Source of the DNA: Enterobacter sp. 10-1
GTDB taxonomy: Bacteria; Pseudomonadota; Gammaproteobacteria; Enterobacterales; Enterobacteriaceae
DNA: 64,000 bases
NCBI GenBank assembly: GCA_002270295.1
Contig: NISF01000001.1
Span: forward strand, 1,612,001 to 1,676,000
Direction: 5' to 3'
Shown piece after piece: positions 1 to 64,000 of this stretch (position 1 is the first letter of the stretch; the number at the start of each line of letters is the position of its first letter). The notes beneath the pieces were generated by a model that saw only the letters and a program-made list of their open reading frames with translations, had not been told where the DNA came from and searched no databases. The translations under genes and the position numbers were made by a program.

Positions 1-1281
1 GGCGACGGAGTCCTTGATATCCAGCAGCGAGAGCCGCAGCTCGGTCTCTTTGCCGGCCGCCAGCGGTTCGAGGTTCCATTTCCCTTTCTCGCCCCAGCGG
101 AAGCCGATCGAGCCGTTAGGCGCCACCAGCTCCCCTGCGGCATTGAAGGCGACGGTTTTCCATTCCGGGTTATTGCTTTCACCCAGCCCGTCCAGCAGGT
201 CCGACGCGCGCAGCATGCGCCCGGGTACCCAGCTGCCGTCGTCGCGCCTGTCGAGCATCACCAGCATCGGCATATCGGTGTAGTGGCGACAGTAGTTGAG
301 GAAGTAATCGCTGGGGTTATCGAGGTGGAAGCGCTTAAGGATCACGTGGCCCATCGCCATAGCCAGCGCGCTGTCGGTGCCCTGTTTGGGCGCCAGCCAC
401 TGGTCGCAAAGCTTGGCGACTTCCGAATAATCCGGAGTAATAGCGATGGTTTTGCTGCCTTTATAGCGCACTTCGGTGAAGAAGTGGGCATCCGGCGTTC
501 GGGTCTGCGGGACGTTGGAGCCCCAGGCGATGATGTAGCTGGAGTTGTACCAGTCGGCGGATTCCGGCACGTCGGTCTGCTCGCCCCAGGTCATCGGCGA
601 GGCGGGCGGCAGGTCGCAGTACCAGTCATAAAAGCTCAGGCAGGTTCCGCCGATCAGCGACAGATAGCGGGTTCCGGCGGCGTAGGAGACCATCGACATC
701 GCCGGAATGGGCGAGAAGCCGACCACGCGATCCGGACCATAGTTTTTAATGGTCCAGACGTTGGCGGCGGCGATCAGTTGGTTGAGCTCTTTCCAGGTCG
801 AGCGAATAAATCCGCCTTTCCCGCGCGCCTGCTTGTAGCTCAGGCATTTCTGCGGGTCCTGCATGATGCTGTTCCACGCGTTCACCGGGTCCGGGTGCTG
901 CGCCAGCGCCTCGCGCCACAGCTCAATCAGCCGCTTGCGCGCCAGCGGGTATTTCAGGCGGTTGGCGCTGTAGAGGTACCATGAGTAGCTGGCGCCGCGC
1001 GGGCAGCCGCGCGGCTCATGGTTCGGCAGGTCAGGGCGGGTGCGGGGATAGTCGGTCTGCTGGGTTTCCCAGGTGACGAGCCCGTTTTTAACGTAGATTT
1101 TCCAGCTACATGAGCCTGTACAGTTTACGCCGTGCGTGGAGCGGACAATCTTATCGAACTGCCAGCGCTGGCGGTAGCTATCCTCCCAGTCACGGTTGGT
1201 GTTGTACACCTGACCGTGGCCGTTGGCAAAGCTCTCGCCCTTTTGCTTAAAGTAGCGAAAGCGATCCAGTAGTTTGCTCAT
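1..1281 (-). CDS. narZ: Respiratory nitrate reductase Z, alpha subunit (5' part; gene runs off the left edge)
   Basis: Catalytic molybdopterin subunit of the second, membrane-bound nitrate reductase, which reduces nitrate to nitrite on the cytoplasmic face using quinol electrons passed through NarY and NarV. The first 427 codons are present; the rest lies beyond base 1. The N-terminal His-Cys cluster motif is visible (His50, Cys54, Cys58, Cys93 in THGVNCTGSCSW and RGCPRGASYS). Wording such as CLSYKQARGKGGF follows E. coli NarZ rather than NarG, as does the upstream narU. The start ATG at 1281 is preceded by a GGAG-type ribosome site. narU lies 68 bases upstream on the same strand, so the two are probably co-transcribed. 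Narrow doubt: NarG and NarZ are very similar. Confidence 0.95.
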   Translation of the reverse strand, partial: MSKLLDRFRYFKQKGESFANGHGQVYNTNRDWEDSYRQRWQFDKIVRSTHGVNCTGSCSWKIYVKNGLVTWETQQTDYPRTRPDLPNHEPRGCPRGASYSWYLYSANRLKYPLARKRLIELWREALAQHPDPVNAWNSIMQDPQKCLSYKQARGKGGFIRSTWKELNQLIAAANVWTIKNYGPDRVVGFSPIPAMSMVSYAAGTRYLSLIGGTCLSFYDWYCDLPPASPMTWGEQTDVPESADWYNSSYIIAWGSNVPQTRTPDAHFFTEVRYKGSKTIAITPDYSEVAKLCDQWLAPKQGTDSALAMAMGHVILKRFHLDNPSDYFLNYCRHYTDMPMLVMLDRRDDGSWVPGRMLRASDLLDGLGESNNPEWKTVAFNAAGELVAPNGSIGFRWGEKGKWNLEPLAAGKETELRLSLLDIKDSVA

Positions 1282-1349
1282 GACATTATCTCCTGACGGG
1301 GGATTGCGCCCCCGTGGTTACATTGCTCAACATGCATTTATTATTTTGT

Positions 1350-2738
1350 TTATTTCGTCGCCGGCCTGCGGCGCCCGTAGACCAGCCAGGTCACCAGCAC
1401 GCAAACCACATAAAACACAAAAAAGATCTTCATGGCGCCGACCGGGGAGCCGGTCATGGCCAGCGAGGTGCCGAAGGCTTTGGGGATGAAGAAGCCCCCC
1501 ACGGCGCCAATGGCGGAGATAAAGCCGAGCGCGGCGGCGGTATCGGTCACCGCCTCATGCTGGGCCTGTTCGTCGGTACCGCCGCGCTTTTTGACGCTAT
1601 CGACGGTGATTTGGCGAAAGATCACGGCGATCATCTGGAAGGTGGAGCCGCTGCCGAGGCCGGCGGTCAGGAACAGCCCCATAAACACCACGTAAAAGGC
1701 GAGGAAGCTGCCGGAACCGGAGCCCGGCAGGGTGAGAAACAGCAGGCCGGTAAACAGCGCCATCAGGATAAAGTTGGCGAGGGTCACGTTAACCCCGCCG
1801 AGGCGGTCAGAGATAATGCCGCCAAACGAACGGGCCAGGGCGCCGATAAACGGCCCAAAGAAGGCCAGCTGCAGGATATTGACGTCCGGGAACTGGGTTT
1901 TCGCCAGCATCGCAAAGCCCGCGGAAAAGCCGATAAACGAGCCGAAGGTCGCGAGATACAGCAGGCTCAGCAGCCACATATGCGGACGTTTTAGCACCGG
2001 CAGCTGATCGCGAATGGAGGTTTTGGAACCAGCGATATCGTTCATGCCGAACCAGGCGGCCGCGGTGGCGATCAGCAGCAGCGGGACCCAGATAAGCGGC
2101 GAGTTGCCCAGCCACAGGGTTGAGCCGTCCGGCTGCCCGGCGCCGCGCACGCCGAGGAAGGTAAACAGCGGGAGGAAAACGAAAACAGGCGAGAGCAGCT
2201 GCATCACGCTGACGCCGAGGTTGCCCAGCCCGCCGTTCACGCCCAGCGCGCTGCCCTGTTTTGCTTTCGGGTAGAAAAAGCTGATATTGCCCATGCTGGA
2301 GGCAAAGTTGGCGCCGGCGAAACCGCACAGCAGAGCGATGATGATAAATATCCAGTACGGCGTAGCCGGGTTCTGTACCGCGAAACCGAGCCACAGGCAT
2401 GGCACCACTAATATAACGGTACTGATTACCGTCCAGTAGCGCCCGCCAAATATTGGCACCATAAACGAATAGGGCACGCGTAATATTGCCCCGGAAAGCG
2501 AAGGAAGGGCGGTTAATAAAAAGAGCTGGTCGGTAGTGAAATTAAATCCTACTTTATTAAGATTCACCGCTACTGCGCTAAATAACATCCATACGCAGAA
2601 GGCGAGTAGCAGACAGGTTACTGAAATAAAAAGGTTTCTCCGCGCGATCTTTTTACCTTTATTTTCCCAAAATGCCGGGTTTTCGGGTCGCCAGTCTTTT
2701 AAAAGGTAATGATTATCTTTCTCATTTTGTATTGACAT
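1350..2738 (-). CDS. narU: Nitrate/nitrite transporter NarU
   Basis: Major facilitator superfamily nitrate/nitrite transporter of the inner membrane, about 12 membrane segments, 462 residues, the same length as E. coli NarU. The conserved nitrate signature region FAGANFASSMGNISFF and the later GLGSGSTFQMIAVIFRQIT are intact. I chose the start at 2738 (MSIQNEKDNHYLL) because it matches the family N-terminus; an upstream in-frame ATG at 2768 would add ten residues with no homology. It feeds nitrate to the narZ-encoded reductase just downstream. The 291 bases upstream, before smvR ends, are AT-rich near the gene and probably hold its promoter. Confidence 0.95.
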   Translation of the reverse strand: MSIQNEKDNHYLLKDWRPENPAFWENKGKKIARRNLFISVTCLLLAFCVWMLFSAVAVNLNKVGFNFTTDQLFLLTALPSLSGAILRVPYSFMVPIFGGRYWTVISTVILVVPCLWLGFAVQNPATPYWIFIIIALLCGFAGANFASSMGNISFFYPKAKQGSALGVNGGLGNLGVSVMQLLSPVFVFLPLFTFLGVRGAGQPDGSTLWLGNSPLIWVPLLLIATAAAWFGMNDIAGSKTSIRDQLPVLKRPHMWLLSLLYLATFGSFIGFSAGFAMLAKTQFPDVNILQLAFFGPFIGALARSFGGIISDRLGGVNVTLANFILMALFTGLLFLTLPGSGSGSFLAFYVVFMGLFLTAGLGSGSTFQMIAVIFRQITVDSVKKRGGTDEQAQHEAVTDTAAALGFISAIGAVGGFFIPKAFGTSLAMTGSPVGAMKIFFVFYVVCVLVTWLVYGRRRPATK

Positions 2739-2980
2739 ATTGCCCTCGATTGCACCGTGACCAAACAAAAATAGAGATGAGAAAACAGAAAATTAAGCTG
2801 AGGCTGTTATGAAGGCTGGTCGTTTTAATTATTGTAATGTTTGAAAGAATAGATAAAAAAAACGGTGCAGAAGAAAACACGCGGCGAATAGAGGGTTGTT
2901 ATTTGTTACAAAATGTAAATAATATGTTGCATGAAAGGGCGCTGCTGGCCGCATAAGCAGGAGGGCCGCGCTGGGTGAAC

Positions 2981-3012
2981 CGTCTCCCACCCGCGCGGGC
3001 GGGCGGGAGACG
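2981..3012. other. Strong GC-rich hairpin between narU and smvR
   Basis: A 14-base-pair inverted repeat with one mismatch: arms 2981-2994 and 2999-3012, loop GCGG. It lies 18 bases beyond the smvR stop codon and could mark the 3' end of the smvR transcript. There is no T tract on either side, so it is not a standard intrinsic terminator. The rest of 2739-3029 contains no gene that I can support. Confidence 0.4.
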
Positions 3013-3029
3013 TCGGGCCTGCCGGTTAT

Positions 3030-3614
3030 TCAGGAAGGGCGAAAAAGCTCCATCATTATATAATGGTTTATATATCGACTAAAGGCAGCGTCATCAATCT
3101 CTTTCATTCCCAGCGCGTAAATACCGTCTAATCCGCAGACGAGAGCGATGAGCCGCCACGCAATATTCTCCGCGCTATCGCCGGGGTGAAACTCCCCGGC
3201 CGCGGTTCCGTGCTGAATAATGTTGACCGTCTCTTCGTGCCACAGGCTCATGGTGAGCAGGTAGGCCGCTTTGATATCGCGATCGCTGCTGGAAAGCAGC
3301 TGCCCCTCGCGCCACAGGCGAATGTACGGCTCCAGTCGGCCATCTTCGCTGCCCAGCATCGAAAACAGACGCTCGTTCCAGCTTGCCGCGTCATCAACCA
3401 GCTGGATGGCCAGCATATCCCGAATCAGCTGGACGAAGGCGTGGGCCTTAAGCTCGCCGATGGAGGTGAAGTGGTGGTGCAGCTGCCCGGTAGCAACGCC
3501 GGCCTCGCTGGCTATTTGCCGGACGGTCATCGCGCCAAGGCCACCGCGCAGGGCCACGCGCATCGCCGCCTGCAGGATAACTTCCCGACGATCTTCCCGA
3601 CTTAAATAGTTCAT
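3030..3614 (-). CDS. smvR: TetR-family repressor SmvR
   Basis: TetR-type repressor of 194 residues, divergent from smvA, the arrangement known in Klebsiella, where loss of SmvR raises SmvA expression and tolerance to cationic biocides such as chlorhexidine. The N-terminal helix-turn-helix spans roughly residues 10-55 (AAMRVALRGGLGAMTVRQIA, then SEAGVATGQLHHHF). I chose the ATG at 3614 because GGGAG precedes it at good spacing; upstream in-frame starts at 3641 and 3746 lie inside the operator region and would add unconserved sequence. Ligand-binding C-terminal half appears complete. No frameshift or stop is seen, so the repressor should be functional. Confidence 0.92.
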   Translation of the reverse strand: MNYLSREDRREVILQAAMRVALRGGLGAMTVRQIASEAGVATGQLHHHFTSIGELKAHAFVQLIRDMLAIQLVDDAASWNERLFSMLGSEDGRLEPYIRLWREGQLLSSSDRDIKAAYLLTMSLWHEETVNIIQHGTAAGEFHPGDSAENIAWRLIALVCGLDGIYALGMKEIDDAAFSRYINHYIMMELFRPS

Positions 3615-3657
3615 ATTCTCCCGCCGTGCAGTGGTTTTCATTGATAGTAACAAAAAG

Positions 3658-3710
3658 TTGGACAGTCGTTCAACAATCCGGCAGGATCGCAATCCTGGAC
3701 GCGTGTCCAA
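3658..3710. promoter_or_regulatory. Two candidate SmvR operators in the smvR-smvA intergenic region
   Basis: Two 16-base imperfect palindromes share the form TTGGAC-N4-GTYCAR. Site 1 is 3658-3673 (TTGGAC AGTC GTTCAA). Site 2, read on the minus strand of 3695-3710, is TTGGAC ACGC GTCCAG. Their centres are 37 bases apart and both lie between the divergent starts at 3614 and 3735. Matching sequence, palindromic form and position suggest the binding sites of SmvR. This is inferred from sequence symmetry only. Confidence 0.6.
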
Positions 3711-3734
3711 TTTAGTTAATTGAGGAAATGTAGT

Positions 3735-5234
3735 ATGTCTCGGCAATGGTTAACGCTAATAGCGATTTTGCTGGTTTATCTTCCAGTGGCGATCGATGCC
3801 ACGGTGCTGCACGTGGCGGCGCCAACGCTTAGCGTATCCTTGAGTACCAGCAGCAATGAGCTGCTGTGGATCATTGATATCTATTCATTAGTGATGGCCG
3901 GCATGGTGCTGCCGATGGGCGCGCTTGGCGACAAAATCGGCTTTAAGCGCCTGCTGCTGCTCGGCAGCGGAATTTTCGGCGTCGCATCGCTGGCGGCGGC
4001 CTTTTCCCCCAGCGCGATGGCGCTGATTGCCTCCCGGGCGCTGCTGGCCATCGGCGCCGCGATGATTGTCCCGGCGACGCTGGCCGGCATTCGTAACACC
4101 TTCGCCGAAGCCCGCCACCGCAATATGGCGTTGGGCCTGTGGGCGGCGATTGGCTCCGGCGGCGCGGCTTTCGGCCCGCTGGTGGGCGGAATGCTGCTGG
4201 AACATTTCTACTGGGGATCGGTATTCCTGCTCAACGTCCCCATCGTGCTGGTGGTCATGGCCTTCAGCGCGCGGATGGTGCCTTGCCAGCCCGCGCGACG
4301 CGAGCAGCCGCTGAATATGCTGCAGGCGTTGATGCTCATTACGGCGATCCTGATGCTGGTCTTTAGCGCCAAAACGGCGCTGAAAGGGCAGCTTGAGCTG
4401 TGGATCACCGGGCTGGTGGCCCTTGCCGGGGCGGGGATGCTGTTCTCCTTCGTGCGCCGGCAGCTCTCATCGGCGAGGCCGATGGTGGATATGCGCCTCT
4501 TCACGCACCGCATTATTTTAAGCGGCGTGATGATGGCGATGACGGCGCTGATTACGCTGGTGGGTTTCGAGCTGCTGATGGCGCAGGAGCTGCAGTTTGT
4601 GCACGGTAAAACGCCGTTTGAGGCCGGGCTGTTTATGCTGCCGCTGATGGTGGCAAGCGGATTTAGCGGGCCGATCGCCGGGATGATGGTCTCGCGTCTC
4701 GGCCTGCGCCAGGTGGCCACCGGCGGGATGCTGCTGAGCGCGTTCAGCTTCCTCGGGCTGTCGATGACCGACTTCAGCAGCCAGCCGTGGCTGGCGTGGG
4801 GGCTGATGACCCTGCTTGGCTTCAGCGTTGCCAGCGCGCTGCTGGCCTCCAGCTCAGCGATTATGGCCGCCGCGCCAAAAGAGAAGGCGGCCGCGGCGGG
4901 AGCGATTGAAACGATGGCCTACGAGCTCGGCGCCGGGCTGGGCATTGCGCTATTTGGCCTGATCCTGACCCGCAGCTACAGCTCGTCGATTGTGTTGCCG
5001 ACCGGCGTCGACGGCGGCGCGGCGGAGCAGGCCGCATCCTCTATCAGCGAGGCGATAAAGCTGGCCCAGTCGATGCCCGCTATTCCGGCCCATGCGCTGG
5101 TTGAGGCGGCCAAAACGGCGTTTATCAGCGCCCACAGTATCGTCCTGGCGACCGCCGGCGTCCTGCTGCTGCTGCTGGCGGTAGGGATCTGGCGCAGCCT
5201 GGCGAAAGCGCCGCCGGTGAATGACGCCCTATAG
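3735..5234 (+). CDS. smvA: SmvA, MFS efflux pump (DHA2 family)
   Basis: Proton-driven exporter of quaternary ammonium compounds, chlorhexidine, methyl viologen and dyes; inner membrane, 499 residues, expected 14 membrane segments. The DHA2 motif region around MGALGDKIGFKRLLLLGS and the N-terminal VYLPVAIDATVLHVAAPTLS match Salmonella and Klebsiella SmvA. The ATG at 3735 follows a GAGGAAAT ribosome site; an in-frame ATG at 3720 is closer to the second operator and less likely. Divergent from its repressor gene smvR. The sequence is intact through the stop at 5234. It converges on yddG, and the 79 bases between them carry a short inverted repeat (TGCGGCC/GGCCGCA). Confidence 0.93.
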   Translation: MSRQWLTLIAILLVYLPVAIDATVLHVAAPTLSVSLSTSSNELLWIIDIYSLVMAGMVLPMGALGDKIGFKRLLLLGSGIFGVASLAAAFSPSAMALIASRALLAIGAAMIVPATLAGIRNTFAEARHRNMALGLWAAIGSGGAAFGPLVGGMLLEHFYWGSVFLLNVPIVLVVMAFSARMVPCQPARREQPLNMLQALMLITAILMLVFSAKTALKGQLELWITGLVALAGAGMLFSFVRRQLSSARPMVDMRLFTHRIILSGVMMAMTALITLVGFELLMAQELQFVHGKTPFEAGLFMLPLMVASGFSGPIAGMMVSRLGLRQVATGGMLLSAFSFLGLSMTDFSSQPWLAWGLMTLLGFSVASALLASSSAIMAAAPKEKAAAAGAIETMAYELGAGLGIALFGLILTRSYSSSIVLPTGVDGGAAEQAASSISEAIKLAQSMPAIPAHALVEAAKTAFISAHSIVLATAGVLLLLLAVGIWRSLAKAPPVNDAL

Positions 5235-5313
5235 CCGAAGAGAGAGCTCCTTTGCGGCCCGGCGCCTGTCGCGGCCGCAGGTACGCCAACGTTGAGCGCC
5301 TCCAGCGGGGAGG

Positions 5314-6192
5314 CTAGCGGCGGGTCGCGTACCAGCAGAGCAGGGAGCCGGCGCATACCATGCCGGCTCCCTGCCAGAACGACCACGAGAGGGACGCGCT
5401 CAGCAGCACCGCCGCCAGCGCGGATGAGAGCACCGGCGTAAAGTACGATGCCGCCGCCAGCAGGCTGACGTTGCCGTGCAGAATTCCCACGTTCCACGCG
5501 GCATAGGCCAGCCCCAGCGCCACCGCGACCATCACCAGCTTGATAACCACCGGCCAGCTAAAGACCATCGGCGGCTGCTCGCTGAACAGGAATTTCAGCC
5601 ACAGGGTCAGGGCCGTTAATAATACAAACAGGGTGATGCCGTTTTTGCCCTTCGCATATTTGGCGGTCACCGTGCAATAGGCCGCCCAGATAAAGGCGCC
5701 GACGAACGCCAGAATATAGCTCAGGGGGCTGGAGACGACGTTGCTGATAATTTCATCGCTATTCAGGCCGTGCTCACCGCCTAATACCCAAACGACGCCA
5801 AACAGCGCAATAAATAAGCCGGGAATAACCAGCCAGGTGCTTTTCTGCTGATTAAAGAGAATGGCGAATAAAATCGTCAGGCTGGGCCACAGATAGTTGA
5901 CCATACCCACTTCGATCGCCTGCTGGCGGGTGCCGGCAAAGCCCAGCGAAAGCGCGAGGCAGATTTCATAGCTGACAAACAGCAGGCTGCCGGCCAGTAA
6001 ATAGCGGCGCGGGATCTGACGCAGCTGCGGGAAACCGACGGTAAACACCAGCAAAATACCGCTCAGGCTGTAGATCATTGCCGCACCGCCCACCGGGCCT
6101 AACCCTTCGCTCACTCCGCGGATCAAACCGACCATCGTGCTCCACAGCACAATAGCCACCAGTCCGGTTAATGTTGCCTTCTTCTTTTCCAT
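5314..6192 (-). CDS. yddG: Aromatic amino acid exporter YddG
   Basis: Drug/metabolite transporter (DMT, EamA-type) of 292 residues with ten predicted membrane segments, exporting phenylalanine, tyrosine, tryptophan and, by some reports, paraquat-like compounds. The N-terminus MEKKKATLTGLVAIVLWSTM and the segment GTRQQAIEVGMVNYLWPSLT are typical of YddG. Two EamA halves are visible, roughly residues 5-135 and 155-290. Its place directly upstream of and divergent from fdnG is the same as in E. coli, which supports the name. Start ATG at 6192. Confidence 0.93.
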   Translation of the reverse strand: MEKKKATLTGLVAIVLWSTMVGLIRGVSEGLGPVGGAAMIYSLSGILLVFTVGFPQLRQIPRRYLLAGSLLFVSYEICLALSLGFAGTRQQAIEVGMVNYLWPSLTILFAILFNQQKSTWLVIPGLFIALFGVVWVLGGEHGLNSDEIISNVVSSPLSYILAFVGAFIWAAYCTVTAKYAKGKNGITLFVLLTALTLWLKFLFSEQPPMVFSWPVVIKLVMVAVALGLAYAAWNVGILHGNVSLLAAASYFTPVLSSALAAVLLSASLSWSFWQGAGMVCAGSLLCWYATRR

Positions 6193-6336
6193 CTTAAACC
6201 TGATGCCAATAGCAGTTCAGCTTGGATTTATAACACTTTTCTATTGCGCGAGGCCGATATTTTCATCAGCGGTTAATACTAAGGAGGTAATTAAACTCGC
6301 GAGGCCTGACTATTAAGAGGGCGAGCGTTTTCGACA

Positions 6337-6350
6337 TTGATTTGACGCAA
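6337..6350 (+). promoter_or_regulatory. Candidate FNR site upstream of fdnGHI
   Basis: TTGAT-TTGA-CGCAA matches the FNR consensus TTGAT-N4-ATCAA perfectly in the left half and in three of five bases on the right. It lies 68 bases before the fdnG start. fdnGHI is known in E. coli to need FNR and NarL. About 50 bases further up (6275-6290) lies a TACTAAGGAGGTA element that may contain NarL heptamers, but the match to TACYNMT is poor. Sequence match only. Confidence 0.5.
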
Positions 6351-6417
6351 TAAAAACAGGGTCATTGCTGTTAGTTTCCCCTCCGCAATGAACAAAATTC
6401 CTGCATGGAGAAAATCA

Positions 6418-9400
6418 ATGGACGTCAGCCGCAGAAAGTTTTTCAAAATCTGCGCAGGCGGTATGGCCGGAACAACAGCTGCTGCCCTGGGTTTTGCACC
6501 CAAAATGGCGCTGGCTCAGGCGCGTAGCTATAAGCTATTGCGCGCCAAAGAGATCCGCAACACCTGCACATACTGCTCCGTGGGCTGCGGGCTATTAATG
6601 TATAGCCTGGGCGACGGCGCGAAGAACGCGAAAGAAGCGATTTATCATATCGAAGGGGACCCGGATCATCCGGTGAGCCGCGGCGCGCTGTGCCCGAAAG
6701 GGGCCGGTTTGCTGGACTACGTGCACAGCGAAAACCGCCTGCGCTACCCGGAATATCGCGCGCCGGGTTCCGACAGATGGCAGCGTATTTCGTGGGATGA
6801 CGCCTTCGAGCGCATTGCCAAATTAATGAAAGCCGACCGTGACGCTAACTTTATTGAGAACAACGAACAGGGCGTAACGGTTAACCGCTGGCTTTCCACC
6901 GGGATGCTGTGCGCATCCGCGGCGAGTAATGAAACCGGCATGCTGACGCAGAAGTTTGTTCGCTCTCTCGGCATGCTGGCGGTAGACAACCAGGCGCGCG
7001 TCTGACACGGACCAACGGTAGCAAGTCTTGCTCCAACATTTGGTCGCGGTGCGATGACCAACCACTGGGTTGATATCAAAAACGCTAACGTCGTGATGGT
7101 GATGGGCGGCAACGCCGCAGAAGCGCATCCGGTGGGATTCCGCTGGGCGTTAGAAGCGAAGAACAACAACGACGCGACGCTTATCGTCGTCGATCCGCGC
7201 TTTACGCGTACGGCATCGGTGGCCGATATCTATGCGCCGATCCGCTCCGGCACCGACATCACTTTCCTGTCGGGGGTGCTGCTGTACCTGATTGAAAACA
7301 ACAAAATTAACGCCGAATACGTGCAGCATTACACCAACGCTAACCTGCTGGTGTGCGATGATTTTGCCTTCGATGACGGCCTGTTCAGCGGCTATGACGC
7401 TGAAAAACGCCAGTACGATAAGTCCTCCTGGAACTACCAGTTTGATGAACACGGTTTTGCGAAACGCGATGAAACCCTGACCCACCCGCGCTGCGTCTGG
7501 AACCTGCTGAAACAGCACGTCTCCCGCTATACGCCGGACGTGGTGGAGAACATCTGCGGGACGCCGAAAGCGGACTTCCTCAAGGTGTGCGAAGTGCTGG
7601 CCTCCACCAGCGCGGCGGATCGCACCACCACCTTCCTCTACGCGCTGGGCTGGACGCAGCACACCGTCGGGGCGCAGAACATCCGCACTATGGCGATGAT
7701 CCAGCTGCTGCTCGGCAATATGGGGATGGCGGGCGGCGGAGTGAACGCCCTGCGCGGACACTCCAATATCCAGGGGCTGACCGACCTCGGGCTGCTGTCG
7801 ACCAGCCTGAGCGGCTATCTGACGCTGCCGTCGGAAAAGCAGACGGATCTGCAAAGCTACCTGCAGGCCAACACGCCAAAAGCGACGCTGGATGAGCAGG
7901 TGAACTACTGGGGTAACTATCCTAAGTTCTTCGTCAGCCTGATGAAATCCTTCTACGGCGACGCAGCGCGCCAGGAGAACGACTGGGGCTTTAACTGGTT
8001 ACCGAAATGGGATCAGGCCTACGACGTCATCAAATACTTCAACATGATGGATAGCGGCAAAGTTAACGGCTACATCTGTCAGGGCTTTAACCCGGTGGCG
8101 TCCTTCCCGGACAAAAACAAGGTGGTGCGCAGCCTCAGCAAGCTGAAGTACATGGTGGTTATCGATCCGCTGGTGACCGAAACCTCCGTCTTCTGGCAGA
8201 ACCACGGCGAGTCCAACGACGTCGACCCGGCGGCTATCCAGACGGAAGTCTTCCGCCTGCCGTCCACCTGCTTTGCCGAAGAAGATGGCTCCATCGCCAA
8301 CTCCGGACGCTGGCTGCAGTGGCACTGGAAAGGCCAGGATGCGCCGGGCGAAGCGCGCAACGACGGCGAAATCCTCGCCGGTATCTACCACCGTCTGCGC
8401 GAAATGTACCGCGCCGAGGGCGGTAAGGGCGCCGAGCCGCTGCTGCAGATGGGCTGGAACTACAAACGGCCGGACCACCCGGAATCGGAAGAGGTGGCGA
8501 AAGAGAACAACGGCTACGCGCTGGCGGATCTCTATGACGCCAGCGGCGCGCTGGTGGCGAAAAAAGGCCAGCTGCTGGACAGCTTCGCGCTGCTGCGCGA
8601 CGACGGCTCAACCTCATCCTCCTGCTGGATTTATACCGGCAGCTGGACCGAGCAGGGCAACCAGATGGCCAACCGCGACAACGCGGACCCGTCGGGCCTT
8701 GGCAACACGCTGGGCTGGGCGTGGGCGTGGCCGCTAAACCGCCGCGTGCTCTATAACCGCGCGTCGGCGGATATCAACGGCAGGCCGTGGGATGCGAAAC
8801 GGATGCTGATCCAGTGGAACGGCGCTAAGTGGGTCGGTAACGACATTCCGGACTTCAACACCGCGCCGCCGGGGAGCAAAACCGGTCCGTTTATCATGCA
8901 GCAGGAGGGCCTCGGCCGTCTGTTTGCGCTGGATAAGCTGGCGGAAGGTCCGTTTCCCGAGCACTACGAGCCGATGGAGACGCCGCTGGGAACCAACCCG
9001 CTGCACCCGAACGTTATCTCCAGTCCGGTGGTGCGTCTGTACGAAGAGGATGCCGTGCGTTTAGGTAAGAAAGATAGGTTCCCGTACGTCGGCACGACCT
9101 ATCGCCTGACCGAGCACTTCCACACCTGGACCAAGCACGCGCGGCTTAACGCCATCGCGCAGCCGGAACAGTTCGTCGAAATCAGCGAGGGGCTGGCGAA
9201 AGCCAAGGGGATTGCCAACGGCGATCGCGTGACGGTCAGCAGCATGCGCGGCTTTATTCGCGCGGTGGCGGTGGTGACCCGCCGCCTGCGGACCCTCAAC
9301 GTCAACGGCCAGCAGGTGGAAACCGTCGGAATTCCGCTGCACTGGGGCTTTGAAGGGGTGGCCCGTAAGGGCTACATCGCCAATACCCTGACGCCGAACG

Positions 9401-9465
9401 TCGGCGATTCCAATTCGCAAACGCCGGAGTATAAGGCGTTTCTGGTCAACATCGAGAAAGCGTAA
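6418..9465 (+). CDS. fdnG: Formate dehydrogenase N, alpha subunit (selenoprotein; UGA at codon 196 read as Sec)
   Basis: Catalytic subunit of the periplasm-facing nitrate-inducible formate dehydrogenase, oxidising formate to CO2 and passing electrons to FdnH and FdnI. The 1015 residues equal E. coli FdnG. A twin-arginine signal (SRRKFFK, residues 4-10) precedes the [4Fe-4S] cysteines 50, 53, 57 and 92. The TGA at 7003-7005 falls at codon 196 within [14 protein letters not shown], exactly where selenocysteine coordinates molybdenum, and the frame runs on to 9465. A conventional gene caller would split the gene here. Start at 6418 rather than 6388 because the twin-arginine leader begins there. 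First gene of fdnGHI; fdnH starts 11 bases after the stop. Confidence 0.97.
7003..7045 (+). promoter_or_regulatory. Selenocysteine codon and SECIS hairpin in fdnG
   Basis: The UGA at 7003-7005 is followed at once by a two-part stem-loop: outer pairing GACCA (7010-7014) with TGGTC (7041-7045), and an apical stem AGCAA (7020-7024) with TTGCT (7028-7032) closing a GTC loop. A short stem starting a few bases after UGA, with a small G/U-containing apical loop, is the bacterial SECIS form that recruits SelB. Confidence 0.9.
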
Positions 9466-9476
9466 GGGGCGATTCA

Positions 9477-10361
9477 ATGGCGATGGAAACACAGGACATT
9501 ATTAAACGCTCCGCGACTAACCCTATGACTCCCGCGCCCCGCGCGCGGGACTTTAAGGCGGAAGTCGCCAAGCTTATCGATGTTTCATCCTGCGTGGGCT
9601 GTAAGGCCTGCCAGGTGGCCTGTTCCGAGTGGAATGATATCCGCGATGAAGTGGGGCACTGCGTCGGGGTTTACGATAACCCGGCGGATCTCAGCGCCAA
9701 ATCCTGGACGGTGATGCGCTTTAGCGAAACCGAACAGAACGGCAGGCTGGAGTGGCTGATCCGTAAAGACGGCTGCATGCACTGCGAAGATCCGGGCTGC
9801 CTGAAGGCCTGCCCCTCCGCCGGGGCGATTATTCAGTACGCTAACGGCATCGTCGACTTCCAGCAGGAAAACTGTATCGGCTGCGGCTACTGCATCGCCG
9901 GGTGTCCGTTTAACGTCCCGCGCCTCAATAAAGAGGATAACCGGGTCTATAAATGCACGCTGTGCGTTGACCGCGTTAGCGTCGGTCAGGAACCGGCGTG
10001 CGTGAAAACCTGTCCGACCGGGGCGATTCATTTCGGCAGCAAGAAAGAGATGCTGGAGGTGGCGCAGGAGCGGGTCAACAAGCTGAAGGCGCGCGGCTAT
10101 CCGCACGCCGGGGTGTACAACCCGCCGGGCGTTGGCGGCACGCACGTGATGTACGTGCTGCATCACGCCGACCAGCCGGAGCTGTACCACAAGCTGCCGA
10201 ACGACCCGACAATCGATACCAGCATCAATCTGTGGAAAGGGGCGCTGAAGCCGCTCTCGGCGCTGGGCTTTGTCGCCACCTTTGCCGGGCTGATTTATCA
10301 CTACATCGGGATCGGGCCGAACAAGGAAGTGGATGACGATGAGGAGCAACATGATGAGTAA
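9477..10361 (+). CDS. fdnH: Formate dehydrogenase N, iron-sulfur beta subunit
   Basis: Electron-transfer subunit of 294 residues, linking FdnG to the quinone site in FdnI. Four [4Fe-4S] clusters are expected from its cysteine groups: [37 protein letters not shown] and CTLCVDRV followed by [12 protein letters not shown] single C-terminal membrane helix (about residues 255-278, [19 protein letters not shown]) anchors the periplasmic protein. Start ATG at 9477 ([12 protein letters not shown]) matches E. coli; the ATG six bases later is an alternative. Its last eight bases overlap fdnI, so translation is probably coupled. Confidence 0.97.
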
Positions 10362-11010
10362 TTCGAAGATGATTGTGCGCACGAAGTTTATCGACCGCGC
10401 CTGTCACTGGACGGTGGTTATCTGCTTCTTTCTGGTTTCACTCTCCGGGATCGCGTTCTTCTTTCCGACCCTGCAGTGGCTGACGGAAACCTTCGGTACG
10501 CCGCAGATGGGACGCATCCTGCATCCCTTCTTCGGGGTGGTGATTTTTATCGCCCTGATGTTTATGTTCGTCCGTTTTGTGCACCACAACATCCCCGACA
10601 GGCAGGATATTCCGTGGCTGAAGGGGATTGTTGAGGTGCTGAAAGGCAACGAGCACAAGGTGGCGCGGGTTGGGAAATATAACGCCGGGCAGAAGATGAT
10701 GTTCTGGACCATTATGAGCATGATTTTTGTGCTGCTGGTGAGCGGGGTGATTATCTGGCGGCCGTACTTTGCCCACTATTTCCCGATTCAGGTCATTCGC
10801 TACGGCCTGCTGATCCACGCGGCGTCGGCGATTGTGCTGATCCACGCCATCCTGATCCATATGTATATGGCGTTCTGGGTGAAAGGGTCGATTAAGGGCA
10901 TGGTTGAAGGCAAGGTGAGCCGCCGTTGGGCGAAAAAGCACCATCCGCGCTGGTACCGCGATGTCGAACGTCTGGAAGCGAAGAAAGAGAGTTCGCAGGG
11001 GATAAAATAG
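10354..11010 (+). CDS. fdnI: Formate dehydrogenase N, cytochrome b556 gamma subunit
   Basis: Membrane subunit of 218 residues carrying two b-type haems and the menaquinone site, completing FdnGHI. Four membrane helices are evident (about residues 20-38, 54-75, 112-134 and 150-172). Candidate haem-ligand histidines include His18 (ACHWT), His56 (GRILHPFFG) and the later [14 protein letters not shown] histidines. I chose ATG 10354 ([12 protein letters not shown]) because it aligns with the E. coli start; in-frame ATGs at 10333 and 10351 lie within fdnH. A strong terminator follows 19 bases after the stop, ending the operon. Confidence 0.96.
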
Positions 11011-11029
11011 GCCTGCCGCTGAATTGTGG

Positions 11030-11059
11030 ATGGCGCGACCGATGTCGCGCCATTTTTTT
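11030..11059 (+). terminator. Intrinsic terminator of fdnGHI
   Basis: Perfect 10-base-pair stem, ATGGCGCGAC (11030-11039) and GTCGCGCCAT (11044-11053), loop CGAT, running into seven T residues (11053-11059). It sits 19 bases after fdnI and overlaps the stop codon of the converging VOC gene. Confidence 0.9.
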
Positions 11060-11489
11060 AGCCTTTGCCGCGCATGACCTCCAGACCCACGCGCTGGCCG
11101 TAAGAGAGCTCGAGGGTATTGCCATCCGGGTCGGCGAAGAATACGTAGTAGCCCACCGGCTCGCCGAGCTGTTCAGGCTCGCTGCGCAGCACTCCCTCCC
11201 GACGCGCCATCGCGGTTTTTTCATCGATCTCCTGCCGCGTCGCGCACGCGACCCCGAGATGACCGAACGGCCCAAGCGGGGTATCGGTGTGGCTATCCGT
11301 CTGCACCAGCACCAGCGCGAACGGGCGGGTGCGGTCGCTCAGCCAGGCCACGTGGCGGGCGGAAGGCAGATCGGGCGAACGCCGGTGGATCTCCTGCATC
11401 GCGGTGTAGCGGCTATAAAAATCGATACTCTTTTGCAGATCGCGAACCATAAAGGCTACGTGGGTAAAACCGCTGTCAACTTCCTGCAT
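11058..11489 (-). CDS. VOC-family (glyoxalase/dioxygenase superfamily) protein
   Basis: Small cytoplasmic protein of 143 residues with the paired beta-alpha-beta-beta-beta fold of vicinal oxygen chelate proteins. Visible metal-site elements are HVAFMVRDL near the N-terminus, GHLGVAC in the middle and the ending DPDGNTLELSYGQ, whose Glu is the usual metal ligand. Such proteins include glyoxalase I, fosfomycin resistance and extradiol dioxygenases; nothing here decides the substrate. Tail-to-tail with fdnI. Monocistronic: the next gene in its direction is the opposing formate dehydrogenase operon. Confidence 0.85.
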   Translation of the reverse strand: MQEVDSGFTHVAFMVRDLQKSIDFYSRYTAMQEIHRRSPDLPSARHVAWLSDRTRPFALVLVQTDSHTDTPLGPFGHLGVACATRQEIDEKTAMARREGVLRSEPEQLGEPVGYYVFFADPDGNTLELSYGQRVGLEVMRGKG

Positions 11490-11627
11490 AGCGCTGCTCC
11501 TGATTGGTCGTTTTGCTCTGCCGACAACGGTAATACCTCAGGTTAACCTGAGGTAAAGAGCGGATTGTGCCATCTGTGCCCGCCATTACGGGTAGCGGTG
11601 GTGAGGCTCCCGCCGCTGCGGGAGCTG

Positions 11628-12446
11628 CTAGAAGTGTTCCTTGATAAAACGGAAGGGGTATTCGATGGATTTGGCCTTGCCCGTTTTGCGTTTGGGCAAT
11701 TTAACCGGCTCAATATGCGGGTTCTTGTAGGGGATCTGCGCCAGCAGGTGGGTAATGATATTCAGGCGAACGCGCTTCTTCTCCTCCGAGCGGGCGACAA
11801 ACCACGGCGCCCAGGCGGTATCGGTGGCGGCGAACATCGCGTCCCGGGCGGCGGTGTAGTCGTCCCAGCGGTTAAACGACTTGATGTCCATTGGCGACAG
11901 TTTCCAGATTTTGCGCCCGTCGTTGATGCGGTCGCGCAGGCGACGCTCCTGTTCCTCCGGGGTAACTTCAAGCCAGTATTTCAGCAAAATGATCCCCGAT
12001 TCCACCATGGCCCGTTCGACCATCGGCGCGCCTTCGAGGAATTTGTCGGTCTGTTCGGGGGTACAAAAGCCCATCACCCGCTCGACGCCGGCGCGGTTGT
12101 ACCAGCTGCGGTCGAAGATCGCTATCTCTCCGGCGGCGGGTAAAAAGGGAATATAGCGCTGATAGTAGAGCTGGCTCTTCTCGCGCTCGGTGGGCGCCGG
12201 CAGGGCGACAACCCGAAACACGCGCGGGCTGACCCGCTCGGTGATGGCTTTGATGGTGCCGCCTTTCCCGGCGCCATCCCGACCTTCAAACACGATACAG
12301 ACCTTCAGCCCCTGGCTGACGACCCACAGCTGCAGCTTGACCAGCTCAACGTGCAGCTTGCGCAGCGCTTTTTCATACTCTTTATCGCTGAGCGGCTCGG
12401 TTTTACCGACGCGATCGATGGCTTTGCTTTTTTTCTTGTTTCCCAT
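11628..12446 (-). CDS. ppk2: Polyphosphate kinase 2
   Basis: PPK2-family kinase of 272 residues, using polyphosphate to phosphorylate nucleotides (or the reverse). The Walker A loop GRDGAGKGG is at residues 55-63, and the lid and Walker B region FDRSWYNRAGVERVMGF begins at 111; both are diagnostic. The N-terminal basic stretch MGNKKKSK and C-terminal PKRKTGKAKSIEYPFRF are common in class I proteins. Class, and so the preference for ADP, GDP or AMP, cannot be settled by eye. A short hairpin (GCTCCCGC/GCGGGAGC, 11606-11625) lies just past the stop. Next gene upstream is araJ, divergent, 332 bases away. Confidence 0.92.
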   Translation of the reverse strand: MGNKKKSKAIDRVGKTEPLSDKEYEKALRKLHVELVKLQLWVVSQGLKVCIVFEGRDGAGKGGTIKAITERVSPRVFRVVALPAPTEREKSQLYYQRYIPFLPAAGEIAIFDRSWYNRAGVERVMGFCTPEQTDKFLEGAPMVERAMVESGIILLKYWLEVTPEEQERRLRDRINDGRKIWKLSPMDIKSFNRWDDYTAARDAMFAATDTAWAPWFVARSEEKKRVRLNIITHLLAQIPYKNPHIEPVKLPKRKTGKAKSIEYPFRFIKEHF

Positions 12447-12574
12447 GAGCTCTTCTCCGTCGTCTATCGCGCCAGGGTGAGCGCTTTACTATGAAGTGTA
12501 ATAACCGCGCCAGCGGCTGGCGGAAAATATTAATCGCCGCGCGGGGCGTTAATTAAGCAACGGAGGAGATATTC

Positions 12575-12670
12575 ATGCAGCTATCGCGCCGTTATATGGA
12601 TAAAAATGTCACTTTACGTTTTTGGCTGGCCTGCCGCCGTCGAATGGTCAATAATGCCGACCGAAAGTAA
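12575..12670 (+). CDS. Candidate 31-residue leader peptide upstream of araJ
   Basis: Short open frame beginning MQLSRRYMDKNVTLRF and ending NNADRK, rich in Arg and Lys. The ATG is preceded by CGGAGGAGAT, one of the strongest ribosome sites in the window, five bases upstream. It lies 108 bases before the araJ start on the same strand. A stem formed by TTGCCCGGCC (12713-12722) and GGCCTGGGCAA (12742-12752) lies between the two. The arrangement resembles a regulatory leader ORF, but I do not recognise the peptide and coding is not proven. Confidence 0.4.
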   Translation: MQLSRRYMDKNVTLRFWLACRRRMVNNADRK

Positions 12671-12778
12671 AAACAAAGGGTTATACCGCCAGGGATTGAC
12701 CTGTTTGCCACGTTGCCCGGCCTGCCGTCTCGCCCGCCTGGGGCCTGGGCAAGCCTGTATTATTTAAGGTTCAGAAGT

Positions 12779-13930
12779 ATGAAAAAAACTATTTTTTCGT
12801 TAGCGCTTGGCACCTTTGGTCTGGGTATGGCGGAATTTGGCATTATGGGCGTACTGCCGGAAGTGGCCCACGACGTGGGAATATCGATCCCCGTCGCCGG
12901 AAATATGATCTCTTATTACGCCTGCGGGGTGGTGATTGGCGCGCCGGTGATGGCGCTGGTCTCAAGCCGCTTTTCGTTAAAATCGATCATGCTATTTCTG
13001 GTCGCGCTCAGCGTTATCGGTAATGCCGTTTTTGCCTTTTCTTCGAGCTATTCCATGCTGGCGGTCGGCCGGCTGGTCTCCGGTTTTCCCCACGGCGCTT
13101 TTTTTGGCGTTGGCGCGATTATCCTGTCGAAAATTGCCCCGCCGGGAAAAGTCACCGCGGCGGTCGCCGGAATGATAGGCGGGATGACGGTAGCGAATCT
13201 CATTGGCGTGCCTGCCGGCACCTGGATCGGCCACCAGTTTAGCTGGCGCGACACTTTCCTGGCTCTGTCTATATTTAACGTCGCGGTATTTCTGTCTATT
13301 ATCCGCTGGGTGCCGACGCTATTTGATAAATCCGCGACGCGATTACGCGAACAGTTTTACTTTTTAAAATCCCCCGCGCCGTGGCTGATATTTGCCGCCA
13401 CGCTGTTTGGCAACGCCGGCGTATTTGCGTGGTTCAGCTATATCAAGCCGTTTATGATTAACGTTGCCGGTTTTTCCGAAGGCGCGATCATCTTTATTAT
13501 GATGCTGGTTGGCCTGGGGATGGTGCTGGGCAACGTGCTCAGCGGCAAAATTTCCTCCCGCTTTAGCCCCTTGCGTATTGCCGCCGCCACTGACGGCACG
13601 ATCGCCGTGGTGCTGCTGCTGATGTTTATCTTCGGCGATCGTCCACCGGCGGCGCTGCTGCTGGCCTTTATCTGCTGTACCGGTCTGTTTGCGCTGGCGG
13701 CGCCGCTGCAAATCCTGTTGCTGCAAAACGCCCGCGGCGGGGAGATGCTGGGGGCGGCGGGGGGACAGATTGCGTTTAACCTCGGCAGCGCGATTGGCGC
13801 CCTGTGCGGCGGAATGATGCTGACGTTGGGCTTTGGCTGGAGCTCGGTTGCGCTGCCGGCCGCCGGGCTCTCCTTCCTGGCCATGAGTTCGCTGCTGATT
13901 TACGCCCGCTATCAGCGCAGCCTTCGCTAG
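12779..13930 (+). CDS. araJ: AraJ, MFS transporter (putative sugar/drug exporter)
   Basis: Major facilitator protein of 383 residues with 12 predicted membrane segments, closely matching E. coli AraJ (LALGTFGLGMAEFGIMGVL, then GRLVSGFPHGAFFGVGAI and FGNAGVFAWFSYIKP). E. coli AraJ is arabinose-inducible but not required for arabinose use, and an exporter role is assumed. Start at ATG 12779 (MKKTIFSLALG) matches the family; an open frame extends up to 12713 without homology. AAGG lies eight bases upstream. Unlike E. coli, no arabinose genes are near, and a possible leader ORF precedes it. Confidence 0.88.
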   Translation: MKKTIFSLALGTFGLGMAEFGIMGVLPEVAHDVGISIPVAGNMISYYACGVVIGAPVMALVSSRFSLKSIMLFLVALSVIGNAVFAFSSSYSMLAVGRLVSGFPHGAFFGVGAIILSKIAPPGKVTAAVAGMIGGMTVANLIGVPAGTWIGHQFSWRDTFLALSIFNVAVFLSIIRWVPTLFDKSATRLREQFYFLKSPAPWLIFAATLFGNAGVFAWFSYIKPFMINVAGFSEGAIIFIMMLVGLGMVLGNVLSGKISSRFSPLRIAAATDGTIAVVLLLMFIFGDRPPAALLLAFICCTGLFALAAPLQILLLQNARGGEMLGAAGGQIAFNLGSAIGALCGGMMLTLGFGWSSVALPAAGLSFLAMSSLLIYARYQRSLR

Positions 13931-13933
13931 CCG

Positions 13934-13962
13934 CTGCGCGCCATTCTTATCGCGGCGCGCAG
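13934..13962. terminator. Hairpin between convergent araJ and AhpD/CMD gene
   Basis: Perfect nine-base-pair stem CTGCGCGCC (13934-13942) with GGCGCGCAG (13954-13962), in the 42 bases between two converging stop codons. It could end transcripts from both sides. No T tract follows on either strand, so the call is tentative. Confidence 0.4.
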
Positions 13963-13972
13963 GGCCGATGAC

Positions 13973-15064
13973 TCAATCCGCAAACGGCTCGCCGAGGGTC
14001 AGCATCAGGCGATTTGCCCAGGCGAAAAATGCGGCGGATTGCAGCAGGTCGAGCTGGGCGAGGGTATCGAGCCCCTGGCGTTCAACGGCGGCCAGATGAC
14101 CGGGGCCGAGCGCCGACGGGGTGACCGAGATCGCCGCGGCAAAATCAATTTCCGCCTGCCAGCGCGCCGACTGACCGTCGCTGAGATTATCGCCCGGCGT
14201 TACCGCCAGCAGCGTTTCCACCGCCGTCTCCTCTTTTGCCAGCTGGGCCGCCTTGCGGGCGTGCACCGACGCGCAATAAATACAGCCGTTAACTTTGCTG
14301 GCCACCGTAGCCGCCAGCTCCCTTTCGGCGCGCGGTAGCCCGCCCGGCGTGTAGAAGATGCCCTTGTCGGTTAGCGTGCGCTGCTCCAGCAGCGGCTGGT
14401 TGCGGGCCAGCAGGCGAAAGTAGGGCGAGTCGCTGTGGCCATATTTCGCCAGAATACCCTGTTCGGCTGCGCTGAATTCGTCCAGCGGTTTGGCGGCGAT
14501 CCACGGTTCCCAGCTCAGCTCGTCGCGGGTGAAGTGCACCGGCGCACGCTTACCGCTGACCGTCTGCGGCGCGGTATGCCAGAAGCCGGCAACCACCGGC
14601 GTCTCCGCGCTGACCACCGGCTTACCGTTTAGCAGCCGCAGCCCGGCGATCAGCCGGCTCTGGAAGCTCACAAAGGCGATCAGCTGGGCGAGGGTGACCA
14701 CCGCCCGCAGGCTCCAGCCGGCGTGAGTTAACGTCTGCAGCGCCGCTGGCGTGGCCTCAATCGGGGTAAAGGTCAGCAGGCGGGCAAACCCCAGCGCGGG
14801 GATCAGCCGCGGCGAGGTCGGGTCGGCAAGACCAAATCCGGCGTAGTGGGCGGCGAGGGCGTCGGCCTGGTGCAGCTTGGCCACCTTCGCCGCGACCGCA
14901 AAGCGCTCGTTCAGGGGGAAATCCTCCTCCTCCTGGCCGAACAGCGTTTCATAGCTGCCCTGGGCATGGCGGGTGGCTGCATCGCGCACGGCTCGGGCCT
15001 CGGCCAATGCGGAATCCGGGGCAATATCGGCCAGCTCAGCCAAAATATCCTGACTCAGTGTCAT
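13973..15064 (-). CDS. Fused CMD/AhpD-type alkylhydroperoxidase-domain protein (Avi_7170/Avi_7169 families)
   Basis: Protein of 363 residues with two carboxymuconolactone-decarboxylase-like halves. The N-terminal half (about 1-170) resembles the Avi_7170 CMD family; the C-terminal half (about 185-363) resembles the Avi_7169 peroxidase family and carries the redox motif CIYCASVH, the CxxC-x3-H centre of AhpD proteins. In many bacteria the two are separate genes. Last gene of the six-gene operon starting at 21086; a TAAGGAG ribosome site precedes it nine bases after the flavin monooxygenase stop. It probably removes peroxide or an activated product of the partner monooxygenase; this role is inferred from context. 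Confidence 0.82.
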   Translation of the reverse strand: MTLSQDILAELADIAPDSALAEARAVRDAATRHAQGSYETLFGQEEEDFPLNERFAVAAKVAKLHQADALAAHYAGFGLADPTSPRLIPALGFARLLTFTPIEATPAALQTLTHAGWSLRAVVTLAQLIAFVSFQSRLIAGLRLLNGKPVVSAETPVVAGFWHTAPQTVSGKRAPVHFTRDELSWEPWIAAKPLDEFSAAEQGILAKYGHSDSPYFRLLARNQPLLEQRTLTDKGIFYTPGGLPRAERELAATVASKVNGCIYCASVHARKAAQLAKEETAVETLLAVTPGDNLSDGQSARWQAEIDFAAAISVTPSALGPGHLAAVERQGLDTLAQLDLLQSAAFFAWANRLMLTLGEPFAD

Positions 15065-15073
15065 GGTGACTCC

Positions 15074-16063
15074 TTACTGTAGTTGCGGGGCAATATGCTG
15101 AGCGATCAGCTCAATGGAACGCAGCGTGTCGCGATGCGAAGGTTCAACGGAGTGGACCTGGAACGAAATATCGGTCACCCGCGCCAGCACGCTATCCTGC
15201 GCCAGCGAAGCTTTCACCTGTTCGACATCGCCGACGTGGGCATCCAGCTGAGAGAGATAATCTGTGACGGTGTCACCAACAAGCTGATGTCCGGCAGCGC
15301 GGTGCGCCGCTGCCTGACGACGCAGGCCCGGCTCCGCCACCTGCAGGGCGTACTGCCGGCTGTCTGCAACAAACGCGGTGCGTGAGGCGAGGATCCTCGG
15401 TGCGACCCCCGCCGGGAGCGCGCTGAGGTAGGCGTCGATAATCGGATTCTGGATGGCGTCCAGCGGCAGCTGCGGCTGACCGACGGGGCGCGGCTGGGTG
15501 CGGGAGAGCATCAGTCCGTGCCCGGCCTGGCCCGCGCGGATCGCCCCTTCGGCGGAGAACGTGGCAATCCATATGCGCTCGGCGAGCTGCGGCGCCGGCG
15601 GGTAGAGATGGTTATCCGGATGGGCCAGCGAATCGCCGCGCCAGGCGCTGTGGATCAGATGCAGGTGTTCGGCGAAGACCTCTCCCCGCCGTTCGCTGGT
15701 GAGGCCAAAGGGTAAAAACGAGGTCGGCGTGCCGCCCGAACCAAAGCCCACTTCCAGCCGCCCGTCCGCTAACAGATCCAGCACCGCCGCGTCTTCGGCA
15801 ACGCGCAGCGGATTTTCCATCGGCAGGGTAATGATGGCGGTGCCAAGGCGAATACGCTCGGTATGCGCGGCGGCATGGGCGAGAAACACCAGCGGTGACG
15901 GCAGGCCGCCCTCATGCTCATGGAAATGGTGCTGCGCAATCCACGCGCTATCGAAGCCGAGACGTTCGGCGTGGCGGATCTGTTCGGTCGCCAGGCGGTA
16001 GCGCTCCTTTGGCGCCGCGTCGTCCAGCAGACGGGTGAAAAAGCCCAGACGTTTACGCGTCAT
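15074..16063 (-). CDS. LLM-class FMN-dependent monooxygenase (KPN_01858 family)
   Basis: Luciferase-like flavin monooxygenase of 329 residues with an (alpha/beta)8 barrel; N-terminal GFFTRLLDDAAPKERY and the segments SAWIAQHHFHEHEGGLPSP and EVGFGSGGTPTSFLPFG fit the family described from Klebsiella as KPN_01858. Such enzymes need reduced FMN from a separate reductase, which is not encoded nearby. Its ATG overlaps the TGA of the ATPase gene (ATGA), so translation is coupled. With the importer genes upstream it suggests uptake and oxidative breakdown of an organic substrate, possibly a sulfur or nitrogen source. The substrate is unknown. Confidence 0.85.
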   Translation of the reverse strand: MTRKRLGFFTRLLDDAAPKERYRLATEQIRHAERLGFDSAWIAQHHFHEHEGGLPSPLVFLAHAAAHTERIRLGTAIITLPMENPLRVAEDAAVLDLLADGRLEVGFGSGGTPTSFLPFGLTSERRGEVFAEHLHLIHSAWRGDSLAHPDNHLYPPAPQLAERIWIATFSAEGAIRAGQAGHGLMLSRTQPRPVGQPQLPLDAIQNPIIDAYLSALPAGVAPRILASRTAFVADSRQYALQVAEPGLRRQAAAHRAAGHQLVGDTVTDYLSQLDAHVGDVEQVKASLAQDSVLARVTDISFQVHSVEPSHRDTLRSIELIAQHIAPQLQ

Positions 16064-17664
16064 GCAACCTCCTTGCTTGAGGTGGAAAAGTGGGGAATAG
16101 CGGCGATAAGCTCGCGGGTGTAATCGTGCTGCGGCGCGGCGAACAGACGGTTAACCTCACCGTGTTCGACAACCTGTCCGGCGCGCAGGACCGTCACGCT
16201 GTGGGCGATGCGGCGCACCGTGGCCAGATCGTGGGTAATAAACAGATAGGTCAGCCCCAGCTGCTGCTGGAGCTGCTGCAGCAGGGCCAGAATTTGCGCC
16301 TGAACCGTGACGTCGAGCGCCGAGGTGGCTTCATCCAGCACCAGGATGGTCGGCTCCAGCACCAGCGCGCGGGCAATCGCCACCCGCTGGCGCTGGCCGC
16401 CGGAGAGCTCGCGGGCGGTTCGCGCCAGCAGCTCAGGGGCGAGGGCAACCCTGGCGGCAACCGCCTCGACGCGGGCGCGCCGCTGGGTCGGGCTGAGCCG
16501 GCCAAAGTTTTTCAGCGGCTCTTCGATAATTTCCAGCAGCGTCTGGCGCGGATCGAGCGAGGCGAACGGGTTTTGATAGACGAACTGAATTTTGCGCCGC
16601 AGCTGGCGCTGCGCTTCGCGGCTTAAATGTCCGGCATTGATGCCGTCAATGGCAATCTCGCCGCTATCGGCGCGCTCAAAACCGAGCAGGATCCTCGCGA
16701 GGGTGGTTTTCCCTGAACCGGATTCGCCGACCAGCGCGTGGGTGCTGCCGCGCCGCACCTCAAAGCTCACGCTATCCAGCGCCTGCAGATGCGAATGGCC
16801 CAGCGAAAAGCGCTTGCTGACGCCTTCGAGGCGGATGGCCGGCGTCGCCAGCCCGCGTCCGCCCGCCGGGGCGATAGTCAGGCTTTGCCCCTGCAGGTCG
16901 CTGAGCAGCTGGCGGGTGTAGGCGTGCTGCGGCGCGCGGATCACGTCGGCCGTAGCGCCGTGCTCCTGAATTTCGCCGTGGCGAAACACCAGCAGGCGGT
17001 CGGCGCGCTGCGCCGCCAGCGCCAGATCGTGGGTGACAAACAGCACCGCGGTGCCGGATTCCCGGCGCAGGGTATCGAGCAGGTCGAGAATGCGCTTTTG
17101 TACCGTGACGTCGAGGGCGCTGGTGGGCTCGTCGGCAATGATTAAATCGGGCTTCAGGGCGATGGCTATCGCGATCAGTACCCGCTGCTTCATGCCGCCG
17201 GAGAGCTGATGCGGGTACTGGTTAAAGCGCTGCTCGGGATGGCTCAGGCCGACTTTCTCCAGCAGCGCCAGCACCTGATTCTTGCGCTCGGCGGCGCTGT
17301 GCTTTTGATGCAGGCGGAGGATCTCCCCGACCTGGGCGCCGATGGTCTGCACCGGGTTCAGCGAGTTGCCCGGGTCCTGAGGCACCAGACTGATGCGCGC
17401 GCCGCGCAGGCTATCGAGCCGCTTTGCCGACCAGCCGCTGATATCCTCGGCGTTAATGATGACCCGCCCGCCGTCGCGGCGGGCGTTATCCGCCAGCAGG
17501 CCGATAATAGCCTGGGCGGTGGTGGTCTTGCCGGAGCCGGACTCGCCGACAAATGCCAGCATTTCGCCCCGCCTGACGCTAAAGCTGACGCCATGCACGA
17601 CCTCGCGCCACTGCTGCCGGGAGCGGTAGCTGATGCGCAGGTTTTCGACGCTTAATACGTTCAT
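16060..17664 (-). CDS. ABC transporter ATPase with two fused nucleotide-binding domains (Dpp/Opp type)
   Basis: Protein of 534 residues in which the DppD- and DppF-like ATPases are fused. Both halves have Walker A GESGSGKTT (first at about 40-48, second near 320), and signatures LSGGMKQRVLIA and LSGGQRQRVAIA. It powers the two permeases encoded just upstream. The ATG at 17664 overlaps the preceding stop as ATGA; the open frame extends to 17799 but that stretch is inside the permease gene. Belongs to the peptide/nickel/opine class of importers; the true solute is not known. Confidence 0.9.
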   Translation of the reverse strand: MNVLSVENLRISYRSRQQWREVVHGVSFSVRRGEMLAFVGESGSGKTTTAQAIIGLLADNARRDGGRVIINAEDISGWSAKRLDSLRGARISLVPQDPGNSLNPVQTIGAQVGEILRLHQKHSAAERKNQVLALLEKVGLSHPEQRFNQYPHQLSGGMKQRVLIAIAIALKPDLIIADEPTSALDVTVQKRILDLLDTLRRESGTAVLFVTHDLALAAQRADRLLVFRHGEIQEHGATADVIRAPQHAYTRQLLSDLQGQSLTIAPAGGRGLATPAIRLEGVSKRFSLGHSHLQALDSVSFEVRRGSTHALVGESGSGKTTLARILLGFERADSGEIAIDGINAGHLSREAQRQLRRKIQFVYQNPFASLDPRQTLLEIIEEPLKNFGRLSPTQRRARVEAVAARVALAPELLARTARELSGGQRQRVAIARALVLEPTILVLDEATSALDVTVQAQILALLQQLQQQLGLTYLFITHDLATVRRIAHSVTVLRAGQVVEHGEVNRLFAAPQHDYTRELIAAIPHFSTSSKEVA

Positions 17665-18512
17665 GCGCGTTCTCCGCTGAATTGACGGCTGATGCGGTTG
17701 GCGGCGAGCACCACCGCAACGACCGCCACGCCGGGGAAGGTGGTCAGCCACCAGGCGGTTGAAAGATAGTTGCGCCCTTCGGCAATCAGCAGCCCCCATT
17801 CCGGGATGGGGGGCGGAGTGCCGTAGCCGAGGAAGCTCAGGGTGGAGAGCGCGAGGATCGCCTGGCCGAACTGCAGGGTGGCGAACGCCAGCACCGCGGT
17901 CAGCGAATTCGGCAAAATATGTCGCCAGAAGACGGCGAAGAAGGTCCCGCCGCTGCCGTAAGCCGCCTCGACATAATCGCTATGGCGCACGCGAACCACC
18001 TCCGCCCGCGCCAGGCGGGCAAAGCTGGCAATCGCGGCGACGCCAACGGCCACGGCGGTGTTGACGGTGCCGAAGCCGAGGATAATGATCACCGTAAGCG
18101 ACAGCAGCAGCGAAGGGATCGCCAGCAGAACGTCAACCAGCCGCATCACCACCGACTCCACGCGTCCGGCGGCGGCCCCGGCAAGGGTACCGAGCGCGCT
18201 GCCGACGATCAGCCCGATGGCGACCGCCGCCAGCGCCGCGCTGAGGGAGTGCACGGCGCCGTAAACAATTCGCGCCCACAGGTCGCGCCCCAGCTGGTCG
18301 GTGCCGAGCCAGTGCCCGGCCTGAGGCGCCAGGCGCTGGGCGCCGGGTATCCCTTCCAGCGGATTCCAGGAGGTAAAAAGCTGCGGCGCGACGGCCAGCA
18401 GCGCGGCGGTAACGATGACCGCCCAGGCCAGCCATAGCCCCGGCTGCAGGCGCAGGCTGCGCCGGCTAAACGTCCGGCGGCGGGCGGCGATGGCGTAATC
18501 GACCAGACTCAT
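17661..18512 (-). CDS. ABC transporter permease, DppC-like
   Basis: Inner-membrane permease of 283 residues with the OppC/DppC layout: a first helix near residue 30, a short periplasmic domain (LAPQAGHWLGTDQLGRDLWAR is shortened here to HWLGTDQLGRD), then five helices with the EAA-type loop YVEAAYGSGGTFFAVFWRHI. LGTDQLGRD is the hallmark of DppC-type permeases. Stop and start codons overlap its neighbours on both sides by four bases, showing tight translational coupling in the operon. Confidence 0.9.
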   Translation of the reverse strand: MSLVDYAIAARRRTFSRRSLRLQPGLWLAWAVIVTAALLAVAPQLFTSWNPLEGIPGAQRLAPQAGHWLGTDQLGRDLWARIVYGAVHSLSAALAAVAIGLIVGSALGTLAGAAAGRVESVVMRLVDVLLAIPSLLLSLTVIIILGFGTVNTAVAVGVAAIASFARLARAEVVRVRHSDYVEAAYGSGGTFFAVFWRHILPNSLTAVLAFATLQFGQAILALSTLSFLGYGTPPPIPEWGLLIAEGRNYLSTAWWLTTFPGVAVVAVVLAANRISRQFSGERA

Positions 18513-19453
18513 GCAGCACCTCCGGCAAGCGGTTTCAAACGAGGGTCAAACAGCGGCATCAGCAGATCGACCAGCAGGTTAATCAGCACGAAGCCAAGGG
18601 CCGAGATCATCACCACCGCCTGCAGCACGGCGATATCCTGATTATTCACCGCCTGCTGGGTTAGCTGCCCGAGCCCGCCGCGGCCAAACACGGTTTCGGT
18701 AATGAGCGCGCCGGCGATCAGTTCGCCAAGCAGCAGGCCGGCGATGTTCAGTACCGGCAGCAGGGCGTTACCGATGACGTGTCGCCACAGCACGCCGGTT
18801 TCGCTCATTCCTTTGGCCCGGGCGACGGCGACGAACGGCAGCGCGGCAACCTGGTCCATACTACGCAGCAGAATCTGCGCCAGCGGCGCGGAGATGGGCA
18901 CCGCCACGGCAATAATCGGCAGAATCAGCCCCTGTAGCGGGCTGGGGTTGATCACCGGGATCCAGCGCAGCTGGAAGGAGAACAGCTGAATCAGGGCGAT
19001 GCCGAGCCAGAAGGTGGGCAGGGAGATAAACAGCACCGGCAGCGATTGCAGGGCGTTGCTCAGCCAGCGTAACCCCGGCAGCCGCGCGGCGAAGGCGAGG
19101 GTAAACGCCAGCGCGATCGCCGCGATAAAGGCCGGAAACGCGAGGCTCAGGGTTTGCGGAAGATTGCTGGCGAGCAGCGCGTTGACCGCGATCCCCGCCT
19201 GCAGCGAGTAGCCAAAATCTCCGCGCAGCATCGCCAGCAGGCTGTGCACATACTGTCGCCACAGCGGGCTATCGGCGCCGTAGGCGAGGCGCATTTCGGC
19301 AATTTGCGCCGGGCTGAGGCCAAGATCCGGATTCTGGAACTTGATCAGCACCGCATCGCCCGGCAGAACCTGCAGCAGCACGAAGGAGAGGGTAAACGCC
19401 GCCCACAGCACCAGTAAACCCTGGCCCAGCCGGCTTAGAAGATAGCGGCTCAT
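18509..19453 (-). CDS. ABC transporter permease, DppB-like
   Basis: Inner-membrane permease of 314 residues: first helix at MSRYLLSRLGQGLLVLWAAF, long periplasmic loop, and C-terminal helices with the coupling loop FVAVARAKGMSETGVLWRHV. Partner of the DppC-like permease. I chose ATG 19453 because the family starts at this helix and a GGAG-type site lies upstream; an open frame up to 19516 overlaps the binding-protein gene. Starts ten bases after the solute-binding-protein stop. Confidence 0.9.
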   Translation of the reverse strand: MSRYLLSRLGQGLLVLWAAFTLSFVLLQVLPGDAVLIKFQNPDLGLSPAQIAEMRLAYGADSPLWRQYVHSLLAMLRGDFGYSLQAGIAVNALLASNLPQTLSLAFPAFIAAIALAFTLAFAARLPGLRWLSNALQSLPVLFISLPTFWLGIALIQLFSFQLRWIPVINPSPLQGLILPIIAVAVPISAPLAQILLRSMDQVAALPFVAVARAKGMSETGVLWRHVIGNALLPVLNIAGLLLGELIAGALITETVFGRGGLGQLTQQAVNNQDIAVLQAVVMISALGFVLINLLVDLLMPLFDPRLKPLAGGAA

Positions 19454-19463
19454 CGTCGGCTCC

Positions 19464-21086
19464 TTAATGCTTTTCGAGCCACGCGCCGTAGAACGACGGG
19501 CGGCCAACCGCTTCAAAACTGACGCCTTTCACCCATTTCGCCCCGGCAAACACCTGCGGCTCTTCAAAGATCGGGATCACGTAGGCGTTATCCAGCAGAT
19601 AGCGCTGGGCGTCGCCGGTGAGCTGCAGGCGCTTCTGCGCATCAACTTCGGCAGAAATGGCGGTGAGCAGGGCGTTGAGCTTATCGTCGCGGAAGCTCTG
19701 CACCTTGTCGCTGGAGCCGCCTTTTTGCAGCAGAGCATCGCGGTTGCCCGGGAAGAACATGCTTTTCACCACGTCCGGGTCGGCGCGACCGACCTCGGAA
19801 ACGGTGAGCGGCGTTTTCAGCGGATCGAGGTTATCGAGGGTCCGGCTGCCGGCGTCTCCGGCCTTGACGCTGAGCGCCACGCCGACCTGCCGCCACTGTT
19901 GAGCAACCAGCTGCAGCACCTCTTTATTTTGCGGCTGCGGCAGCGATTCATAGACCGTTAGCGCCAGCCGCTGGCCATCTTTGGCCCGAATACCGTCGGC
20001 GGCCGTTTTCCAGCCCGCTTCGTCCAGCAGGGCGTTGGCCTTCGCCGGGTCGAAGGTTAGCCTGTCGCTGAGGTTGACATAACCCGCCGCCGAGCTGGCG
20101 ATGGCCGACGTGGCCTGCGGGTAGTTGGCGGAAAACAGCGTTTCGACGACCTGCTTCGCGTTAGTGGCATGCAGCAGCGCCTGGCGAACGCGCAGATCGG
20201 AAACCAGCGGGTTATCCGGACGGAAGCTCAGGCTATCGTTCACTCCGCGAGTCGGCGCGGCGTAGATCGTAAAGCCCTGGTCGGTGGCCTGCTTTTCGTC
20301 GTAGGCCTGAACCTGGCGGATAAAGTCGGCCTGGCCCGCCAGCAGCGCGCCGATGCGCACGCTATCTTCCGGGGTGACGATAAAGGTAATACCGTCGAGG
20401 TTCGCCGGCCCCTGCTGCGGCAGGTTTTTTGGCCCCCACCGGTAATCTTTGCGGGCAACCAGCGTCAGCTCGCGGCCCGGTTTTTCATCTTTAACGCTGA
20501 ACGGGCCGGAGCCGATAATATTGCGCGCGTCGCCGAGCTCTTCGAAGTTGCGCTGCAGCGTGCTAAGCGACACCAGCCCGGAGCCGATGGTCGCCGTGCC
20601 CTGCAGGAAGCCAGGGGAGGGCTTTTTGAAATAGAACTTTACCGTCAGCGGGTCGATGACCTCGCTACGATCGTAGTTGTTTATCACCTCCGAGACCGGC
20701 AGGCGGTGGGCCTTATTCCCCAGCCCGTAGGTATCAAAGTTTTTGGCAACCGCGTTGGCGTCCAGCGGAGTGCCGTCGGAGAAGGTGACGCCGGGGCGTA
20801 GCCTGAACGTATATTCGGTTTTGTCGGCGTTAGTGCTCCAGCTCTCGGCAATCCACGGCTCGACCTCTAAGGTTTTGGGGTTCTGCCAGGTCAGCTTATC
20901 GGTGATCTGGTTGAGGATCCCGCCGTTAGGATAGAAGCCCCCGGCGGGCGGATAAAGGTTGGTATGCGGCTGCTGCTCAAGATAAATTAAGGTGCCGCCT
21001 TTAACCGGCGTATCGGCGGCCCAGGCTGAAAAGGCGCCTGATAAAAAAAGTGCTGCCAGCGCGGGCAGACGAAAACGGCTTTGCAT
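19464..21086 (-). CDS. ABC transporter periplasmic solute-binding protein (KPN_01854 family)
   Basis: Extracytoplasmic binding protein of 540 residues, SBP family 5 (peptide/nickel type). A signal peptide covers residues 1-23 (ends GAFSAWA before ADTPVKGG). Family features include IYLEQQPHTNLYPPAGGFYP and EYTFRLRPGVTFSDGTPLDANAVAKNF. First gene of the operon binding protein-permease-permease-ATPase-monooxygenase-CMD protein. An AAAGGAATT ribosome site precedes the ATG at 21086. The 300 bases upstream to the lipoprotein gene hold its promoter; GCATGTGCATAAAAAGCAT repeats there may be regulatory but match no consensus I can name. Confidence 0.9.
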   Translation of the reverse strand: MQSRFRLPALAALFLSGAFSAWAADTPVKGGTLIYLEQQPHTNLYPPAGGFYPNGGILNQITDKLTWQNPKTLEVEPWIAESWSTNADKTEYTFRLRPGVTFSDGTPLDANAVAKNFDTYGLGNKAHRLPVSEVINNYDRSEVIDPLTVKFYFKKPSPGFLQGTATIGSGLVSLSTLQRNFEELGDARNIIGSGPFSVKDEKPGRELTLVARKDYRWGPKNLPQQGPANLDGITFIVTPEDSVRIGALLAGQADFIRQVQAYDEKQATDQGFTIYAAPTRGVNDSLSFRPDNPLVSDLRVRQALLHATNAKQVVETLFSANYPQATSAIASSAAGYVNLSDRLTFDPAKANALLDEAGWKTAADGIRAKDGQRLALTVYESLPQPQNKEVLQLVAQQWRQVGVALSVKAGDAGSRTLDNLDPLKTPLTVSEVGRADPDVVKSMFFPGNRDALLQKGGSSDKVQSFRDDKLNALLTAISAEVDAQKRLQLTGDAQRYLLDNAYVIPIFEEPQVFAGAKWVKGVSFEAVGRPSFYGAWLEKH

Positions 21087-21386
21087 GGTGAATTCCTTTG
21101 TTATCTATTGTGTTGTCATCATCCGGCGCGGTTATTGACAAAGGAACGAAGCATTTGCGCTAAGCATGTGCATAAAAAGCATTAATACCTGGGATAATTC
21201 AAACTGCGCCTGCGTTGACGGCAGTCACTTACTTAGGGAATTCTCTCCTGGCCGCCTTGGTGCCGGGTTAATTTTATTTTTTTTCGGCTGGCACTAATCT
21301 CATAATTTGATAAAAAGATTGAGATGATACTTAAGGTTGATAAATTAATGGCCGACAAATGAATGTCGCTAAACGGGAAAAGGGTA

Positions 21387-21956
21387 ATGCTGAAATATTT
21401 ACTGGGGCTGGCGGTGGTGTTATTGACCGGCTGCACCGCGGCGCCGAATTTACCGCCGACCGATACCATAACGAAAGTTAAGCCGATCTCGGCCGGTATT
21501 ATTGCGGTGTCCAATAAATACACCTATCGGTTTTATCGGGACGGCGCCCCGCAGGAGTATCAGCGCTATAACACCTTCTACCAGCGTTTTAATAAAGTCG
21601 CCGCGGGCGTGCGGGTAAACTTTGCGGTTAAGCAACATGAGGTGGTGGCGGAATATCTGGTGGTGCTTGATAAACGTAAACTGGACGCAGCGCAGCAGAC
21701 GATATTAACCAATGAATATAAAGCGACGGCGCTGGATAGTGAACATCTCGGCGTGTTGTTTAAAGCTTCCGGCTACTGGACGGCAGGGAATCCGAACGAG
21801 CTTGAAGAGTCCTGGCGACTCTCCAGCCCGGTGGTGGTGTCGATCAACGATCGGACGCAAACTCTTTCTACCCTCGGAACCATCGCGCTGATCCCGCTGG
21901 TGCCGCTATTTCCGCTGTACATGATGTACGGCTGCGCGACCGGGCCGTGCGTATAG
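21387..21956 (+). CDS. Putative lipoprotein of unknown function
   Basis: Predicted lipoprotein of 189 residues. The signal MLKYLLGLAVVLLTGC ends in a lipobox with Cys16, so signal peptidase II processing is expected; the +2 residue is Thr, which favours the outer membrane. The mature part is mixed alpha/beta with no family that I recognise, and it ends in a hydrophobic stretch (TIALIPLVPLFPLYMMYG) and two more cysteines. I chose ATG 21387 because the lipobox sits at normal distance and AAAGGG lies four bases upstream; ATG 21363 would add eight residues. Lower GC at its start than neighbours. Convergent with adhP. Confidence 0.75.
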   Translation: MLKYLLGLAVVLLTGCTAAPNLPPTDTITKVKPISAGIIAVSNKYTYRFYRDGAPQEYQRYNTFYQRFNKVAAGVRVNFAVKQHEVVAEYLVVLDKRKLDAAQQTILTNEYKATALDSEHLGVLFKASGYWTAGNPNELEESWRLSSPVVVSINDRTQTLSTLGTIALIPLVPLFPLYMMYGCATGPCV

Positions 21957-21966
21957 CCTGAGCAGA

Positions 21967-21992
21967 CGCCTCTCCCTGATTCGGAAGAGGCG
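21967..21992. terminator. Hairpin between lipoprotein gene and adhP
   Basis: Seven-base-pair stem CGCCTCT (21967-21973) with AGAGGCG (21986-21992) lying in the 42 bases between two converging stop codons. Likely a shared transcript end, although no T tract is present. Confidence 0.45.
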
Positions 21993-21998
21993 CAAAGA

Positions 21999-23009
21999 TC
22001 AGCGACGGAAGTCGATAACCATACGGCCGCGGATCTGCCCCTGTTCCATCTCTTTAAAGATGGCGTTGATATCGCCCAGCGGGCGCAGCGTCACTTTTGG
22101 CACCACTTTCCCTTCGGCGGCAAACTGGAAGGCCTCAATCAGATCCTGACGGGTACCCACCAGCGAACCCACCACTTCGATACCGTCCAGCACCAGACGC
22201 GGAATGTCGAGGCTCATGGCTTCCGGCGGCAGGCCAACGGCCACCACGCGGCCACCGGCGCGCACGGCGTCGACGGCAGAGTTGAACGCGGCCTTCGCGA
22301 CGGCGGTCACCACGGCGGCATGGGCGCCGCCGGTCTTCTCCTGAATAACCTTCGCCGCGTCTTCGCTGCGGGAGTTGACGGTCAGGTCGGCGCCCATCTC
22401 TGCGGCCAGCTTCAGCTGCTCATCGTTGACGTCGATGGTGATAACTTTGGCATTGAAGACGTTTTTCGCATACTGCAGCGCCAGATTGCCCAGGCCGCCA
22501 AGGCCGTAAATCGCGATCCACTGGCCCGGCTTGACGTGGGAGACTTTCACCGCTTTGTAGGTCGTTACGCCGGCGCAGGTGATGCTGCTGGCGGCCGCGG
22601 AGTCGAGGCCATCCGGGACTTTTACCGCGTAGTTGGCGGTGACGATACACTCTTCCGCCATGCCGCCGTCAACGGTATAGCCGGCGTTTTTTACCGAGCG
22701 GCAGAGCGTTTCGTTGCCGCTGTTACAGTAATCACAGTGGCCGCAGCCTTCAAAGAACCATGCCACGCTGGCGCGATCGCCGGGTTTCAGTGAATTTACG
22801 CCGGGACCGACCTGCAGAACCACGCCGACGCCCTCATGCCCGAGGATAACGCCGGTTTTATCACCAAAATCGCCGTTTTTGACGTGCAGGTCGGTGTGGC
22901 AGACGCCACAGCAGTCCATTTTCAGCAGCGCTTCGCCATGTTGCAGGGGACGCAGCGTTTTTTCCGTTACATTGACCTGATGATCGTGAGTGACAACGGC
23001 AGCTCTCAT
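21999..23009 (-). CDS. adhP: Alcohol dehydrogenase, propanol-preferring (zinc, NAD)
   Basis: Cytosolic medium-chain zinc alcohol dehydrogenase of 336 residues, nearly colinear with E. coli AdhP; oxidises ethanol and propanol with NAD. Catalytic zinc ligands start at Cys37 (CCGVCHTD) with the GHEGVG histidine, and the structural zinc loop is [15 protein letters not shown]. The Rossmann motif [15 protein letters not shown] is intact. Its place before maeA follows E. coli, although here an exported pyrophosphatase and an ABC-F gene lie between. Start ATG at 23009 with GGAG upstream. Confidence 0.95.
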
Positions 23010-23265
23010 GTTTTCTCCTTGATATTAGTGACAAATCACGTCGTGTTCTTTGTGAATAATACTCATTAAGGATTAACTATTGTGCCGTTAAATGCAATTT
23101 TTGTAGTGAAAAGTGTGGTTTAAATCAGGCGGTGTGGCTAAAAGGACGTTTTTTGCTCAATATTATAGCTGTTAATATTTATGCCATGAATCGGTCATAT
23201 TCCTTTCATTGCTTACCGGCAGGCTGTTATTGGACAATTTCTTATAACAACAGAGTGATAACCCA

Positions 23266-23865
23266 ATGCATCTGGTAAAAAACATCATCGCCGCAACGCT
23301 GCTCTTCTCCGCCGCCGCTCAGGCCGATAACGTGCTGGATTTCCCGCAGCCGGAAAACAATCCGGAGGAGTTTTACGCGGTCACCGAAATTCCCGCCGGC
23401 GGCATTATCAAATATGAAACTGACGCCAAAACCGGGTTTATCATCGCCGATCGTTTCCAGTCGATGCCGGTGGCTTATCCGGCCAACTACGGTTCGCTGA
23501 CCCAGTCGCTGGCCGGTGATGGCGATCCGCTTGATGTGGTGTTCTATACCCGCGCGCCGATGGCGCCCGGAACCTTGATTAAGCTGCGGGCGATTGGCGT
23601 GCTGAAGATGATCGATGGCGGTGAGAAGGACGATAAAATCATCGCCGTGCCGGCCAGCAAAATTGATCCGACTTATGACGATATTAAAAGCATCAGCGAT
23701 CTGCCGAAAATGGAGCAGGAGCGTCTGCAGGCCTTCTTCCGGGTTTATAAGCAGCTGCCGGATGGCCGTAAAAAGGTGGAGCTGAACGGCTTTAACGATG
23801 CCGAGACGGCGAAACAGGAAATTAAACAGGCATGGGATGCCTGGAAAGCGAAAAAGCCGCAGTAA
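23266..23865 (+). CDS. Exported inorganic pyrophosphatase (family I)
   Basis: Family I soluble inorganic pyrophosphatase of 199 residues that carries a signal peptide (residues 1-20, cleaved after AAAQA), so it should act in the periplasm rather than the cytosol. The metal-binding core is present: Asp85, Asp87 and Asp90 in GDGDPLDVVF, and the later Asp-rich EKDDKIIAVP. Typical cytosolic Ppa is about 175 residues with no signal. It would hydrolyse diphosphate released in the periplasm. Stands alone, divergent from adhP by 256 bases, and ends at a strong hairpin. Confidence 0.88.
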   Translation: MHLVKNIIAATLLFSAAAQADNVLDFPQPENNPEEFYAVTEIPAGGIIKYETDAKTGFIIADRFQSMPVAYPANYGSLTQSLAGDGDPLDVVFYTRAPMAPGTLIKLRAIGVLKMIDGGEKDDKIIAVPASKIDPTYDDIKSISDLPKMEQERLQAFFRVYKQLPDGRKKVELNGFNDAETAKQEIKQAWDAWKAKKPQ

Positions 23866-23877
23866 CCGGCTAAACGA

Positions 23878-23922
23878 AGCCCGGCTCAGGCTTGACGCCG
23901 CGAGCCGGGCTGGTTTGGTTTT
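23878..23922 (+). terminator. Terminator after the exported pyrophosphatase gene
   Basis: Perfect 10-base-pair stem, AGCCCGGCTC (23878-23887) and GAGCCGGGCT (23902-23911), followed by the T-rich GGTTTGGTTTT. It also sits just past the stop of the converging ABC-F gene. Confidence 0.75.
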
Positions 23923-25633
23923 AACTCAGTCGGGCATTAATTTCTGCGATCTCCTTACGCCACTGCGCCTGCTGCTGCGGTTTCTGATGCTTCGGCTTAC
24001 GCGCAAGATCTTCAGCCAGGCGCTGTTCCAGGCTAATCAGCCGTTCCAGCAGCGCATCGCCGTCCTCTGCGGGCGTTGCCGCCGCCGGCACCTGCGCTGG
24101 CCGTTCGCACTGGCCGGTAACATTCCGCAGCCGCGCATAGACCTCGTCGACGTCGTGCCATTCGCTGAGGCCCTGGTCGTCGATCAGCCAGAAGCGGTTA
24201 CAGCTTCTGGCGATCAGCTGACGGTCATGGCTGACCAGCAGCAGGCCGCCGGGATAGTCCCGCAGCGTAGCCGCCAGCGCCTCTTTGCCTTCCATATCAA
24301 GATGGTTGGTGGGCTCATCTAACAGCAGCAGGCTATAGCGCGCCAGCGACAGCCCGACAAACAGCAGCCGGGAGCGTTCGCCTCCGCTCAGGGTGCTGAC
24401 CTTCTGCCCGTGACGGGCCCAGCCGAAGCCGGCGGAAATCAGCGCGCGCTTACGCGCCTCCGGGGCCGGCGCAAAGGCTTCAAGCGCCTCCAGCAGGCTG
24501 TGGCTATCGGCCAGCTGATGCAGCGTCTGATCATAGTAACCCGGGCTGAGGCGGGGGTGCAGACGTAGCCCGGCGTCTGGTGCCGCCTGCTGCAGTTGCC
24601 GCCACAGCAGGCGCAGCAGCGACGATTTTCCGCCGCCGTTGCGGCCCATTATTGCGACCCGATCGCCGCTTTTCAGCCGCGCCAGCCCGGTGGTGAACAG
24701 GGCGGGCAGCCCCGGCGCCGGCGGGACCGGTAGTCGTTCCATTTCCAGCAGACGGTCGGCCTGCACCGCGTCGCCATGCAGCGCCAGCCGCCACGGCGTC
24801 CCGGCGGTCACGCTGGTTTGACTCTCCTTGAGACGCAGCACCTGTTTTTCCATCTGTTTGGCTTTGCGCGAGAGATCTTCGTTGTCATAGACCTGCCCCC
24901 AGGTAGCTAACCGCCTGGCGCTGGCGGCGACGCGGTCGATCTCCTTTTGCTCGGCCTTATGGCGCAGGGCGTCGCTTTCATCCTGCTCCTGCAGCGCCCG
25001 GCGAGCCGCGCTGCAGGGGAGAGAGAAGGCGTGCAGGCTGCTGTCGCGCAGGATCCAACTGGTATTAGTTACAGCATCCAGTAAGAGATTGTCGTGCGAC
25101 ACCACGACGAAGCTCCCCTGCCAGGTTTGCAGGAAGCTTTCCAGCCACAGCAGGGTTGGCAGGTCGAGATGGTTGCCGGGTTCATCAAGCAGCAGCAGAT
25201 CTGGCTGCTGAATCAGGGCCCGCGCCAGCAGCAGCCGGGTATGCTGGCCGCCGCTGAGGTTGGCCGCCTGCTGCCCGAAGCTGGCGGCGCCAAAGCCCAT
25301 TTCGGCCAGCAGGCGCTCCGCCTGCCAGCGATGGTTTTCGCGACCCGCAGCGGGGAGGCGAGCCAGTACCGCCTGCACCAGCGATTGCGCTAATACCGCC
25401 TCCGGCAGATGCTGCTCCACGCGGGCCAGCAGGCAATGGTTAGCCAGCGCCACGCGGCCGGAATTGGGCGTAAGCGTACCGTCGAGTACCTGCAGCAAGG
25501 TGCTTTTCCCGCAGCCGTTATAGCCCATCAGGCCGATGCGGTCGCCTTTTTTGAGGGTAAAAGAGAGATCGTTGAATAACGGGCCAAATGCCGTTTCAAC
25601 GTACAGCGATTGTGCGGTTAAGAGTGTGCTCAT
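23921..25633 (-). CDS. ABC-F family ATPase (ribosome-associated or resistance type)
   Basis: Cytoplasmic protein of 570 residues with two ABC domains and no membrane segments, the ABC-F layout. Domain 1 has Walker A GYNGCGKST (37-45), signature LSGGQ (126-130) and Walker B LLLLDEPGNHLD near 147. Domain 2 has GRNGGGKSS, LSGGERSRL and LLLLDEPTNHLD. The inter-domain linker is helical and charged (EQKEIDRVAASARRL, then RKAKQMEKQVLRLKES). ABC-F proteins bind the ribosomal E site; some protect against antibiotics. It is none of EttA, Uup, YbiT or YheS by length and sequence. A leader ORF and pairing arms upstream suggest regulation by ribosome stalling, which would fit a drug-response role. Substrate or drug unknown. 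Confidence 0.88.
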   Translation of the reverse strand: MSTLLTAQSLYVETAFGPLFNDLSFTLKKGDRIGLMGYNGCGKSTLLQVLDGTLTPNSGRVALANHCLLARVEQHLPEAVLAQSLVQAVLARLPAAGRENHRWQAERLLAEMGFGAASFGQQAANLSGGQHTRLLLARALIQQPDLLLLDEPGNHLDLPTLLWLESFLQTWQGSFVVVSHDNLLLDAVTNTSWILRDSSLHAFSLPCSAARRALQEQDESDALRHKAEQKEIDRVAASARRLATWGQVYDNEDLSRKAKQMEKQVLRLKESQTSVTAGTPWRLALHGDAVQADRLLEMERLPVPPAPGLPALFTTGLARLKSGDRVAIMGRNGGGKSSLLRLLWRQLQQAAPDAGLRLHPRLSPGYYDQTLHQLADSHSLLEALEAFAPAPEARKRALISAGFGWARHGQKVSTLSGGERSRLLFVGLSLARYSLLLLDEPTNHLDMEGKEALAATLRDYPGGLLLVSHDRQLIARSCNRFWLIDDQGLSEWHDVDEVYARLRNVTGQCERPAQVPAAATPAEDGDALLERLISLEQRLAEDLARKPKHQKPQQQAQWRKEIAEINARLS

Positions 25634-25642
25634 TGTGACTTA

Positions 25643-25778
25643 CTCAAGAGTTACAGGCATGAGAATGCCTCGTCAAACATCGCTGACGATAACCCGGTAA
25701 GCCCGAGGGAAGGGAATTAAGGTTTGGTTTCTTCGCTCAAGCTAAAGTTATCGCAGCACGATACCGATAACGCTTGAG
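25643..25778 (-). promoter_or_regulatory. Alternative-pairing leader region of the ABC-F gene
   Basis: In the minus-strand RNA a long stem forms between CTCAAGC-GTTATCG (25778-25765) and CGATAAC-TTTA-GCTTGAG (25753-25736): 14 pairs with a four-base bulge. Arm 1 lies in leader codons 18-23, and arm 2 covers the leader's last sense codon and stop. Further down, a second GTTATCG (25693-25687) can pair with the CGATAAC of arm 2. A CTTGAG (25648-25643), ten bases before the ABC-F ATG, can pair with the CTCAAG of arm 1. No T tract follows, so control of translation rather than termination is the better guess. All of this is from sequence complementarity. Confidence 0.6.
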
Positions 25779-25831
25779 GGGGTACGATCGCCAAATGTAT
25801 GTGAAAAAATAAACATTTCACAGTACAGCAT
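25748..25831 (-). CDS. 27-residue leader peptide upstream of the ABC-F gene
   Basis: Short frame starting MLYCEMFIFSHTFG and ending SSVIGIVLR, with an excellent Shine-Dalgarno (AAGGAGGA, five bases before ATG). Its stop lies 114 bases before the ABC-F start. Its last ten codons form one arm of a long hairpin. Leader peptides of this kind control erm, cat and several resistance ABC-F genes through ribosome stalling. I do not recognise the peptide itself, and its translation is inferred from the ribosome site and placement. Confidence 0.6.
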   Translation of the reverse strand: MLYCEMFIFSHTFGDRTPSSVIGIVLR

Positions 25832-25929
25832 GGGGTCCTCCTTTTTTATTCAGTTAGTTGACAGGTGCAGGCAGTGTAGAAGGAGAACGTCGATTTAGCT
25901 AGCGGCTAAATCCAGGAGGGATGCGGGGC

Positions 25930-25956
25930 AAAAAAGCGGGCCCCGTAGAGGCCCGC
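25930..25956 (-). terminator. Intrinsic terminator of maeA
   Basis: On the minus strand a stem of GCGGGCC and GGCCCGC (plus-strand 25950-25956 and 25936-25942) is followed by six T residues (25935-25930). It lies about 50 bases past the maeA stop. Confidence 0.85.
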
Positions 25957-26006
25957 CGCGTTCGCCGTTATCCAGATGGCGTGTCGCTTGTCGAGACCAA
26001 TCGCGA

Positions 26007-27704
26007 TTAAATCGACGTCCGACGGTAGTTGCGATACTCCGGCTGCCAGAAGTTATCGCTGATCGACTGCAGCAACGCCTCAGCGGAGGTTTTCACCGCC
26101 ACGCCCTGTTCCTGAGCGACTTTACCAACCGCAAAGGCGATAGCGCGCGACACGGTCTGAATATCCTTCAGCTCCGGCAGCACCGGGCCTTCGCCGTTGT
26201 TCACCAGCGGGGAGTGCTTCGCCAACGTTTCGCTGGCGGCCATCAGCATATCCTCGGTGACCCGCGAGGCGCCGGAGGCGATGACCCCGAGACCAATTCC
26301 GGGGAAGATATAGGAGTTATTGCACTGGGCGATCACGTACTGCTTGCCTTTCAGCGTCACCGGCGCAAACGGGCTGCCGGTGGCGACCAGCGCTTCGCCG
26401 TCGGTCCAGCTAAGAATGTTCTGCGGCGTCGCTTCCACCCGGGAAGTGGGGTTCGACAGCGGCATCACGATCGGCCGCGGGCAGTGCTTATGCATTTCGC
26501 GAATAATTTCTTCGGTGAACAACCCCGGCTGGCCGGAAACGCCGATCAAAATATTGGGCTTGACGTTGCGCACGACGTCCAGCAGAGAGAGAACGTCGCT
26601 GGTGGTATCCCACTGCTGCAGGTTTTCCCGCTTCTGCACCAGCTTGCTCTGAAACGGCAGCAGGTTCGGCATCGCGTCGGTGAGCAGACCGAAGCGATCG
26701 ACCATAAAGACGCGCTGGCGCGCGGCCTCTTCACTTAGGCCTTCACGCTGGATCTGGGCGACGATCTGCTCGGCGATACCGCAGCCGGCGGAACCGGCGC
26801 CGAGGAAGACAATTTTCTGTTCGCTCAGCTGGCTGCCGGCACCGCGGCTGGCGGCGATCAGCGTACCCACGGTGACCGAAGCGGTGCCCTGGATATCATC
26901 GTTGAACGAGCAGATTTCATTCCGGTAGCGGTTAAGCAGCGGCATGGCGTTCTTCTGCGCAAAGTCTTCAAACTGCAGCAGAACGTCCGGCCAGCGATGC
27001 TTAATGGCCTGGATAACGTCATCAACGAACTGATAGTACTCGTCATCGGTGATACGCGGGTGACGCCAGCCCATATACAGCGGATCGTCGAGCAGCTGCT
27101 GATTGTTGGTTCCGACGTCCAGCACCACGGGCAGCGTGTAGGCCGGGCTGATCCCGCCGCAGGTGGTGTACAGCGACAGCTTCCCGATAGGGATACCCAT
27201 TCCGCCGATGCCCTGATCGCCAAGGCCCAGGATACGCTCACCGTCGGTGACCACGATCACCTTAACGTTGTGGTTAGGCACGTTTTGCAGGATATCGTCG
27301 AGGTTATGTCGGTTCTGGTAGGAGATAAATACGCCACGGGCGCGGCGATAGATCTCGGAGAAACGTTCGCAGGCGGCGCCGACCGTCGGGGTATAGATGA
27401 CCGGCATCATCTCTTCAAGATGGTTGCCAATCAGGCGATAAAAGAGCGTTTCGTTGGTGTCCTGAATATTACGCAGGTAAATGTGCTTGTCGATCTCGGT
27501 TTTGAATCCCTGATACTGGATCCACGCGCGCTCGGCCTGCTCTTCGATGGTTTCGACCACTTCCGGCAGCAGGCCCAGCAGGTTGAAGCTGCTGCGCTCT
27601 TCGATGCTGAAGGCGCTACCTTTGTTAAGAAGCGGAAACTCAAGCAGGACGGGACCCGCGTAGGGGATGTACAGGGAACGGTTTTTTTTATGGGTGAATT
27701 GCAT
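26007..27704 (-). CDS. maeA: NAD-dependent malic enzyme
   Basis: Cytosolic malate dehydrogenase (oxaloacetate-decarboxylating) of 565 residues, converting malate to pyruvate and CO2 with NAD. Family features are the malic signature [16 protein letters not shown], the catalytic Tyr in [14 protein letters not shown], and the NAD-binding loop [16 protein letters not shown]. Length and sequence match E. coli MaeA (SfcA). The order adhP-maeA-sra follows E. coli. Its own terminator lies at 25930. No anomaly seen. Confidence 0.96.
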
Positions 27705-27820
27705 CGCACTAACTCCTTGATAATCGCATCAGGCCCGGCGCGGCGATAGACGGGCGGGCTGGCATGGAATGCAGCGGGCAGAGTATAGAGCAGTTGCTGT
27801 TAAAGAGGGGAGATAGTGCT

Positions 27821-27851
27821 AAAAAAACACCATCCTGGCAAAAGGACGGTG
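27821..27851 (-). terminator. Intrinsic terminator of sra
   Basis: In the minus-strand RNA CACCGUCC pairs with GGAUGGUG (one G-U pair) around an eight-base loop, followed by seven U residues (27827-27821). On the plus strand the G-U pair becomes an A-C mismatch, so the element works for sra. Confidence 0.85.
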
Positions 27852-27876
27852 TTTTTATCATCACTCAGTCGAGAAA

Positions 27877-28017
27877 TTAGCCGGCGCGGCGTTTGCGGCC
27901 GGTGGCATGCGCGTGGTTGATGGTGGTTTCCACATCGCCGTCCAGCACCACTTTTTTCTGCTGGGACAGCTTATAGTTCAGACCGAGAAGATGACGTGCC
28001 TGATGGTTCGATTTCAT
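27877..28017 (-). CDS. sra: Stationary-phase ribosome-associated protein Sra (RpsV)
   Basis: Very small basic protein of 46 residues, MKSNHQARHLLGLNYKL at the N-terminus and ATGRKRRAG at the end. It matches E. coli Sra (45 residues, MKSNRQARHILGLDHKI, TGRKRPAEK). Sra binds the 30S subunit in stationary phase. A TAAGGAG ribosome site precedes the ATG. It lies between maeA and, in E. coli, bdm-osmC; bdm is absent here. Confidence 0.93.
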   Translation of the reverse strand: MKSNHQARHLLGLNYKLSQQKKVVLDGDVETTINHAHATGRKRRAG

Positions 28018-28175
28018 TCTTACTCCTTAATCCACTTCTGTTTCAAGGACAAGCCCGGCGAAACCGGACGAAATATAACCCTAACGGCGGCCCGTTAACC
28101 GAACCGCGCTATCTATGGTGGGCTATATTTTCACCAATGGCAACCTCATGTTCGCGGATTAGGAACAGTCTGCGC

Positions 28176-29027
28176 TTACCACTTCATCTCGCCGGTGTTT
28201 ACCTTAGCGCTAAGCTCCAGCGAGCTCTCTTCCGCAAGTTTCGGCCAGTGCTGCTTCATCTCTTTAATCACGCCGGCTGAATCCTTATGGTTCTTCAGCG
28301 CCTGCTCAAACTGCTGCAGATAGTCGCGGGTAAAGAGGATCGCGCGGTCGCCTGCCGGCGGCGTGCCGAGATAGTGCCCCGGAATTACCTGCTGCGGATG
28401 CAGCGCGGCCATATCGTCGAGGGTTTTGCGCCACTGCAGGCGGCTTTCAGCGGTCTGGGTATCGGCGGTCCAGACGTGCATATTCCAGGCGACGCCGGTA
28501 CCGCCCAGAATGGCCTTGTTACCCGGGATCCACACGAAGGCGGCGTAGCCGTTCGGCTCGCGGATTTCGACCTTCTCGCCGTCGATGGTAAAGGTGCTGG
28601 CTTCAATGACCTGCGGAGCATAGACCTGCTGCGGGGCGCCGTCTTTCATCTGCGGACCCCAGTAGGCCAGCTTCGCGGCTTTAGTGGCGTTAATGTGATT
28701 AACCACTTCCTGCGTCGCGACAATTTTTGCCTGCGGGAAGGCTTTAACCAGCGGCTCAAGGCCGAAGTAGAAATCCGGGTCGCCGGAGGTGATCACAATC
28801 CGGCTCAGCTTCTTGCCGTTTTTGCGGATCATCTCAACCAGCTTCTCGCCGTCCTTGATGCTGAACTGGGCGTCAAACAGCACCGCTTCGTGGGGGCCGG
28901 ACGCCAGCGTTGAGTTGACGGCGAAAATCCCTTTATCCTGCGGGTTGTAGGTTTGCAGCTGCAGCGGTGCGGCGAAGGCGGCGCTGCTGAACAGGGCAGT
29001 GGCGATGGCAAGAGTCGATAGTTTCAT
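28176..29027 (-). CDS. Exported MBL-fold protein, Vmh-type, lacking the metal-binding histidines
   Basis: Periplasmic protein of 283 residues with a signal peptide (1-19, ends AAFA). The metallo-beta-lactamase fold is recognisable, but the usual THxHxDHxG is replaced by TSGDPDFYFG (80-89): the three histidines are Ser81, Asp83 and Phe86, while Asp85 remains. Later elements such as VIPGHYLG (a retained His) are present. The family is annotated in many Gram-negatives as Vmh; no enzyme activity is established to my knowledge. Faces a LysR gene 113 bases away, which may regulate it. Either it binds metal differently or it is not a hydrolase. Confidence 0.78.
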   Translation of the reverse strand: MKLSTLAIATALFSSAAFAAPLQLQTYNPQDKGIFAVNSTLASGPHEAVLFDAQFSIKDGEKLVEMIRKNGKKLSRIVITSGDPDFYFGLEPLVKAFPQAKIVATQEVVNHINATKAAKLAYWGPQMKDGAPQQVYAPQVIEASTFTIDGEKVEIREPNGYAAFVWIPGNKAILGGTGVAWNMHVWTADTQTAESRLQWRKTLDDMAALHPQQVIPGHYLGTPPAGDRAILFTRDYLQQFEQALKNHKDSAGVIKEMKQHWPKLAEESSLELSAKVNTGEMKW

Positions 29028-29140
29028 GATTGTTTTCTCAATGTCGGGTGAATAACGCTATTTTACGCATTTCCCGATTTGCGAAAATTCCTGAAAAAAG
29101 AGATGCTGAGTTTCATAAATCGTGCAGATGGAAACGACGT

Positions 29141-30031
29141 ATGGATCGCATTATCGCCGCCAGGGTATATATCCGCATTTGCGAGCTGGGCAGCCTCAGC
29201 GCCGCGGCGCGGGCGCTGGGCATGTCGCGGCCGATGGTCAGCCGCTATCTTGAGCAGATGGAGCACTGGGCCGGAAGCCGCCTGATCCACCGCTCCACGC
29301 GCAGGCTAACGCTTACCGCCGCCGGGGAGAAGGTGCTGCAAAAAACCCGCAGCCTGACGCAGCTGTCGGACGAAATTGCCGGGCAGACCGAGCGGGCGGT
29401 GCCCAGCGGTACGCTGCGGGTGGCCTGCGCCCACTTTACCGCCATGCAGCTCATTTCCCCGCTGCTGCCGGATTTTCTTGCCCGCTATCCGCAGCTGCGG
29501 CTTGAGCTGGATATCAACAACCATCCGGTCAGCCTGATCGGCGAACGCATCGACGTGGCAATCCGCATCACCGATAACCCGGAGCCGGGAGCCATCGCCC
29601 GCCGGCTGGGGGTCTGCCGATCGGTGCTCTGCGCCTCGCCGCGCTGGCTGCAGCTGAACGGACAGCCGCAGACGCCTGACGACCTGAGCCGGCACAACTG
29701 CCTGCATTACAGCCATTTCGCCACCCAGACCTGGCAGTTTATCTCGCCTGAAGGGGAGAGCGCCGCGGTGGCGGTATCGGGAAATTTAAGCGCCGGGATC
29801 TCCTCCCTGCTGCTGGAGGCCGCGGTGGCCGGCTGCGGTATTGCGATGCTCCCCGAGCTTGAGGCGCAGCGCGCGCTGAGCGGCGGGGCGCTGAAGCAGA
29901 TACTGCCCGGCTGGACGCCGAAGCCGCTGAGCGTTTTCGGTCTCTATCTCTCGCGCGACTACCAGCCCAGCGCGCTGCCGCTGTTTCTCGACGACATTCA
30001 GCAGCGTCTGGCGCAGCCTGCGAACGGCTAG
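29141..30031 (+). CDS. LysR-family transcriptional regulator
   Basis: Regulator of 296 residues: winged helix-turn-helix at about residues 3-62 (ICELGSLSAAARALGMSRPM, then SRYLEQMEHWAG) and a periplasmic-binding-like effector domain from about 90. It groups by eye with the AaeR/DsdC-like CrgA branch, where the first residues read MDRIxAxxVYxRICELGSxS. I chose ATG 29141 because it begins the DNA-binding domain; the open frame reaches back to 29030 in unrelated sequence. Divergent from the Vmh-type gene and followed after 25 bases by an acetyltransferase gene. Confidence 0.87.
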   Translation: MDRIIAARVYIRICELGSLSAAARALGMSRPMVSRYLEQMEHWAGSRLIHRSTRRLTLTAAGEKVLQKTRSLTQLSDEIAGQTERAVPSGTLRVACAHFTAMQLISPLLPDFLARYPQLRLELDINNHPVSLIGERIDVAIRITDNPEPGAIARRLGVCRSVLCASPRWLQLNGQPQTPDDLSRHNCLHYSHFATQTWQFISPEGESAAVAVSGNLSAGISSLLLEAAVAGCGIAMLPELEAQRALSGGALKQILPGWTPKPLSVFGLYLSRDYQPSALPLFLDDIQQRLAQPANG

Positions 30032-30056
30032 CATTTTTCACTAAAGGAATGGAACG

Positions 30057-30566
30057 ATGATGATATTCAGAACGATGCAGGAGGCCGACTATGCGGCCTG
30101 GCTCGCCTACTTTATCCCTGATTACGCCGCCGAAATTGCTGAGAACTATGGTCTTTCCGCTCAGGACGCCCGGGCTCAGGCGCAGCAGGAGATCGCCGAG
30201 AGTCTCCCCGACGGCGCGAGCACGCCGGGCCAGGTGTTACTCTGCCTGATTGAACGCGTCGGGGATGCAGAGCAGCACGTTGGCTACCTGTGGTACAAGC
30301 CGGACGCCAAAATGCGCTCCGCCTTTATTTGCGACTTTTATATTCACGCCGCGAGTCAGGGGAAGGGGCTGGGCAAACAGGCGATGGCGGCGCTGGAAAA
30401 CGATCTCAGGCAGCAGGGGTTTGTGCAGATAAAGCTGCGGGTCGCCGGAGATAACGCGCGCGCCCGCCGCCTGTACGAGGCCAGCGGCTTTGGGGTAACC
30501 GGCGTCAATATGAGTAAGAATATCGGCGCCGGAACGTGGGGCAAAATGACGACGGGAGGTAAATGA
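30057..30566 (+). CDS. GNAT-family N-acetyltransferase
   Basis: Acetyl-CoA-dependent acyltransferase of 169 residues. The acetyl-CoA loop GKGLGKQAMAALE (near 101-113) and the C-terminal ARRLYEASGFGVTGVNMSK are typical. The N-terminal 60 residues (YFIPDYAAEIAENYGLS) resemble the variant seen in small-molecule or polyamine transferases; the acceptor is unknown. Probably co-transcribed with the LysR gene 25 bases upstream. ATG at 30057 follows AAAGGAATGG; the next ATG, three bases on, is an equal alternative. Confidence 0.85.
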   Translation: MMIFRTMQEADYAAWLAYFIPDYAAEIAENYGLSAQDARAQAQQEIAESLPDGASTPGQVLLCLIERVGDAEQHVGYLWYKPDAKMRSAFICDFYIHAASQGKGLGKQAMAALENDLRQQGFVQIKLRVAGDNARARRLYEASGFGVTGVNMSKNIGAGTWGKMTTGGK

Positions 30567-30591
30567 CGCAGGCCGAATCCGCCATCCGCTC

Positions 30592-30601
30592 CTATACTTA
30601 A
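30592..30601 (+). promoter_or_regulatory. Sigma-S type -10 element of osmC
   Basis: CTATACTTAA, the full extended -10 consensus for RpoS promoters, lies 30 bases before the osmC start. It fits the known RpoS dependence of osmC. Confidence 0.75.
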
Positions 30602-30630
30602 TCCTTTAACGTCAAAAAAGGAGCGAATCC

Positions 30631-31062
30631 ATGGCAATTCATAAGAAAGGTCAAGCGCACTGGGAAGGGGATCTGAAAAGCGGTAAAGGAACCGTCTCAA
30701 CGGAGAGCGGGGCGCTGAACCAGCAACCTTATGGCTTCAACACCCGCTTTGAAGGCGTCAAGGGCACCAACCCGGAAGAGCTTATCGGCGCGGCCCACGC
30801 GGCCTGCTTCTCAATGGCGCTATCGCTGATGCTGGGTGAAGAAGGGTATACGCCAACCTCGATTGATACGGTCGCCGTCGTGACCCTCGATAAATCCGCC
30901 GGCGGCTTCGCCATTACCAAAGTGGCGCTCCAGAGTCAGATCGTCCTGCCGGGTATTGCCGATGCGGCGTTCGAAAGCATCATTCACAAAGCGAAAGCGG
31001 GCTGCCCGGTTTCGCAGGTGCTCAATGCCGAAGTGAGCCTGGAATATCAGCTCAATCCGTAA
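30631..31062 (+). CDS. osmC: Osmotically inducible peroxiredoxin OsmC
   Basis: Cytoplasmic thiol peroxidase of 143 residues that reduces organic hydroperoxides, with peroxidatic Cys59 (AHAACFSMALS) and Cys125 (KAGCPVSQVL) both present. Same length as E. coli OsmC. An AAAGGAG site precedes the ATG. It has an RpoS-type promoter just upstream and a hairpin just downstream, so it is probably transcribed alone. Confidence 0.97.
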   Translation: MAIHKKGQAHWEGDLKSGKGTVSTESGALNQQPYGFNTRFEGVKGTNPEELIGAAHAACFSMALSLMLGEEGYTPTSIDTVAVVTLDKSAGGFAITKVALQSQIVLPGIADAAFESIIHKAKAGCPVSQVLNAEVSLEYQLNP

Positions 31063-31081
31063 ACGCGCTTCCCGCCACAGC

Positions 31082-31113
31082 GTGCCCGCGACCTGCGGGC
31101 ACAACGTATTTTG
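31082..31113 (+). terminator. Probable osmC terminator
   Basis: Perfect eight-base-pair stem GTGCCCGC (31082-31089) with GCGGGCAC (31095-31102), loop GACCT, followed by AACGTATTTTG. The T stretch is short, so termination may be partial. Confidence 0.6.
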
Positions 31114-31194
31114 CCTGAAAGCCGCTGCCGGCAAATGAGTCCGGCGTTAAATAATGGTATGTTTTGTCTGTTACGCAAAGGAACAGGCACAGTA

Positions 31195-32070
31195 ATGACC
31201 AGCATACGCGGCATGATTGAAGCGCAGGTATTGGGTTTAACCGGCATGGCGCTGAAAGAGATTGATTTTGAACACCCGCCCGGCGAACCGGGGCTGTTTG
31301 GCCCACGCTCGGCTATCTGGCCGGTGCACGGCGATTTTACCTCTATGCTCTGCGGCGGTATCAGCGCGCTGCTTCTGCAGATGCTCCACCCGCTGGCGCT
31401 GGCCGGCGTCTGGGATCACTCTAACTTCCGCGAAGACATATTTGGCCGCCTGCGGCGCACCAGCCAGTTCATTTCTGCGACCACCTTTGGCACCACCGCG
31501 GATGCCGAGCGGCTGATCGCGAAGATAAAGGATATTCATCTGCGGGTGAGCGGGCGGGATCGGGACGGCACGCCGTACGAAGCCAGCGATCCGGCGCTGC
31601 TAACCTGGATACACGTTGCCGAGTGCAGCAGCTTTATGGCCTCGCATTTGCGCTACCGGCGAACCGTGGTGAGCGAAGCGCGCCAGGAGCAGTATTTCGC
31701 GGAGGCCGGAGAGATTGCCCGCCGCCTCGGCGCGCGGGATATTCCCGTCACGCCGCGGCAGGTGGCGGAGTATTTGCAGGATATGCGTCCGCGCCTGCGC
31801 TGCGACGAACGCACTCAGGAGGTCGCCCGGGTGCTGTTTGCCACCCGCCTGCCAGGGAAGCTGAGCCAGCCCGTTGGCCGGCTGATGATGCGCGCGGGGG
31901 TCGATCTTCTGCCGCCCTGGGCGCAGGAGATGCTCTCCCTCAGGATGAGCCGCCTGCAGCGGCAGTCCACGCGGCTGGCGGTGCACGGCATTGCCCGCGT
32001 GCTGCGCGCCTCGGTGCGTAACGGCGCCTGGCACTGCGCGATGCGCCGGATGAACGGCGGCGTTTTGTAA
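31195..32070 (+). CDS. MpaB-family (DUF2236) oxygenase-like protein
   Basis: Protein of 291 residues in the latex-clearing/MpaB family of haem-dependent oxygenases. Family features are FGPRSAIWPVHGDF, LLLQMLHPLALAGVWDHSNF (the HP and DHSxF histidines) and a central ALLTWIHVAE with the usual catalytic-site His. Substrate unknown; relatives act on rubber, prenyl chains and mycophenolic acid precursors. The ATG at 31195 follows AAAGGAA; the open frame extends to 31111 through the osmC 3' hairpin region, which is unlikely to be coding. Stands alone between osmC and the bestrophin gene. Confidence 0.8.
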   Translation: MTSIRGMIEAQVLGLTGMALKEIDFEHPPGEPGLFGPRSAIWPVHGDFTSMLCGGISALLLQMLHPLALAGVWDHSNFREDIFGRLRRTSQFISATTFGTTADAERLIAKIKDIHLRVSGRDRDGTPYEASDPALLTWIHVAECSSFMASHLRYRRTVVSEARQEQYFAEAGEIARRLGARDIPVTPRQVAEYLQDMRPRLRCDERTQEVARVLFATRLPGKLSQPVGRLMMRAGVDLLPPWAQEMLSLRMSRLQRQSTRLAVHGIARVLRASVRNGAWHCAMRRMNGGVL

Positions 32071-32333
32071 CCCGCCGGCCCGCTCCACGGCGTGCTGATA
32101 ATTAACCCTATTAATAGAGCGGTAATTAGCTCTGCCGCTTTATTACTGCGGGGAGCGCGGTTCCGCATATTGCCGGACAAATAAAAAGGGACCATAATTA
32201 GCGGGCCATTAATCCATCGCTTATTAGTGGTAAATAATTAACGCATTGTCGTGTTGGTGCTCAATAAAATAAGCCAATGGCGTAATAGATAATATTAAGC
32301 CATGCCCAATGGCGTTCATCAGGAAGTAATACA

Positions 32334-33251
32334 ATGATTATCCGACCAGAACAACACTGGTTTCTCCGTCTGTTTGACTGGCATGGCTCGGTGCTGTCAA
32401 AAATCGTCTTTCGCCTGCTGCTCAATGTGCTGATGTCGATTATCGCGATTATTAGCTATCAGTGGTACGAGCAGCTGGGGATCCATTTAACCGTCGCCCC
32501 GTTTAGCCTGCTGGGGATCGCTATCGCGATTTTTCTCGGCTTTCGCAACAGCGCCAGCTACAACCGCTTTGTCGAGGCGCGTAACCTGTGGGGAACGGTA
32601 TTAATTGCCGAGCGCACGCTTATGCGCCAGCTAAAAAATATTCTGCCCGCCGCCGCAGAAACGCATAAAAAAATAGCCAGCTACCTGATTGCCTTTAGCT
32701 GGAGCCTGAAGCACCAGCTGCGTAAAACCGATCCCAGCGCCGATCTTTATCGTCTGCTGCCGCGCGATGTGGTGACGGAAATTATCGCCAGCTCGATGCC
32801 AACTAACCGGATTCTACTGCTGGTGGGGCATGAGTTAGGCCAGCTGCGCGAAGCGGGGAAGATCAGCGATATCACCTACGGCCTGATGGATAATAAGCTC
32901 GATGAGCTGGCGCACGTGCTGGGCGGCTGCGAACGTTTAGCGACGACGCCGGTGCCTTTTGCCTACACCCTGATTTTACAACGTACCGTCTATCTGTTTT
33001 GCACGCTGCTGCCTTTTGCGCTGGTTGGCGATCTGCACTACATGACGCCATTTGTCTCGGTCTTTATCTCCTACACCTTTTTGTCATGGGATTCGCTGGC
33101 GGAAGAGCTGGAGGACCCGTTCGGCGTCGCCGCCAACGATCTGCCGCTCAACGCGATGTGCAATACCATCGAGCGCAATCTGCTGGACATGACCGGCCAG
33201 CATCCGCTGCCGGAAAAAGTTCAGCCCGACCGGTACTACAATCTGACCTGA
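32334..33251 (+). CDS. Bestrophin-family ion channel (KpBest, YneE-like)
   Basis: Membrane channel protein of 305 residues that matches the Klebsiella bestrophin homologue used for crystallography (KpBest, a pentameric sodium-selective channel). Features are MIIRPEQHWFLRLFDWHGS at the N-terminus, the pore-lining helix SLLGIAIAIFLGFRNSASYN, and the C-terminal EELEDPFGVAANDLPLN. Four membrane helices are expected. E. coli has the related YneE. The physiological role is unknown. ATG 32334 follows AGGAAG. The 263 bases upstream are AT-rich and hold no gene I can support. Confidence 0.92.
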   Translation: MIIRPEQHWFLRLFDWHGSVLSKIVFRLLLNVLMSIIAIISYQWYEQLGIHLTVAPFSLLGIAIAIFLGFRNSASYNRFVEARNLWGTVLIAERTLMRQLKNILPAAAETHKKIASYLIAFSWSLKHQLRKTDPSADLYRLLPRDVVTEIIASSMPTNRILLLVGHELGQLREAGKISDITYGLMDNKLDELAHVLGGCERLATTPVPFAYTLILQRTVYLFCTLLPFALVGDLHYMTPFVSVFISYTFLSWDSLAEELEDPFGVAANDLPLNAMCNTIERNLLDMTGQHPLPEKVQPDRYYNLT

Positions 33252-33355
33252 TCCACCGCAGGCTGCTAATGTTAAATAAGTTAAATCTAATGCGTGATAG
33301 ATAACATTGATTATACAGCTTAGGTCCTGATTGTTATTCTTTCGTTAACAAAACC

Positions 33356-33391
33356 CTCGCCGGCGTCGGGTATCAGCCACACGTCGGCGAG
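33356..33391 (+). other. Inverted repeat in the 5' region of the FdhF/YdeP gene
   Basis: CTCGCCG (33356-33362) pairs with CGGCGAG (33385-33391); two further bases pair across a mismatch. It lies about 90 bases before the start of the molybdoenzyme gene and could be an operator or an RNA hairpin. It does not match the molybdenum-cofactor riboswitch that I know. Confidence 0.35.
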
Positions 33392-33478
33392 CGGCCATAA
33401 AAATAGTGCCGATCGCTCTGATAAGGCTATCTGACGCACGCATTTACCTGCATATCGACGGTGCATTCAGGAGTTAGC

Positions 33479-35779
33479 ATGAACAAGAAAAGACGCGCAG
33501 TGCCGGGGGTTCATCCCTATGACGGCCCGGCCGGCGGCTGGGGCGCATTGAAAGCCACCGCAATCGCCGTTCGCACCCAGATGGATGCCCTTGATGCCCC
33601 CGCGACGCTGCTGCGCACCAATCAGCCGGACGGTTTTGACTGCCCGGGCTGCGCATGGCCGGATAAAGAACACAAATCGACCTTCCAGTTTTGCGAGAAT
33701 GGCGCCAAGGCGGTGACCTGGGAAGCGACCAGCAAGCGCGTCACTGCCGAATTTCTGGCGGCCAATACGGTAAGCTCCCTGCTGGCGAAAAGCGATTTTG
33801 AGCTGGAGGGCTACGGTCGCTTAACCGAACCGCTGGTCTACGATCGCGCCAGCGACACGCTGCGTCCGGTCTCCTGGGACCGCGCCTTCGCGCGGATCGG
33901 CGAGATTGTCAGCCGCATGCAGCCGGATGAGGTTGAATTTTACACCTCCGGACGCGCCTCCAACGAAGCCGCCTGGCTGTTCCAGCTGTATGCCCGCGAG
34001 CTGGGCACCAACAACTTCCCGGACTGTTCCAATATGTGCCACGAGGCAACCAGCGTCGGGCTGCCGCAGTCCATTGGCATTGGGAAAGGGACGGTTTCGC
34101 TGGATGATTTTGACAAAACCGAGCTGGTCATTTCCATCGGTCACAACCCGGGAACCAACCACCCGCGGATGATGGGAACCCTGCACGAACTGTCCCGGCG
34201 CGGCGTGCCGATTATTGTCCTCAATCCGCTAAAGGAGAGGGCGCTGGAGCGTTTTGCCGACCCGCAGAACGTGATCGAAATGGCGACCTATAGTTCAACC
34301 AACATTGCCTCGACCTATTTCCAGGTCAAGGCCGGCGGCGATGCCGCGGCGCTGAAGGGGATTGCCAAAGCGCTGCTGCAGATGGATGACGATCTGGATA
34401 ATGTCCTCGACAGCGCATTTATTGCCGAACATACGCAGAACTTTCCGGCCTTTGCCCAGGATTTGCGCCTGACCAGCTGGCACGATATCGAACGTGAGTC
34501 GGGCCTGACCCGCGACGACCTGCAGCGCGTTGCCGCGGCCTATGCCAAATCCAACGCCACCATCGTCACCTACGGCATGGGGATCACCCAGCATAACAAG
34601 GGCACCTCAAACGTCCGCCTGATCGCCGACCTGCTGCTGATGCGCGGCAATATCGGCAAGCCGGGGGCCGGGATCTGTCCGCTGCGCGGGCACTCCAACG
34701 TGCAGGGCAACCGTACCGTCGGCATTACCGAAAAGCCGAGCGCCAGCTTCCTCGCCAACCTGCAGCGAGAGTTCGGCTTTGTTCCGCCGCAGGCGCATGG
34801 GCACGACGCGGTGAAAGCGCTGGAGGCGATGATTGAGGGGAAATCGAAGGTGCTGCTCTGTCTGGGCGGCAATTTTGCCGTCGCCATGCCCGATCATCAG
34901 CGGGCCTTCCCGGCGATGCAGGGGCTGGAGCTGAGCGTACACGTTGGCACCAAGCTCAACCGCTCGCACCTGCTGATGGCCAAAGAGACCTATATTCTGC
35001 CCTGTCTCGGACGCACCGAGCTCGACCTGCAGGAAAGCGGCCGTCAGTCGATTACCGTTGAGGATTCGATGTCGATGGTTCACGCGTCGTCGGGCAAGCT
35101 GAAGCCGGCCTCGGCGCAGCTGCGTTCCGAACCGGCCATTGTGGCCGGGATGGCGATGGCGACGCTGGCGAACAGCAAAGTTGACTGGCTGGCGCTGGTG
35201 GCAAACTACGATCGCATCCGCGAGCTGATTGAACGCACCGTTCCCGGCTTTGAAAACTACAATCAGCGCATTCGTCATCCGGGCGGTTTCCGCATGCCGC
35301 TGCCGCCGACCGAGCGAATCTGGCCGACGCCAACGGGAAAAGCGATGTTCTCGGTTTTCGACGGCGTTCATGAAAACGTGCAGGTGGACGGAGAGGACGT
35401 TATGCGTCTGGTGACGCTGCGCAGCCACGATCAGTACAACACCACGATTTATGCCCTCGATGACCGCTATCGCGGAGTCTTCGGCCGCCGCGACGTGCTG
35501 TTTATGAACGAGCAGGACATGGAAAATATGGGGCTGGAGCACGGCGACCGGGTTGATATCAGTACTGCGCTGCCGGACAGCCACCAGCGGCTTGAGAACA
35601 TTACGGTGGTGGCCTACAGCATTGCGCCGGGCACCGTGGGCGCCTATTACCCGGAGGCTAACGTCCTGGTTCCGCTAAACTATCTTGATCAAGAGAGCGG
35701 CACGCCGTCCTACAAATCGGTGCCGATTCGCCTGACGCTGCGCTCGAAAGAGATCCTGCCGCTTGCGGGTATGCGCTAA
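33479..35779 (+). CDS. FdhF/YdeP-family molybdopterin oxidoreductase
   Basis: Cytoplasmic molybdoenzyme of 766 residues, related to formate dehydrogenase H but closest to E. coli YdeP, which has a role in acid resistance. There is no Tat signal. CPGC at 55-58 probably helps bind an iron-sulfur cluster. In NNFPDCSNMCHEATSVG, Cys187 aligns with the selenocysteine of FdhH, so it should be the molybdenum ligand. The molybdopterin-binding C-terminal part (from about residue 630, VTLRSHDQYNTTIYALDDR) is intact. Start at ATG 33479 behind CAGGAG; an upstream in-frame ATG at 33461 adds six residues. The next gene is a broken LysR regulator that probably once controlled it. Substrate unproven. Confidence 0.88.
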   Translation: MNKKRRAVPGVHPYDGPAGGWGALKATAIAVRTQMDALDAPATLLRTNQPDGFDCPGCAWPDKEHKSTFQFCENGAKAVTWEATSKRVTAEFLAANTVSSLLAKSDFELEGYGRLTEPLVYDRASDTLRPVSWDRAFARIGEIVSRMQPDEVEFYTSGRASNEAAWLFQLYARELGTNNFPDCSNMCHEATSVGLPQSIGIGKGTVSLDDFDKTELVISIGHNPGTNHPRMMGTLHELSRRGVPIIVLNPLKERALERFADPQNVIEMATYSSTNIASTYFQVKAGGDAAALKGIAKALLQMDDDLDNVLDSAFIAEHTQNFPAFAQDLRLTSWHDIERESGLTRDDLQRVAAAYAKSNATIVTYGMGITQHNKGTSNVRLIADLLLMRGNIGKPGAGICPLRGHSNVQGNRTVGITEKPSASFLANLQREFGFVPPQAHGHDAVKALEAMIEGKSKVLLCLGGNFAVAMPDHQRAFPAMQGLELSVHVGTKLNRSHLLMAKETYILPCLGRTELDLQESGRQSITVEDSMSMVHASSGKLKPASAQLRSEPAIVAGMAMATLANSKVDWLALVANYDRIRELIERTVPGFENYNQRIRHPGGFRMPLPPTERIWPTPTGKAMFSVFDGVHENVQVDGEDVMRLVTLRSHDQYNTTIYALDDRYRGVFGRRDVLFMNEQDMENMGLEHGDRVDISTALPDSHQRLENITVVAYSIAPGTVGAYYPEANVLVPLNYLDQESGTPSYKSVPIRLTLRSKEILPLAGMR

Positions 35780-35969
35780 TACCTCCCGCACTCCGTCGCC
35801 GGCGACCGCTGGCGACGAGGCCCCATCAGCGCGGCGTCAGGTTTGGCGACACCGCGGCGAACATCTTCCGGTCTTAAAATAACATTTGGCTAACATATTT
35901 GGGCTACAATAGCGCTCTGTATCGCGTTAGCGCGCCTTCAGGCGCGGGCGCAAATAGAGTGAATCAATA

Positions 35970-36851
35970 ATGGATATTAAACAGCTCAAGTATCTGATCG
36001 CCCTCGATCGAACCCGCCATTTTGGCTAGGCCGCGGCGGCCTGTCATATCACCCAGCCGACGCTATCCATGCGCATTCGCAGCCTGGAAGAGGAGCTGAA
36101 CCTCGTGCTGATCCAGCGGGGACAGCGCTTCGAGGGGTTTACCCCCGAAGGCGAACGCATTCTGGCGTGGGCGCGGGCGCTGCTTGCCGCCCACGACGGG
36201 CTGGAAGCGGAGGCGGCCATTTGCCGCGGGCAAATGGTGGGCCAGCTGCGGGTCGGCATGGTGCCGCTGGCCAGCCTCAATCCGATGCAGCTGATTAAGC
36301 CCCTGACGGAGAAGTATCCCGAGCTGCAGTTTAGCCTGCTGTCGCTGACCTCGGAGCAGATTATCGATGGCGTGAGCCGTAATCAGCTCGACCTGGGGAT
36401 CTGCTACCTGCACCACGTCGATAGCCAGCTGTTTAACGTGCAGTGGCTGCCGGCGACGCGGATGGGGCTGCTGCACGATAAGCGGCATTTTCGCTTCGCG
36501 CAGGGGACGCCCGATTGGGAAAACCTGGCTTCTCTGCCGCTCGGTTTCCTCACCAAAGGGATGTACTACCGCGAATCGATCGAGATGAGCTTTAAAGCGA
36601 AAGGGCTAACGCCGAAATACGTTTTTGAAAGCGACTCTACCTTTCAGATAATCCAGGCGGTACAGGCGGGGATCTGCTGCGCCATTATGCCGCTCAATAA
36701 TGGCCTGGAGGAGCTGAGCGACAATCTGGAGATTATCCCGATTGCCGAAACGGAGGTGGATTCGATGCTGGCGCTGATTATGCGCAATAAAGAGCCGGTG
36801 TCGTCGCTGGCGGAAAAATGCTTTGCCGATGCGCAGGCGATATTTGGCTAA
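35970..36851 (+). pseudogene. LysR-family regulator interrupted by an amber codon at codon 20
   Basis: Read through, this is a full 293-residue LysR regulator, but codon 20 is TAG (36027-36029). The text reads LIALDRTRHFG-stop-AAAACHITQPTLSM, and the family has Gln there (FGxAAxxCHxTQPTLS), so one C-to-T change of CAG explains it. Everything after it is intact to 36851, including the effector domain. The next ATG (36069) begins after the recognition helix has been lost, so a restart product could not bind DNA normally. Unless an amber suppressor or a sequencing error is involved, the gene is recently inactivated. Neighbour of the FdhF/YdeP gene, same strand. Confidence 0.85.
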
Positions 36852-36934
36852 TTCTTTAGCAGAATATAATGTATGAATTAGCGCTCCGAAGAGGCTGGGG
36901 CGTTAATTAAGAACATCGCGGAACCGTTGCGTAA

Positions 36935-37360
36935 TTAATGACAGCCGTAGGCGGTTATTCTGCTATAAAGATCCTGGAACGACTCTTCCGTCAGCACATC
37001 GCCCCGCAGCACCGAAACGGTAAAATGAAAGAACGGCGTGAAGATGCTATCCATGTCGCTATATTCTTGCTGTTTTAAACCACAGGCGGCATACAGCCTG
37101 CCTGCCAGGGTGGTTGACGGGAAACGGGCGATATCAAGCAGCTTCTTCGTAGCGTTCGGAGATGAGACAACCATTACTAGCGCCTGCTCCCCGGCGCTTT
37201 TATGCGCGATAAAGCCGTTATAACCGGTGGAGAAATACTGCGAACTGGCGATGGTTTTTACAGCATCAGGTAATTCAATCTTCGCGCTGACTGCCTGAGC
37301 CGAGCAAGCTATTAATAGCGTAACCAGTAATTGTACAATGAGGTTTGTTTTTTTAAGCAT
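36935..37360 (-). CDS. Small secreted protein of unknown function
   Basis: Protein of 141 residues with a clear signal peptide (residues 1-26, ending AQAVSA, then KIELPD). The mature protein is about 115 residues with two cysteines (AACGLKQQ and the C-terminal AYGCH) that could form a disulfide in the periplasm. I recognise no family. AT-richer than its neighbours, and there is no partner gene close on the same strand. Start ATG at 37360. Confidence 0.65.
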   Translation of the reverse strand: MLKKTNLIVQLLVTLLIACSAQAVSAKIELPDAVKTIASSQYFSTGYNGFIAHKSAGEQALVMVVSSPNATKKLLDIARFPSTTLAGRLYAACGLKQQEYSDMDSIFTPFFHFTVSVLRGDVLTEESFQDLYSRITAYGCH

Positions 37361-37569
37361 CGGGCTTGAGCCATAAATAATTCATTGGACATCTATAGCA
37401 CGCGAAAAAATAGCGATCAATAAATAGCGCTGATTATCCGTTTTGCCATTGATATTTATCAGGTCAGTGAATGTGGGGTTTTTATTATATTGGTGACGGA
37501 GGGATTTTATAAATCAGGACACAGGCTCTGCCGTCGCCGCCGGGAGAGATCCGGCGACGCGGCGTGAGG

Positions 37570-38979
37570 TTAGATTTTTTCCAGGCTGATGCCGCGAGTT
37601 TTCGGCCCGAAAATACCGACCGAGAGCATCACCATCAGCATGCTGACCACGATAAAGCCGATCACTCCCGGCGCACCGGCGTATTGCAGAATGATGCCGA
37701 TCAGGATGCTGGTGATTGCCGTCGACAGGCGGCTGAACGAGTAGCAGAAGCCTACCGCGCGGGCGCGAATATGGGTCGGGAAAACCTCGGCCTGATAGGC
37801 GTGATAGCTGATGGTGAGCCAGGCGTTGGACCAGGTGATCATAAACCCGCAAATAACCAGCATCACCGGACTATTTTGTAGTGCGAACAGGGTGCCGAAC
37901 ACCACCGTCATCAGCGCGGAGAGTACGATTTGCCATTTGTTCTCAAAGCGGTGGACAAAGCGGGTGCAGAACAGGCAGCCAATCGGATAGGCGAGGGTAA
38001 TGAAAAAGGCGTACAGCAGGCTATGGGTAATGCTGGCGCCCTGGCCTGACAGCAGCGCCGGCAGCCAGTTTCCGAAGCCAAAGAAGCCGATAGCCTGGAA
38101 GAAGTTCATTACCATCAGCATGATGGTGCGTTGGCGATATTCCGGCGCCCAAATCTCTTTAAAGGTGCCGGTCTGCGTTTTGGTGGTCCCGGGCTGCGTA
38201 AGGTGCTGCGGCGAGGGGGCAATACCGCAGCGCTGCTCCATCTCACACATCACCGCGTGCGCATCGTCGTTGCGGCCTTTAACCTCCAGCCAGCGGGCCG
38301 ATTCCGGCAGCTTCTTGCGGATGACCCAGATAACCAGCGAGCACAGCGCGCCGAAGATAATGACCCAGCGCCAGCCGCTCAGGCCGAACAGGGTGATGGG
38401 CACCAGCATCCATGACATCAAGGCGACGGCGGGCACCGAGAGAAACTGAATGAAGAAGGCAAAGGCGAAGGCTTTGTTACGCAGATGGGTCGGAACCCAT
38501 TCGCTCAGGTAGGTGTCGATGGTGACCAGCTCAATGCCGAGGCCAATGCCAACGAGGAAGCGGAAGAAAATAACCCCCTCCGCGCTGCTCTGAAAGGCCA
38601 TCAGCAGCGAGAATACGCCGTACCAGGCAAGCGCAAACATAAATGTCAGGCGGCGGCCGAGCTTATCCGCCAGCGGCGCGAGAAGGCTGGCGCCGATAAA
38701 CAAGCCGAAAAAGGTCGCCGAGGCGAAGGCGGCCTGATCCGATATGCCGAAAACTCCCTGCTCGCCGACATGAAAAATATTCTCTGCCAGCAGGCCGGTG
38801 CTGATGTATCCGGTCTGAAAAAGATCGTACAGCTCGAAGAAACCACCGAGCGCCAGCAGGGTGATAAATGACCACAGGCCGAAGGAGGCGGGCAGCGCAT
38901 CGATACGGCTGGTTAAGCTGGAGTGGGGTTGTCCTGCGGAAGCAAAGGGCGCATCCCCCAGAACGTGGGTGGTAGACAT
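37570..38979 (-). CDS. MFS transporter, sugar-porter/YdjK-like type
   Basis: Inner-membrane transporter of 469 residues with about 12 segments. The sugar-porter motifs are present: PLADKLGRRLTFMFALAWYG between helices 2 and 3, GIGLGIELVTIDTYLSEWVP near helix 4, and PESARWLEVKGR before the central loop. The N-terminus is a soluble extension of about 30 residues. It is related to metabolite carriers such as YdjE/YdjK; the substrate cannot be read from the sequence, and no catabolic genes are adjacent. Single gene. Start ATG at 38979 with GGGAA upstream. Confidence 0.83.
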   Translation of the reverse strand: MSTTHVLGDAPFASAGQPHSSLTSRIDALPASFGLWSFITLLALGGFFELYDLFQTGYISTGLLAENIFHVGEQGVFGISDQAAFASATFFGLFIGASLLAPLADKLGRRLTFMFALAWYGVFSLLMAFQSSAEGVIFFRFLVGIGLGIELVTIDTYLSEWVPTHLRNKAFAFAFFIQFLSVPAVALMSWMLVPITLFGLSGWRWVIIFGALCSLVIWVIRKKLPESARWLEVKGRNDDAHAVMCEMEQRCGIAPSPQHLTQPGTTKTQTGTFKEIWAPEYRQRTIMLMVMNFFQAIGFFGFGNWLPALLSGQGASITHSLLYAFFITLAYPIGCLFCTRFVHRFENKWQIVLSALMTVVFGTLFALQNSPVMLVICGFMITWSNAWLTISYHAYQAEVFPTHIRARAVGFCYSFSRLSTAITSILIGIILQYAGAPGVIGFIVVSMLMVMLSVGIFGPKTRGISLEKI

Positions 38980-39359
38980 ATTATTATTTCCCTCAGAAAA
39001 AATGTTCGCCTGCTAATGTTAATTGATTGTTAATAGTTTTAAATTTTTAATCGCCCGCTCTATATCAATTCTTCAGACAGATATCTGGTAAATCGTCTCC
39101 GGGTCTGTGGAATACGCTGGTTTTTGGCGGCCGGGCGCGGCAGATTTGAATGAAATGACTAACAGGCCGCTAGCGCAGACTTTCAGAGGGGATGACGGGA
39201 GAGGGGACGGGCGTCACGGAGCGTATTTATGACGTTATCGCCGGCGTTCCGGCTTAACCGCCGCCGGCGCTTGCCATTAAGAAAACCGGCGACGGGTCTG
39301 GCAGACCCGGAATACCGGCGCATGAAGATGATTAATCCATGCTCATTTCACGCAGACGT
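38980..39359. other. Intergenic region upstream of the MFS gene, no gene supported
   Basis: 380 bases between the start of the MFS transporter and the end of the ClbS-like gene. The part next to the MFS gene is AT-rich and likely holds its promoter; a perfect palindrome CAGATATCTG (39079-39088) could be an operator. A plus-strand open frame at 39229 runs into the antisense of the ClbS-like gene and has no convincing coding features. Confidence 0.5.
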
Positions 39360-39878
39360 TTACTTTAAGCTGATATTATTCTCTTTCGCCCACTTTCTTA
39401 ATCGTGCGCACGCGTTAGCATACGGGGACGATGTGTTAAATGAGATCATTCGTCCCATTGTCCATTTTGTGTACCAGGGTTTGCCATACAAAATTTCATC
39501 GCTGCGCTCATCAATCAGCTGCGTTATTTCATTTTTTACCCTCTGCAGCTCAGCGATTAGCGCGCTATAGCTTAATCCCCTGTAGTCTGCGTAAAACTTT
39601 TGCGCCAGAAGACCAAGCTGATTCCATTTATAGCCAGCCTCCGGAAAATCGACAGCCAGCCCTTTGGCGTCAGAAACGATCCACTTTACAACCAGCGCAT
39701 TCCATCCCAGCAGATACGAAACCAGGTCCCGAACGCTCATCTGGCTGCCTTTGGCGTGGCCATCCATTGCGTTATCCGCAGTAAGTTCTGCCGGTATTGC
39801 ATGGAGATAGCCCATTAATTTATCGAAGTTTTTATCAATAGCGCTAAGTAATTCAGATTTTGTTTGCGGCACACTCAT
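39360..39878 (-). CDS. ClbS/DfsB-family protein, ClbS-like colibactin-resistance homologue
   Basis: Cytoplasmic four-helix-bundle protein of 172 residues. It closely resembles ClbS, the cyclopropane hydrolase that protects colibactin producers from their own genotoxin: LVSYLLGWN near 52, YKWNQLGLLAQKFY at 83-96, and LYGKPWYTKWTMGRM followed by FNTSSPY at about 130-153. No clb biosynthesis gene is in the window, so this is an orphan. The start at 39878 (MSVPQTKSELL) aligns with ClbS; an ATG at 39899 adds seven residues. The gene is AT-richer than its surroundings, a sign of horizontal transfer. Confidence 0.85.
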   Translation of the reverse strand: MSVPQTKSELLSAIDKNFDKLMGYLHAIPAELTADNAMDGHAKGSQMSVRDLVSYLLGWNALVVKWIVSDAKGLAVDFPEAGYKWNQLGLLAQKFYADYRGLSYSALIAELQRVKNEITQLIDERSDEILYGKPWYTKWTMGRMISFNTSSPYANACARLRKWAKENNISLK

Positions 39879-40053
39879 AAAGAATTCCCTCTCACTCAAG
39901 GTTCGGTATCCGGAGCGGTATCAGCGCGCATTAAGATAAGTTTCTGCCGCTCGCGCCCGGCTCATTAAGCGGATAGTAGCGCTGAAAATGAGCCCAGGCG
40001 CATGGCGAGGCCGCAAATTTGTGAATGCCGCGCCGTTCTCCAGGTTCTGTGGC

Positions 40054-41076
40054 CTATTTTCCATCCTTTCGCTGCGGCGGTAGCGCCTGCAGTATTCTGC
40101 TGGCCTCAGATTCGCTCAGCGGGTAATCGAAAAAGCGCTGATAAAAGTCGCGGGTGACCGCGAGCATATCAATATCGGCGAAGCGCTGAGGCTGGATCTG
40201 CTTTGCCGCCCACTGAATTTGCAGCGCGCTTTCGGTCCCGTAGCGATCCCACGGGAAAACCCCCGCCGGGTTTTGCCGCACCTGCTGGTTTTTGACCGCC
40301 TGCAGGGTGGAGAAGAGGTCACGATAGGCGGAGTGCGCTAAATCGCCGCAGCCCGCGCCGAGGATAATAATATCCGGCTGCCAGGCCAGCACCTTCTCCG
40401 GAGAAATCTCCTGCATATTGCCCTCGATCCCGGCGGCAGCGTTCTGGCCGCCGGCCAGCCGGATCCAGGTATCGATCAGCGTATGGCCGCCGTCGACCTT
40501 GAGCGGCTTCAGCGACTGGATATGCAGCACGCGCGGGCGTTCGGCGTCGGTCAGCGCGGCGGTTCGCTGGCCGATACGCGCGATAGTCTGCTGTAAATAC
40601 CGGTTGTAGGCCTGCGCTCTGGCCAGCGCCTGCGGCGTCCCGAGAACCTCGGCGGTGGTGGTGACGGAACGCGCCAGCGACGGGTAATCGGTAAAGCTCA
40701 TCTCCATAACCGGCAGACCGGCCTGCCGGTACGCTTCGGCATCGCCGTTACCCTGGGCGACAAAGACCACTTCGGCTCCGCGCGCCAGCAGCGCCTCGCT
40801 GGTAAAGTGCGGGCCGCGGCTGATAAGCGCCTGGTTGAGGCGAGGATCGAGGTGAAACATCCACGGGCGGCTGTCCGGGCGATTAACCGTTGCCACAATG
40901 TTATCGCCCGCGCCGAGGGTCATCAGCAGCGAGTGGTGGGCGAACCATCCCTCGGCGATGCGATCAACGCGATCCGGCAGGGTGACGCTATGCCCGGCAT
41001 CGTCCGTCAGCTGGCGGCTGGCGAGAGCCGGCAAAGCGAGCCAGGCGCAGAGTAAAGCGGCAGCTATTTTTTTCAT
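40054..41076 (-). CDS. Periplasmic iron-complex binding protein (FecB/BtuF type)
   Basis: Periplasmic binding protein of 340 residues with signal peptide (1-19, ends PALA). Two lobes of the PF01497 family joined by a long helix are expected; features include RQLTDDAGHSVTLPDRVDRI at the N-terminus and LAWQPDIIILGAGCGD in the C-lobe. Starts eight bases after the TonB receptor stop, so the two form an operon for uptake of a metal chelate or similar ligand. The matching permease and ATPase are not here and must be elsewhere. Confidence 0.88.
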   Translation of the reverse strand: MKKIAAALLCAWLALPALASRQLTDDAGHSVTLPDRVDRIAEGWFAHHSLLMTLGAGDNIVATVNRPDSRPWMFHLDPRLNQALISRGPHFTSEALLARGAEVVFVAQGNGDAEAYRQAGLPVMEMSFTDYPSLARSVTTTAEVLGTPQALARAQAYNRYLQQTIARIGQRTAALTDAERPRVLHIQSLKPLKVDGGHTLIDTWIRLAGGQNAAAGIEGNMQEISPEKVLAWQPDIIILGAGCGDLAHSAYRDLFSTLQAVKNQQVRQNPAGVFPWDRYGTESALQIQWAAKQIQPQRFADIDMLAVTRDFYQRFFDYPLSESEASRILQALPPQRKDGK

Positions 41077-41084
41077 TATGATCC

Positions 41085-43208
41085 TTAGAAATCAAACTGT
41101 ACCGAGGCCGTCGCTTCACGCGGCGCGCCGAGCTGAGCGCTGGCGTAGCCGGCGCCGGTGTAGCCGGTCAGGGCCCCCGGAACGATATTGCTCCAGTAGC
41201 GGCGGTTGGTCACGTTAGTGACTGCCAGCCTGAAGGTGGTGTCGGTACCAAACAGTCGGGTGCGATAGTTGCTGCCGACATCCAGGGTGGTATAGCTACC
41301 GACCCAGCCGTCGTTGGCGCTATCGGTCGCCCGGCGGCCGACGTAACGGATATTGCTATTCATATCCAGTCCTGGTAGCGCAGCGATGCTGTAAATGACC
41401 AGCATGTTGGCGGTGAAGCGAGGCAGACCGACCACCTGTTTGTCGTCAGCGCTGGCGCTGGAGGTGTTGTGCAGACGCGGATCGAGCCAGCTGCCGCCGC
41501 CGAACACGCGCAGATTGGGCGTGATGCGTCCATCGGCCATCAGCTCCAGCCCCCGGTTTTTCTGCGTTCCGTCTTCGGCGAAATCACCGCTGTCGTTGGT
41601 ATAGGCAAACGGGCGCTCGGCCTGGAACAGCGCGGCGGTAAGCAGCAGATCGCTGTGCACGGCGTACTTCGCCCCGGCCTCAAGCTGATGGCTGCGGTAG
41701 GGATTGAGAACGTCGCCTGCGTTATTGGCGCCGGCCGGGGCGGTGTCGCCCTGCTGCATGCTGTTGGCCCAGGTGGTATAGAGCGTCAGGTTATCGACCG
41801 GCTTATACATCAGGCTGGCGGAACCGCTGGTACCGCGATCGTCATGGCTGCTGCTGCGCCGGCTGTTTTTACCGTAGTTGTCGACGGTAAACAGGCTTTC
41901 GCTGCCGGAAAGCAGCAGGCTCCACTGGGGGCTGAAGGTCAGGGTGTCGTTGAGCAGGAATACGTGCTGGGTGGTGGTCGCGGAATGATAGCGATCGGTG
42001 AAATCCGGATAGGCCGGGCGCGGATAGTCAGGGCTGTCGTCGAGGGTCGAGCTGCCGAGCTTTTGCGTCCCGCCATCGCGAGGGTTGTAGTTTTTCCACA
42101 CGAAGCCGCGCGCGCCTATCGCCAGATCGTGCTGCAGCCAGCCCGTTTCAACGCTCCCGGTCAGGTTGGCGAGATAGCTATTGATGGTAAAGCGGCTGGC
42201 CGCGGAGTTCGAGGTGGTGGTGGCGTAGCTGCCTTTATTATCGGTTAGCGTATTGGTCACGGTGGTGGATTCGCGATCCGCAATCTGGCGCAGGACCCCA
42301 ACGTCCAGCAGCCAGTTGCCGTCAAAGTCGTGTTTGAGATGCAGGCTGCCGGTGGTCGTGGTGTCATCATTGCCGGCGTAATACTGACCGTACTTGCTCC
42401 TGGTCGGATCGAGCGGCGACGGGAAATGGGTGCCTTTGGCTAAAGCGAAGGAGCCGGGCAATCCCTTTTGATAAAAGTGGTAGTAGCTAAAGTTGCTCTC
42501 CAGTACCGTCTGGTCGGTGAGCTGAAAATCAAGCGCCAGACCCGCATACTGGTTGCGTTGACGGCTGCCGTGGGTATAGCCGCTGCCGTCCTGGTTCATC
42601 AGGTTCAGGCGATACTTCACCCGGTCGCCTGAGTCCAGCGGGCCGCTGAGATCCAGCGCGGCGTTGGCGCCAGAGCCGGTTCCGCCGCCCACCGTGACCC
42701 GGCGCAGCGGCACGTCGCTGGCGCGTTTAGAGACGAGGTTAAACATGCCTGCCGGATTCGCCGGGCCATACAGCGCGCCGGCCATGCCGCTAAGGACTTC
42801 AATGCGCTGAAACTGCTCGGCAGGGTATTCGGTTGTCGAGACCGCGTTCAGCCCGTCGATAGTGCTGTTCTGCACTACGCTGCCCTGCATGCCGCGGGTC
42901 TGCGGACGAACGCCATCGCCCTGAACCGAGGGCAGATAGCGATAGACGTCCTTCACGCTGCCGGCCTGCACCTGGCGGGTCAGCGAATCCGACAGGGTCT
43001 GTACCGACCACGGGACGTCAATCAGCTTGCGTTTGCCGAGGCTGCCGAGCGTTGCCTGCTGTTCGGCGGCAGGCGTGGCGCTATCCAGCGTTTCGGCGGG
43101 GGATTCAGCGGTGACGACCAGGGTTTCTGCGGCGTCAACGGGCAGAGTCAGCAGCAGAGAAGAACAGGGGATCATCCCGGTTAATAGAACGAGTTTATAT
43201 GAGCGCAT
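41085..43208 (-). CDS. TonB-dependent siderophore-type outer-membrane receptor
   Basis: Outer-membrane receptor of 707 residues. A signal peptide (about 1-26, MRSYKLVLLTGMIPCSSLLL) is followed by a TonB box (ETLVVTAE), a plug domain (about 50-170, with RGMQGSVVQNSTIDGL and RIEVLSGMAGALYGPANPAG) and a 22-strand barrel ending in the terminal Phe. FhuA/FoxA-like siderophore family; ligand not identifiable. I chose ATG 43208; an open frame back to 43310 overlaps the promoter. The promoter contains a long palindrome, and I see no Fur box. First gene of an operon with the FecB-type binding protein. Confidence 0.9.
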   Translation of the reverse strand: MRSYKLVLLTGMIPCSSLLLTLPVDAAETLVVTAESPAETLDSATPAAEQQATLGSLGKRKLIDVPWSVQTLSDSLTRQVQAGSVKDVYRYLPSVQGDGVRPQTRGMQGSVVQNSTIDGLNAVSTTEYPAEQFQRIEVLSGMAGALYGPANPAGMFNLVSKRASDVPLRRVTVGGGTGSGANAALDLSGPLDSGDRVKYRLNLMNQDGSGYTHGSRQRNQYAGLALDFQLTDQTVLESNFSYYHFYQKGLPGSFALAKGTHFPSPLDPTRSKYGQYYAGNDDTTTTGSLHLKHDFDGNWLLDVGVLRQIADRESTTVTNTLTDNKGSYATTTSNSAASRFTINSYLANLTGSVETGWLQHDLAIGARGFVWKNYNPRDGGTQKLGSSTLDDSPDYPRPAYPDFTDRYHSATTTQHVFLLNDTLTFSPQWSLLLSGSESLFTVDNYGKNSRRSSSHDDRGTSGSASLMYKPVDNLTLYTTWANSMQQGDTAPAGANNAGDVLNPYRSHQLEAGAKYAVHSDLLLTAALFQAERPFAYTNDSGDFAEDGTQKNRGLELMADGRITPNLRVFGGGSWLDPRLHNTSSASADDKQVVGLPRFTANMLVIYSIAALPGLDMNSNIRYVGRRATDSANDGWVGSYTTLDVGSNYRTRLFGTDTTFRLAVTNVTNRRYWSNIVPGALTGYTGAGYASAQLGAPREATASVQFDF

Positions 43209-43297
43209 TGATTTAATTTCAGACGAATGAAAAACGGAATGAGGCGGGAGAGATCTCGCTTCTGTCTGAAGGGTACGGGTTTTATTTGTATGACAAA

Positions 43298-43340
43298 AAG
43301 ATAGAGCCATTCGCTATGTATGTCAATATATAACGAATGG
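43298..43340 (-). promoter_or_regulatory. Promoter and embedded palindromic operator of the TonB receptor operon
   Basis: On the minus strand TTGACA (43326-43321) and TATCTT (43303-43298) are 17 bases apart, a good sigma-70 promoter 90 bases before the receptor ATG. An inverted repeat with 11-base arms (43307-43317, CCATTCGCTAT; 43330-43340, ATAACGAATGG; one mismatch) is centred on the -35 box. A protein bound there would block RNA polymerase. It does not match the Fur, NikR or Zur boxes I know. Confidence 0.7.
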
Positions 43341-43395
43341 TTTTTTTACTTAAGAAAAACGAGGCCAGCGGCCGGGCGGGATGTCGCGCTAATCT

Positions 43396-44238
43396 TCAGG
43401 CCTGCTGATACACCATCCGGTAACCGCCGTCGATGGTCTTCAGGTAGGCAAAACCGGCGCCTGCGAGGTGCATGCCGGCAATCAGCCACTGCTCGCTTGC
43501 CGCCTGCGCCAGAATCCGTTTCCGCGTGCTTGCAGCCTCGGCGGGGTCGGCGTCAAAGGCGATAGCGACGGCCGGCAGGGCTGACTGAATGTGCGGGAAA
43601 TGCACAATGTCGCCCCAGATCAGCAGGGGCTTATCCCCGGCATCGATACGAAACCCGGTATGACCCGGCGTATGGCCGGGTAGCCGGATTGGACGAATGC
43701 CGGCGAGCACCTCATCGTCCGTCAGCAGGTTCACCCGCTGCCCATAGGCCGCCAGCGTGCGGCGGAACAGCGTAAAATTGCGCCGGACGCGTTCGCTGGC
43801 CCGCATGAACAGGGCCTCATCCTGCCAGTAATCGATCTCCCGCGGGTGCAGATACAGCCGCGCATTTTTATAGACGGCCTCGCCGTCGGCATCGAGCAGC
43901 CCGCCGATATGATCGGGATGGCCGTGCGTCAGCAGTAGCGTATCGACGTCGGCCGCAGCGATACCCAGCTCACGAAGGCGCGCGGGGAGCTCGCCTCCGG
44001 CGTTATTCAGGCCGCCGGCGCCGGAATCAACGAGGATCGTGCGTCCCCGGCCGCGGATCAGATAGGCATTGATATGCAGAGCCGCCGGGTCAGCCATGCC
44101 GGCGGCGCGTTGCATTTTGTCGGCTTCTGCGGGGTCAATACCCGAGAGTATCCCCAGGCTGACGGACATATTTCCGTCGCTCAAGGCGCTCACCAGATAA
44201 TCGCCAACCTGACGGCTGATAGGGTTAACGGTGCGCAC
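43396..44238 (-). CDS. MBL-fold metallohydrolase
   Basis: Cytoplasmic metallo-beta-lactamase-fold hydrolase of 280 residues with a full metal site: THGHPDHIGG (His105, His107, Asp109, His110), PGHTPGHTGF and WGDIVH. The lactonase/AHL-hydrolase branch has this layout, but the substrate is unknown. Its start overlaps the end of the upstream gene by 14 bases, so the two are coupled. The pair is divergent from a GcvA-like LysR gene, a likely regulator. No signal peptide. Confidence 0.87.
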   Translation of the reverse strand: MRTVNPISRQVGDYLVSALSDGNMSVSLGILSGIDPAEADKMQRAAGMADPAALHINAYLIRGRGRTILVDSGAGGLNNAGGELPARLRELGIAAADVDTLLLTHGHPDHIGGLLDADGEAVYKNARLYLHPREIDYWQDEALFMRASERVRRNFTLFRRTLAAYGQRVNLLTDDEVLAGIRPIRLPGHTPGHTGFRIDAGDKPLLIWGDIVHFPHIQSALPAVAIAFDADPAEAASTRKRILAQAASEQWLIAGMHLAGAGFAYLKTIDGGYRMVYQQA

Positions 44239-44767
44239 GATCGCCTCCTTTTTGGGGGCGCAGCTGCCCGGTTAGCGGTTGATACAGGCGGATATCCGCC
44301 ATTGTAGAGAGCAGGGCGGCGTTGTCTGCGGGAATGACGTACGCCAGCCGACCTTCAGGGAAGCTATCCAGACCGGCGGCCCGCAGCTGCCACGGCCGAT
44401 AGCCCAGCTCATTGGCAATAAAGTCGACGGGCTGCGCCGCCAGCAGCAGGATCTGGTCGGCGGATACCGCCGGAGCCGGGTCCGTGCACTGATACAGACT
44501 GCGCCGCCAGTCGCTGATGTTGGCCTGCCAGCGGGCAAAGCTGCCGCCGCCCTTCTGGCGGTACTCCGCGCTGGTGAGAACCGCGGCGTCGCGGACGGTG
44601 TGGATGGCCAGCCAGGCCGGGCAGCCCGGCGTTGTGGCCCTGAAGCGTTGGGAGGTACTGAAGCCATCAACGCTAAGCAGCGCCGGGAGCTTCTCCCTGT
44701 TGTAAAAATCATTCCACCCGGCTTCGCTTTGCGGGTCGGTATAGGTGCATTCTACGATATACAGCAT
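44225..44767 (-). CDS. EthD/dimeric ferredoxin-like fold protein of unknown function
   Basis: Protein of 180 residues. The N-terminal 100 residues (MLYIVECTYTDPQSEAGWND, then REKLPALLSVDGFSTSQRF) resemble stress-responsive alpha-beta barrel (EthD/Dabb-like) proteins, which often bind or degrade small aromatic compounds. The rest may be a second copy of the fold. The start at 44767 begins the fold; an ATG at 44794 adds nine residues. Overlaps the MBL hydrolase gene by 14 bases and probably works in the same pathway. Function unproven. Confidence 0.72.
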   Translation of the reverse strand: MLYIVECTYTDPQSEAGWNDFYNREKLPALLSVDGFSTSQRFRATTPGCPAWLAIHTVRDAAVLTSAEYRQKGGGSFARWQANISDWRRSLYQCTDPAPAVSADQILLLAAQPVDFIANELGYRPWQLRAAGLDSFPEGRLAYVIPADNAALLSTMADIRLYQPLTGQLRPQKGGDRAHR

Positions 44768-44792
44768 AAACGGGCCTCTGCATGAAGGTGTC

Positions 44793-44883
44793 ATCAGCGT
44801 ATTGCTGATAATTCATCATGTTACTGGCTGTATTTCGCCGCCTGAATCGATATTATCTCATCGGTTAGTGACATTCTGTCACT
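44793..44883. promoter_or_regulatory. Two inverted repeats between the divergent LysR gene and hydrolase pair
   Basis: The first is ATCAGC-GTATT-GCTGAT (44793-44809). The second is the perfect 17-base AGTGACA-TTC-TGTCACT (44867-44883), 30 bases before the LysR start. Both lie in the 146-base divergent intergenic region, where a LysR protein usually binds. The first has a T-N11-A-like spacing. Sequence symmetry only. Confidence 0.5.
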
Positions 44884-44913
44884 GAACACACTCGCAGCCG
44901 AAGGGGCGCTATC

Positions 44914-45807
44914 ATGCGAAAAAAACTGCCCAGCAGCGCGTCATTACAGGCGTTTGAAGCGGCGGCAAGGCACGGTAATTTTGCCAGAGCGGCAGAGGAG
45001 CTCTCCCTGACCGAAGGGGCGATCAGCCGGCAGATTGGGCGGCTTGAAGCCTTGTTGAACTGCAAATTATTCGACCGCACGGGAACCCGCGTGCAGCTGA
45101 ACCCTAACGGCGCGCGCTACGCCCACCGCGTGCGCGAGACGCTTGAGCGCCTCGACAGGGATACCCAGTACTTAACGGGCATGGCCGACGGCAGCCGCAG
45201 CCTCGAAATTGCCGCACTGCCCACCTTCGCCAGCCGCTGGCTGATCCCGCGCCTCAGCGGCTTTAACCGCCGGCACCCGGATATCACGCTGAATATTGCG
45301 GTCCGTACGGACCCTTTTATCCTGACCGGCAGCGGGTTTGACGCGGCGGTTCATTTTGAGCACCCGGCGTGGAGCGGAATGCGTATTCGCTTTCTGCTGC
45401 AGGAAAGGCTGGTCCCGGTGTGCCATCCCTCGCTGCTGACCGATCGCGACGGCGGGGAGCAGCTGAACGCGCTGCCGCGTATCCATCGGCGGCAAAACCC
45501 GGATGCATGGCGCCTGTACTCCCAGGAGAGCGGCATCGCGCTGGATAATCCGTCCCAGGGCGTGTGCTACGATCTGCATGAGATGGCCATCTCCGCCGTG
45601 CAGGCCGGGCTTGGCGTCGCGCTGGTGCCGCAGGTGTATGTCGAAAAAGAGCTCCGCAGCGGGGCGCTGGCCGCTCCCTGGCCGGTTTCTGCCCGGCTGA
45701 ACAAAAATTTCTGCCTGGTTAAACCGGTTGAAACGGGCATTAACGAGAGCGCTTTAGCGGATTTTGAGCGCTGGCTGCTGGCCGAAACTGGCGGCGGCGC
45801 GGCATAA
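44914..45807 (+). CDS. LysR-family regulator, GcvA-like
   Basis: Regulator of 297 residues: N-terminal helix-turn-helix (about 7-66: SLQAFEAAARHGNFARAAEE, then AISRQIGRLEALL) and effector domain (from about 92, LEIAALPTFASRWLIPRLSG), the layout of GcvA and AmpR. Divergent from the EthD-like and MBL genes, which it probably controls from the two inverted repeats between them. Start ATG 44914 is the only one at the head of the DNA-binding domain. Convergent with katG. Confidence 0.88.
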   Translation: MRKKLPSSASLQAFEAAARHGNFARAAEELSLTEGAISRQIGRLEALLNCKLFDRTGTRVQLNPNGARYAHRVRETLERLDRDTQYLTGMADGSRSLEIAALPTFASRWLIPRLSGFNRRHPDITLNIAVRTDPFILTGSGFDAAVHFEHPAWSGMRIRFLLQERLVPVCHPSLLTDRDGGEQLNALPRIHRRQNPDAWRLYSQESGIALDNPSQGVCYDLHEMAISAVQAGLGVALVPQVYVEKELRSGALAAPWPVSARLNKNFCLVKPVETGINESALADFERWLLAETGGGAA

Positions 45808-45922
45808 AGATCGCTAATTTTTGCCGCCGCTGACTCAGGAAAGAGAGGGGCGCGGGGGCGAGCGGGAGGATATTCAGCGTACCTACAGTCGGCTGCGGCA
45901 GTTGCGGCAAAGATAGGGCGGG

Positions 45923-45959
45923 AAGAGAAAAGCCCCGGCGGGCGAGAAGCCTGCCGGGG
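45923..45959 (-). terminator. Intrinsic terminator of katG
   Basis: In the minus-strand RNA CCCCGGC (45959-45953) pairs with GCCGGGG (45939-45933), with additional pairs inside, and is followed by CTTTTCTCTT. It starts eight bases past the katG stop. Confidence 0.8.
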
Positions 45960-45966
45960 AGGGAGA

Positions 45967-48602
<2,636 letters not shown>

Positions 48603-49235
48603 ATGCCTGAATTGAGCTCGTTAATGACATTCGCGTTCGTTGCCCTGGGGCTGGTGCTGACCCCTGGGCCGAATATGATCTACCTGACCTCGCGCTCGAT
48701 CTGCCAGGGCAAACGCGCCGGCCTGATCTCATTAGGCGGCGTGGCGCTAGGGTTTGTCTTTTATATGCTGTGCGCGGCCCTGGGGATTACCGCGCTGATT
48801 TTTGCGGTGCCCTATGCCTACGATATTTTGCGCATCAGCGGGGTCGTCTATTTACTCTACCTGGCCTGGCAGGCGATAAAACCGGGCGGTCGTTCGCTCT
48901 TTGCCGTGCGCGACCTGCCGGCAGACAGCGGCCGTAAGCTCTTTCTGATGGGCTTTATTACCAACCTGGCGAATCCTAAAATCGCTATTATGTATCTGTC
49001 GCTATTACCGCAGTTTATCTCCCCCGGCCACGGCAGCATTCTCAGCCAGTCTTTGGTGCTCGGCTTCACCCAGGCATTGATCAGCGTGGCGGTAAACGCG
49101 CTGATTGTGGTGATGGCCGGTGAGGTTTCGCTGTTTCTTACCGCTCGTCCGCTCTGGCAGCGCTTTCAGCGCTGGCTGATGGCGACGGTGCTGGCAGGGA
49201 TGGCGGTTAAAATCGCCTTTGAGACGCGTAAATAG
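48603..49235 (+). CDS. LysE/RhtB-family amino acid exporter
   Basis: Inner-membrane exporter of 210 residues with six predicted helices. LGLVLTPGPNMIYLTSRSI near the N-terminus and GFITNLANPKIAIMYLSLLP in the middle are the family signatures. Relatives export homoserine, threonine, lysine, leucine or quorum lactones; the substrate here is not determined. A GGTGGAG site lies upstream of ATG 48603. Transcribed toward the guanidine operon but separated from it by a terminator. Confidence 0.88.
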   Translation: MPELSSLMTFAFVALGLVLTPGPNMIYLTSRSICQGKRAGLISLGGVALGFVFYMLCAALGITALIFAVPYAYDILRISGVVYLLYLAWQAIKPGGRSLFAVRDLPADSGRKLFLMGFITNLANPKIAIMYLSLLPQFISPGHGSILSQSLVLGFTQALISVAVNALIVVMAGEVSLFLTARPLWQRFQRWLMATVLAGMAVKIAFETRK

Positions 49236-49241
49236 CGCCCG

Positions 49242-49268
49242 GGCAGGCGCGAGCCTGCCTTCTTCTGC
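49242..49268 (+). terminator. Probable terminator after the LysE-type gene
   Basis: Perfect seven-base-pair stem GGCAGGC (49242-49248) with GCCTGCC (49253-49259), GCGA loop, followed by TTCTTCT. It separates the exporter from the guanidine operon. Confidence 0.65.
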
Positions 49269-49363
49269 ACCAAATCTACGCACTGCCCCAAAACGACTCC
49301 CCATCCTGGTGTGTTGGCGCCGGTAAATATTCCATCCTGTTGATTTTATACTAATTATTATTT

Positions 49364-49379
49364 TGGCATATGCTTTGCA
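49364..49379 (+). promoter_or_regulatory. Sigma-54 promoter candidate of the guanidine operon
   Basis: TGGCAT-ATGCT-TTGCA matches the RpoN consensus TGGCAC-N5-TTGCW with one difference. GG (49365-49366) and GC (49377-49378) have the required ten-base gap. Transcription would begin near 49390, about 35 bases before the riboswitch. A TGCACCA half-site at 49266-49272, about 120 bases upstream, could be part of an NtrC enhancer, although its second half is poor. This suggests activation under nitrogen limitation. Confidence 0.75.
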
Positions 49380-49423
49380 AGATAAAAACAGAAGGCAGCG
49401 CACCATACAATTTAGATGATCAA

Positions 49424-49518
49424 ATAGCTGGCTAGGGTTCCGGTTCACCCAGGTGAATGACTGGTCCGAGAGCTGGCGACCTCTGCGAGGTTACACGGCG
49501 GGACAAAAGCCCGGGAGA
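49424..49518 (+). ncRNA. Guanidine-I (ykkC) riboswitch aptamer
   Basis: The conserved blocks of the ykkC class 1 RNA occur in order: CTAGGGTTCCGG (49432-49443), a TTCACC/GGTGAA hairpin, CTGGTCCGAGAG (49461-49472), and ACACGGCGGGACAAAAGCCC with GGGAG (49493-49517). These RNAs bind guanidinium and switch on carboxylases, deiminases and exporters. It lies 60 bases before the first gene of a guanidine-degradation operon, the expected place. Confidence 0.95.
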
Positions 49519-49519
49519 C

Positions 49520-49557
49520 AGCAGCACCAGTAGGTGTCGCGCTGCTCCTGTTTTTTT
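49520..49557 (+). terminator. Expression-platform terminator of the guanidine-I riboswitch
   Basis: AGCAGC (49520-49525) pairs with GCTGCT (49541-49546), with an inner ACC/GGT pair, followed by CCTG and seven T residues (49551-49557). It begins directly after the aptamer's last conserved block. Guanidine binding should hold the aptamer and prevent this hairpin, giving an ON switch. Confidence 0.85.
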
Positions 49558-49577
49558 GTGCCAACCAGAGGTTCATC

Positions 49578-50636
49578 ATGAAGCGATCGCCACTACTCCG
49601 TTCTTTTGTTCTGTCACTGGCGCTGTTGGCCAGTTTCCCCTCTTTTGCCGCGGTGAAAAAAGAGTTCAACGTCTGCTGGACGATTTATGCCGGCTGGATG
49701 CCCTGGGGCGCCATCAGCAACGAAAAAATCATCGATAAATGGGCCAGTAAGTACGGTATCAAGATCAATATCGTGCAGCTCAACGACTACATCGAATCGA
49801 TTAACCAGTATACCGCCGGCCAGTTCGACGGCTGCACCATGACCAATATGGATGCTCTGACCATTCCTGCCGCCGGCGGGGTGGATACCACCGCGTTGAT
49901 TACCGGCAGCTACTCGGACGGCAACGATGGCGTGGTGCTGAAGGGCGCGGACAAAAAGCTGAGCGACCTGAAAGGGATGCAGGTTTACCTCCCGGAGCTG
50001 TCGGTTTCCCACTATCTGCTGGTTCGCGGACTGGAAAAGGCGGGGCTGCAGGAGCGAGATGTCAAAGTGGTCAATACCTCTGACGCCGATATTGTCTCCG
50101 CCTTCGGCACCAGCAGCGTGCGCGCCGCCGTAGCGTGGAACCCGCAGCTGTCGGTTATCAAAAAGACCCCACAAACCAGCGAAGTTTTTAGCTCATCCCA
50201 GGTACCGGGCGAGATCATCGACATGATGGTGGTCAACAGCCAAACCCTCAAGGACAACCCGGCGCTTGGCAAGGCGCTGACCGGCGCGTGGTTTGAAATG
50301 ATGAGCAAAATGCAGGCCGGAGATAAGCCGGCGCTGAGCGCGATGGCGGCGGATTCCGGCACCGACCTCGCCGGCTATCAGGGGCAACTGAAAACCACCC
50401 ATCTGTTCTGGACCGCTGCCGACGCGCTGAGGTTCATCTCCAGCCCCGATCTGGCAAAAACCATGCAGCGCGTGGCGCAATTCTCCTTCGATAAAGGGCT
50501 GCTGGGCGAGGGCGCCCAGAGCGCCGACTTTATCGGCATGAGCTTCCCGGGCAAGGTCGCCGTCGGCGACGCGGGGAACGTCAGGCTGCGTTTCGACGAT
50601 AGCTACCTGAAGATGGCCGCCGCGGGCCAGCTGTAA
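49578..50636 (+). CDS. ABC transporter substrate-binding protein, presumed guanidine importer (urea-type family)
   Basis: Periplasmic binding protein of 352 residues in the NMT1/TauA-like group often annotated as putative urea transport. Signal peptide 1-24 (ends SFPSFA). Mature features include FNVCWTIYAGWMPWG and YTAGQFDGCTMTNMDAL. First gene of the operon, 20 bases after the riboswitch terminator. The riboswitch and enzymes argue that the ligand is guanidine rather than urea; that is inference. Start ATG 49578 follows CCAGAGG. Confidence 0.9.
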   Translation: MKRSPLLRSFVLSLALLASFPSFAAVKKEFNVCWTIYAGWMPWGAISNEKIIDKWASKYGIKINIVQLNDYIESINQYTAGQFDGCTMTNMDALTIPAAGGVDTTALITGSYSDGNDGVVLKGADKKLSDLKGMQVYLPELSVSHYLLVRGLEKAGLQERDVKVVNTSDADIVSAFGTSSVRAAVAWNPQLSVIKKTPQTSEVFSSSQVPGEIIDMMVVNSQTLKDNPALGKALTGAWFEMMSKMQAGDKPALSAMAADSGTDLAGYQGQLKTTHLFWTAADALRFISSPDLAKTMQRVAQFSFDKGLLGEGAQSADFIGMSFPGKVAVGDAGNVRLRFDDSYLKMAAAGQL

Positions 50637-50660
50637 TGATTGCTGACGGGAGTCAACGCC

Positions 50661-51476
50661 ATGCGACAAATTAACCGCCATCCACAGCAGGGCATGCGGC
50701 TGATGCTGATGCTGATGCCCTTCGTGCTGCTGATCGCCGCCTGGTTCATCGGCTCTGCGCTGCGGCTGGAGGCCAATCCGCAGGACAAGCTGCTGCCCGG
50801 ACTGTCGCAGATGGTCGCGGCCATCGAGCGGATGGCGTTCACGCCGGACAAACGCAGCGGCGAGTACCTGCTGTGGGCCGACACGCTGATCAGCCTGGGG
50901 CGCCTGCTGACCGGGCTGGCGCTCTCCTCGCTGATTGGGCTGAGCATCGGCATCGCCGCCGGCGTTTTTCCGCTCTACCGCGCCGCGCTGTCGCCGCTGA
51001 TGACCGTTATTTCGATGATCCCGCCGCTGGCGATCCTGCCGGTGCTGTTTATCGTCTTTGGCCTCGATGAGCTCTCCAAGGTGATGCTGATTGTGATCGG
51101 CGTGACGCCAATGCTGGCGCGCGATCTGGAACAGCGGGCGCGGGAAATTCCGGCGGAGCTGTTTATTAAAGCGCAGACCCTCGGCGCCAACAGCTGGACG
51201 CTGGTGCTGCGGGTGGTACTGCCGCAGCTGCTGTCGCGCTTGATCGTCTCCCTGCGCCTGCTGCTGGGCTCGGCGTGGCTGTTTCTGATATCGGCGGAGG
51301 CCATTTCCGCCACCGCCGGTCTCGGGTACCGCATTTTCCTTGTCCGCCGCTACATGGCGATGGACGTCATCATCCCCTACGTCATCTGGATAACCCTGCT
51401 GGCCTGGCTGATGGATCTGGCCCTGCGGCAGTTGCACAAAGCCTGCTTCCCGTGGGCGGAAGGAGGCCGGGCATGA
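50661..51476 (+). CDS. ABC transporter permease, presumed guanidine importer
   Basis: Inner-membrane permease of 271 residues, SsuC/TauC/NrtB type, six helices. The coupling loop is in EIPAELFIKAQTLGANSWTL, followed by VVLPQLLSRLIVSLRL. I chose ATG 50661 (MRQINRHPQQ) with GGGAG eight bases upstream; a TTG at 50640 adds seven residues. Its stop overlaps the ATPase start as ATGA. Confidence 0.92.
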   Translation: MRQINRHPQQGMRLMLMLMPFVLLIAAWFIGSALRLEANPQDKLLPGLSQMVAAIERMAFTPDKRSGEYLLWADTLISLGRLLTGLALSSLIGLSIGIAAGVFPLYRAALSPLMTVISMIPPLAILPVLFIVFGLDELSKVMLIVIGVTPMLARDLEQRAREIPAELFIKAQTLGANSWTLVLRVVLPQLLSRLIVSLRLLLGSAWLFLISAEAISATAGLGYRIFLVRRYMAMDVIIPYVIWITLLAWLMDLALRQLHKACFPWAEGGRA

Positions 51477-52252
51477 GCTTTATTGCCATTAAAAATATCT
51501 GGCAGGAGTACGGCGACCACGTGGTGCTGGAGCGCATCAATCTCGAGGTCAGAGAGGGGGAGTTCTGTTCAATGGTCGGGGCCTCCGGCTGCGGAAAATC
51601 GACCTTTTTGCGCCTGCTGCTGGGCCAGGAAAAACCGACCCGCGGCGCAATTACCCTCGACGGCCAGCCGCTGGCCGCCGAGCCGGACCGCAGCCGCGGC
51701 GTGGTGTTCCAGCGCTATTCGGTATTTCCGCATCTCAACGTGCTGGATAACGTCGCGGTGGGCCTCGAGCTGCCGGCCTCGCCGCTGCTTGGCCGTCTTT
51801 TTGGCGCCCGCAGGCGCAACGCCCGCGAACGGGCGGCGCAGATGCTGGAGAAAGTCGGCCTCTCCCACGCGCTCGATAAGTACCCGGCGCAGCTCTCCGG
51901 CGGGATGCAGCAGCGGCTGGCGATCGCCCAGGCCTTCGTGATGCAGCCGCGCATCCTGCTGCTTGATGAGCCGTTTGGCGCGCTCGATCCGGGTATCCGC
52001 AAGGATATGCACGGGCTGCTTTTGCAGCTGTGGAGCGAAACGCGGATGACGGTCTTTATGGTCACCCACGATTTGGCCGAAGGCTTCAATCTCGGGACCC
52101 GGCTGCTGGTCTTCGACAAGGTGCGCCACGACCCGCAGGCGCCCAACGCCTACGGCGCGCGCATAACCTACGACATACCGCTTAACGAAGCCCGCATGTC
52201 GCAGATGCTCGGCACCGGCAGCGATAACAACGTTTATGCATTAAGGAGATAG
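51473..52252 (+). CDS. ABC transporter ATP-binding protein, presumed guanidine importer
   Basis: ATPase of 259 residues with Walker A GASGCGKST (about 38-46), signature LSGGMQQRLAIAQA and Walker B LLLDEPFGALD; SsuB/TauB type. Start ATG 51473 overlaps the permease stop; the open frame further upstream is within the permease gene. Completes a three-part importer with the two preceding genes. Four bases separate its stop from the next ATG, and the ribosome site of that gene (AAGGAGAT) lies in its last codons. Confidence 0.92.
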   Translation: MSFIAIKNIWQEYGDHVVLERINLEVREGEFCSMVGASGCGKSTFLRLLLGQEKPTRGAITLDGQPLAAEPDRSRGVVFQRYSVFPHLNVLDNVAVGLELPASPLLGRLFGARRRNARERAAQMLEKVGLSHALDKYPAQLSGGMQQRLAIAQAFVMQPRILLLDEPFGALDPGIRKDMHGLLLQLWSETRMTVFMVTHDLAEGFNLGTRLLVFDKVRHDPQAPNAYGARITYDIPLNEARMSQMLGTGSDNNVYALRR

Positions 52253-52256
52253 TCAG

Positions 52257-52985
52257 ATGAAGCCACTTTTTCATTCGTTACCGAGCCTGCGCGAAGAGTT
52301 TGTCCCGGGCGGCGGCCATACCTCGTTTATTCTGCGCCGCGGGCAAATTCTGCGCCTGACCGATATCGACGGCGATGCCAACGTCAGCATGATGATGCTC
52401 AATCCACATGAAAAGAGCGAACGCCTGAACCTGCCGGATACGCTGAAAGGTCAGCATACCGCGCGCCTGACGGCCGGGCACTGTTTCTACTCCGATATGG
52501 GCCGCGTGCTGGCCGGGATCGTCGCCGATAGCAGCGGCTGGCACGATCCGTTCGGCGGGGTGCTCAACGCCGAAGAGACCTTAGAAAAGTACGGCGCGGG
52601 ACGCTACCAGGAGCTGCGTAACGGCTACTACCGCAACGGCGTCGATAACCTGCTGGTTGAAATGGGCAAATGGGATCTGGGTCTGGAAGATCTGCTGATG
52701 GTGGTCAACTTCTTCAGCAAGGTCACCGTGGCCGCCGACGGCAGCTTCCATTTCTGCGCGGGTCACTCCGTTCCGGGCAGCTACGTCGAGCTGTTCGCGC
52801 CGATGGACGTGCTGATTGTCCTCACCGCGCTGCCGCATCCGCAGGACCCCGCCACGGAGTATGCGCCGCGTCCGGTCCAGCTGAGCTGGTACCAGGCCGA
52901 TGATGAAGCGGCGGCGGTCGCCTCGCTATTGACCCGCGATGAAAACCAGCGCGCGTTTGCCAATACCCAACTTTTTGCCCTCTGA
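52257..52985 (+). CDS. DUF1989 protein (urea-amidolyase-associated protein 1), carboxyguanidine deiminase subunit
   Basis: Protein of 242 residues in the urea-carboxylase-associated family. Characterised relatives (CgdA and CgdB) form a heteromeric carboxyguanidine deiminase that converts carboxyguanidine to allophanate and ammonia. Features include [19 protein letters not shown] and [19 protein letters not shown]. Sits directly before its homologue and after the importer. I do not assign CgdA or CgdB, since the two cannot be told apart safely here. Optimal AAGGAGAT ribosome site. Confidence 0.9.
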
Positions 52986-52995
52986 GGAGCCGATC

Positions 52996-53631
52996 ATGAG
53001 CCTTGTTACCAGTACCCGCAACCCGGCTGATGCCGTTTATCGTCACGTGATCCCGGCGGGCGAACCCTGGCTGTTCGAAGTGAAGAAAGGGCAAACCCTG
53101 CGGCTGCTCGATCTTGAAGGCAACCAGGCTATCGATACCCTGTTTTATAACGCCGATAACCCGCGTGAACGCTACGATCCGCAGCGCACGCTGCGTCGCC
53201 AGGGGAATGCCTATCTGACGACCGGCAGCGTGCTGTTCTCCAATCTCGGTCGGCCGCTGCTGACCATCGTTGCCGATACCTGCGGCCGCCACGATACCCT
53301 CGGCGGCGCCTGCGCCCAGGAGAGCAATACCGTGCGCTACGCTGCGGATAAGCGCTATATGCACAGCTGCCGGGATAATTTCCTCTGCGCCTGCCTGCAC
53401 GACGGCCGCCTGCACAAGCGCGATATCGGCGCCAATATCAACTTCTTTATGAATGTGCCGGTGACTGAAGAAGGCGGGCTGACCTTTGAAGACGGCATTT
53501 CTGCCGCCGGGAAATATGTCGAGCTGCGCGCGGAGTGCAACGCGATGGTGCTGATTTCCAACTGCCCGCAGCTCAATAACCCCTGCAACGGCTGGGATCC
53601 GACCCCGGCAGAGGTGCTGGTATGGAACTGA
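52996..53631 (+). CDS. DUF1989 protein (urea-amidolyase-associated protein 2), carboxyguanidine deiminase subunit
   Basis: Protein of 211 residues, a paralogue of the preceding gene ([20 protein letters not shown] parallels its [15 protein letters not shown]). The likely metal-site part is [19 protein letters not shown] and the C-terminal half has [18 protein letters not shown]. Partner subunit of carboxyguanidine deiminase. Start ATG 52996 follows GAGGAG ten bases after the previous stop; the open frame back to 52939 overlaps the preceding gene. Its stop overlaps a small ORF. Confidence 0.9.
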
Positions 53632-53720
53632 CCCGCTGGCAGCGCTGGCGGCTGATGGCCTATCGCCTGTTTGCCGTACGCGCCGATCGCCTGAACAGTA
53701 CGCCGTCGCGTAAATCGTAA
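53622..53720 (+). CDS. Candidate 32-residue protein overlapping the deiminase gene end
   Basis: Small frame reading [20 protein letters not shown] at the start and ending TPSRKS. It overlaps the last ten bases of the DUF1989 gene and ends ten bases before the mini-ykkC hairpins. It is rich in Arg and Trp and could form a basic amphipathic helix. GAGGTG lies six bases before the ATG. Overlap and place suggest coupled translation, and it would be a conserved micro-gene if found in other species. Coding is unproven. Confidence 0.35.
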
Positions 53721-53730
53721 CGCCGGCGCT

Positions 53731-53797
53731 CCCCAGGGACGACCCTGGGGAAGAACGCTATTTTGCTGCGGGACGACCCGCCCTGATGTGAGTCCCG
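53731..53797 (+). ncRNA. Guanidine-II (mini-ykkC) riboswitch before guanidine carboxylase
   Basis: Two hairpins with identical ACGA loops: CCCCAGGG-ACGA-CCCTGGGG (53731-53750) and GCGGG-ACGA-CCCGC (53768-53781), 17 bases apart. Twin hairpins with ACGR loops define the mini-ykkC guanidine sensor. Just downstream, GTCCCG (53792-53797) is complementary to CGGGAC (53769-53774), which includes hairpin 2 and part of its loop. That alternative stem would cover the end of the GTGAG ribosome site (53788-53792) and end three bases before the ATG at 53801. Guanidine would favour hairpin 2 and open the start, giving a translational ON switch. Prediction from base pairing. Confidence 0.85.
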
Positions 53798-53800
53798 TTT

Positions 53801-56800
53801 ATGTTCAATACCCTACTTATTGCCAACCGCGGCGCCATCGCCTGCCGCATTCTGCGCACGCTGCGCGCTATGCGGGTTAAAGGCGTTGCCGTCTATTCCG
53901 ATGCCGATCTGAGCAGCCTGCATATCCGCGAGGCCGATGAAGCGCTAAGCCTCGGCGACGGCCCGGCGGCGCAAACCTATCTGGTGGTGGAAAAAATCAT
54001 CGCCGCCGCGCGGCAAAGCGGCGCCGAGGCGATTCACCCCGGCTACGGCTTCTTATCGGAAAACGCCGCCTTCGCCGAAGCCTGCGAAGCCGCCGGGCTG
54101 GTATTCGTCGGCCCGACGCCGCAGCAGCTGCGGACCTTTGGCCTTAAACATACCGCCAGGGCGCTGGCTAAAGCGCAGGGCCTGCCGCTGCTGGAAGGCA
54201 CCGGGCTGCTGGCCGATAGCGCCGAGGCGTGCCGCGCCGCGCAGGAGATTGGCTATCCGGTGATGCTGAAAAGCACCGCCGGCGGCGGCGGGATCGGGAT
54301 GCGCGTTTGCCAGGACGCGGAGGAGCTGGCGGAGGCCTTTGAAACCGTTCGCCGCCTCGGGCAGAACAACTTTAGCGATGCCGGCGTGTTCGTCGAAAAA
54401 TATATTTCCCGCGCCCGTCACCTCGAAGTGCAGATCTTTGGCGACGGGCAGGGGGAGGTTATCGCCCTCGGCGTGCGCGACTGTTCGATTCAGCGACGTA
54501 ACCAGAAGGTTATCGAAGAGACGCCGGCCCCCAACCTGCCTGAGGGGATGGCGCAGGCGCTGTGCGAGGCGGCGATCGCCCTGGGCAAAGCGGTCAGCTA
54601 CCGCAGCGCCGGGACGGTGGAATTTGTTTACGATAGCCTGGCGCAGCGCTTCTATTTTCTTGAGGTTAATACCCGCCTGCAGGTTGAGCACGGGGTGACC
54701 GAGCAGGTCTGGGGCGTCGATCTGGTGCGCTGGATGGTCTCCCTGGCGGCGGGGGATTTGCCGCCGCTGTCCCGGCTGATGGCGGATCTGCAGCCGCGCG
54801 GCCACGCGATTCAGGCGCGGATCTACGCCGAAGATCCCGGCCGTCAGTTCCAGCCGTCGCCGGGGCTGCTCAGCGAAGCGATCTTCCCGCCGGCGGATGG
54901 GGTAAACCTGCGGATTGACCGCTGGGTGGAGGCCGGCTGTGACGTGCCGCCGTTCTTCGACCCGATGCTGGCAAAAACGATCGCCTGGCAGCCAGACCGC
55001 GATCGGGCCATTGCCCACCTCGGCGAAGCCCTGGCGGCAACCCGGCTGTACGGCGTGGAAACCAATCGTCTCTATCTGCAGCAGATTCTGGCTTTCGCCC
55101 CCTTTGCCGACGGCGAACCCTGGACCCGCTGCCTTGAGCAGCTGGATTATCAGGCGGCGACCGTCGAAGTCCTGAGCGCCGGGACCCAGACCAGCGTTCA
55201 GGACTATCCGGGGCGCCTCGGATACTGGGCGGTGGGCGTACCGCCTTCGGGGCCGATGGACGACCGGGCGCTGCGCCTGGGTAACCGGCTGCTTGGGAAC
55301 CCGGAGGGCGAAGCGGCGCTGGAAATCACCCTCAGCGGGCCAACGCTGAAGTTTAACTGTCTCGCCCAGGCCGCGATATGCGGCGCAGCGGCTGCGGTGA
55401 CCCTCGACGGCGTGGCCCAGCCGATGAACCGCGTCTTTACGATTCCTGCCGGCGCGACGCTGAAAATAGGCCCGGTGACCGGCGCGGGCGTGCGCAGCTA
55501 TCTCTGCCTGCGCGGCGGTATTCAGGTGCCGGACTATTTAGGCAGCAAAAGCACCTTTACTCTCGGACAGTTTGGCGGCCACGCCGGACGCGCGCTGCGC
55601 GGCGGAGACGTTCTGCACCTGGCCTCCTGCAGCGCGGACAGCGTCGGCGCCGCGCTGCCCGCCGCGCTGCAGACCTCGCTGGACGCGGTGCGAACGCTGC
55701 GGGTCATCTATGGCCCCCACGGCGCGCCGGAATTCTTTGCCGCAGAGTATATCGCCACCTTTTTTGCCACCGACTGGGAAGTGCATTTCAACTCCAGTCG
55801 TACCGGCGTCCGGCTGATTGGCCCGAAACCGCTGTGGGCCCGCGACAGCGGCGGAGAGGCGGGACTGCATCCGTCGAATATTCACGATAATCCCTATGCC
55901 ATCGGCGCGGTCGACTTTACCGGCGACATGCCGGTGATCCTCGGCCCGGACGGCCCGAGCCTCGGCGGCTTTGTCTGCCCGGTCACGGTGATCGAGGCCG
56001 ACCTGTGGCAGCTCGGCCAGCTGAAAGCCGGAGATAAAGTGCGCTTTGTGGCGGTCGATTTAGCCACCGCCCGTCGCCTGGCGCAGGGCCGCCGCGAGGA
56101 GCTGGCAACCCTTGAGCCCGCGGCTATCGCCTGGCAGCCTGCGCCGCTGGCGTCGCCGGTGGTGATGTCCTGCGGGGAAGCCAATAAGCGTCTGGTGGCG
56201 CGACTCTCCGGCGATACCCATCTGCTGCTGGAGGCCGGAGAGGCGGAGCTGGATCTGGTTCTGCGCTTTCGCATCCACGCGCTGATGCAGGCGCTGGAGG
56301 GCCAGGCCCGGGTTGGCGTGATTGACCTGACGCCGGGGATCCGCTCTTTACAGGTTCACTTCCAGCCGGAAACCCTGCCCCTTGATGCGCTGCTGGCATG
56401 GGTGCGCGCGGAATGGGCGACGGTGTGCGTCAGCGATGACCTTGAAGTTCCCACGCGGGTGGTGCACCTGCCGCTGTCGTGGGACGATCCGGCCTGCCGC
56501 AAGGCGATCGACAAATATATGACCACCGTTCGCCGCGACGCGCCCTGGTGCCCCAGCAATCTTGAATTTATCCGGCGGATTAACGATCTGCCCGACGAAC
56601 GGGCGGTATGGGATACGGTGTTTGACGCCAGCTACCTGGTGATGGGGCTGGGGGATGTCTATCTCGGCGCGCCGGTGGCTACGCCTCTCGACCCGCGCCA
56701 CCGGCTGGTGACCACCAAATACAACCCGGCGCGCACCTGGACGGCGGAAAACTCGGTCGGGATTGGCGGCGCCTACCTGTGCGTGTACGGCATGGAAGGT

Positions 56801-57406
56801 CCCGGCGGCTACCAGTTTGTCGGCCGCACGCTGCAAATGTGGAATCGCTATCACGAGGTGGCTGATTTTGCCGGCAAGCCGTGGCTGCTGCGCTTCTTCG
56901 ACCAGCTGCGCTTCTATCCGGTCTCTGCCGAAGAGCTGCTGCAGATCCGCCGTGATTTTCCGCTCGGCCGCTATCCGCTGCGCATTGAGCACAGCACCCT
57001 GCGGCTGGCGGAGTATCAGCAGTTCCTTGCGCGCGAGGCCACGAGCATTGACGCTTTCCGCCAGCACCAGCAGCGCGCGTTTAATGAGGAGCGCGATCGC
57101 TGGATAGCCAGCGGCCAGGCGCATTTCGAGAGCCAGGAGGCGGCGGTCGAAGAGGGTGAGGACGCGCCGCTGCAGCACGGGCAGCAGGGGGTAGAAAGCC
57201 CCGTTTCCGGCAACCTGTGGCAGGTGCAAACCGCCCCGGGCAGCCGGGTTCACGCCGGAGACGTTCTGCTGGTGCTGGAGTCGATGAAAATGGAGATCCC
57301 GCTGCTGGCCCCATGCGACGGGGTGATCGCCGAGGTTAACGTTCAGCCTGGCGCCTCGGTTCGCGCCGGGCAGCGGGTGGCGGTAATTATTGAGGAAAAC
57401 GTATGA
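53801..57406 (+). CDS. Guanidine carboxylase (biotin-dependent, urea-carboxylase family)
   Basis: Large enzyme of 1201 residues. It carries a biotin carboxylase (about 1-450, with HPGYGFLSENAAFAEAC and FLEVNTRLQVEHGVTEQ), then a carboxyltransferase made of KipA/KipI-like parts (about 465-1080, with LGLGDVYLGAP-type sequence and YNPARTWTAENSVGIGGAYL), and a C-terminal biotinyl domain with ESMKMEIP (biotin on Lys1163). It carboxylates guanidine (and more weakly urea) using ATP and bicarbonate. Annotation as urea carboxylase is usual, but the guanidine riboswitches and deiminase genes argue for guanidine. The start is governed by the mini-ykkC element. Its stop overlaps atzF by four bases (ATGA). 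Confidence 0.93.
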   Translation: MFNTLLIANRGAIACRILRTLRAMRVKGVAVYSDADLSSLHIREADEALSLGDGPAAQTYLVVEKIIAAARQSGAEAIHPGYGFLSENAAFAEACEAAGLVFVGPTPQQLRTFGLKHTARALAKAQGLPLLEGTGLLADSAEACRAAQEIGYPVMLKSTAGGGGIGMRVCQDAEELAEAFETVRRLGQNNFSDAGVFVEKYISRARHLEVQIFGDGQGEVIALGVRDCSIQRRNQKVIEETPAPNLPEGMAQALCEAAIALGKAVSYRSAGTVEFVYDSLAQRFYFLEVNTRLQVEHGVTEQVWGVDLVRWMVSLAAGDLPPLSRLMADLQPRGHAIQARIYAEDPGRQFQPSPGLLSEAIFPPADGVNLRIDRWVEAGCDVPPFFDPMLAKTIAWQPDRDRAIAHLGEALAATRLYGVETNRLYLQQILAFAPFADGEPWTRCLEQLDYQAATVEVLSAGTQTSVQDYPGRLGYWAVGVPPSGPMDDRALRLGNRLLGNPEGEAALEITLSGPTLKFNCLAQAAICGAAAAVTLDGVAQPMNRVFTIPAGATLKIGPVTGAGVRSYLCLRGGIQVPDYLGSKSTFTLGQFGGHAGRALRGGDVLHLASCSADSVGAALPAALQTSLDAVRTLRVIYGPHGAPEFFAAEYIATFFATDWEVHFNSSRTGVRLIGPKPLWARDSGGEAGLHPSNIHDNPYAIGAVDFTGDMPVILGPDGPSLGGFVCPVTVIEADLWQLGQLKAGDKVRFVAVDLATARRLAQGRREELATLEPAAIAWQPAPLASPVVMSCGEANKRLVARLSGDTHLLLEAGEAELDLVLRFRIHALMQALEGQARVGVIDLTPGIRSLQVHFQPETLPLDALLAWVRAEWATVCVSDDLEVPTRVVHLPLSWDDPACRKAIDKYMTTVRRDAPWCPSNLEFIRRINDLPDERAVWDTVFDASYLVMGLGDVYLGAPVATPLDPRHRLVTTKYNPARTWTAENSVGIGGAYLCVYGMEGPGGYQFVGRTLQMWNRYHEVADFAGKPWLLRFFDQLRFYPVSAEELLQIRRDFPLGRYPLRIEHSTLRLAEYQQFLAREATSIDAFRQHQQRAFNEERDRWIASGQAHFESQEAAVEEGEDAPLQHGQQGVESPVSGNLWQVQTAPGSRVHAGDVLLVLESMKMEIPLLAPCDGVIAEVNVQPGASVRAGQRVAVIIEENV

Positions 57407-59199
57407 ATCAGCACAATTTTGATTTACGCCTGAGCACCCTGGCGACAGGCTATCGCGACGGCCGGCTGACGCCCCGGGCGCTGATGGCGGAGCTGCGCCA
57501 GCGTGCCGCCGCGCTGAATCCGCAGTATCAGCTGTTTATTCATATCCTGACGGCAGAGGAGCAGGAATCCTGGCTGGCGGCGCTGGACGGCGTGGCGCCG
57601 GAGACCCTGCCGCTGTACGGCGTGCCGTTTGCGATTAAGGATAATATCGATCTCGCCGGGATCGTCACCACCGCAGCGTGTCCGGCGTTCGCCTATACCG
57701 CCGAGCGGGACGCGACGATTGTGGCCCGGCTGATTGCGCTGGGCGCGGTTCCGGTCGGTAAAACCAACCTCGACCAGTTTGCCACCGGCCTCAACGGCAC
57801 GCGATCGCCCTACGGACGTTGTCGTAACGCGGTGCATGCGGAGTATCCGGCGGGCGGTTCGAGCGCCGGTTCGGCGCTGGCGGTGGCGCTCGGCGTCGCC
57901 AGCTTTGCGCTCGGTACGGATACCGCCGGCAGCGGGCGGGTTCCGGCATCGTTAAATAACCTGGTGGGGCTGAAGGCCAGCAAAGGGCTGATTTCGACCG
58001 CCGGGGTGGTGCCGGCCTGCCGGACGCTCGATTGCACGACCTTTTTTACCGCCACCGCCGCCGAGTCCAGCCGGCTGCTGGCGCTGACCGCCGCCGTCGA
58101 TCCGCGCGATGCCTACAGCCGACGCAATCCGCAGTGGAACGGGGAGCAGGCCTTCGGCACGCCGGCGCCGGGATTTCGCTTCGGCGTTCCGCAGACGCTC
58201 AACTTCCTCGGCTGCGCGCAGAGTGAAGCGCTGTTTTTACAGGCTAAAGCGCGGCTGCTGGCCCTCGGCGGCGTGGCGGTGAATATCGATATGGCGCCGT
58301 TTCTCGCCGCCGCCAGCCTGCTGTACGACGGGCCCTGGGTGGCGGAGCGCTACGCGGTGGCGGGGCCGCTGATTGAACGGCAGCCGGAGTCGGTTCTGCC
58401 GGTGATCCGCGACGTGCTGGCGAAGGCGCCGCAAACCGATGCGGTCGCCGCGTTTAAGGCCATGTATCAGCTGCAGGCCTATAAAGCGCAGTGCGACGCG
58501 CTGCTCGACGGCGTGGATTGTGTCCTGACGCCGACCTATCCGCGTCCGGTCACGCTTGCCGAGCTGGAAGCGGAGCCGGTGAAGCGCAACGCCGACCTCG
58601 GTTACTACACCAACTTTATGAATTTACTCGATTATGCAGCCGTCAGCGTGCCTGCAGGATTCTTGTCGAACGGCCTGCCTTCCGGCGTGACGCTATTTGG
58701 CCGGGCGTTTACCGACCAGTATCTCCTCGGGCTGGCCGATGCCTTCCAGCGGGCGCAGCCGCTGCCGCTGGCCGGCGGGGCGCAGATAGCGCCTGCGGCG
58801 TCGGCGAGCGTAGCCAGCCACGATCGTCAGGCGCTGGTGGTGTGCGGCGCGCATCTCGACGGGCTGACGCTGAACGGACAGCTGCGGGAGCGGGGCGGAC
58901 GCCTGCTGGCGGCGACGGAAAGCGCGGCCTGCTATCGCCTCTACGCGCTGGCCGACGGCTGGCGTCCGGGGATGGTGCGGGATGAAAACGGCGGGGCGGC
59001 CATTGCGGTGGAGGTGTGGGAGCTGCCCTCCGCCGAGCTGGGATCGCTCCTGGCGGCGATTCCGGCGCCGCTGGGGTTAGGCAAGGTGGAGCTGGCGGAC
59101 GGGCGCTGGCTCAGCGGCTTTATCTGCGAGGGGTACGGCCTGCAGGGCGCGACCGATATTACGGCCTACGGCGGATGGCGGGCCTGGCTGGCGCGCTAG
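57403..59199 (+). CDS. atzF: Allophanate hydrolase
   Basis: Amidase of 598 residues converting allophanate to ammonia and CO2, the last step of the pathway. The Ser-cisSer-Lys triad is Lys79 (FAIKDNID), Ser153 (PAGGSSAGSA) and Ser177 (GTDTAGSGRVPA), with the same spacing as in AtzF. A C-terminal domain (about 470-598) follows the amidase, as in AtzF and DUR1,2. Translationally coupled to the carboxylase. No stand-alone urea enzyme is present, so the product of this operon is free ammonia. A hairpin lies just after the stop. Confidence 0.95.
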   Translation: MNQHNFDLRLSTLATGYRDGRLTPRALMAELRQRAAALNPQYQLFIHILTAEEQESWLAALDGVAPETLPLYGVPFAIKDNIDLAGIVTTAACPAFAYTAERDATIVARLIALGAVPVGKTNLDQFATGLNGTRSPYGRCRNAVHAEYPAGGSSAGSALAVALGVASFALGTDTAGSGRVPASLNNLVGLKASKGLISTAGVVPACRTLDCTTFFTATAAESSRLLALTAAVDPRDAYSRRNPQWNGEQAFGTPAPGFRFGVPQTLNFLGCAQSEALFLQAKARLLALGGVAVNIDMAPFLAAASLLYDGPWVAERYAVAGPLIERQPESVLPVIRDVLAKAPQTDAVAAFKAMYQLQAYKAQCDALLDGVDCVLTPTYPRPVTLAELEAEPVKRNADLGYYTNFMNLLDYAAVSVPAGFLSNGLPSGVTLFGRAFTDQYLLGLADAFQRAQPLPLAGGAQIAPAASASVASHDRQALVVCGAHLDGLTLNGQLRERGGRLLAATESAACYRLYALADGWRPGMVRDENGGAAIAVEVWELPSAELGSLLAAIPAPLGLGKVELADGRWLSGFICEGYGLQGATDITAYGGWRAWLAR

Positions 59200-59229
59200 G
59201 TGACGGTGTCACATATTCTGAAAAAAATA

Positions 59230-59254
59230 GCGTCGGCCCGCCCTGGGCCGGCGC
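59230..59254 (+). terminator. Hairpin at the end of the guanidine operon
   Basis: GCGTCGGCCC (59230-59239) pairs with GGGCCGGCGC (59245-59254) with one G-T pair, loop GCCCT. A likely transcript end between atzF and the PBP2 paralogue; no clear T tract follows. Confidence 0.5.
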
Positions 59255-59383
59255 TACTCACATGCTGAAACATTTCTGCCAATTCATTAGCAACCTTTCC
59301 GTAGGGCTACCGCGCCGATAAGGCTATCCTTCCCCGCTTTTAATTTTTTGGCTTCTTATTGAAACTCAGGTGAATTACCGCCA

Positions 59384-61309
59384 ATGACTCTATTGAGAGA
59401 TGAAATTCGCGATCACTCAGCGGAAGAGATGCTGTTTATTCGCCGGGCCGTGGTGGTTTTTATTCTGGTGGTGGTCTGCTTTAGCATTCTGATCGTTAAC
59501 CTCTATCGGCTGCAGGTCAAACAGCACGATTTCTATCAGACCCGCTCGAACCAGAACGATATCAAAATGCTGCCTATTGCCCCGAGCCGCGGGCTCATCT
59601 TCGATCGCAACGGTATCCCGCTGGTACAGAACATCACCCTCTATCGCCTGCAGGTGATCCCCAGCAAAATCGCCGATATGAAAGCGCTGCTGCAGCAGCT
59701 GACGCCGATCGTTGATCTGACTCCCGATGATATCGCCAGCTTCCGCGACGATATGCTGCACAACAGTCGCTACAAAGAGGTGACGTTAAAATCCGCGCTG
59801 AGCGATGTCGAAGTGGCGCGCTTCGCGGTGAACGAATTCCATTTCCCCGGCGTAACCGTAGAGAACTACCAGCAGCGCGACTATCCCTACGGCGCCGAGC
59901 TGGCGCACGTTGTCGGCTACGTCTCGAAAATTAACGATAACGACCTGCAGCGGCTGGCAAAAAATGGCGAAGCCGAGAATTATGCCGCCGACCATAATAT
60001 CGGCAAACAGGGTATTGAAGGCTATTACGAACAGGAGCTGCACGGTACCACCGGCTACCAGGAGGTCGAGGTGGATAACCACGGGCGGGTGGTGCGCCTG
60101 CTGAAAGAGGTGCCGCCGGTCGCCGGCAAAAATATCTATCTGACGCTCGATCTGCATCTGCAGCAGTATATTGAATCGGTGCTCAAGGGGCAGCGCGCGG
60201 CGGTGGTGGCGGTCGATCCGCGCGACGGCGGGGTGCTGGCGATGGTTTCCAGCCCCAGCTACGATCCCAATCCCTTTGTGAAAGGCATTGGCTATCAGGC
60301 CTACCGCTCGCTGCTCGATAACGCCGACCGGCCGCTGATCAACCGCGTGACCCAGGGCCTCTACCCGCCGGCCTCGACGGTTAAACCCTATATGGCGCTA
60401 TCGGCGCTCTCTGCCGGGGTGATTACGCCCACCACCACCTTCTTCGGCGCGCCGACCTGGACGCTGCCGGGCACCCAGCGCCGCTACCGCGACTGGCTGA
60501 AAACCGGGCACGGCATGCTCAACGTCACCAAGGCCATTGAAGAGTCGGCGGATACCTTCTTCTACCAGGTGGCGTTTGAAATGGGGATCGATCGGATTCA
60601 CAGCTGGTTAAGTAAATTTGGCTACGGTCAGCCGACGGGGATCGACCTCAACGAAGAGTATTCGGGGGTGCTGCCAAGCCGTGAATGGAAGCAGCGGGTT
60701 CATAAGAAGCCGTGGTATCAAGGGGATACCATCTCGGTCGGCATCGGCCAGGGCTACTGGATTGCCACCCCGATTCAGATGGTGAAAGCGCTGACGACGC
60801 TGATCAACAACGGCAAGGTGAAGAACCCGCATCTGCTCTACTCCATGAAGCGCGGCAATAAGGTTGAGCGCTATCAGCCGCCGCAAAACGCGGCGCAGGT
60901 GGGCGATCCGAAATCGCCGTACTGGGGGATTGTGCGTAACGGGATGTACGGCATGGCTAACCTGCCAAACGGCACCGGCTACAAGCTGTTCCACACCGCG
61001 CCGTATCAGATTGCCGCGAAGTCCGGGACCTCGCAGGTCTTCAGCCTGAAAGAGAACCAGACCTACAATGCGAAAATGATCCCGGTCAGGCTGCGTGACC
61101 ATATTTTCTATACCCTGTTTGCCCCGTATCAGCATCCGCGGGTGGCGATGGCGCTGATTCTTGAGAACGGCGGCGGCGACGGAGTGGTGGCCGGCCCTAC
61201 GGCGCGCGCCATTCTTGACCATATCTTCGACCCGGCCAACGAGCCGGCGGCGGTAGAGGGCGGCGCAGAGGCTAACGTCCCGCAGATCGATAGCGCCGAC
61301 GCGCAGTAG
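59384..61309 (+). CDS. Penicillin-binding protein 2 paralogue (class B transpeptidase)
   Basis: Class B penicillin-binding protein of 641 residues; peptidoglycan transpeptidase anchored in the inner membrane with its catalytic part in the periplasm. One N-terminal membrane helix (about 22-42), a PBP dimerisation domain, then the transpeptidase: active Ser331 in PASTVK, SAD (388-390) and KSGT (546-549). It is PBP2-like, but there is no rodA next to it and no rod/mrd operon, so it is an additional copy, as in Salmonella's PBP2SAL. Regulation and role unknown; it might alter beta-lactam response. Start ATG 59384. Confidence 0.92.
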   Translation: MTLLRDEIRDHSAEEMLFIRRAVVVFILVVVCFSILIVNLYRLQVKQHDFYQTRSNQNDIKMLPIAPSRGLIFDRNGIPLVQNITLYRLQVIPSKIADMKALLQQLTPIVDLTPDDIASFRDDMLHNSRYKEVTLKSALSDVEVARFAVNEFHFPGVTVENYQQRDYPYGAELAHVVGYVSKINDNDLQRLAKNGEAENYAADHNIGKQGIEGYYEQELHGTTGYQEVEVDNHGRVVRLLKEVPPVAGKNIYLTLDLHLQQYIESVLKGQRAAVVAVDPRDGGVLAMVSSPSYDPNPFVKGIGYQAYRSLLDNADRPLINRVTQGLYPPASTVKPYMALSALSAGVITPTTTFFGAPTWTLPGTQRRYRDWLKTGHGMLNVTKAIEESADTFFYQVAFEMGIDRIHSWLSKFGYGQPTGIDLNEEYSGVLPSREWKQRVHKKPWYQGDTISVGIGQGYWIATPIQMVKALTTLINNGKVKNPHLLYSMKRGNKVERYQPPQNAAQVGDPKSPYWGIVRNGMYGMANLPNGTGYKLFHTAPYQIAAKSGTSQVFSLKENQTYNAKMIPVRLRDHIFYTLFAPYQHPRVAMALILENGGGDGVVAGPTARAILDHIFDPANEPAAVEGGAEANVPQIDSADAQ

Positions 61310-61323
61310 AGAAGAAAACGCTC

Positions 61324-61346
61324 CCCGGACGGTTATGCCGTCCGGG
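61324..61346 (+). terminator. Hairpin downstream of the PBP2 paralogue
   Basis: Perfect nine-base-pair stem CCCGGACGG (61324-61332) with CCGTCCGGG (61338-61346), loop TTATG, 14 bases after the stop codon. There is no T tract, so termination strength is uncertain. Confidence 0.5.
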
Positions 61347-61439
61347 AATAATCGCCGGTAAATTGATTATTTGCCGCCGACGGGGCTTTTCTCCATAGTG
61401 AAGCCTTACGCAAATCTGAGAAATAAGAAAGGTATCGCC

Positions 61440-62183
61440 ATGTCGTTGAGCAGAAAAACGCTTCTTTTGGTGCAGACCGGCACGCCGCCGCAGGAGATTG
61501 TCGCCGATCACGGCGACCTGCCGCGCTGGTTCGCCGATCTGCTGGCACCGTGGCGGGAGCAGATGAAAGCGGTGCGCGTATTTGCCGGTGAGACGCTCCC
61601 GGCGCCGGATAACGACACGGTGGCGGTGATCACCGGCTCCTGGGATATGGTGACGGACCGCCTGGCGTGGAGCGAGATGACCGCGGAATGGATCCGCGCC
61701 GCGATGGCCATCGAGATGCCGCTGTTTGGCGTCTGCTACGGCCATCAGCTGATGGCCCACGCGCTGGGCGGCGAGGTGGATTACCACCCGGCAGGGCGTG
61801 AAACCGGCAGCAAAACCATATCGCTCTCGGCCGCTGGCCTTAGCGATAGCCTGGTTGCCGACCATCCCGCGACCTTCAGCGCTCATCTGACGCATCTACA
61901 AACGGTGACCAAACTGCCGCAAGGGGCGGCGGTGCTGGCCTCGTCCGAGCACGATCCGCATCAGATTGTCCGCTATGGCGCCCACGCGCTGTCGACTCAG
62001 TTCCACCCTGAAATCACCCCGGAGATTGCCCGCTCGCTGATTTACTATCGTCAGGCGGTACTGCGCAATGAGGGCCTTGACCCGGACAGGCTGAGCCGCG
62101 CGGTCGAGGAGAGCCCCGTGGCCTCGGCGATTTTGACCCGCTTTGTGGCGAACTATCTGACCCCGGCCCCGAGGACGGCTTAA
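61440..62183 (+). CDS. Class I glutamine amidotransferase-like protein
   Basis: Cytoplasmic protein of 247 residues with the class I glutaminase site: Cys99 in FGVCYGHQLMAHALGG and a later His-Pro-Glu in STQFHPEITPEI. Stand-alone amidotransferases of this type are often annotated as GMP-synthase-like or gamma-glutamyl hydrolases; the acceptor is unknown. I chose ATG 61440 with an AAAGG-type site; the frame opens at 61371 but that part is not conserved. Its stop codon shares bases with the stop of the converging TetR gene. Confidence 0.85.
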   Translation: MSLSRKTLLLVQTGTPPQEIVADHGDLPRWFADLLAPWREQMKAVRVFAGETLPAPDNDTVAVITGSWDMVTDRLAWSEMTAEWIRAAMAIEMPLFGVCYGHQLMAHALGGEVDYHPAGRETGSKTISLSAAGLSDSLVADHPATFSAHLTHLQTVTKLPQGAAVLASSEHDPHQIVRYGAHALSTQFHPEITPEIARSLIYYRQAVLRNEGLDPDRLSRAVEESPVASAILTRFVANYLTPAPRTA

Positions 62184-62734
62184 CTCTGCGGCGCTTTCTC
62201 CTGTAGCCAGGCCGCGGTTTCGCGAAGAATTTCGTCCGACAGCGCCGGGTCACAGGTCATTCGCGCCAGAATCACCGCCCCGACCATCGCCGACCAGCTG
62301 CCGACGGCCGCGCGCCGCCTCGCCGCGTCATCTTCCCCGGGAACGGTCTTGCTGAGATTGGCTATCTGCTGCTTGAGCCCGGCGCTCATTTCACTCCTGG
62401 CCGGCTCCGACTGGCGGATAGTGTCCGCAGCCAACGCCGCCAGCGGGCAGCCGCTGGCAAAATTATCCCGATGCTCAGGGGAAAGGTAGCGTTCGATTTG
62501 CGGCGCGCTACCGTTTTCGGTGGCGCCGCTGGCTGTCTGCAGCTCCGCAAGGGTCAGGGCGATCAGCTCATCCTTCGATTTGAAGTAGCCGTAAAATCCG
62601 CCGTGGGTAAGACCCGCTGATTTCATGATATCGGTGACCGTGACCGCATCAAAACCCCGTTCACGAAACAGACGACCGGCGGCGGCAAGGATTGTCTGCT
62701 TATTCTCTTCGACCTGTTTTCTGCTCACTCTCAT
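62180..62734 (-). CDS. TetR-family repressor
   Basis: Repressor of 184 residues; helix-turn-helix at about 10-55 (TILAAAGRLFRERGFDAVTV, then GGFYGYFKSKDELI). Divergent from a short-chain dehydrogenase gene, with two matching operator-like palindromes between them, so it most likely represses that gene and itself. The C-terminal ligand domain has a Cys ([12 protein letters not shown]), which could sense electrophiles; this is speculative. Start ATG 62734. Confidence 0.88.
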   Translation of the reverse strand: MRVSRKQVEENKQTILAAAGRLFRERGFDAVTVTDIMKSAGLTHGGFYGYFKSKDELIALTLAELQTASGATENGSAPQIERYLSPEHRDNFASGCPLAALAADTIRQSEPARSEMSAGLKQQIANLSKTVPGEDDAARRRAAVGSWSAMVGAVILARMTCDPALSDEILRETAAWLQEKAPQS

Positions 62735-62760
62735 GGCGTCATCCCGCGCTGAAATTATTT

Positions 62761-62828
62761 ATGATGACCATCATATAACATTATTTACACCATACCCAGC
62801 CTGTGACATTATTCATGACGGTCATCAT
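62761..62828. promoter_or_regulatory. Twin operators between the TetR and SDR genes
   Basis: Site 1, 62761-62774, is the palindrome ATGATG-AC-CATCAT. Site 2, 62815-62828, is ATGACG-GT-CATCAT, matching the reverse complement of site 1 except at one base. Their centres are 54 bases apart and both lie between the divergent starts. Best reading: binding sites for the adjacent TetR protein, one for each promoter. Confidence 0.7.
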
Positions 62829-62850
62829 GTATAAATTCAGGAGAGCGAAT

Positions 62851-63633
62851 ATGAGCAGCAAATCAGCGGTACTGGTAACCGGCGCATCGACCGGCATTGG
62901 CGCAGTCTACGCCGAACGCTTTGCCCAACGCGGCCACGACCTGGTCCTCGTCGCGCGAAATACCGAGCGCCTTACCGCGCTGGCCCAGCGCCTGCGTAGC
63001 GAAGCGGGGGTGCAGGTCGACATTTTAACCGCCGATCTGACTAACGATGACGACGTTGCCGCCGTCGAGCAGCGTCTGCGGGAAGATACGCGCATCGGCA
63101 TTCTGATTAACAATGCCGGCACCGCCATTCCCGGCGATTTTCTCAGCCAGAGCGGCGAGGAGCTCTCCCGGCTGATTGCGCTCAACGTAACGGCGGTGAC
63201 CCGCCTGGCCCATGCCGTCGCTCCCCGGCTGGCGGCCGCGGGCGAAGGGGCTATCGTCAACATCGCCTCGGTTGTCGGGCTGGCTCCGGAAATGGGCCTG
63301 ACGGTGTATGGCGCAACTAAAGCCTTTGTGCTGTTTCTCTCTCAGGCTCTCGACGTGGAGCTGGCCGCGAAGGGGATTTACGTCCAGGCGGTGCTGCCTG
63401 CGGCGACCCGCACCGAGATCTGGCAGCGCAGCGGCCAGGACGTTGATGCCATTCCCGGCCTGATGGAGGTGGATAAACTGGTGGATGCGGCGCTGGTGGG
63501 TTTCGACCGCCGTGAATTAGTCACCATTCCGCCGCTGCACGATGAAACGCAGTGGGGGGCCCTGAACGCGGCGCGCCAGGCGATGCTGCCCGGCTTCGCG
63601 CAGTCGGAACCGGCGCCGCGCTACCGCGCCTGA
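62851..63633 (+). CDS. Short-chain dehydrogenase/reductase (SDR)
   Basis: NAD(P)-dependent oxidoreductase of 260 residues, classical SDR. The cofactor loop is TGASTGIGAVYAERFA (about 11-26), with NNAG near 89. The catalytic Ser is in VNIASVVG and the Tyr-x3-Lys is YGATK. The substrate is unknown. I chose ATG 62851 with AGGAGAG upstream; an open frame to 62803 overlaps the second operator. Likely controlled by the divergent TetR repressor. Confidence 0.9.
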   Translation: MSSKSAVLVTGASTGIGAVYAERFAQRGHDLVLVARNTERLTALAQRLRSEAGVQVDILTADLTNDDDVAAVEQRLREDTRIGILINNAGTAIPGDFLSQSGEELSRLIALNVTAVTRLAHAVAPRLAAAGEGAIVNIASVVGLAPEMGLTVYGATKAFVLFLSQALDVELAAKGIYVQAVLPAATRTEIWQRSGQDVDAIPGLMEVDKLVDAALVGFDRRELVTIPPLHDETQWGALNAARQAMLPGFAQSEPAPRYRA

Positions 63634-63651
63634 CGCCTTCGCGTGACGTTG

Positions 63652-64000
63652 TCACCTGAACGTCAGCCCGCCCAGCGCCTCGGCCATCAGCTGTCCGAGC
63701 ATCGTGCAGGCGGCGGTATTCCGCGCCTGCAGCGGATTCTCTTCGAGACCGATAGCCAGGGCGCCGGGGGATGGCAGCAGGGCGCCTGCGGCATGCAGAT
63801 TCTCCGGCATGCCGATTTTGGTTCTGACCGTCAGGCCTAATCCGGCCTGCACCGCCGCCCAGACGCCGCTGAGGCTATGGCTAACAAACATCACCTGCCA
63901 CGGAATGGCGGCCGCGTCGAGAGCGGCGATAGCCCTTGAGCGCATCAGGCACGGGCTTTCAAACATCACCAGCGGAAGTGGCTCGCCCGCGGCCAGCAGG
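63652..64000 (-). CDS. LysR-family regulator, C-terminal part (runs off the right edge)
   Basis: The last 115 codons or so of a LysR-type regulator; the frame stays open past base 64000, where the gene's 5' part lies. Visible are the second half of the effector domain, including SGVWAAVQAGLGLTVRTKIG and the C-terminal MLGQLMAEALGGLTFR. The DNA-binding part is outside the window. Convergent with the SDR gene, 18 bases apart. Confidence 0.8.
   Translation of the reverse strand, partial: LLAAGEPLPLVMFESPCLMRSRAIAALDAAAIPWQVMFVSHSLSGVWAAVQAGLGLTVRTKIGMPENLHAAGALLPSPGALAIGLEENPLQARNTAACTMLGQLMAEALGGLTFR

Follow-up and report, generated by a model that had tools for sequence, protein, structure and literature searches.

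In the ermC, ermB and cat systems, a ribosome that stalls on a leader ORF swaps RNA helices, exposing the ribosome-binding site of the gene downstream. In erm, a downstream partner keeps this site paired (3:4 helix), and formation of the 2:3 helix frees it. Leader ORFs with ribosome-dependent control also precede ABC-F genes, as described for msrD (leader MsrDL), vmlR, vga(A) and cplR in the accessible part of PMC12121999. The same source describes the toiL-topAI system of E. coli, in which the ribosome-binding site of the downstream gene pairs with a short ORF located upstream and is freed by ribosomes stalled in that ORF. A further report, PMC5776109, available as an excerpt, concerns Msr(E). 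Here, we describe a leader upstream of an ABC-F gene of Enterobacter sp. 10-1, located in a 64,000-nt stretch of contig NISF01000001.1 that was analyzed as a whole (the window). Comparative and fold-modeling data make it likely that this leader is a cis-acting translation attenuator that senses stalled ribosomes, with both the stalling and its inducer being putative.

Anatomy of the leader and its competing folds

The first-pass annotation had called a 27-codon leader ORF with a near-ideal Shine-Dalgarno sequence, and both are borne out (Table 1). The 14-pair hairpin placed around the leader end was also recovered, and is formed by 25778-25765 with 25753-25747 and 25742-25736, the stop codon lying in the 3′ arm. 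The further partners proposed for its arms are present as claimed (GTTATCG at 25693-25687 and CTTGAG at 25648-25643), and the real complementarity is longer: 25778-25767 pairs with 25654-25643 (11 of these pairs persist in relatives), whilst 22 pairs join 25757-25731 to 25712-25682. Among the four segments defined in this way, three mutually exclusive helices are possible (1:2, 2:3 and 1:4).

Table 1. Features of the leader region and its surroundings (window coordinates)
Feature	Coordinates	Strand	Details
Terminator-like hairpin 3′ of the upstream gene	25935..25957	-	10 pairs, 8 of them G-C, then a T run; consensus match only
Leader Shine-Dalgarno AGGAGG	25837..25842	-	From sequence
Leader ORF, 27 codons, stop TAA	25748..25831	-	Peptide MLYCEMFIFSHTFGDRTPSSVIGIVLR
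Small hairpin in leader codons 4-11	25801..25821	-	92.0% of cells paired; two-sided changes in 2 of 6 pairs
Segment 1	25765..25778	-	Partner is segment 2 or segment 4; fold, pairing and partner-swap data
Segment 2	25731..25757	-	Leader stop codon inside; partner is segment 1 or 3
Segment 3	25682..25712	-	Partner is segment 2; overlaps small hairpin 3
Small hairpin 3	25671..25688	-	Exclusive with 2:3; 96.0% of cells paired
Small hairpin 4	25656..25669	-	Immediately 5′ of segment 4; 98.5% paired; two-sided changes in 3 of 5 pairs
Segment 4	25643..25654	-	Includes the ABC-F Shine-Dalgarno, GAG at 25643-25645
ABC-F gene	23921..25633	-	570 codons, probably PAF1

The 261-nt region has a minimum free energy of -68.9 kcal/mol, compared to a mean of -56.87 for shuffled sequences (z = -2.85), and none of 200 shuffles was equally stable. 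The minimum-energy fold is the alternative structure (1:4 with 2:3), not the 14-pair 1:2 hairpin. In 92 family sequences, standard pairs fill 94.8% of the cells of the open structure, 95.9% of those of 2:3 and 94.4% of those of the 1:4 core, against 24-48% in slid controls. A C replaces T in segment 1 of 28 of the 92 sequences; all 28 lose one 1:2 pair, and in 26 of them the U-G pair of 1:4 becomes C-G. The lower part of the 1:4 helix of the minimum-energy fold (25765-25761 with 25660-25656) was considered and rejected, as one of its pairs breaks in 24 of 92 sequences and another in 36 of 91; bases 25660-25656 go into small hairpin 4 instead, which leaves this helix unsupported.

The gene upstream of the leader in the window is presumably malic enzyme-like. 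The terminator-like hairpin that follows it indicates that the leader may be on a transcript of its own; no promoter-like match was found. No intrinsic terminator was detected between the leader and the ABC-F gene in a scan of the window for terminator-like sites. Relatives were covered by 187 loci picked for holding the element, of which 94 are ABC-F loci, 78 came from the pattern scan and 15 were model matches; T runs of at least five occur in 44 of them, a count of T runs and not of terminators. The twelve runs that were inspected all map to the small hairpin 4 loop, and a loose pattern places 34 of the 44 after a hairpin-4-like arm. The lack of a terminator between leader and gene, together with the one after the preceding gene, points to translation attenuation, probably on a separate transcript. 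One possibility is that the same switch has Rho-dependent termination as its output, instead of, or besides, translation initiation. The linker after the hairpin is C-rich and G-poor (median C 0.37 and G 0.14 in the 187 loci), and translational repression of toiL-topAI leads to Rho termination, according to the available text of PMC12121999. However, segment 4 spans the ribosome-binding site of the ABC-F gene, which argues for direct action on initiation, and we regard a Rho output as a serious contender that is nonetheless unlikely.

Several other RNA elements were observed in the window. A Guanidine-I riboswitch (49421-49519, + strand) lies upstream of a putative ABC transporter of the urea type and of two urea amidolyase-associated genes, and a Guanidine-II riboswitch (53731-53781, + strand), about 4 kb away, precedes urea carboxylase; two guanidine riboswitch classes are thus found on one pathway, possibly in a single gene cluster. 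A ZMP/ZTP riboswitch (48503-48583, + strand) is located directly before a LysE/RhtB-like exporter gene (48603-49235), whose family scores fall below the NCBIfam cut-offs. To our knowledge, an exporter gene is an unusual output for a ZMP/ZTP riboswitch. A SECIS_3 selenocysteine insertion element is present at 7000-7058 (+ strand).

Conservation of the leader and its association with an ABC-F gene

Co-evolution of the helices was assessed by a partner-swap test, which compares native with permuted partners over 1000 permutations and uses no column alignment. In 29 divergent leaders (mutual similarity ratio <0.85) picked from the 187, the native partners scored -15.25 for 1:4, compared to -12.82 for permuted partners (z = -5.4), -29.68 compared to -26.34 for 2:3 (z = -7.4), and -18.98 compared to -16.54 for 1:2 (z = -6.1), with 0 of 1000 permutations in each case. 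Nine control segment pairs gave z values from +0.3 to -1.8; two of these controls fell below the 5% level (36 and 49 of 1000). All three helices likewise gave 0 of 1000 each in 13 deep lineages. An earlier swap test of 1:4 with 116 distinct pairs yielded -14.68 against -13.23, and 98 of the 116 pairs were better than their own mean swap. In L231, a leader of family f25, segments 1 and 4 consist mostly of different letters, yet form eight adjacent pairs. The 1:4 pairing is interrupted in L236, a relative of L231.

Column-based covariation scores were less uniform. The 1:4 score was reached by none of 500 shuffles on alignment A1 and by 25 of 500 (marginal) on alignment A2 (46 more divergent sequences), the weaker score on A2 being partly due to the long-insert sequences L125 and L158, which are out of register. 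The 2:3 score was no higher than that of shuffles (407 of 500 as high), and further pair types of the open structure were within the shuffle range (453 of 500 as high), both in 92 sequences. Judged by the sequences, three mutually exclusive helices co-evolve, one of which would hide the ABC-F ribosome-binding site, and the column counts are mixed.

The leader ORF is intact, in frame with the conserved stop and 24-28 codons long in 184 of the 187 loci, and in 153 of 156 distinct sequences (a total of 155 instead of 156 if L059, which is cut one base off, equals L165). Three loci are without an intact leader ORF. In L059 and L165, the latter from Phytobacter massiliensis, the frame is broken before the conserved stop and the RNA arms are kept; the two may stem from one assembly, so that the broken frame may be a sequencing error. 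Over codons 2-17, the reading frame has a pN/pS ratio of 0.72, compared to 0.74 for the +1 frame and 1.01 for the +2 frame, so that this test lends no support to peptide selection; for codons 18-27 the ratio is 1.82, which we attribute to RNA constraint. Very high nucleotide conservation and a pN/pS that does not demonstrate amino-acid constraint would fit a ligand-binding riboswitch, or of a protein-binding RNA (e.g., one mediating ABC-F autoregulation), with an incidental short ORF. An aptamer, however, needs none of the features that are kept in the 184 loci, namely the start, frame, length and ribosome-binding site of the ORF. The competing helices, moreover, account for many of the conserved bases, and Rfam returned no match to the element at E values up to 5. 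We consider such a riboswitch or protein-binding RNA improbable.

Numbered from the C-terminal end, the residues of the 184 intact leaders include Arg -1 in 183, Leu -2 in 180, Ser -9 in all 184 and Gly -14 in 152. Two codons are in use for Gly -14 (present in 22 of 29 representatives) and likewise for Arg -12 (in 15 of the 29), which hints at peptide-level selection. The invariant Ser codon, which is often next to a second Ser codon, might be read as the hungry codon of an amino-acid-starvation attenuator, at which ribosomes pause. Yet there is no conserved run of codons for one amino acid, and the controlled gene encodes an ABC-F protein and is not biosynthetic. The constancy of Ser -9 and of the last codons may also arise at the RNA level, since these codons sit in paired segments and may be kept for pairing. 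A starvation attenuator is therefore highly improbable.

The leader was found to accompany the ABC-F gene closely. In the genus sample, the gene and the exact hairpin core are present in 20 of 20 genomes; in one of these genomes (G016), the ABC-F gene is in two pieces and the leader is intact. In the family sample, the gene occurs in 80 of 295 genomes and 38 of 154 genera. A leader ORF with an AGGAG-type site precedes 94 of the 96 ABC-F loci of the two samples, with 26-28 codons in 93 of the 94, and the two loci without it are homologues of 42% identity. Leader conservation, the check that had been proposed at the outset, thus held for the ORF (94 of 96 loci) and for the hairpin core (20 of 20 genus genomes), and pN/pS did not demonstrate amino-acid constraint.

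A DNA pattern scan of named genomes that used RNA letters only, and was blind to protein, matched at least 117 stretches. Among the matches listed (80 loci), 76 have an ABC-F match downstream of the element, beginning 117-198 nt from it in 75 cases (in L171, the best piece begins further in), and in the other four the sequence ends 73-313 nt after the element. Upstream, a malic-enzyme-like gene is found in 36 of these 80 listed loci, and at least 8 of the other 44 have less than 1.5 kb of upstream DNA. Hosts among the listed matches, which take in bacteria of gut and water, include Klebsiella, Enterobacter, Citrobacter, Kosakonia, Pantoea, Erwinia, Dickeya, Serratia, Yersinia, Ewingella, Vibrio, Photobacterium and Parendozoicomonas. 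The sets of loci overlap (L122 and L025 are identical in sequence), so the loci are not independent. Records labeled Pseudomonas sp. T1-3-2 and Chryseobacterium sp. 18061 look like mislabeled or contaminating enterobacterial DNA. Orthologues of the gene are also present on 45 plasmid records, 15 from Pantoea and 12 from Rahnella, with 41 of the 45 typed as non-mobilizable.

A covariance model of the closed fold, built from 46 sequences, some of which come from genomes within the searched sample, detected the leader in 38 of 345 genomes of the order, and the protein was matched in 41 of the 345. All 38 leaders directly precede an ABC-F match and end within about 13 nt of it; all 38 ABC-F matches of at least 51% identity have the leader, and the three extra protein matches are homologues of 40-42% identity. 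Thirteen of the genomes, from one genus of family f25, gave weak E values (7.7e-8 to 3.5e-6), each match being directly before the gene. In E. coli genomes, neither the leader nor the gene was found, near and distant homologues alike. Two ABC-F homologues of 40-41% identity (L246 and L247) have no such leader; by eye, another hairpin precedes the start codon, and a similar 22-codon ORF lies further upstream, possibly an analogous control.

The gene downstream of the leader had been annotated as a chromosomal ABC-F gene, and the ABC-F assignment is confirmed by the domain architecture of its product, which has two ABC domains whose Walker and signature motifs are intact, a helical linker and no membrane domain. 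The protein scores 379.2 bits against NCBIfam NF000355 (ribosomal protection-like ABC-F), just below the cut-off of 380, and the model matches 28 of 28 orthologues at E values of 1e-80 or better. The host genome encodes four other ABC-F proteins, which we take to be the E. coli-type ones, including a YbiT-like protein. From the H-motif to the second Walker A, the protein has 151 residues compared to 140-143 in these four; a linker about 30 residues longer than that of EttA, a trait of ARE1-5, is absent, as the excess over the genome's other ABC-Fs is just 8-11 residues. In the first domain, the distance from Walker A to the signature is 28-36 residues shorter than in three of the four. The predicted structure (mean pLDDT 87.6) matches ribosome-bound ABC-Fs, human ABCF1 first, and resistance and housekeeping ABC-Fs tie. 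The linkers of PoxtA and OptrA are only 4-5 residues longer than that of EttA, according to the accessible part of PMC8987054. The subfamily PAF1, as described in the available text of PMC6723617, occurs in Vibrio, Enterobacter, Klebsiella, Serratia and Citrobacter, and not in Escherichia; in 2019, an antibiotic-resistance role was predicted for this subfamily, which several pathogens carry, and that text shows no tested function. The leader hosts include the PAF1 genera and more, and this distribution, together with the four E. coli-type ABC-Fs present besides it, indicates that the protein probably belongs to PAF1.

Modeled ribosome position and the proposed mechanism

The effect of a leader-bound ribosome was modeled by giving the ribosome a footprint that extends 15 nt in both directions from its P site, and folding the remainder of the RNA. 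In 92 family leaders, the modeled probability that the ABC-F Shine-Dalgarno is unpaired is 0.26 without a ribosome, 0.45 with a ribosome at codon 14, 0.57 at codon 18, 0.55 at codon 20 and 0.43 at codon 24. A gain of more than 0.1 was predicted for 75 of the 92 at codon 18 and for 78 at codon 20. Without a ribosome, 63 of 92 leaders favor 1:4 over 1:2, and the probability of 1:4 is below 0.1 in 25. In the 29 divergent leaders, the start region is unpaired with a modeled probability of 0.39 without a ribosome and 0.52 at the best ribosome position; when the P site is placed eight codons upstream of the stop, 15 of the 29 gain more than 0.1 and none loses as much. Modeled accessibility does not clearly change with ribosome position in L104, L108 and L231. 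In the window's own leader, the predicted values are 0.37 without a ribosome, 0.55 at codon 14, 0.43 at codon 16, 0.35 at codon 18 and 0.32 at codon 20. The gain is mainly at codon 14, with none at codons 18-22, an effect of a short local hairpin that involves the first ABC-F codons. The proposal of the first-pass annotation that the position of a ribosome in the leader decides which pairs form is thus favored by the maintained ORF, the co-evolution of the helices, the co-occurrence with the ABC-F gene and the modeled gain in 75-78 of 92 leaders, and is weakened by the window's own leader at codons 18-22 and by a gain in only 15 of the 29 divergent leaders.

These calculations also bear on the site of a putative stall. 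The leader end is conserved (I-V/A-L-R-stop), with Arg and Leu nearly invariant, and MsrDL stalls at its end, where it blocks release-factor binding (Fostier 2023, cited in the accessible part of PMC12121999). An effective stall at this end, with queued ribosomes covering segment 1, is accordingly conceivable. A single ribosome on the last codons, however, leaves segment 1 free in the model, with the Shine-Dalgarno unpaired at a probability of just 0.22-0.25 (92 leaders), and the end codons belong to segment 2 as well. A stall at the leader end is rather doubtful.

We favor a mechanism in which the leader peptide would be translated constantly and a stall would occur in the second half of the leader (approximately codons 14-24). 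When the leader is finished, segment 1 would pair with segment 4, hiding the ABC-F ribosome-binding site, 2:3 would form, and little ABC-F protein would be made. A ribosome stalled in the second half would cover segment 1; 2:3 could still form, segment 4 would be unpaired, and ABC-F protein would be made. The local 1:2 hairpin would represent a third state, competing with both others. The ABC-F product may then bind the ribosome and relieve the stall, thereby completing a feedback loop.

Studies of drug-dependent stalling offer a candidate for the stall site. Chloramphenicol and linezolid stall best with a penultimate Ala, and less with Ser or Thr (PMC8987054, available in part). With Ser -9 as the penultimate residue, the P site would be eight codons upstream of the stop, which falls among the best modeled positions, and we treat its possible role as the penultimate residue of a drug stall as a lead, not a result. 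A tentative reading, which we hold to be unlikely overall, is that leader and gene form an ancient chromosomal, drug-inducible ribosome protection system of several Gammaproteobacteria families, in which the leader would sense phenicol/oxazolidinone-type inhibitors or their natural analogues, and PAF1 would clear stalls, including that on its own leader. The stall would occur with the invariant Ser -9 in the penultimate position, at about the best modeled position for freeing the ABC-F start. Such a system could have been overlooked because it is absent from E. coli. If this were true, Klebsiella, Enterobacter, Serratia, Vibrio and their relatives would have an inducible ribosome-protection gene that is invisible to E. 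coli-based work. The presence of the leader beside every close orthologue in the 345-genome sample is independent evidence that the gene answers to the state of the ribosome, and the switch suggests an unstudied drug- or stress-inducible defense.

Comparison with known systems

Our findings suggest that the leader before the gammaproteobacterial ABC-F gene is a variant of known stalling-leader control, seemingly an undescribed one. A literature search, which covered few subscription papers and no bioRxiv preprints, found no such leader described for a gammaproteobacterial ABC-F, and among the papers listed, only the 2019 phylogeny contained both PAF1 and ABCF. PAF1 in that phylogeny occurs in host genera of the present ABC-F and, likewise, not in Escherichia; the accessible part of the text (PMC6723617) does not mention a leader, and resistance is only predicted there.

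Like msrD, vmlR, vga(A) and cplR, the present gene is an ABC-F gene preceded by a leader ORF; those systems are Gram-positive, and vmlR adds transcription attenuation (available text of PMC12121999 and PMC9226507). The first-pass annotation had assigned the locus the logic of erm, cat and resistance ABC-F leaders. A stalling-type helix switch before an ABC-F gene was indeed found, but its topology is not that of erm: here, the coding region of the leader itself would hold the ribosome-binding site, through 1:4. The arrangement is closer to that of toiL-topAI, from which it differs in several respects. In the available text of PMC12121999, topAI-yjhQ is a toxin-antitoxin pair and the pairing spans toiL, whereas in the leader described here the second half pairs, an additional 2:3 helix and a third hairpin are present, and the output is an ABC-F protein.
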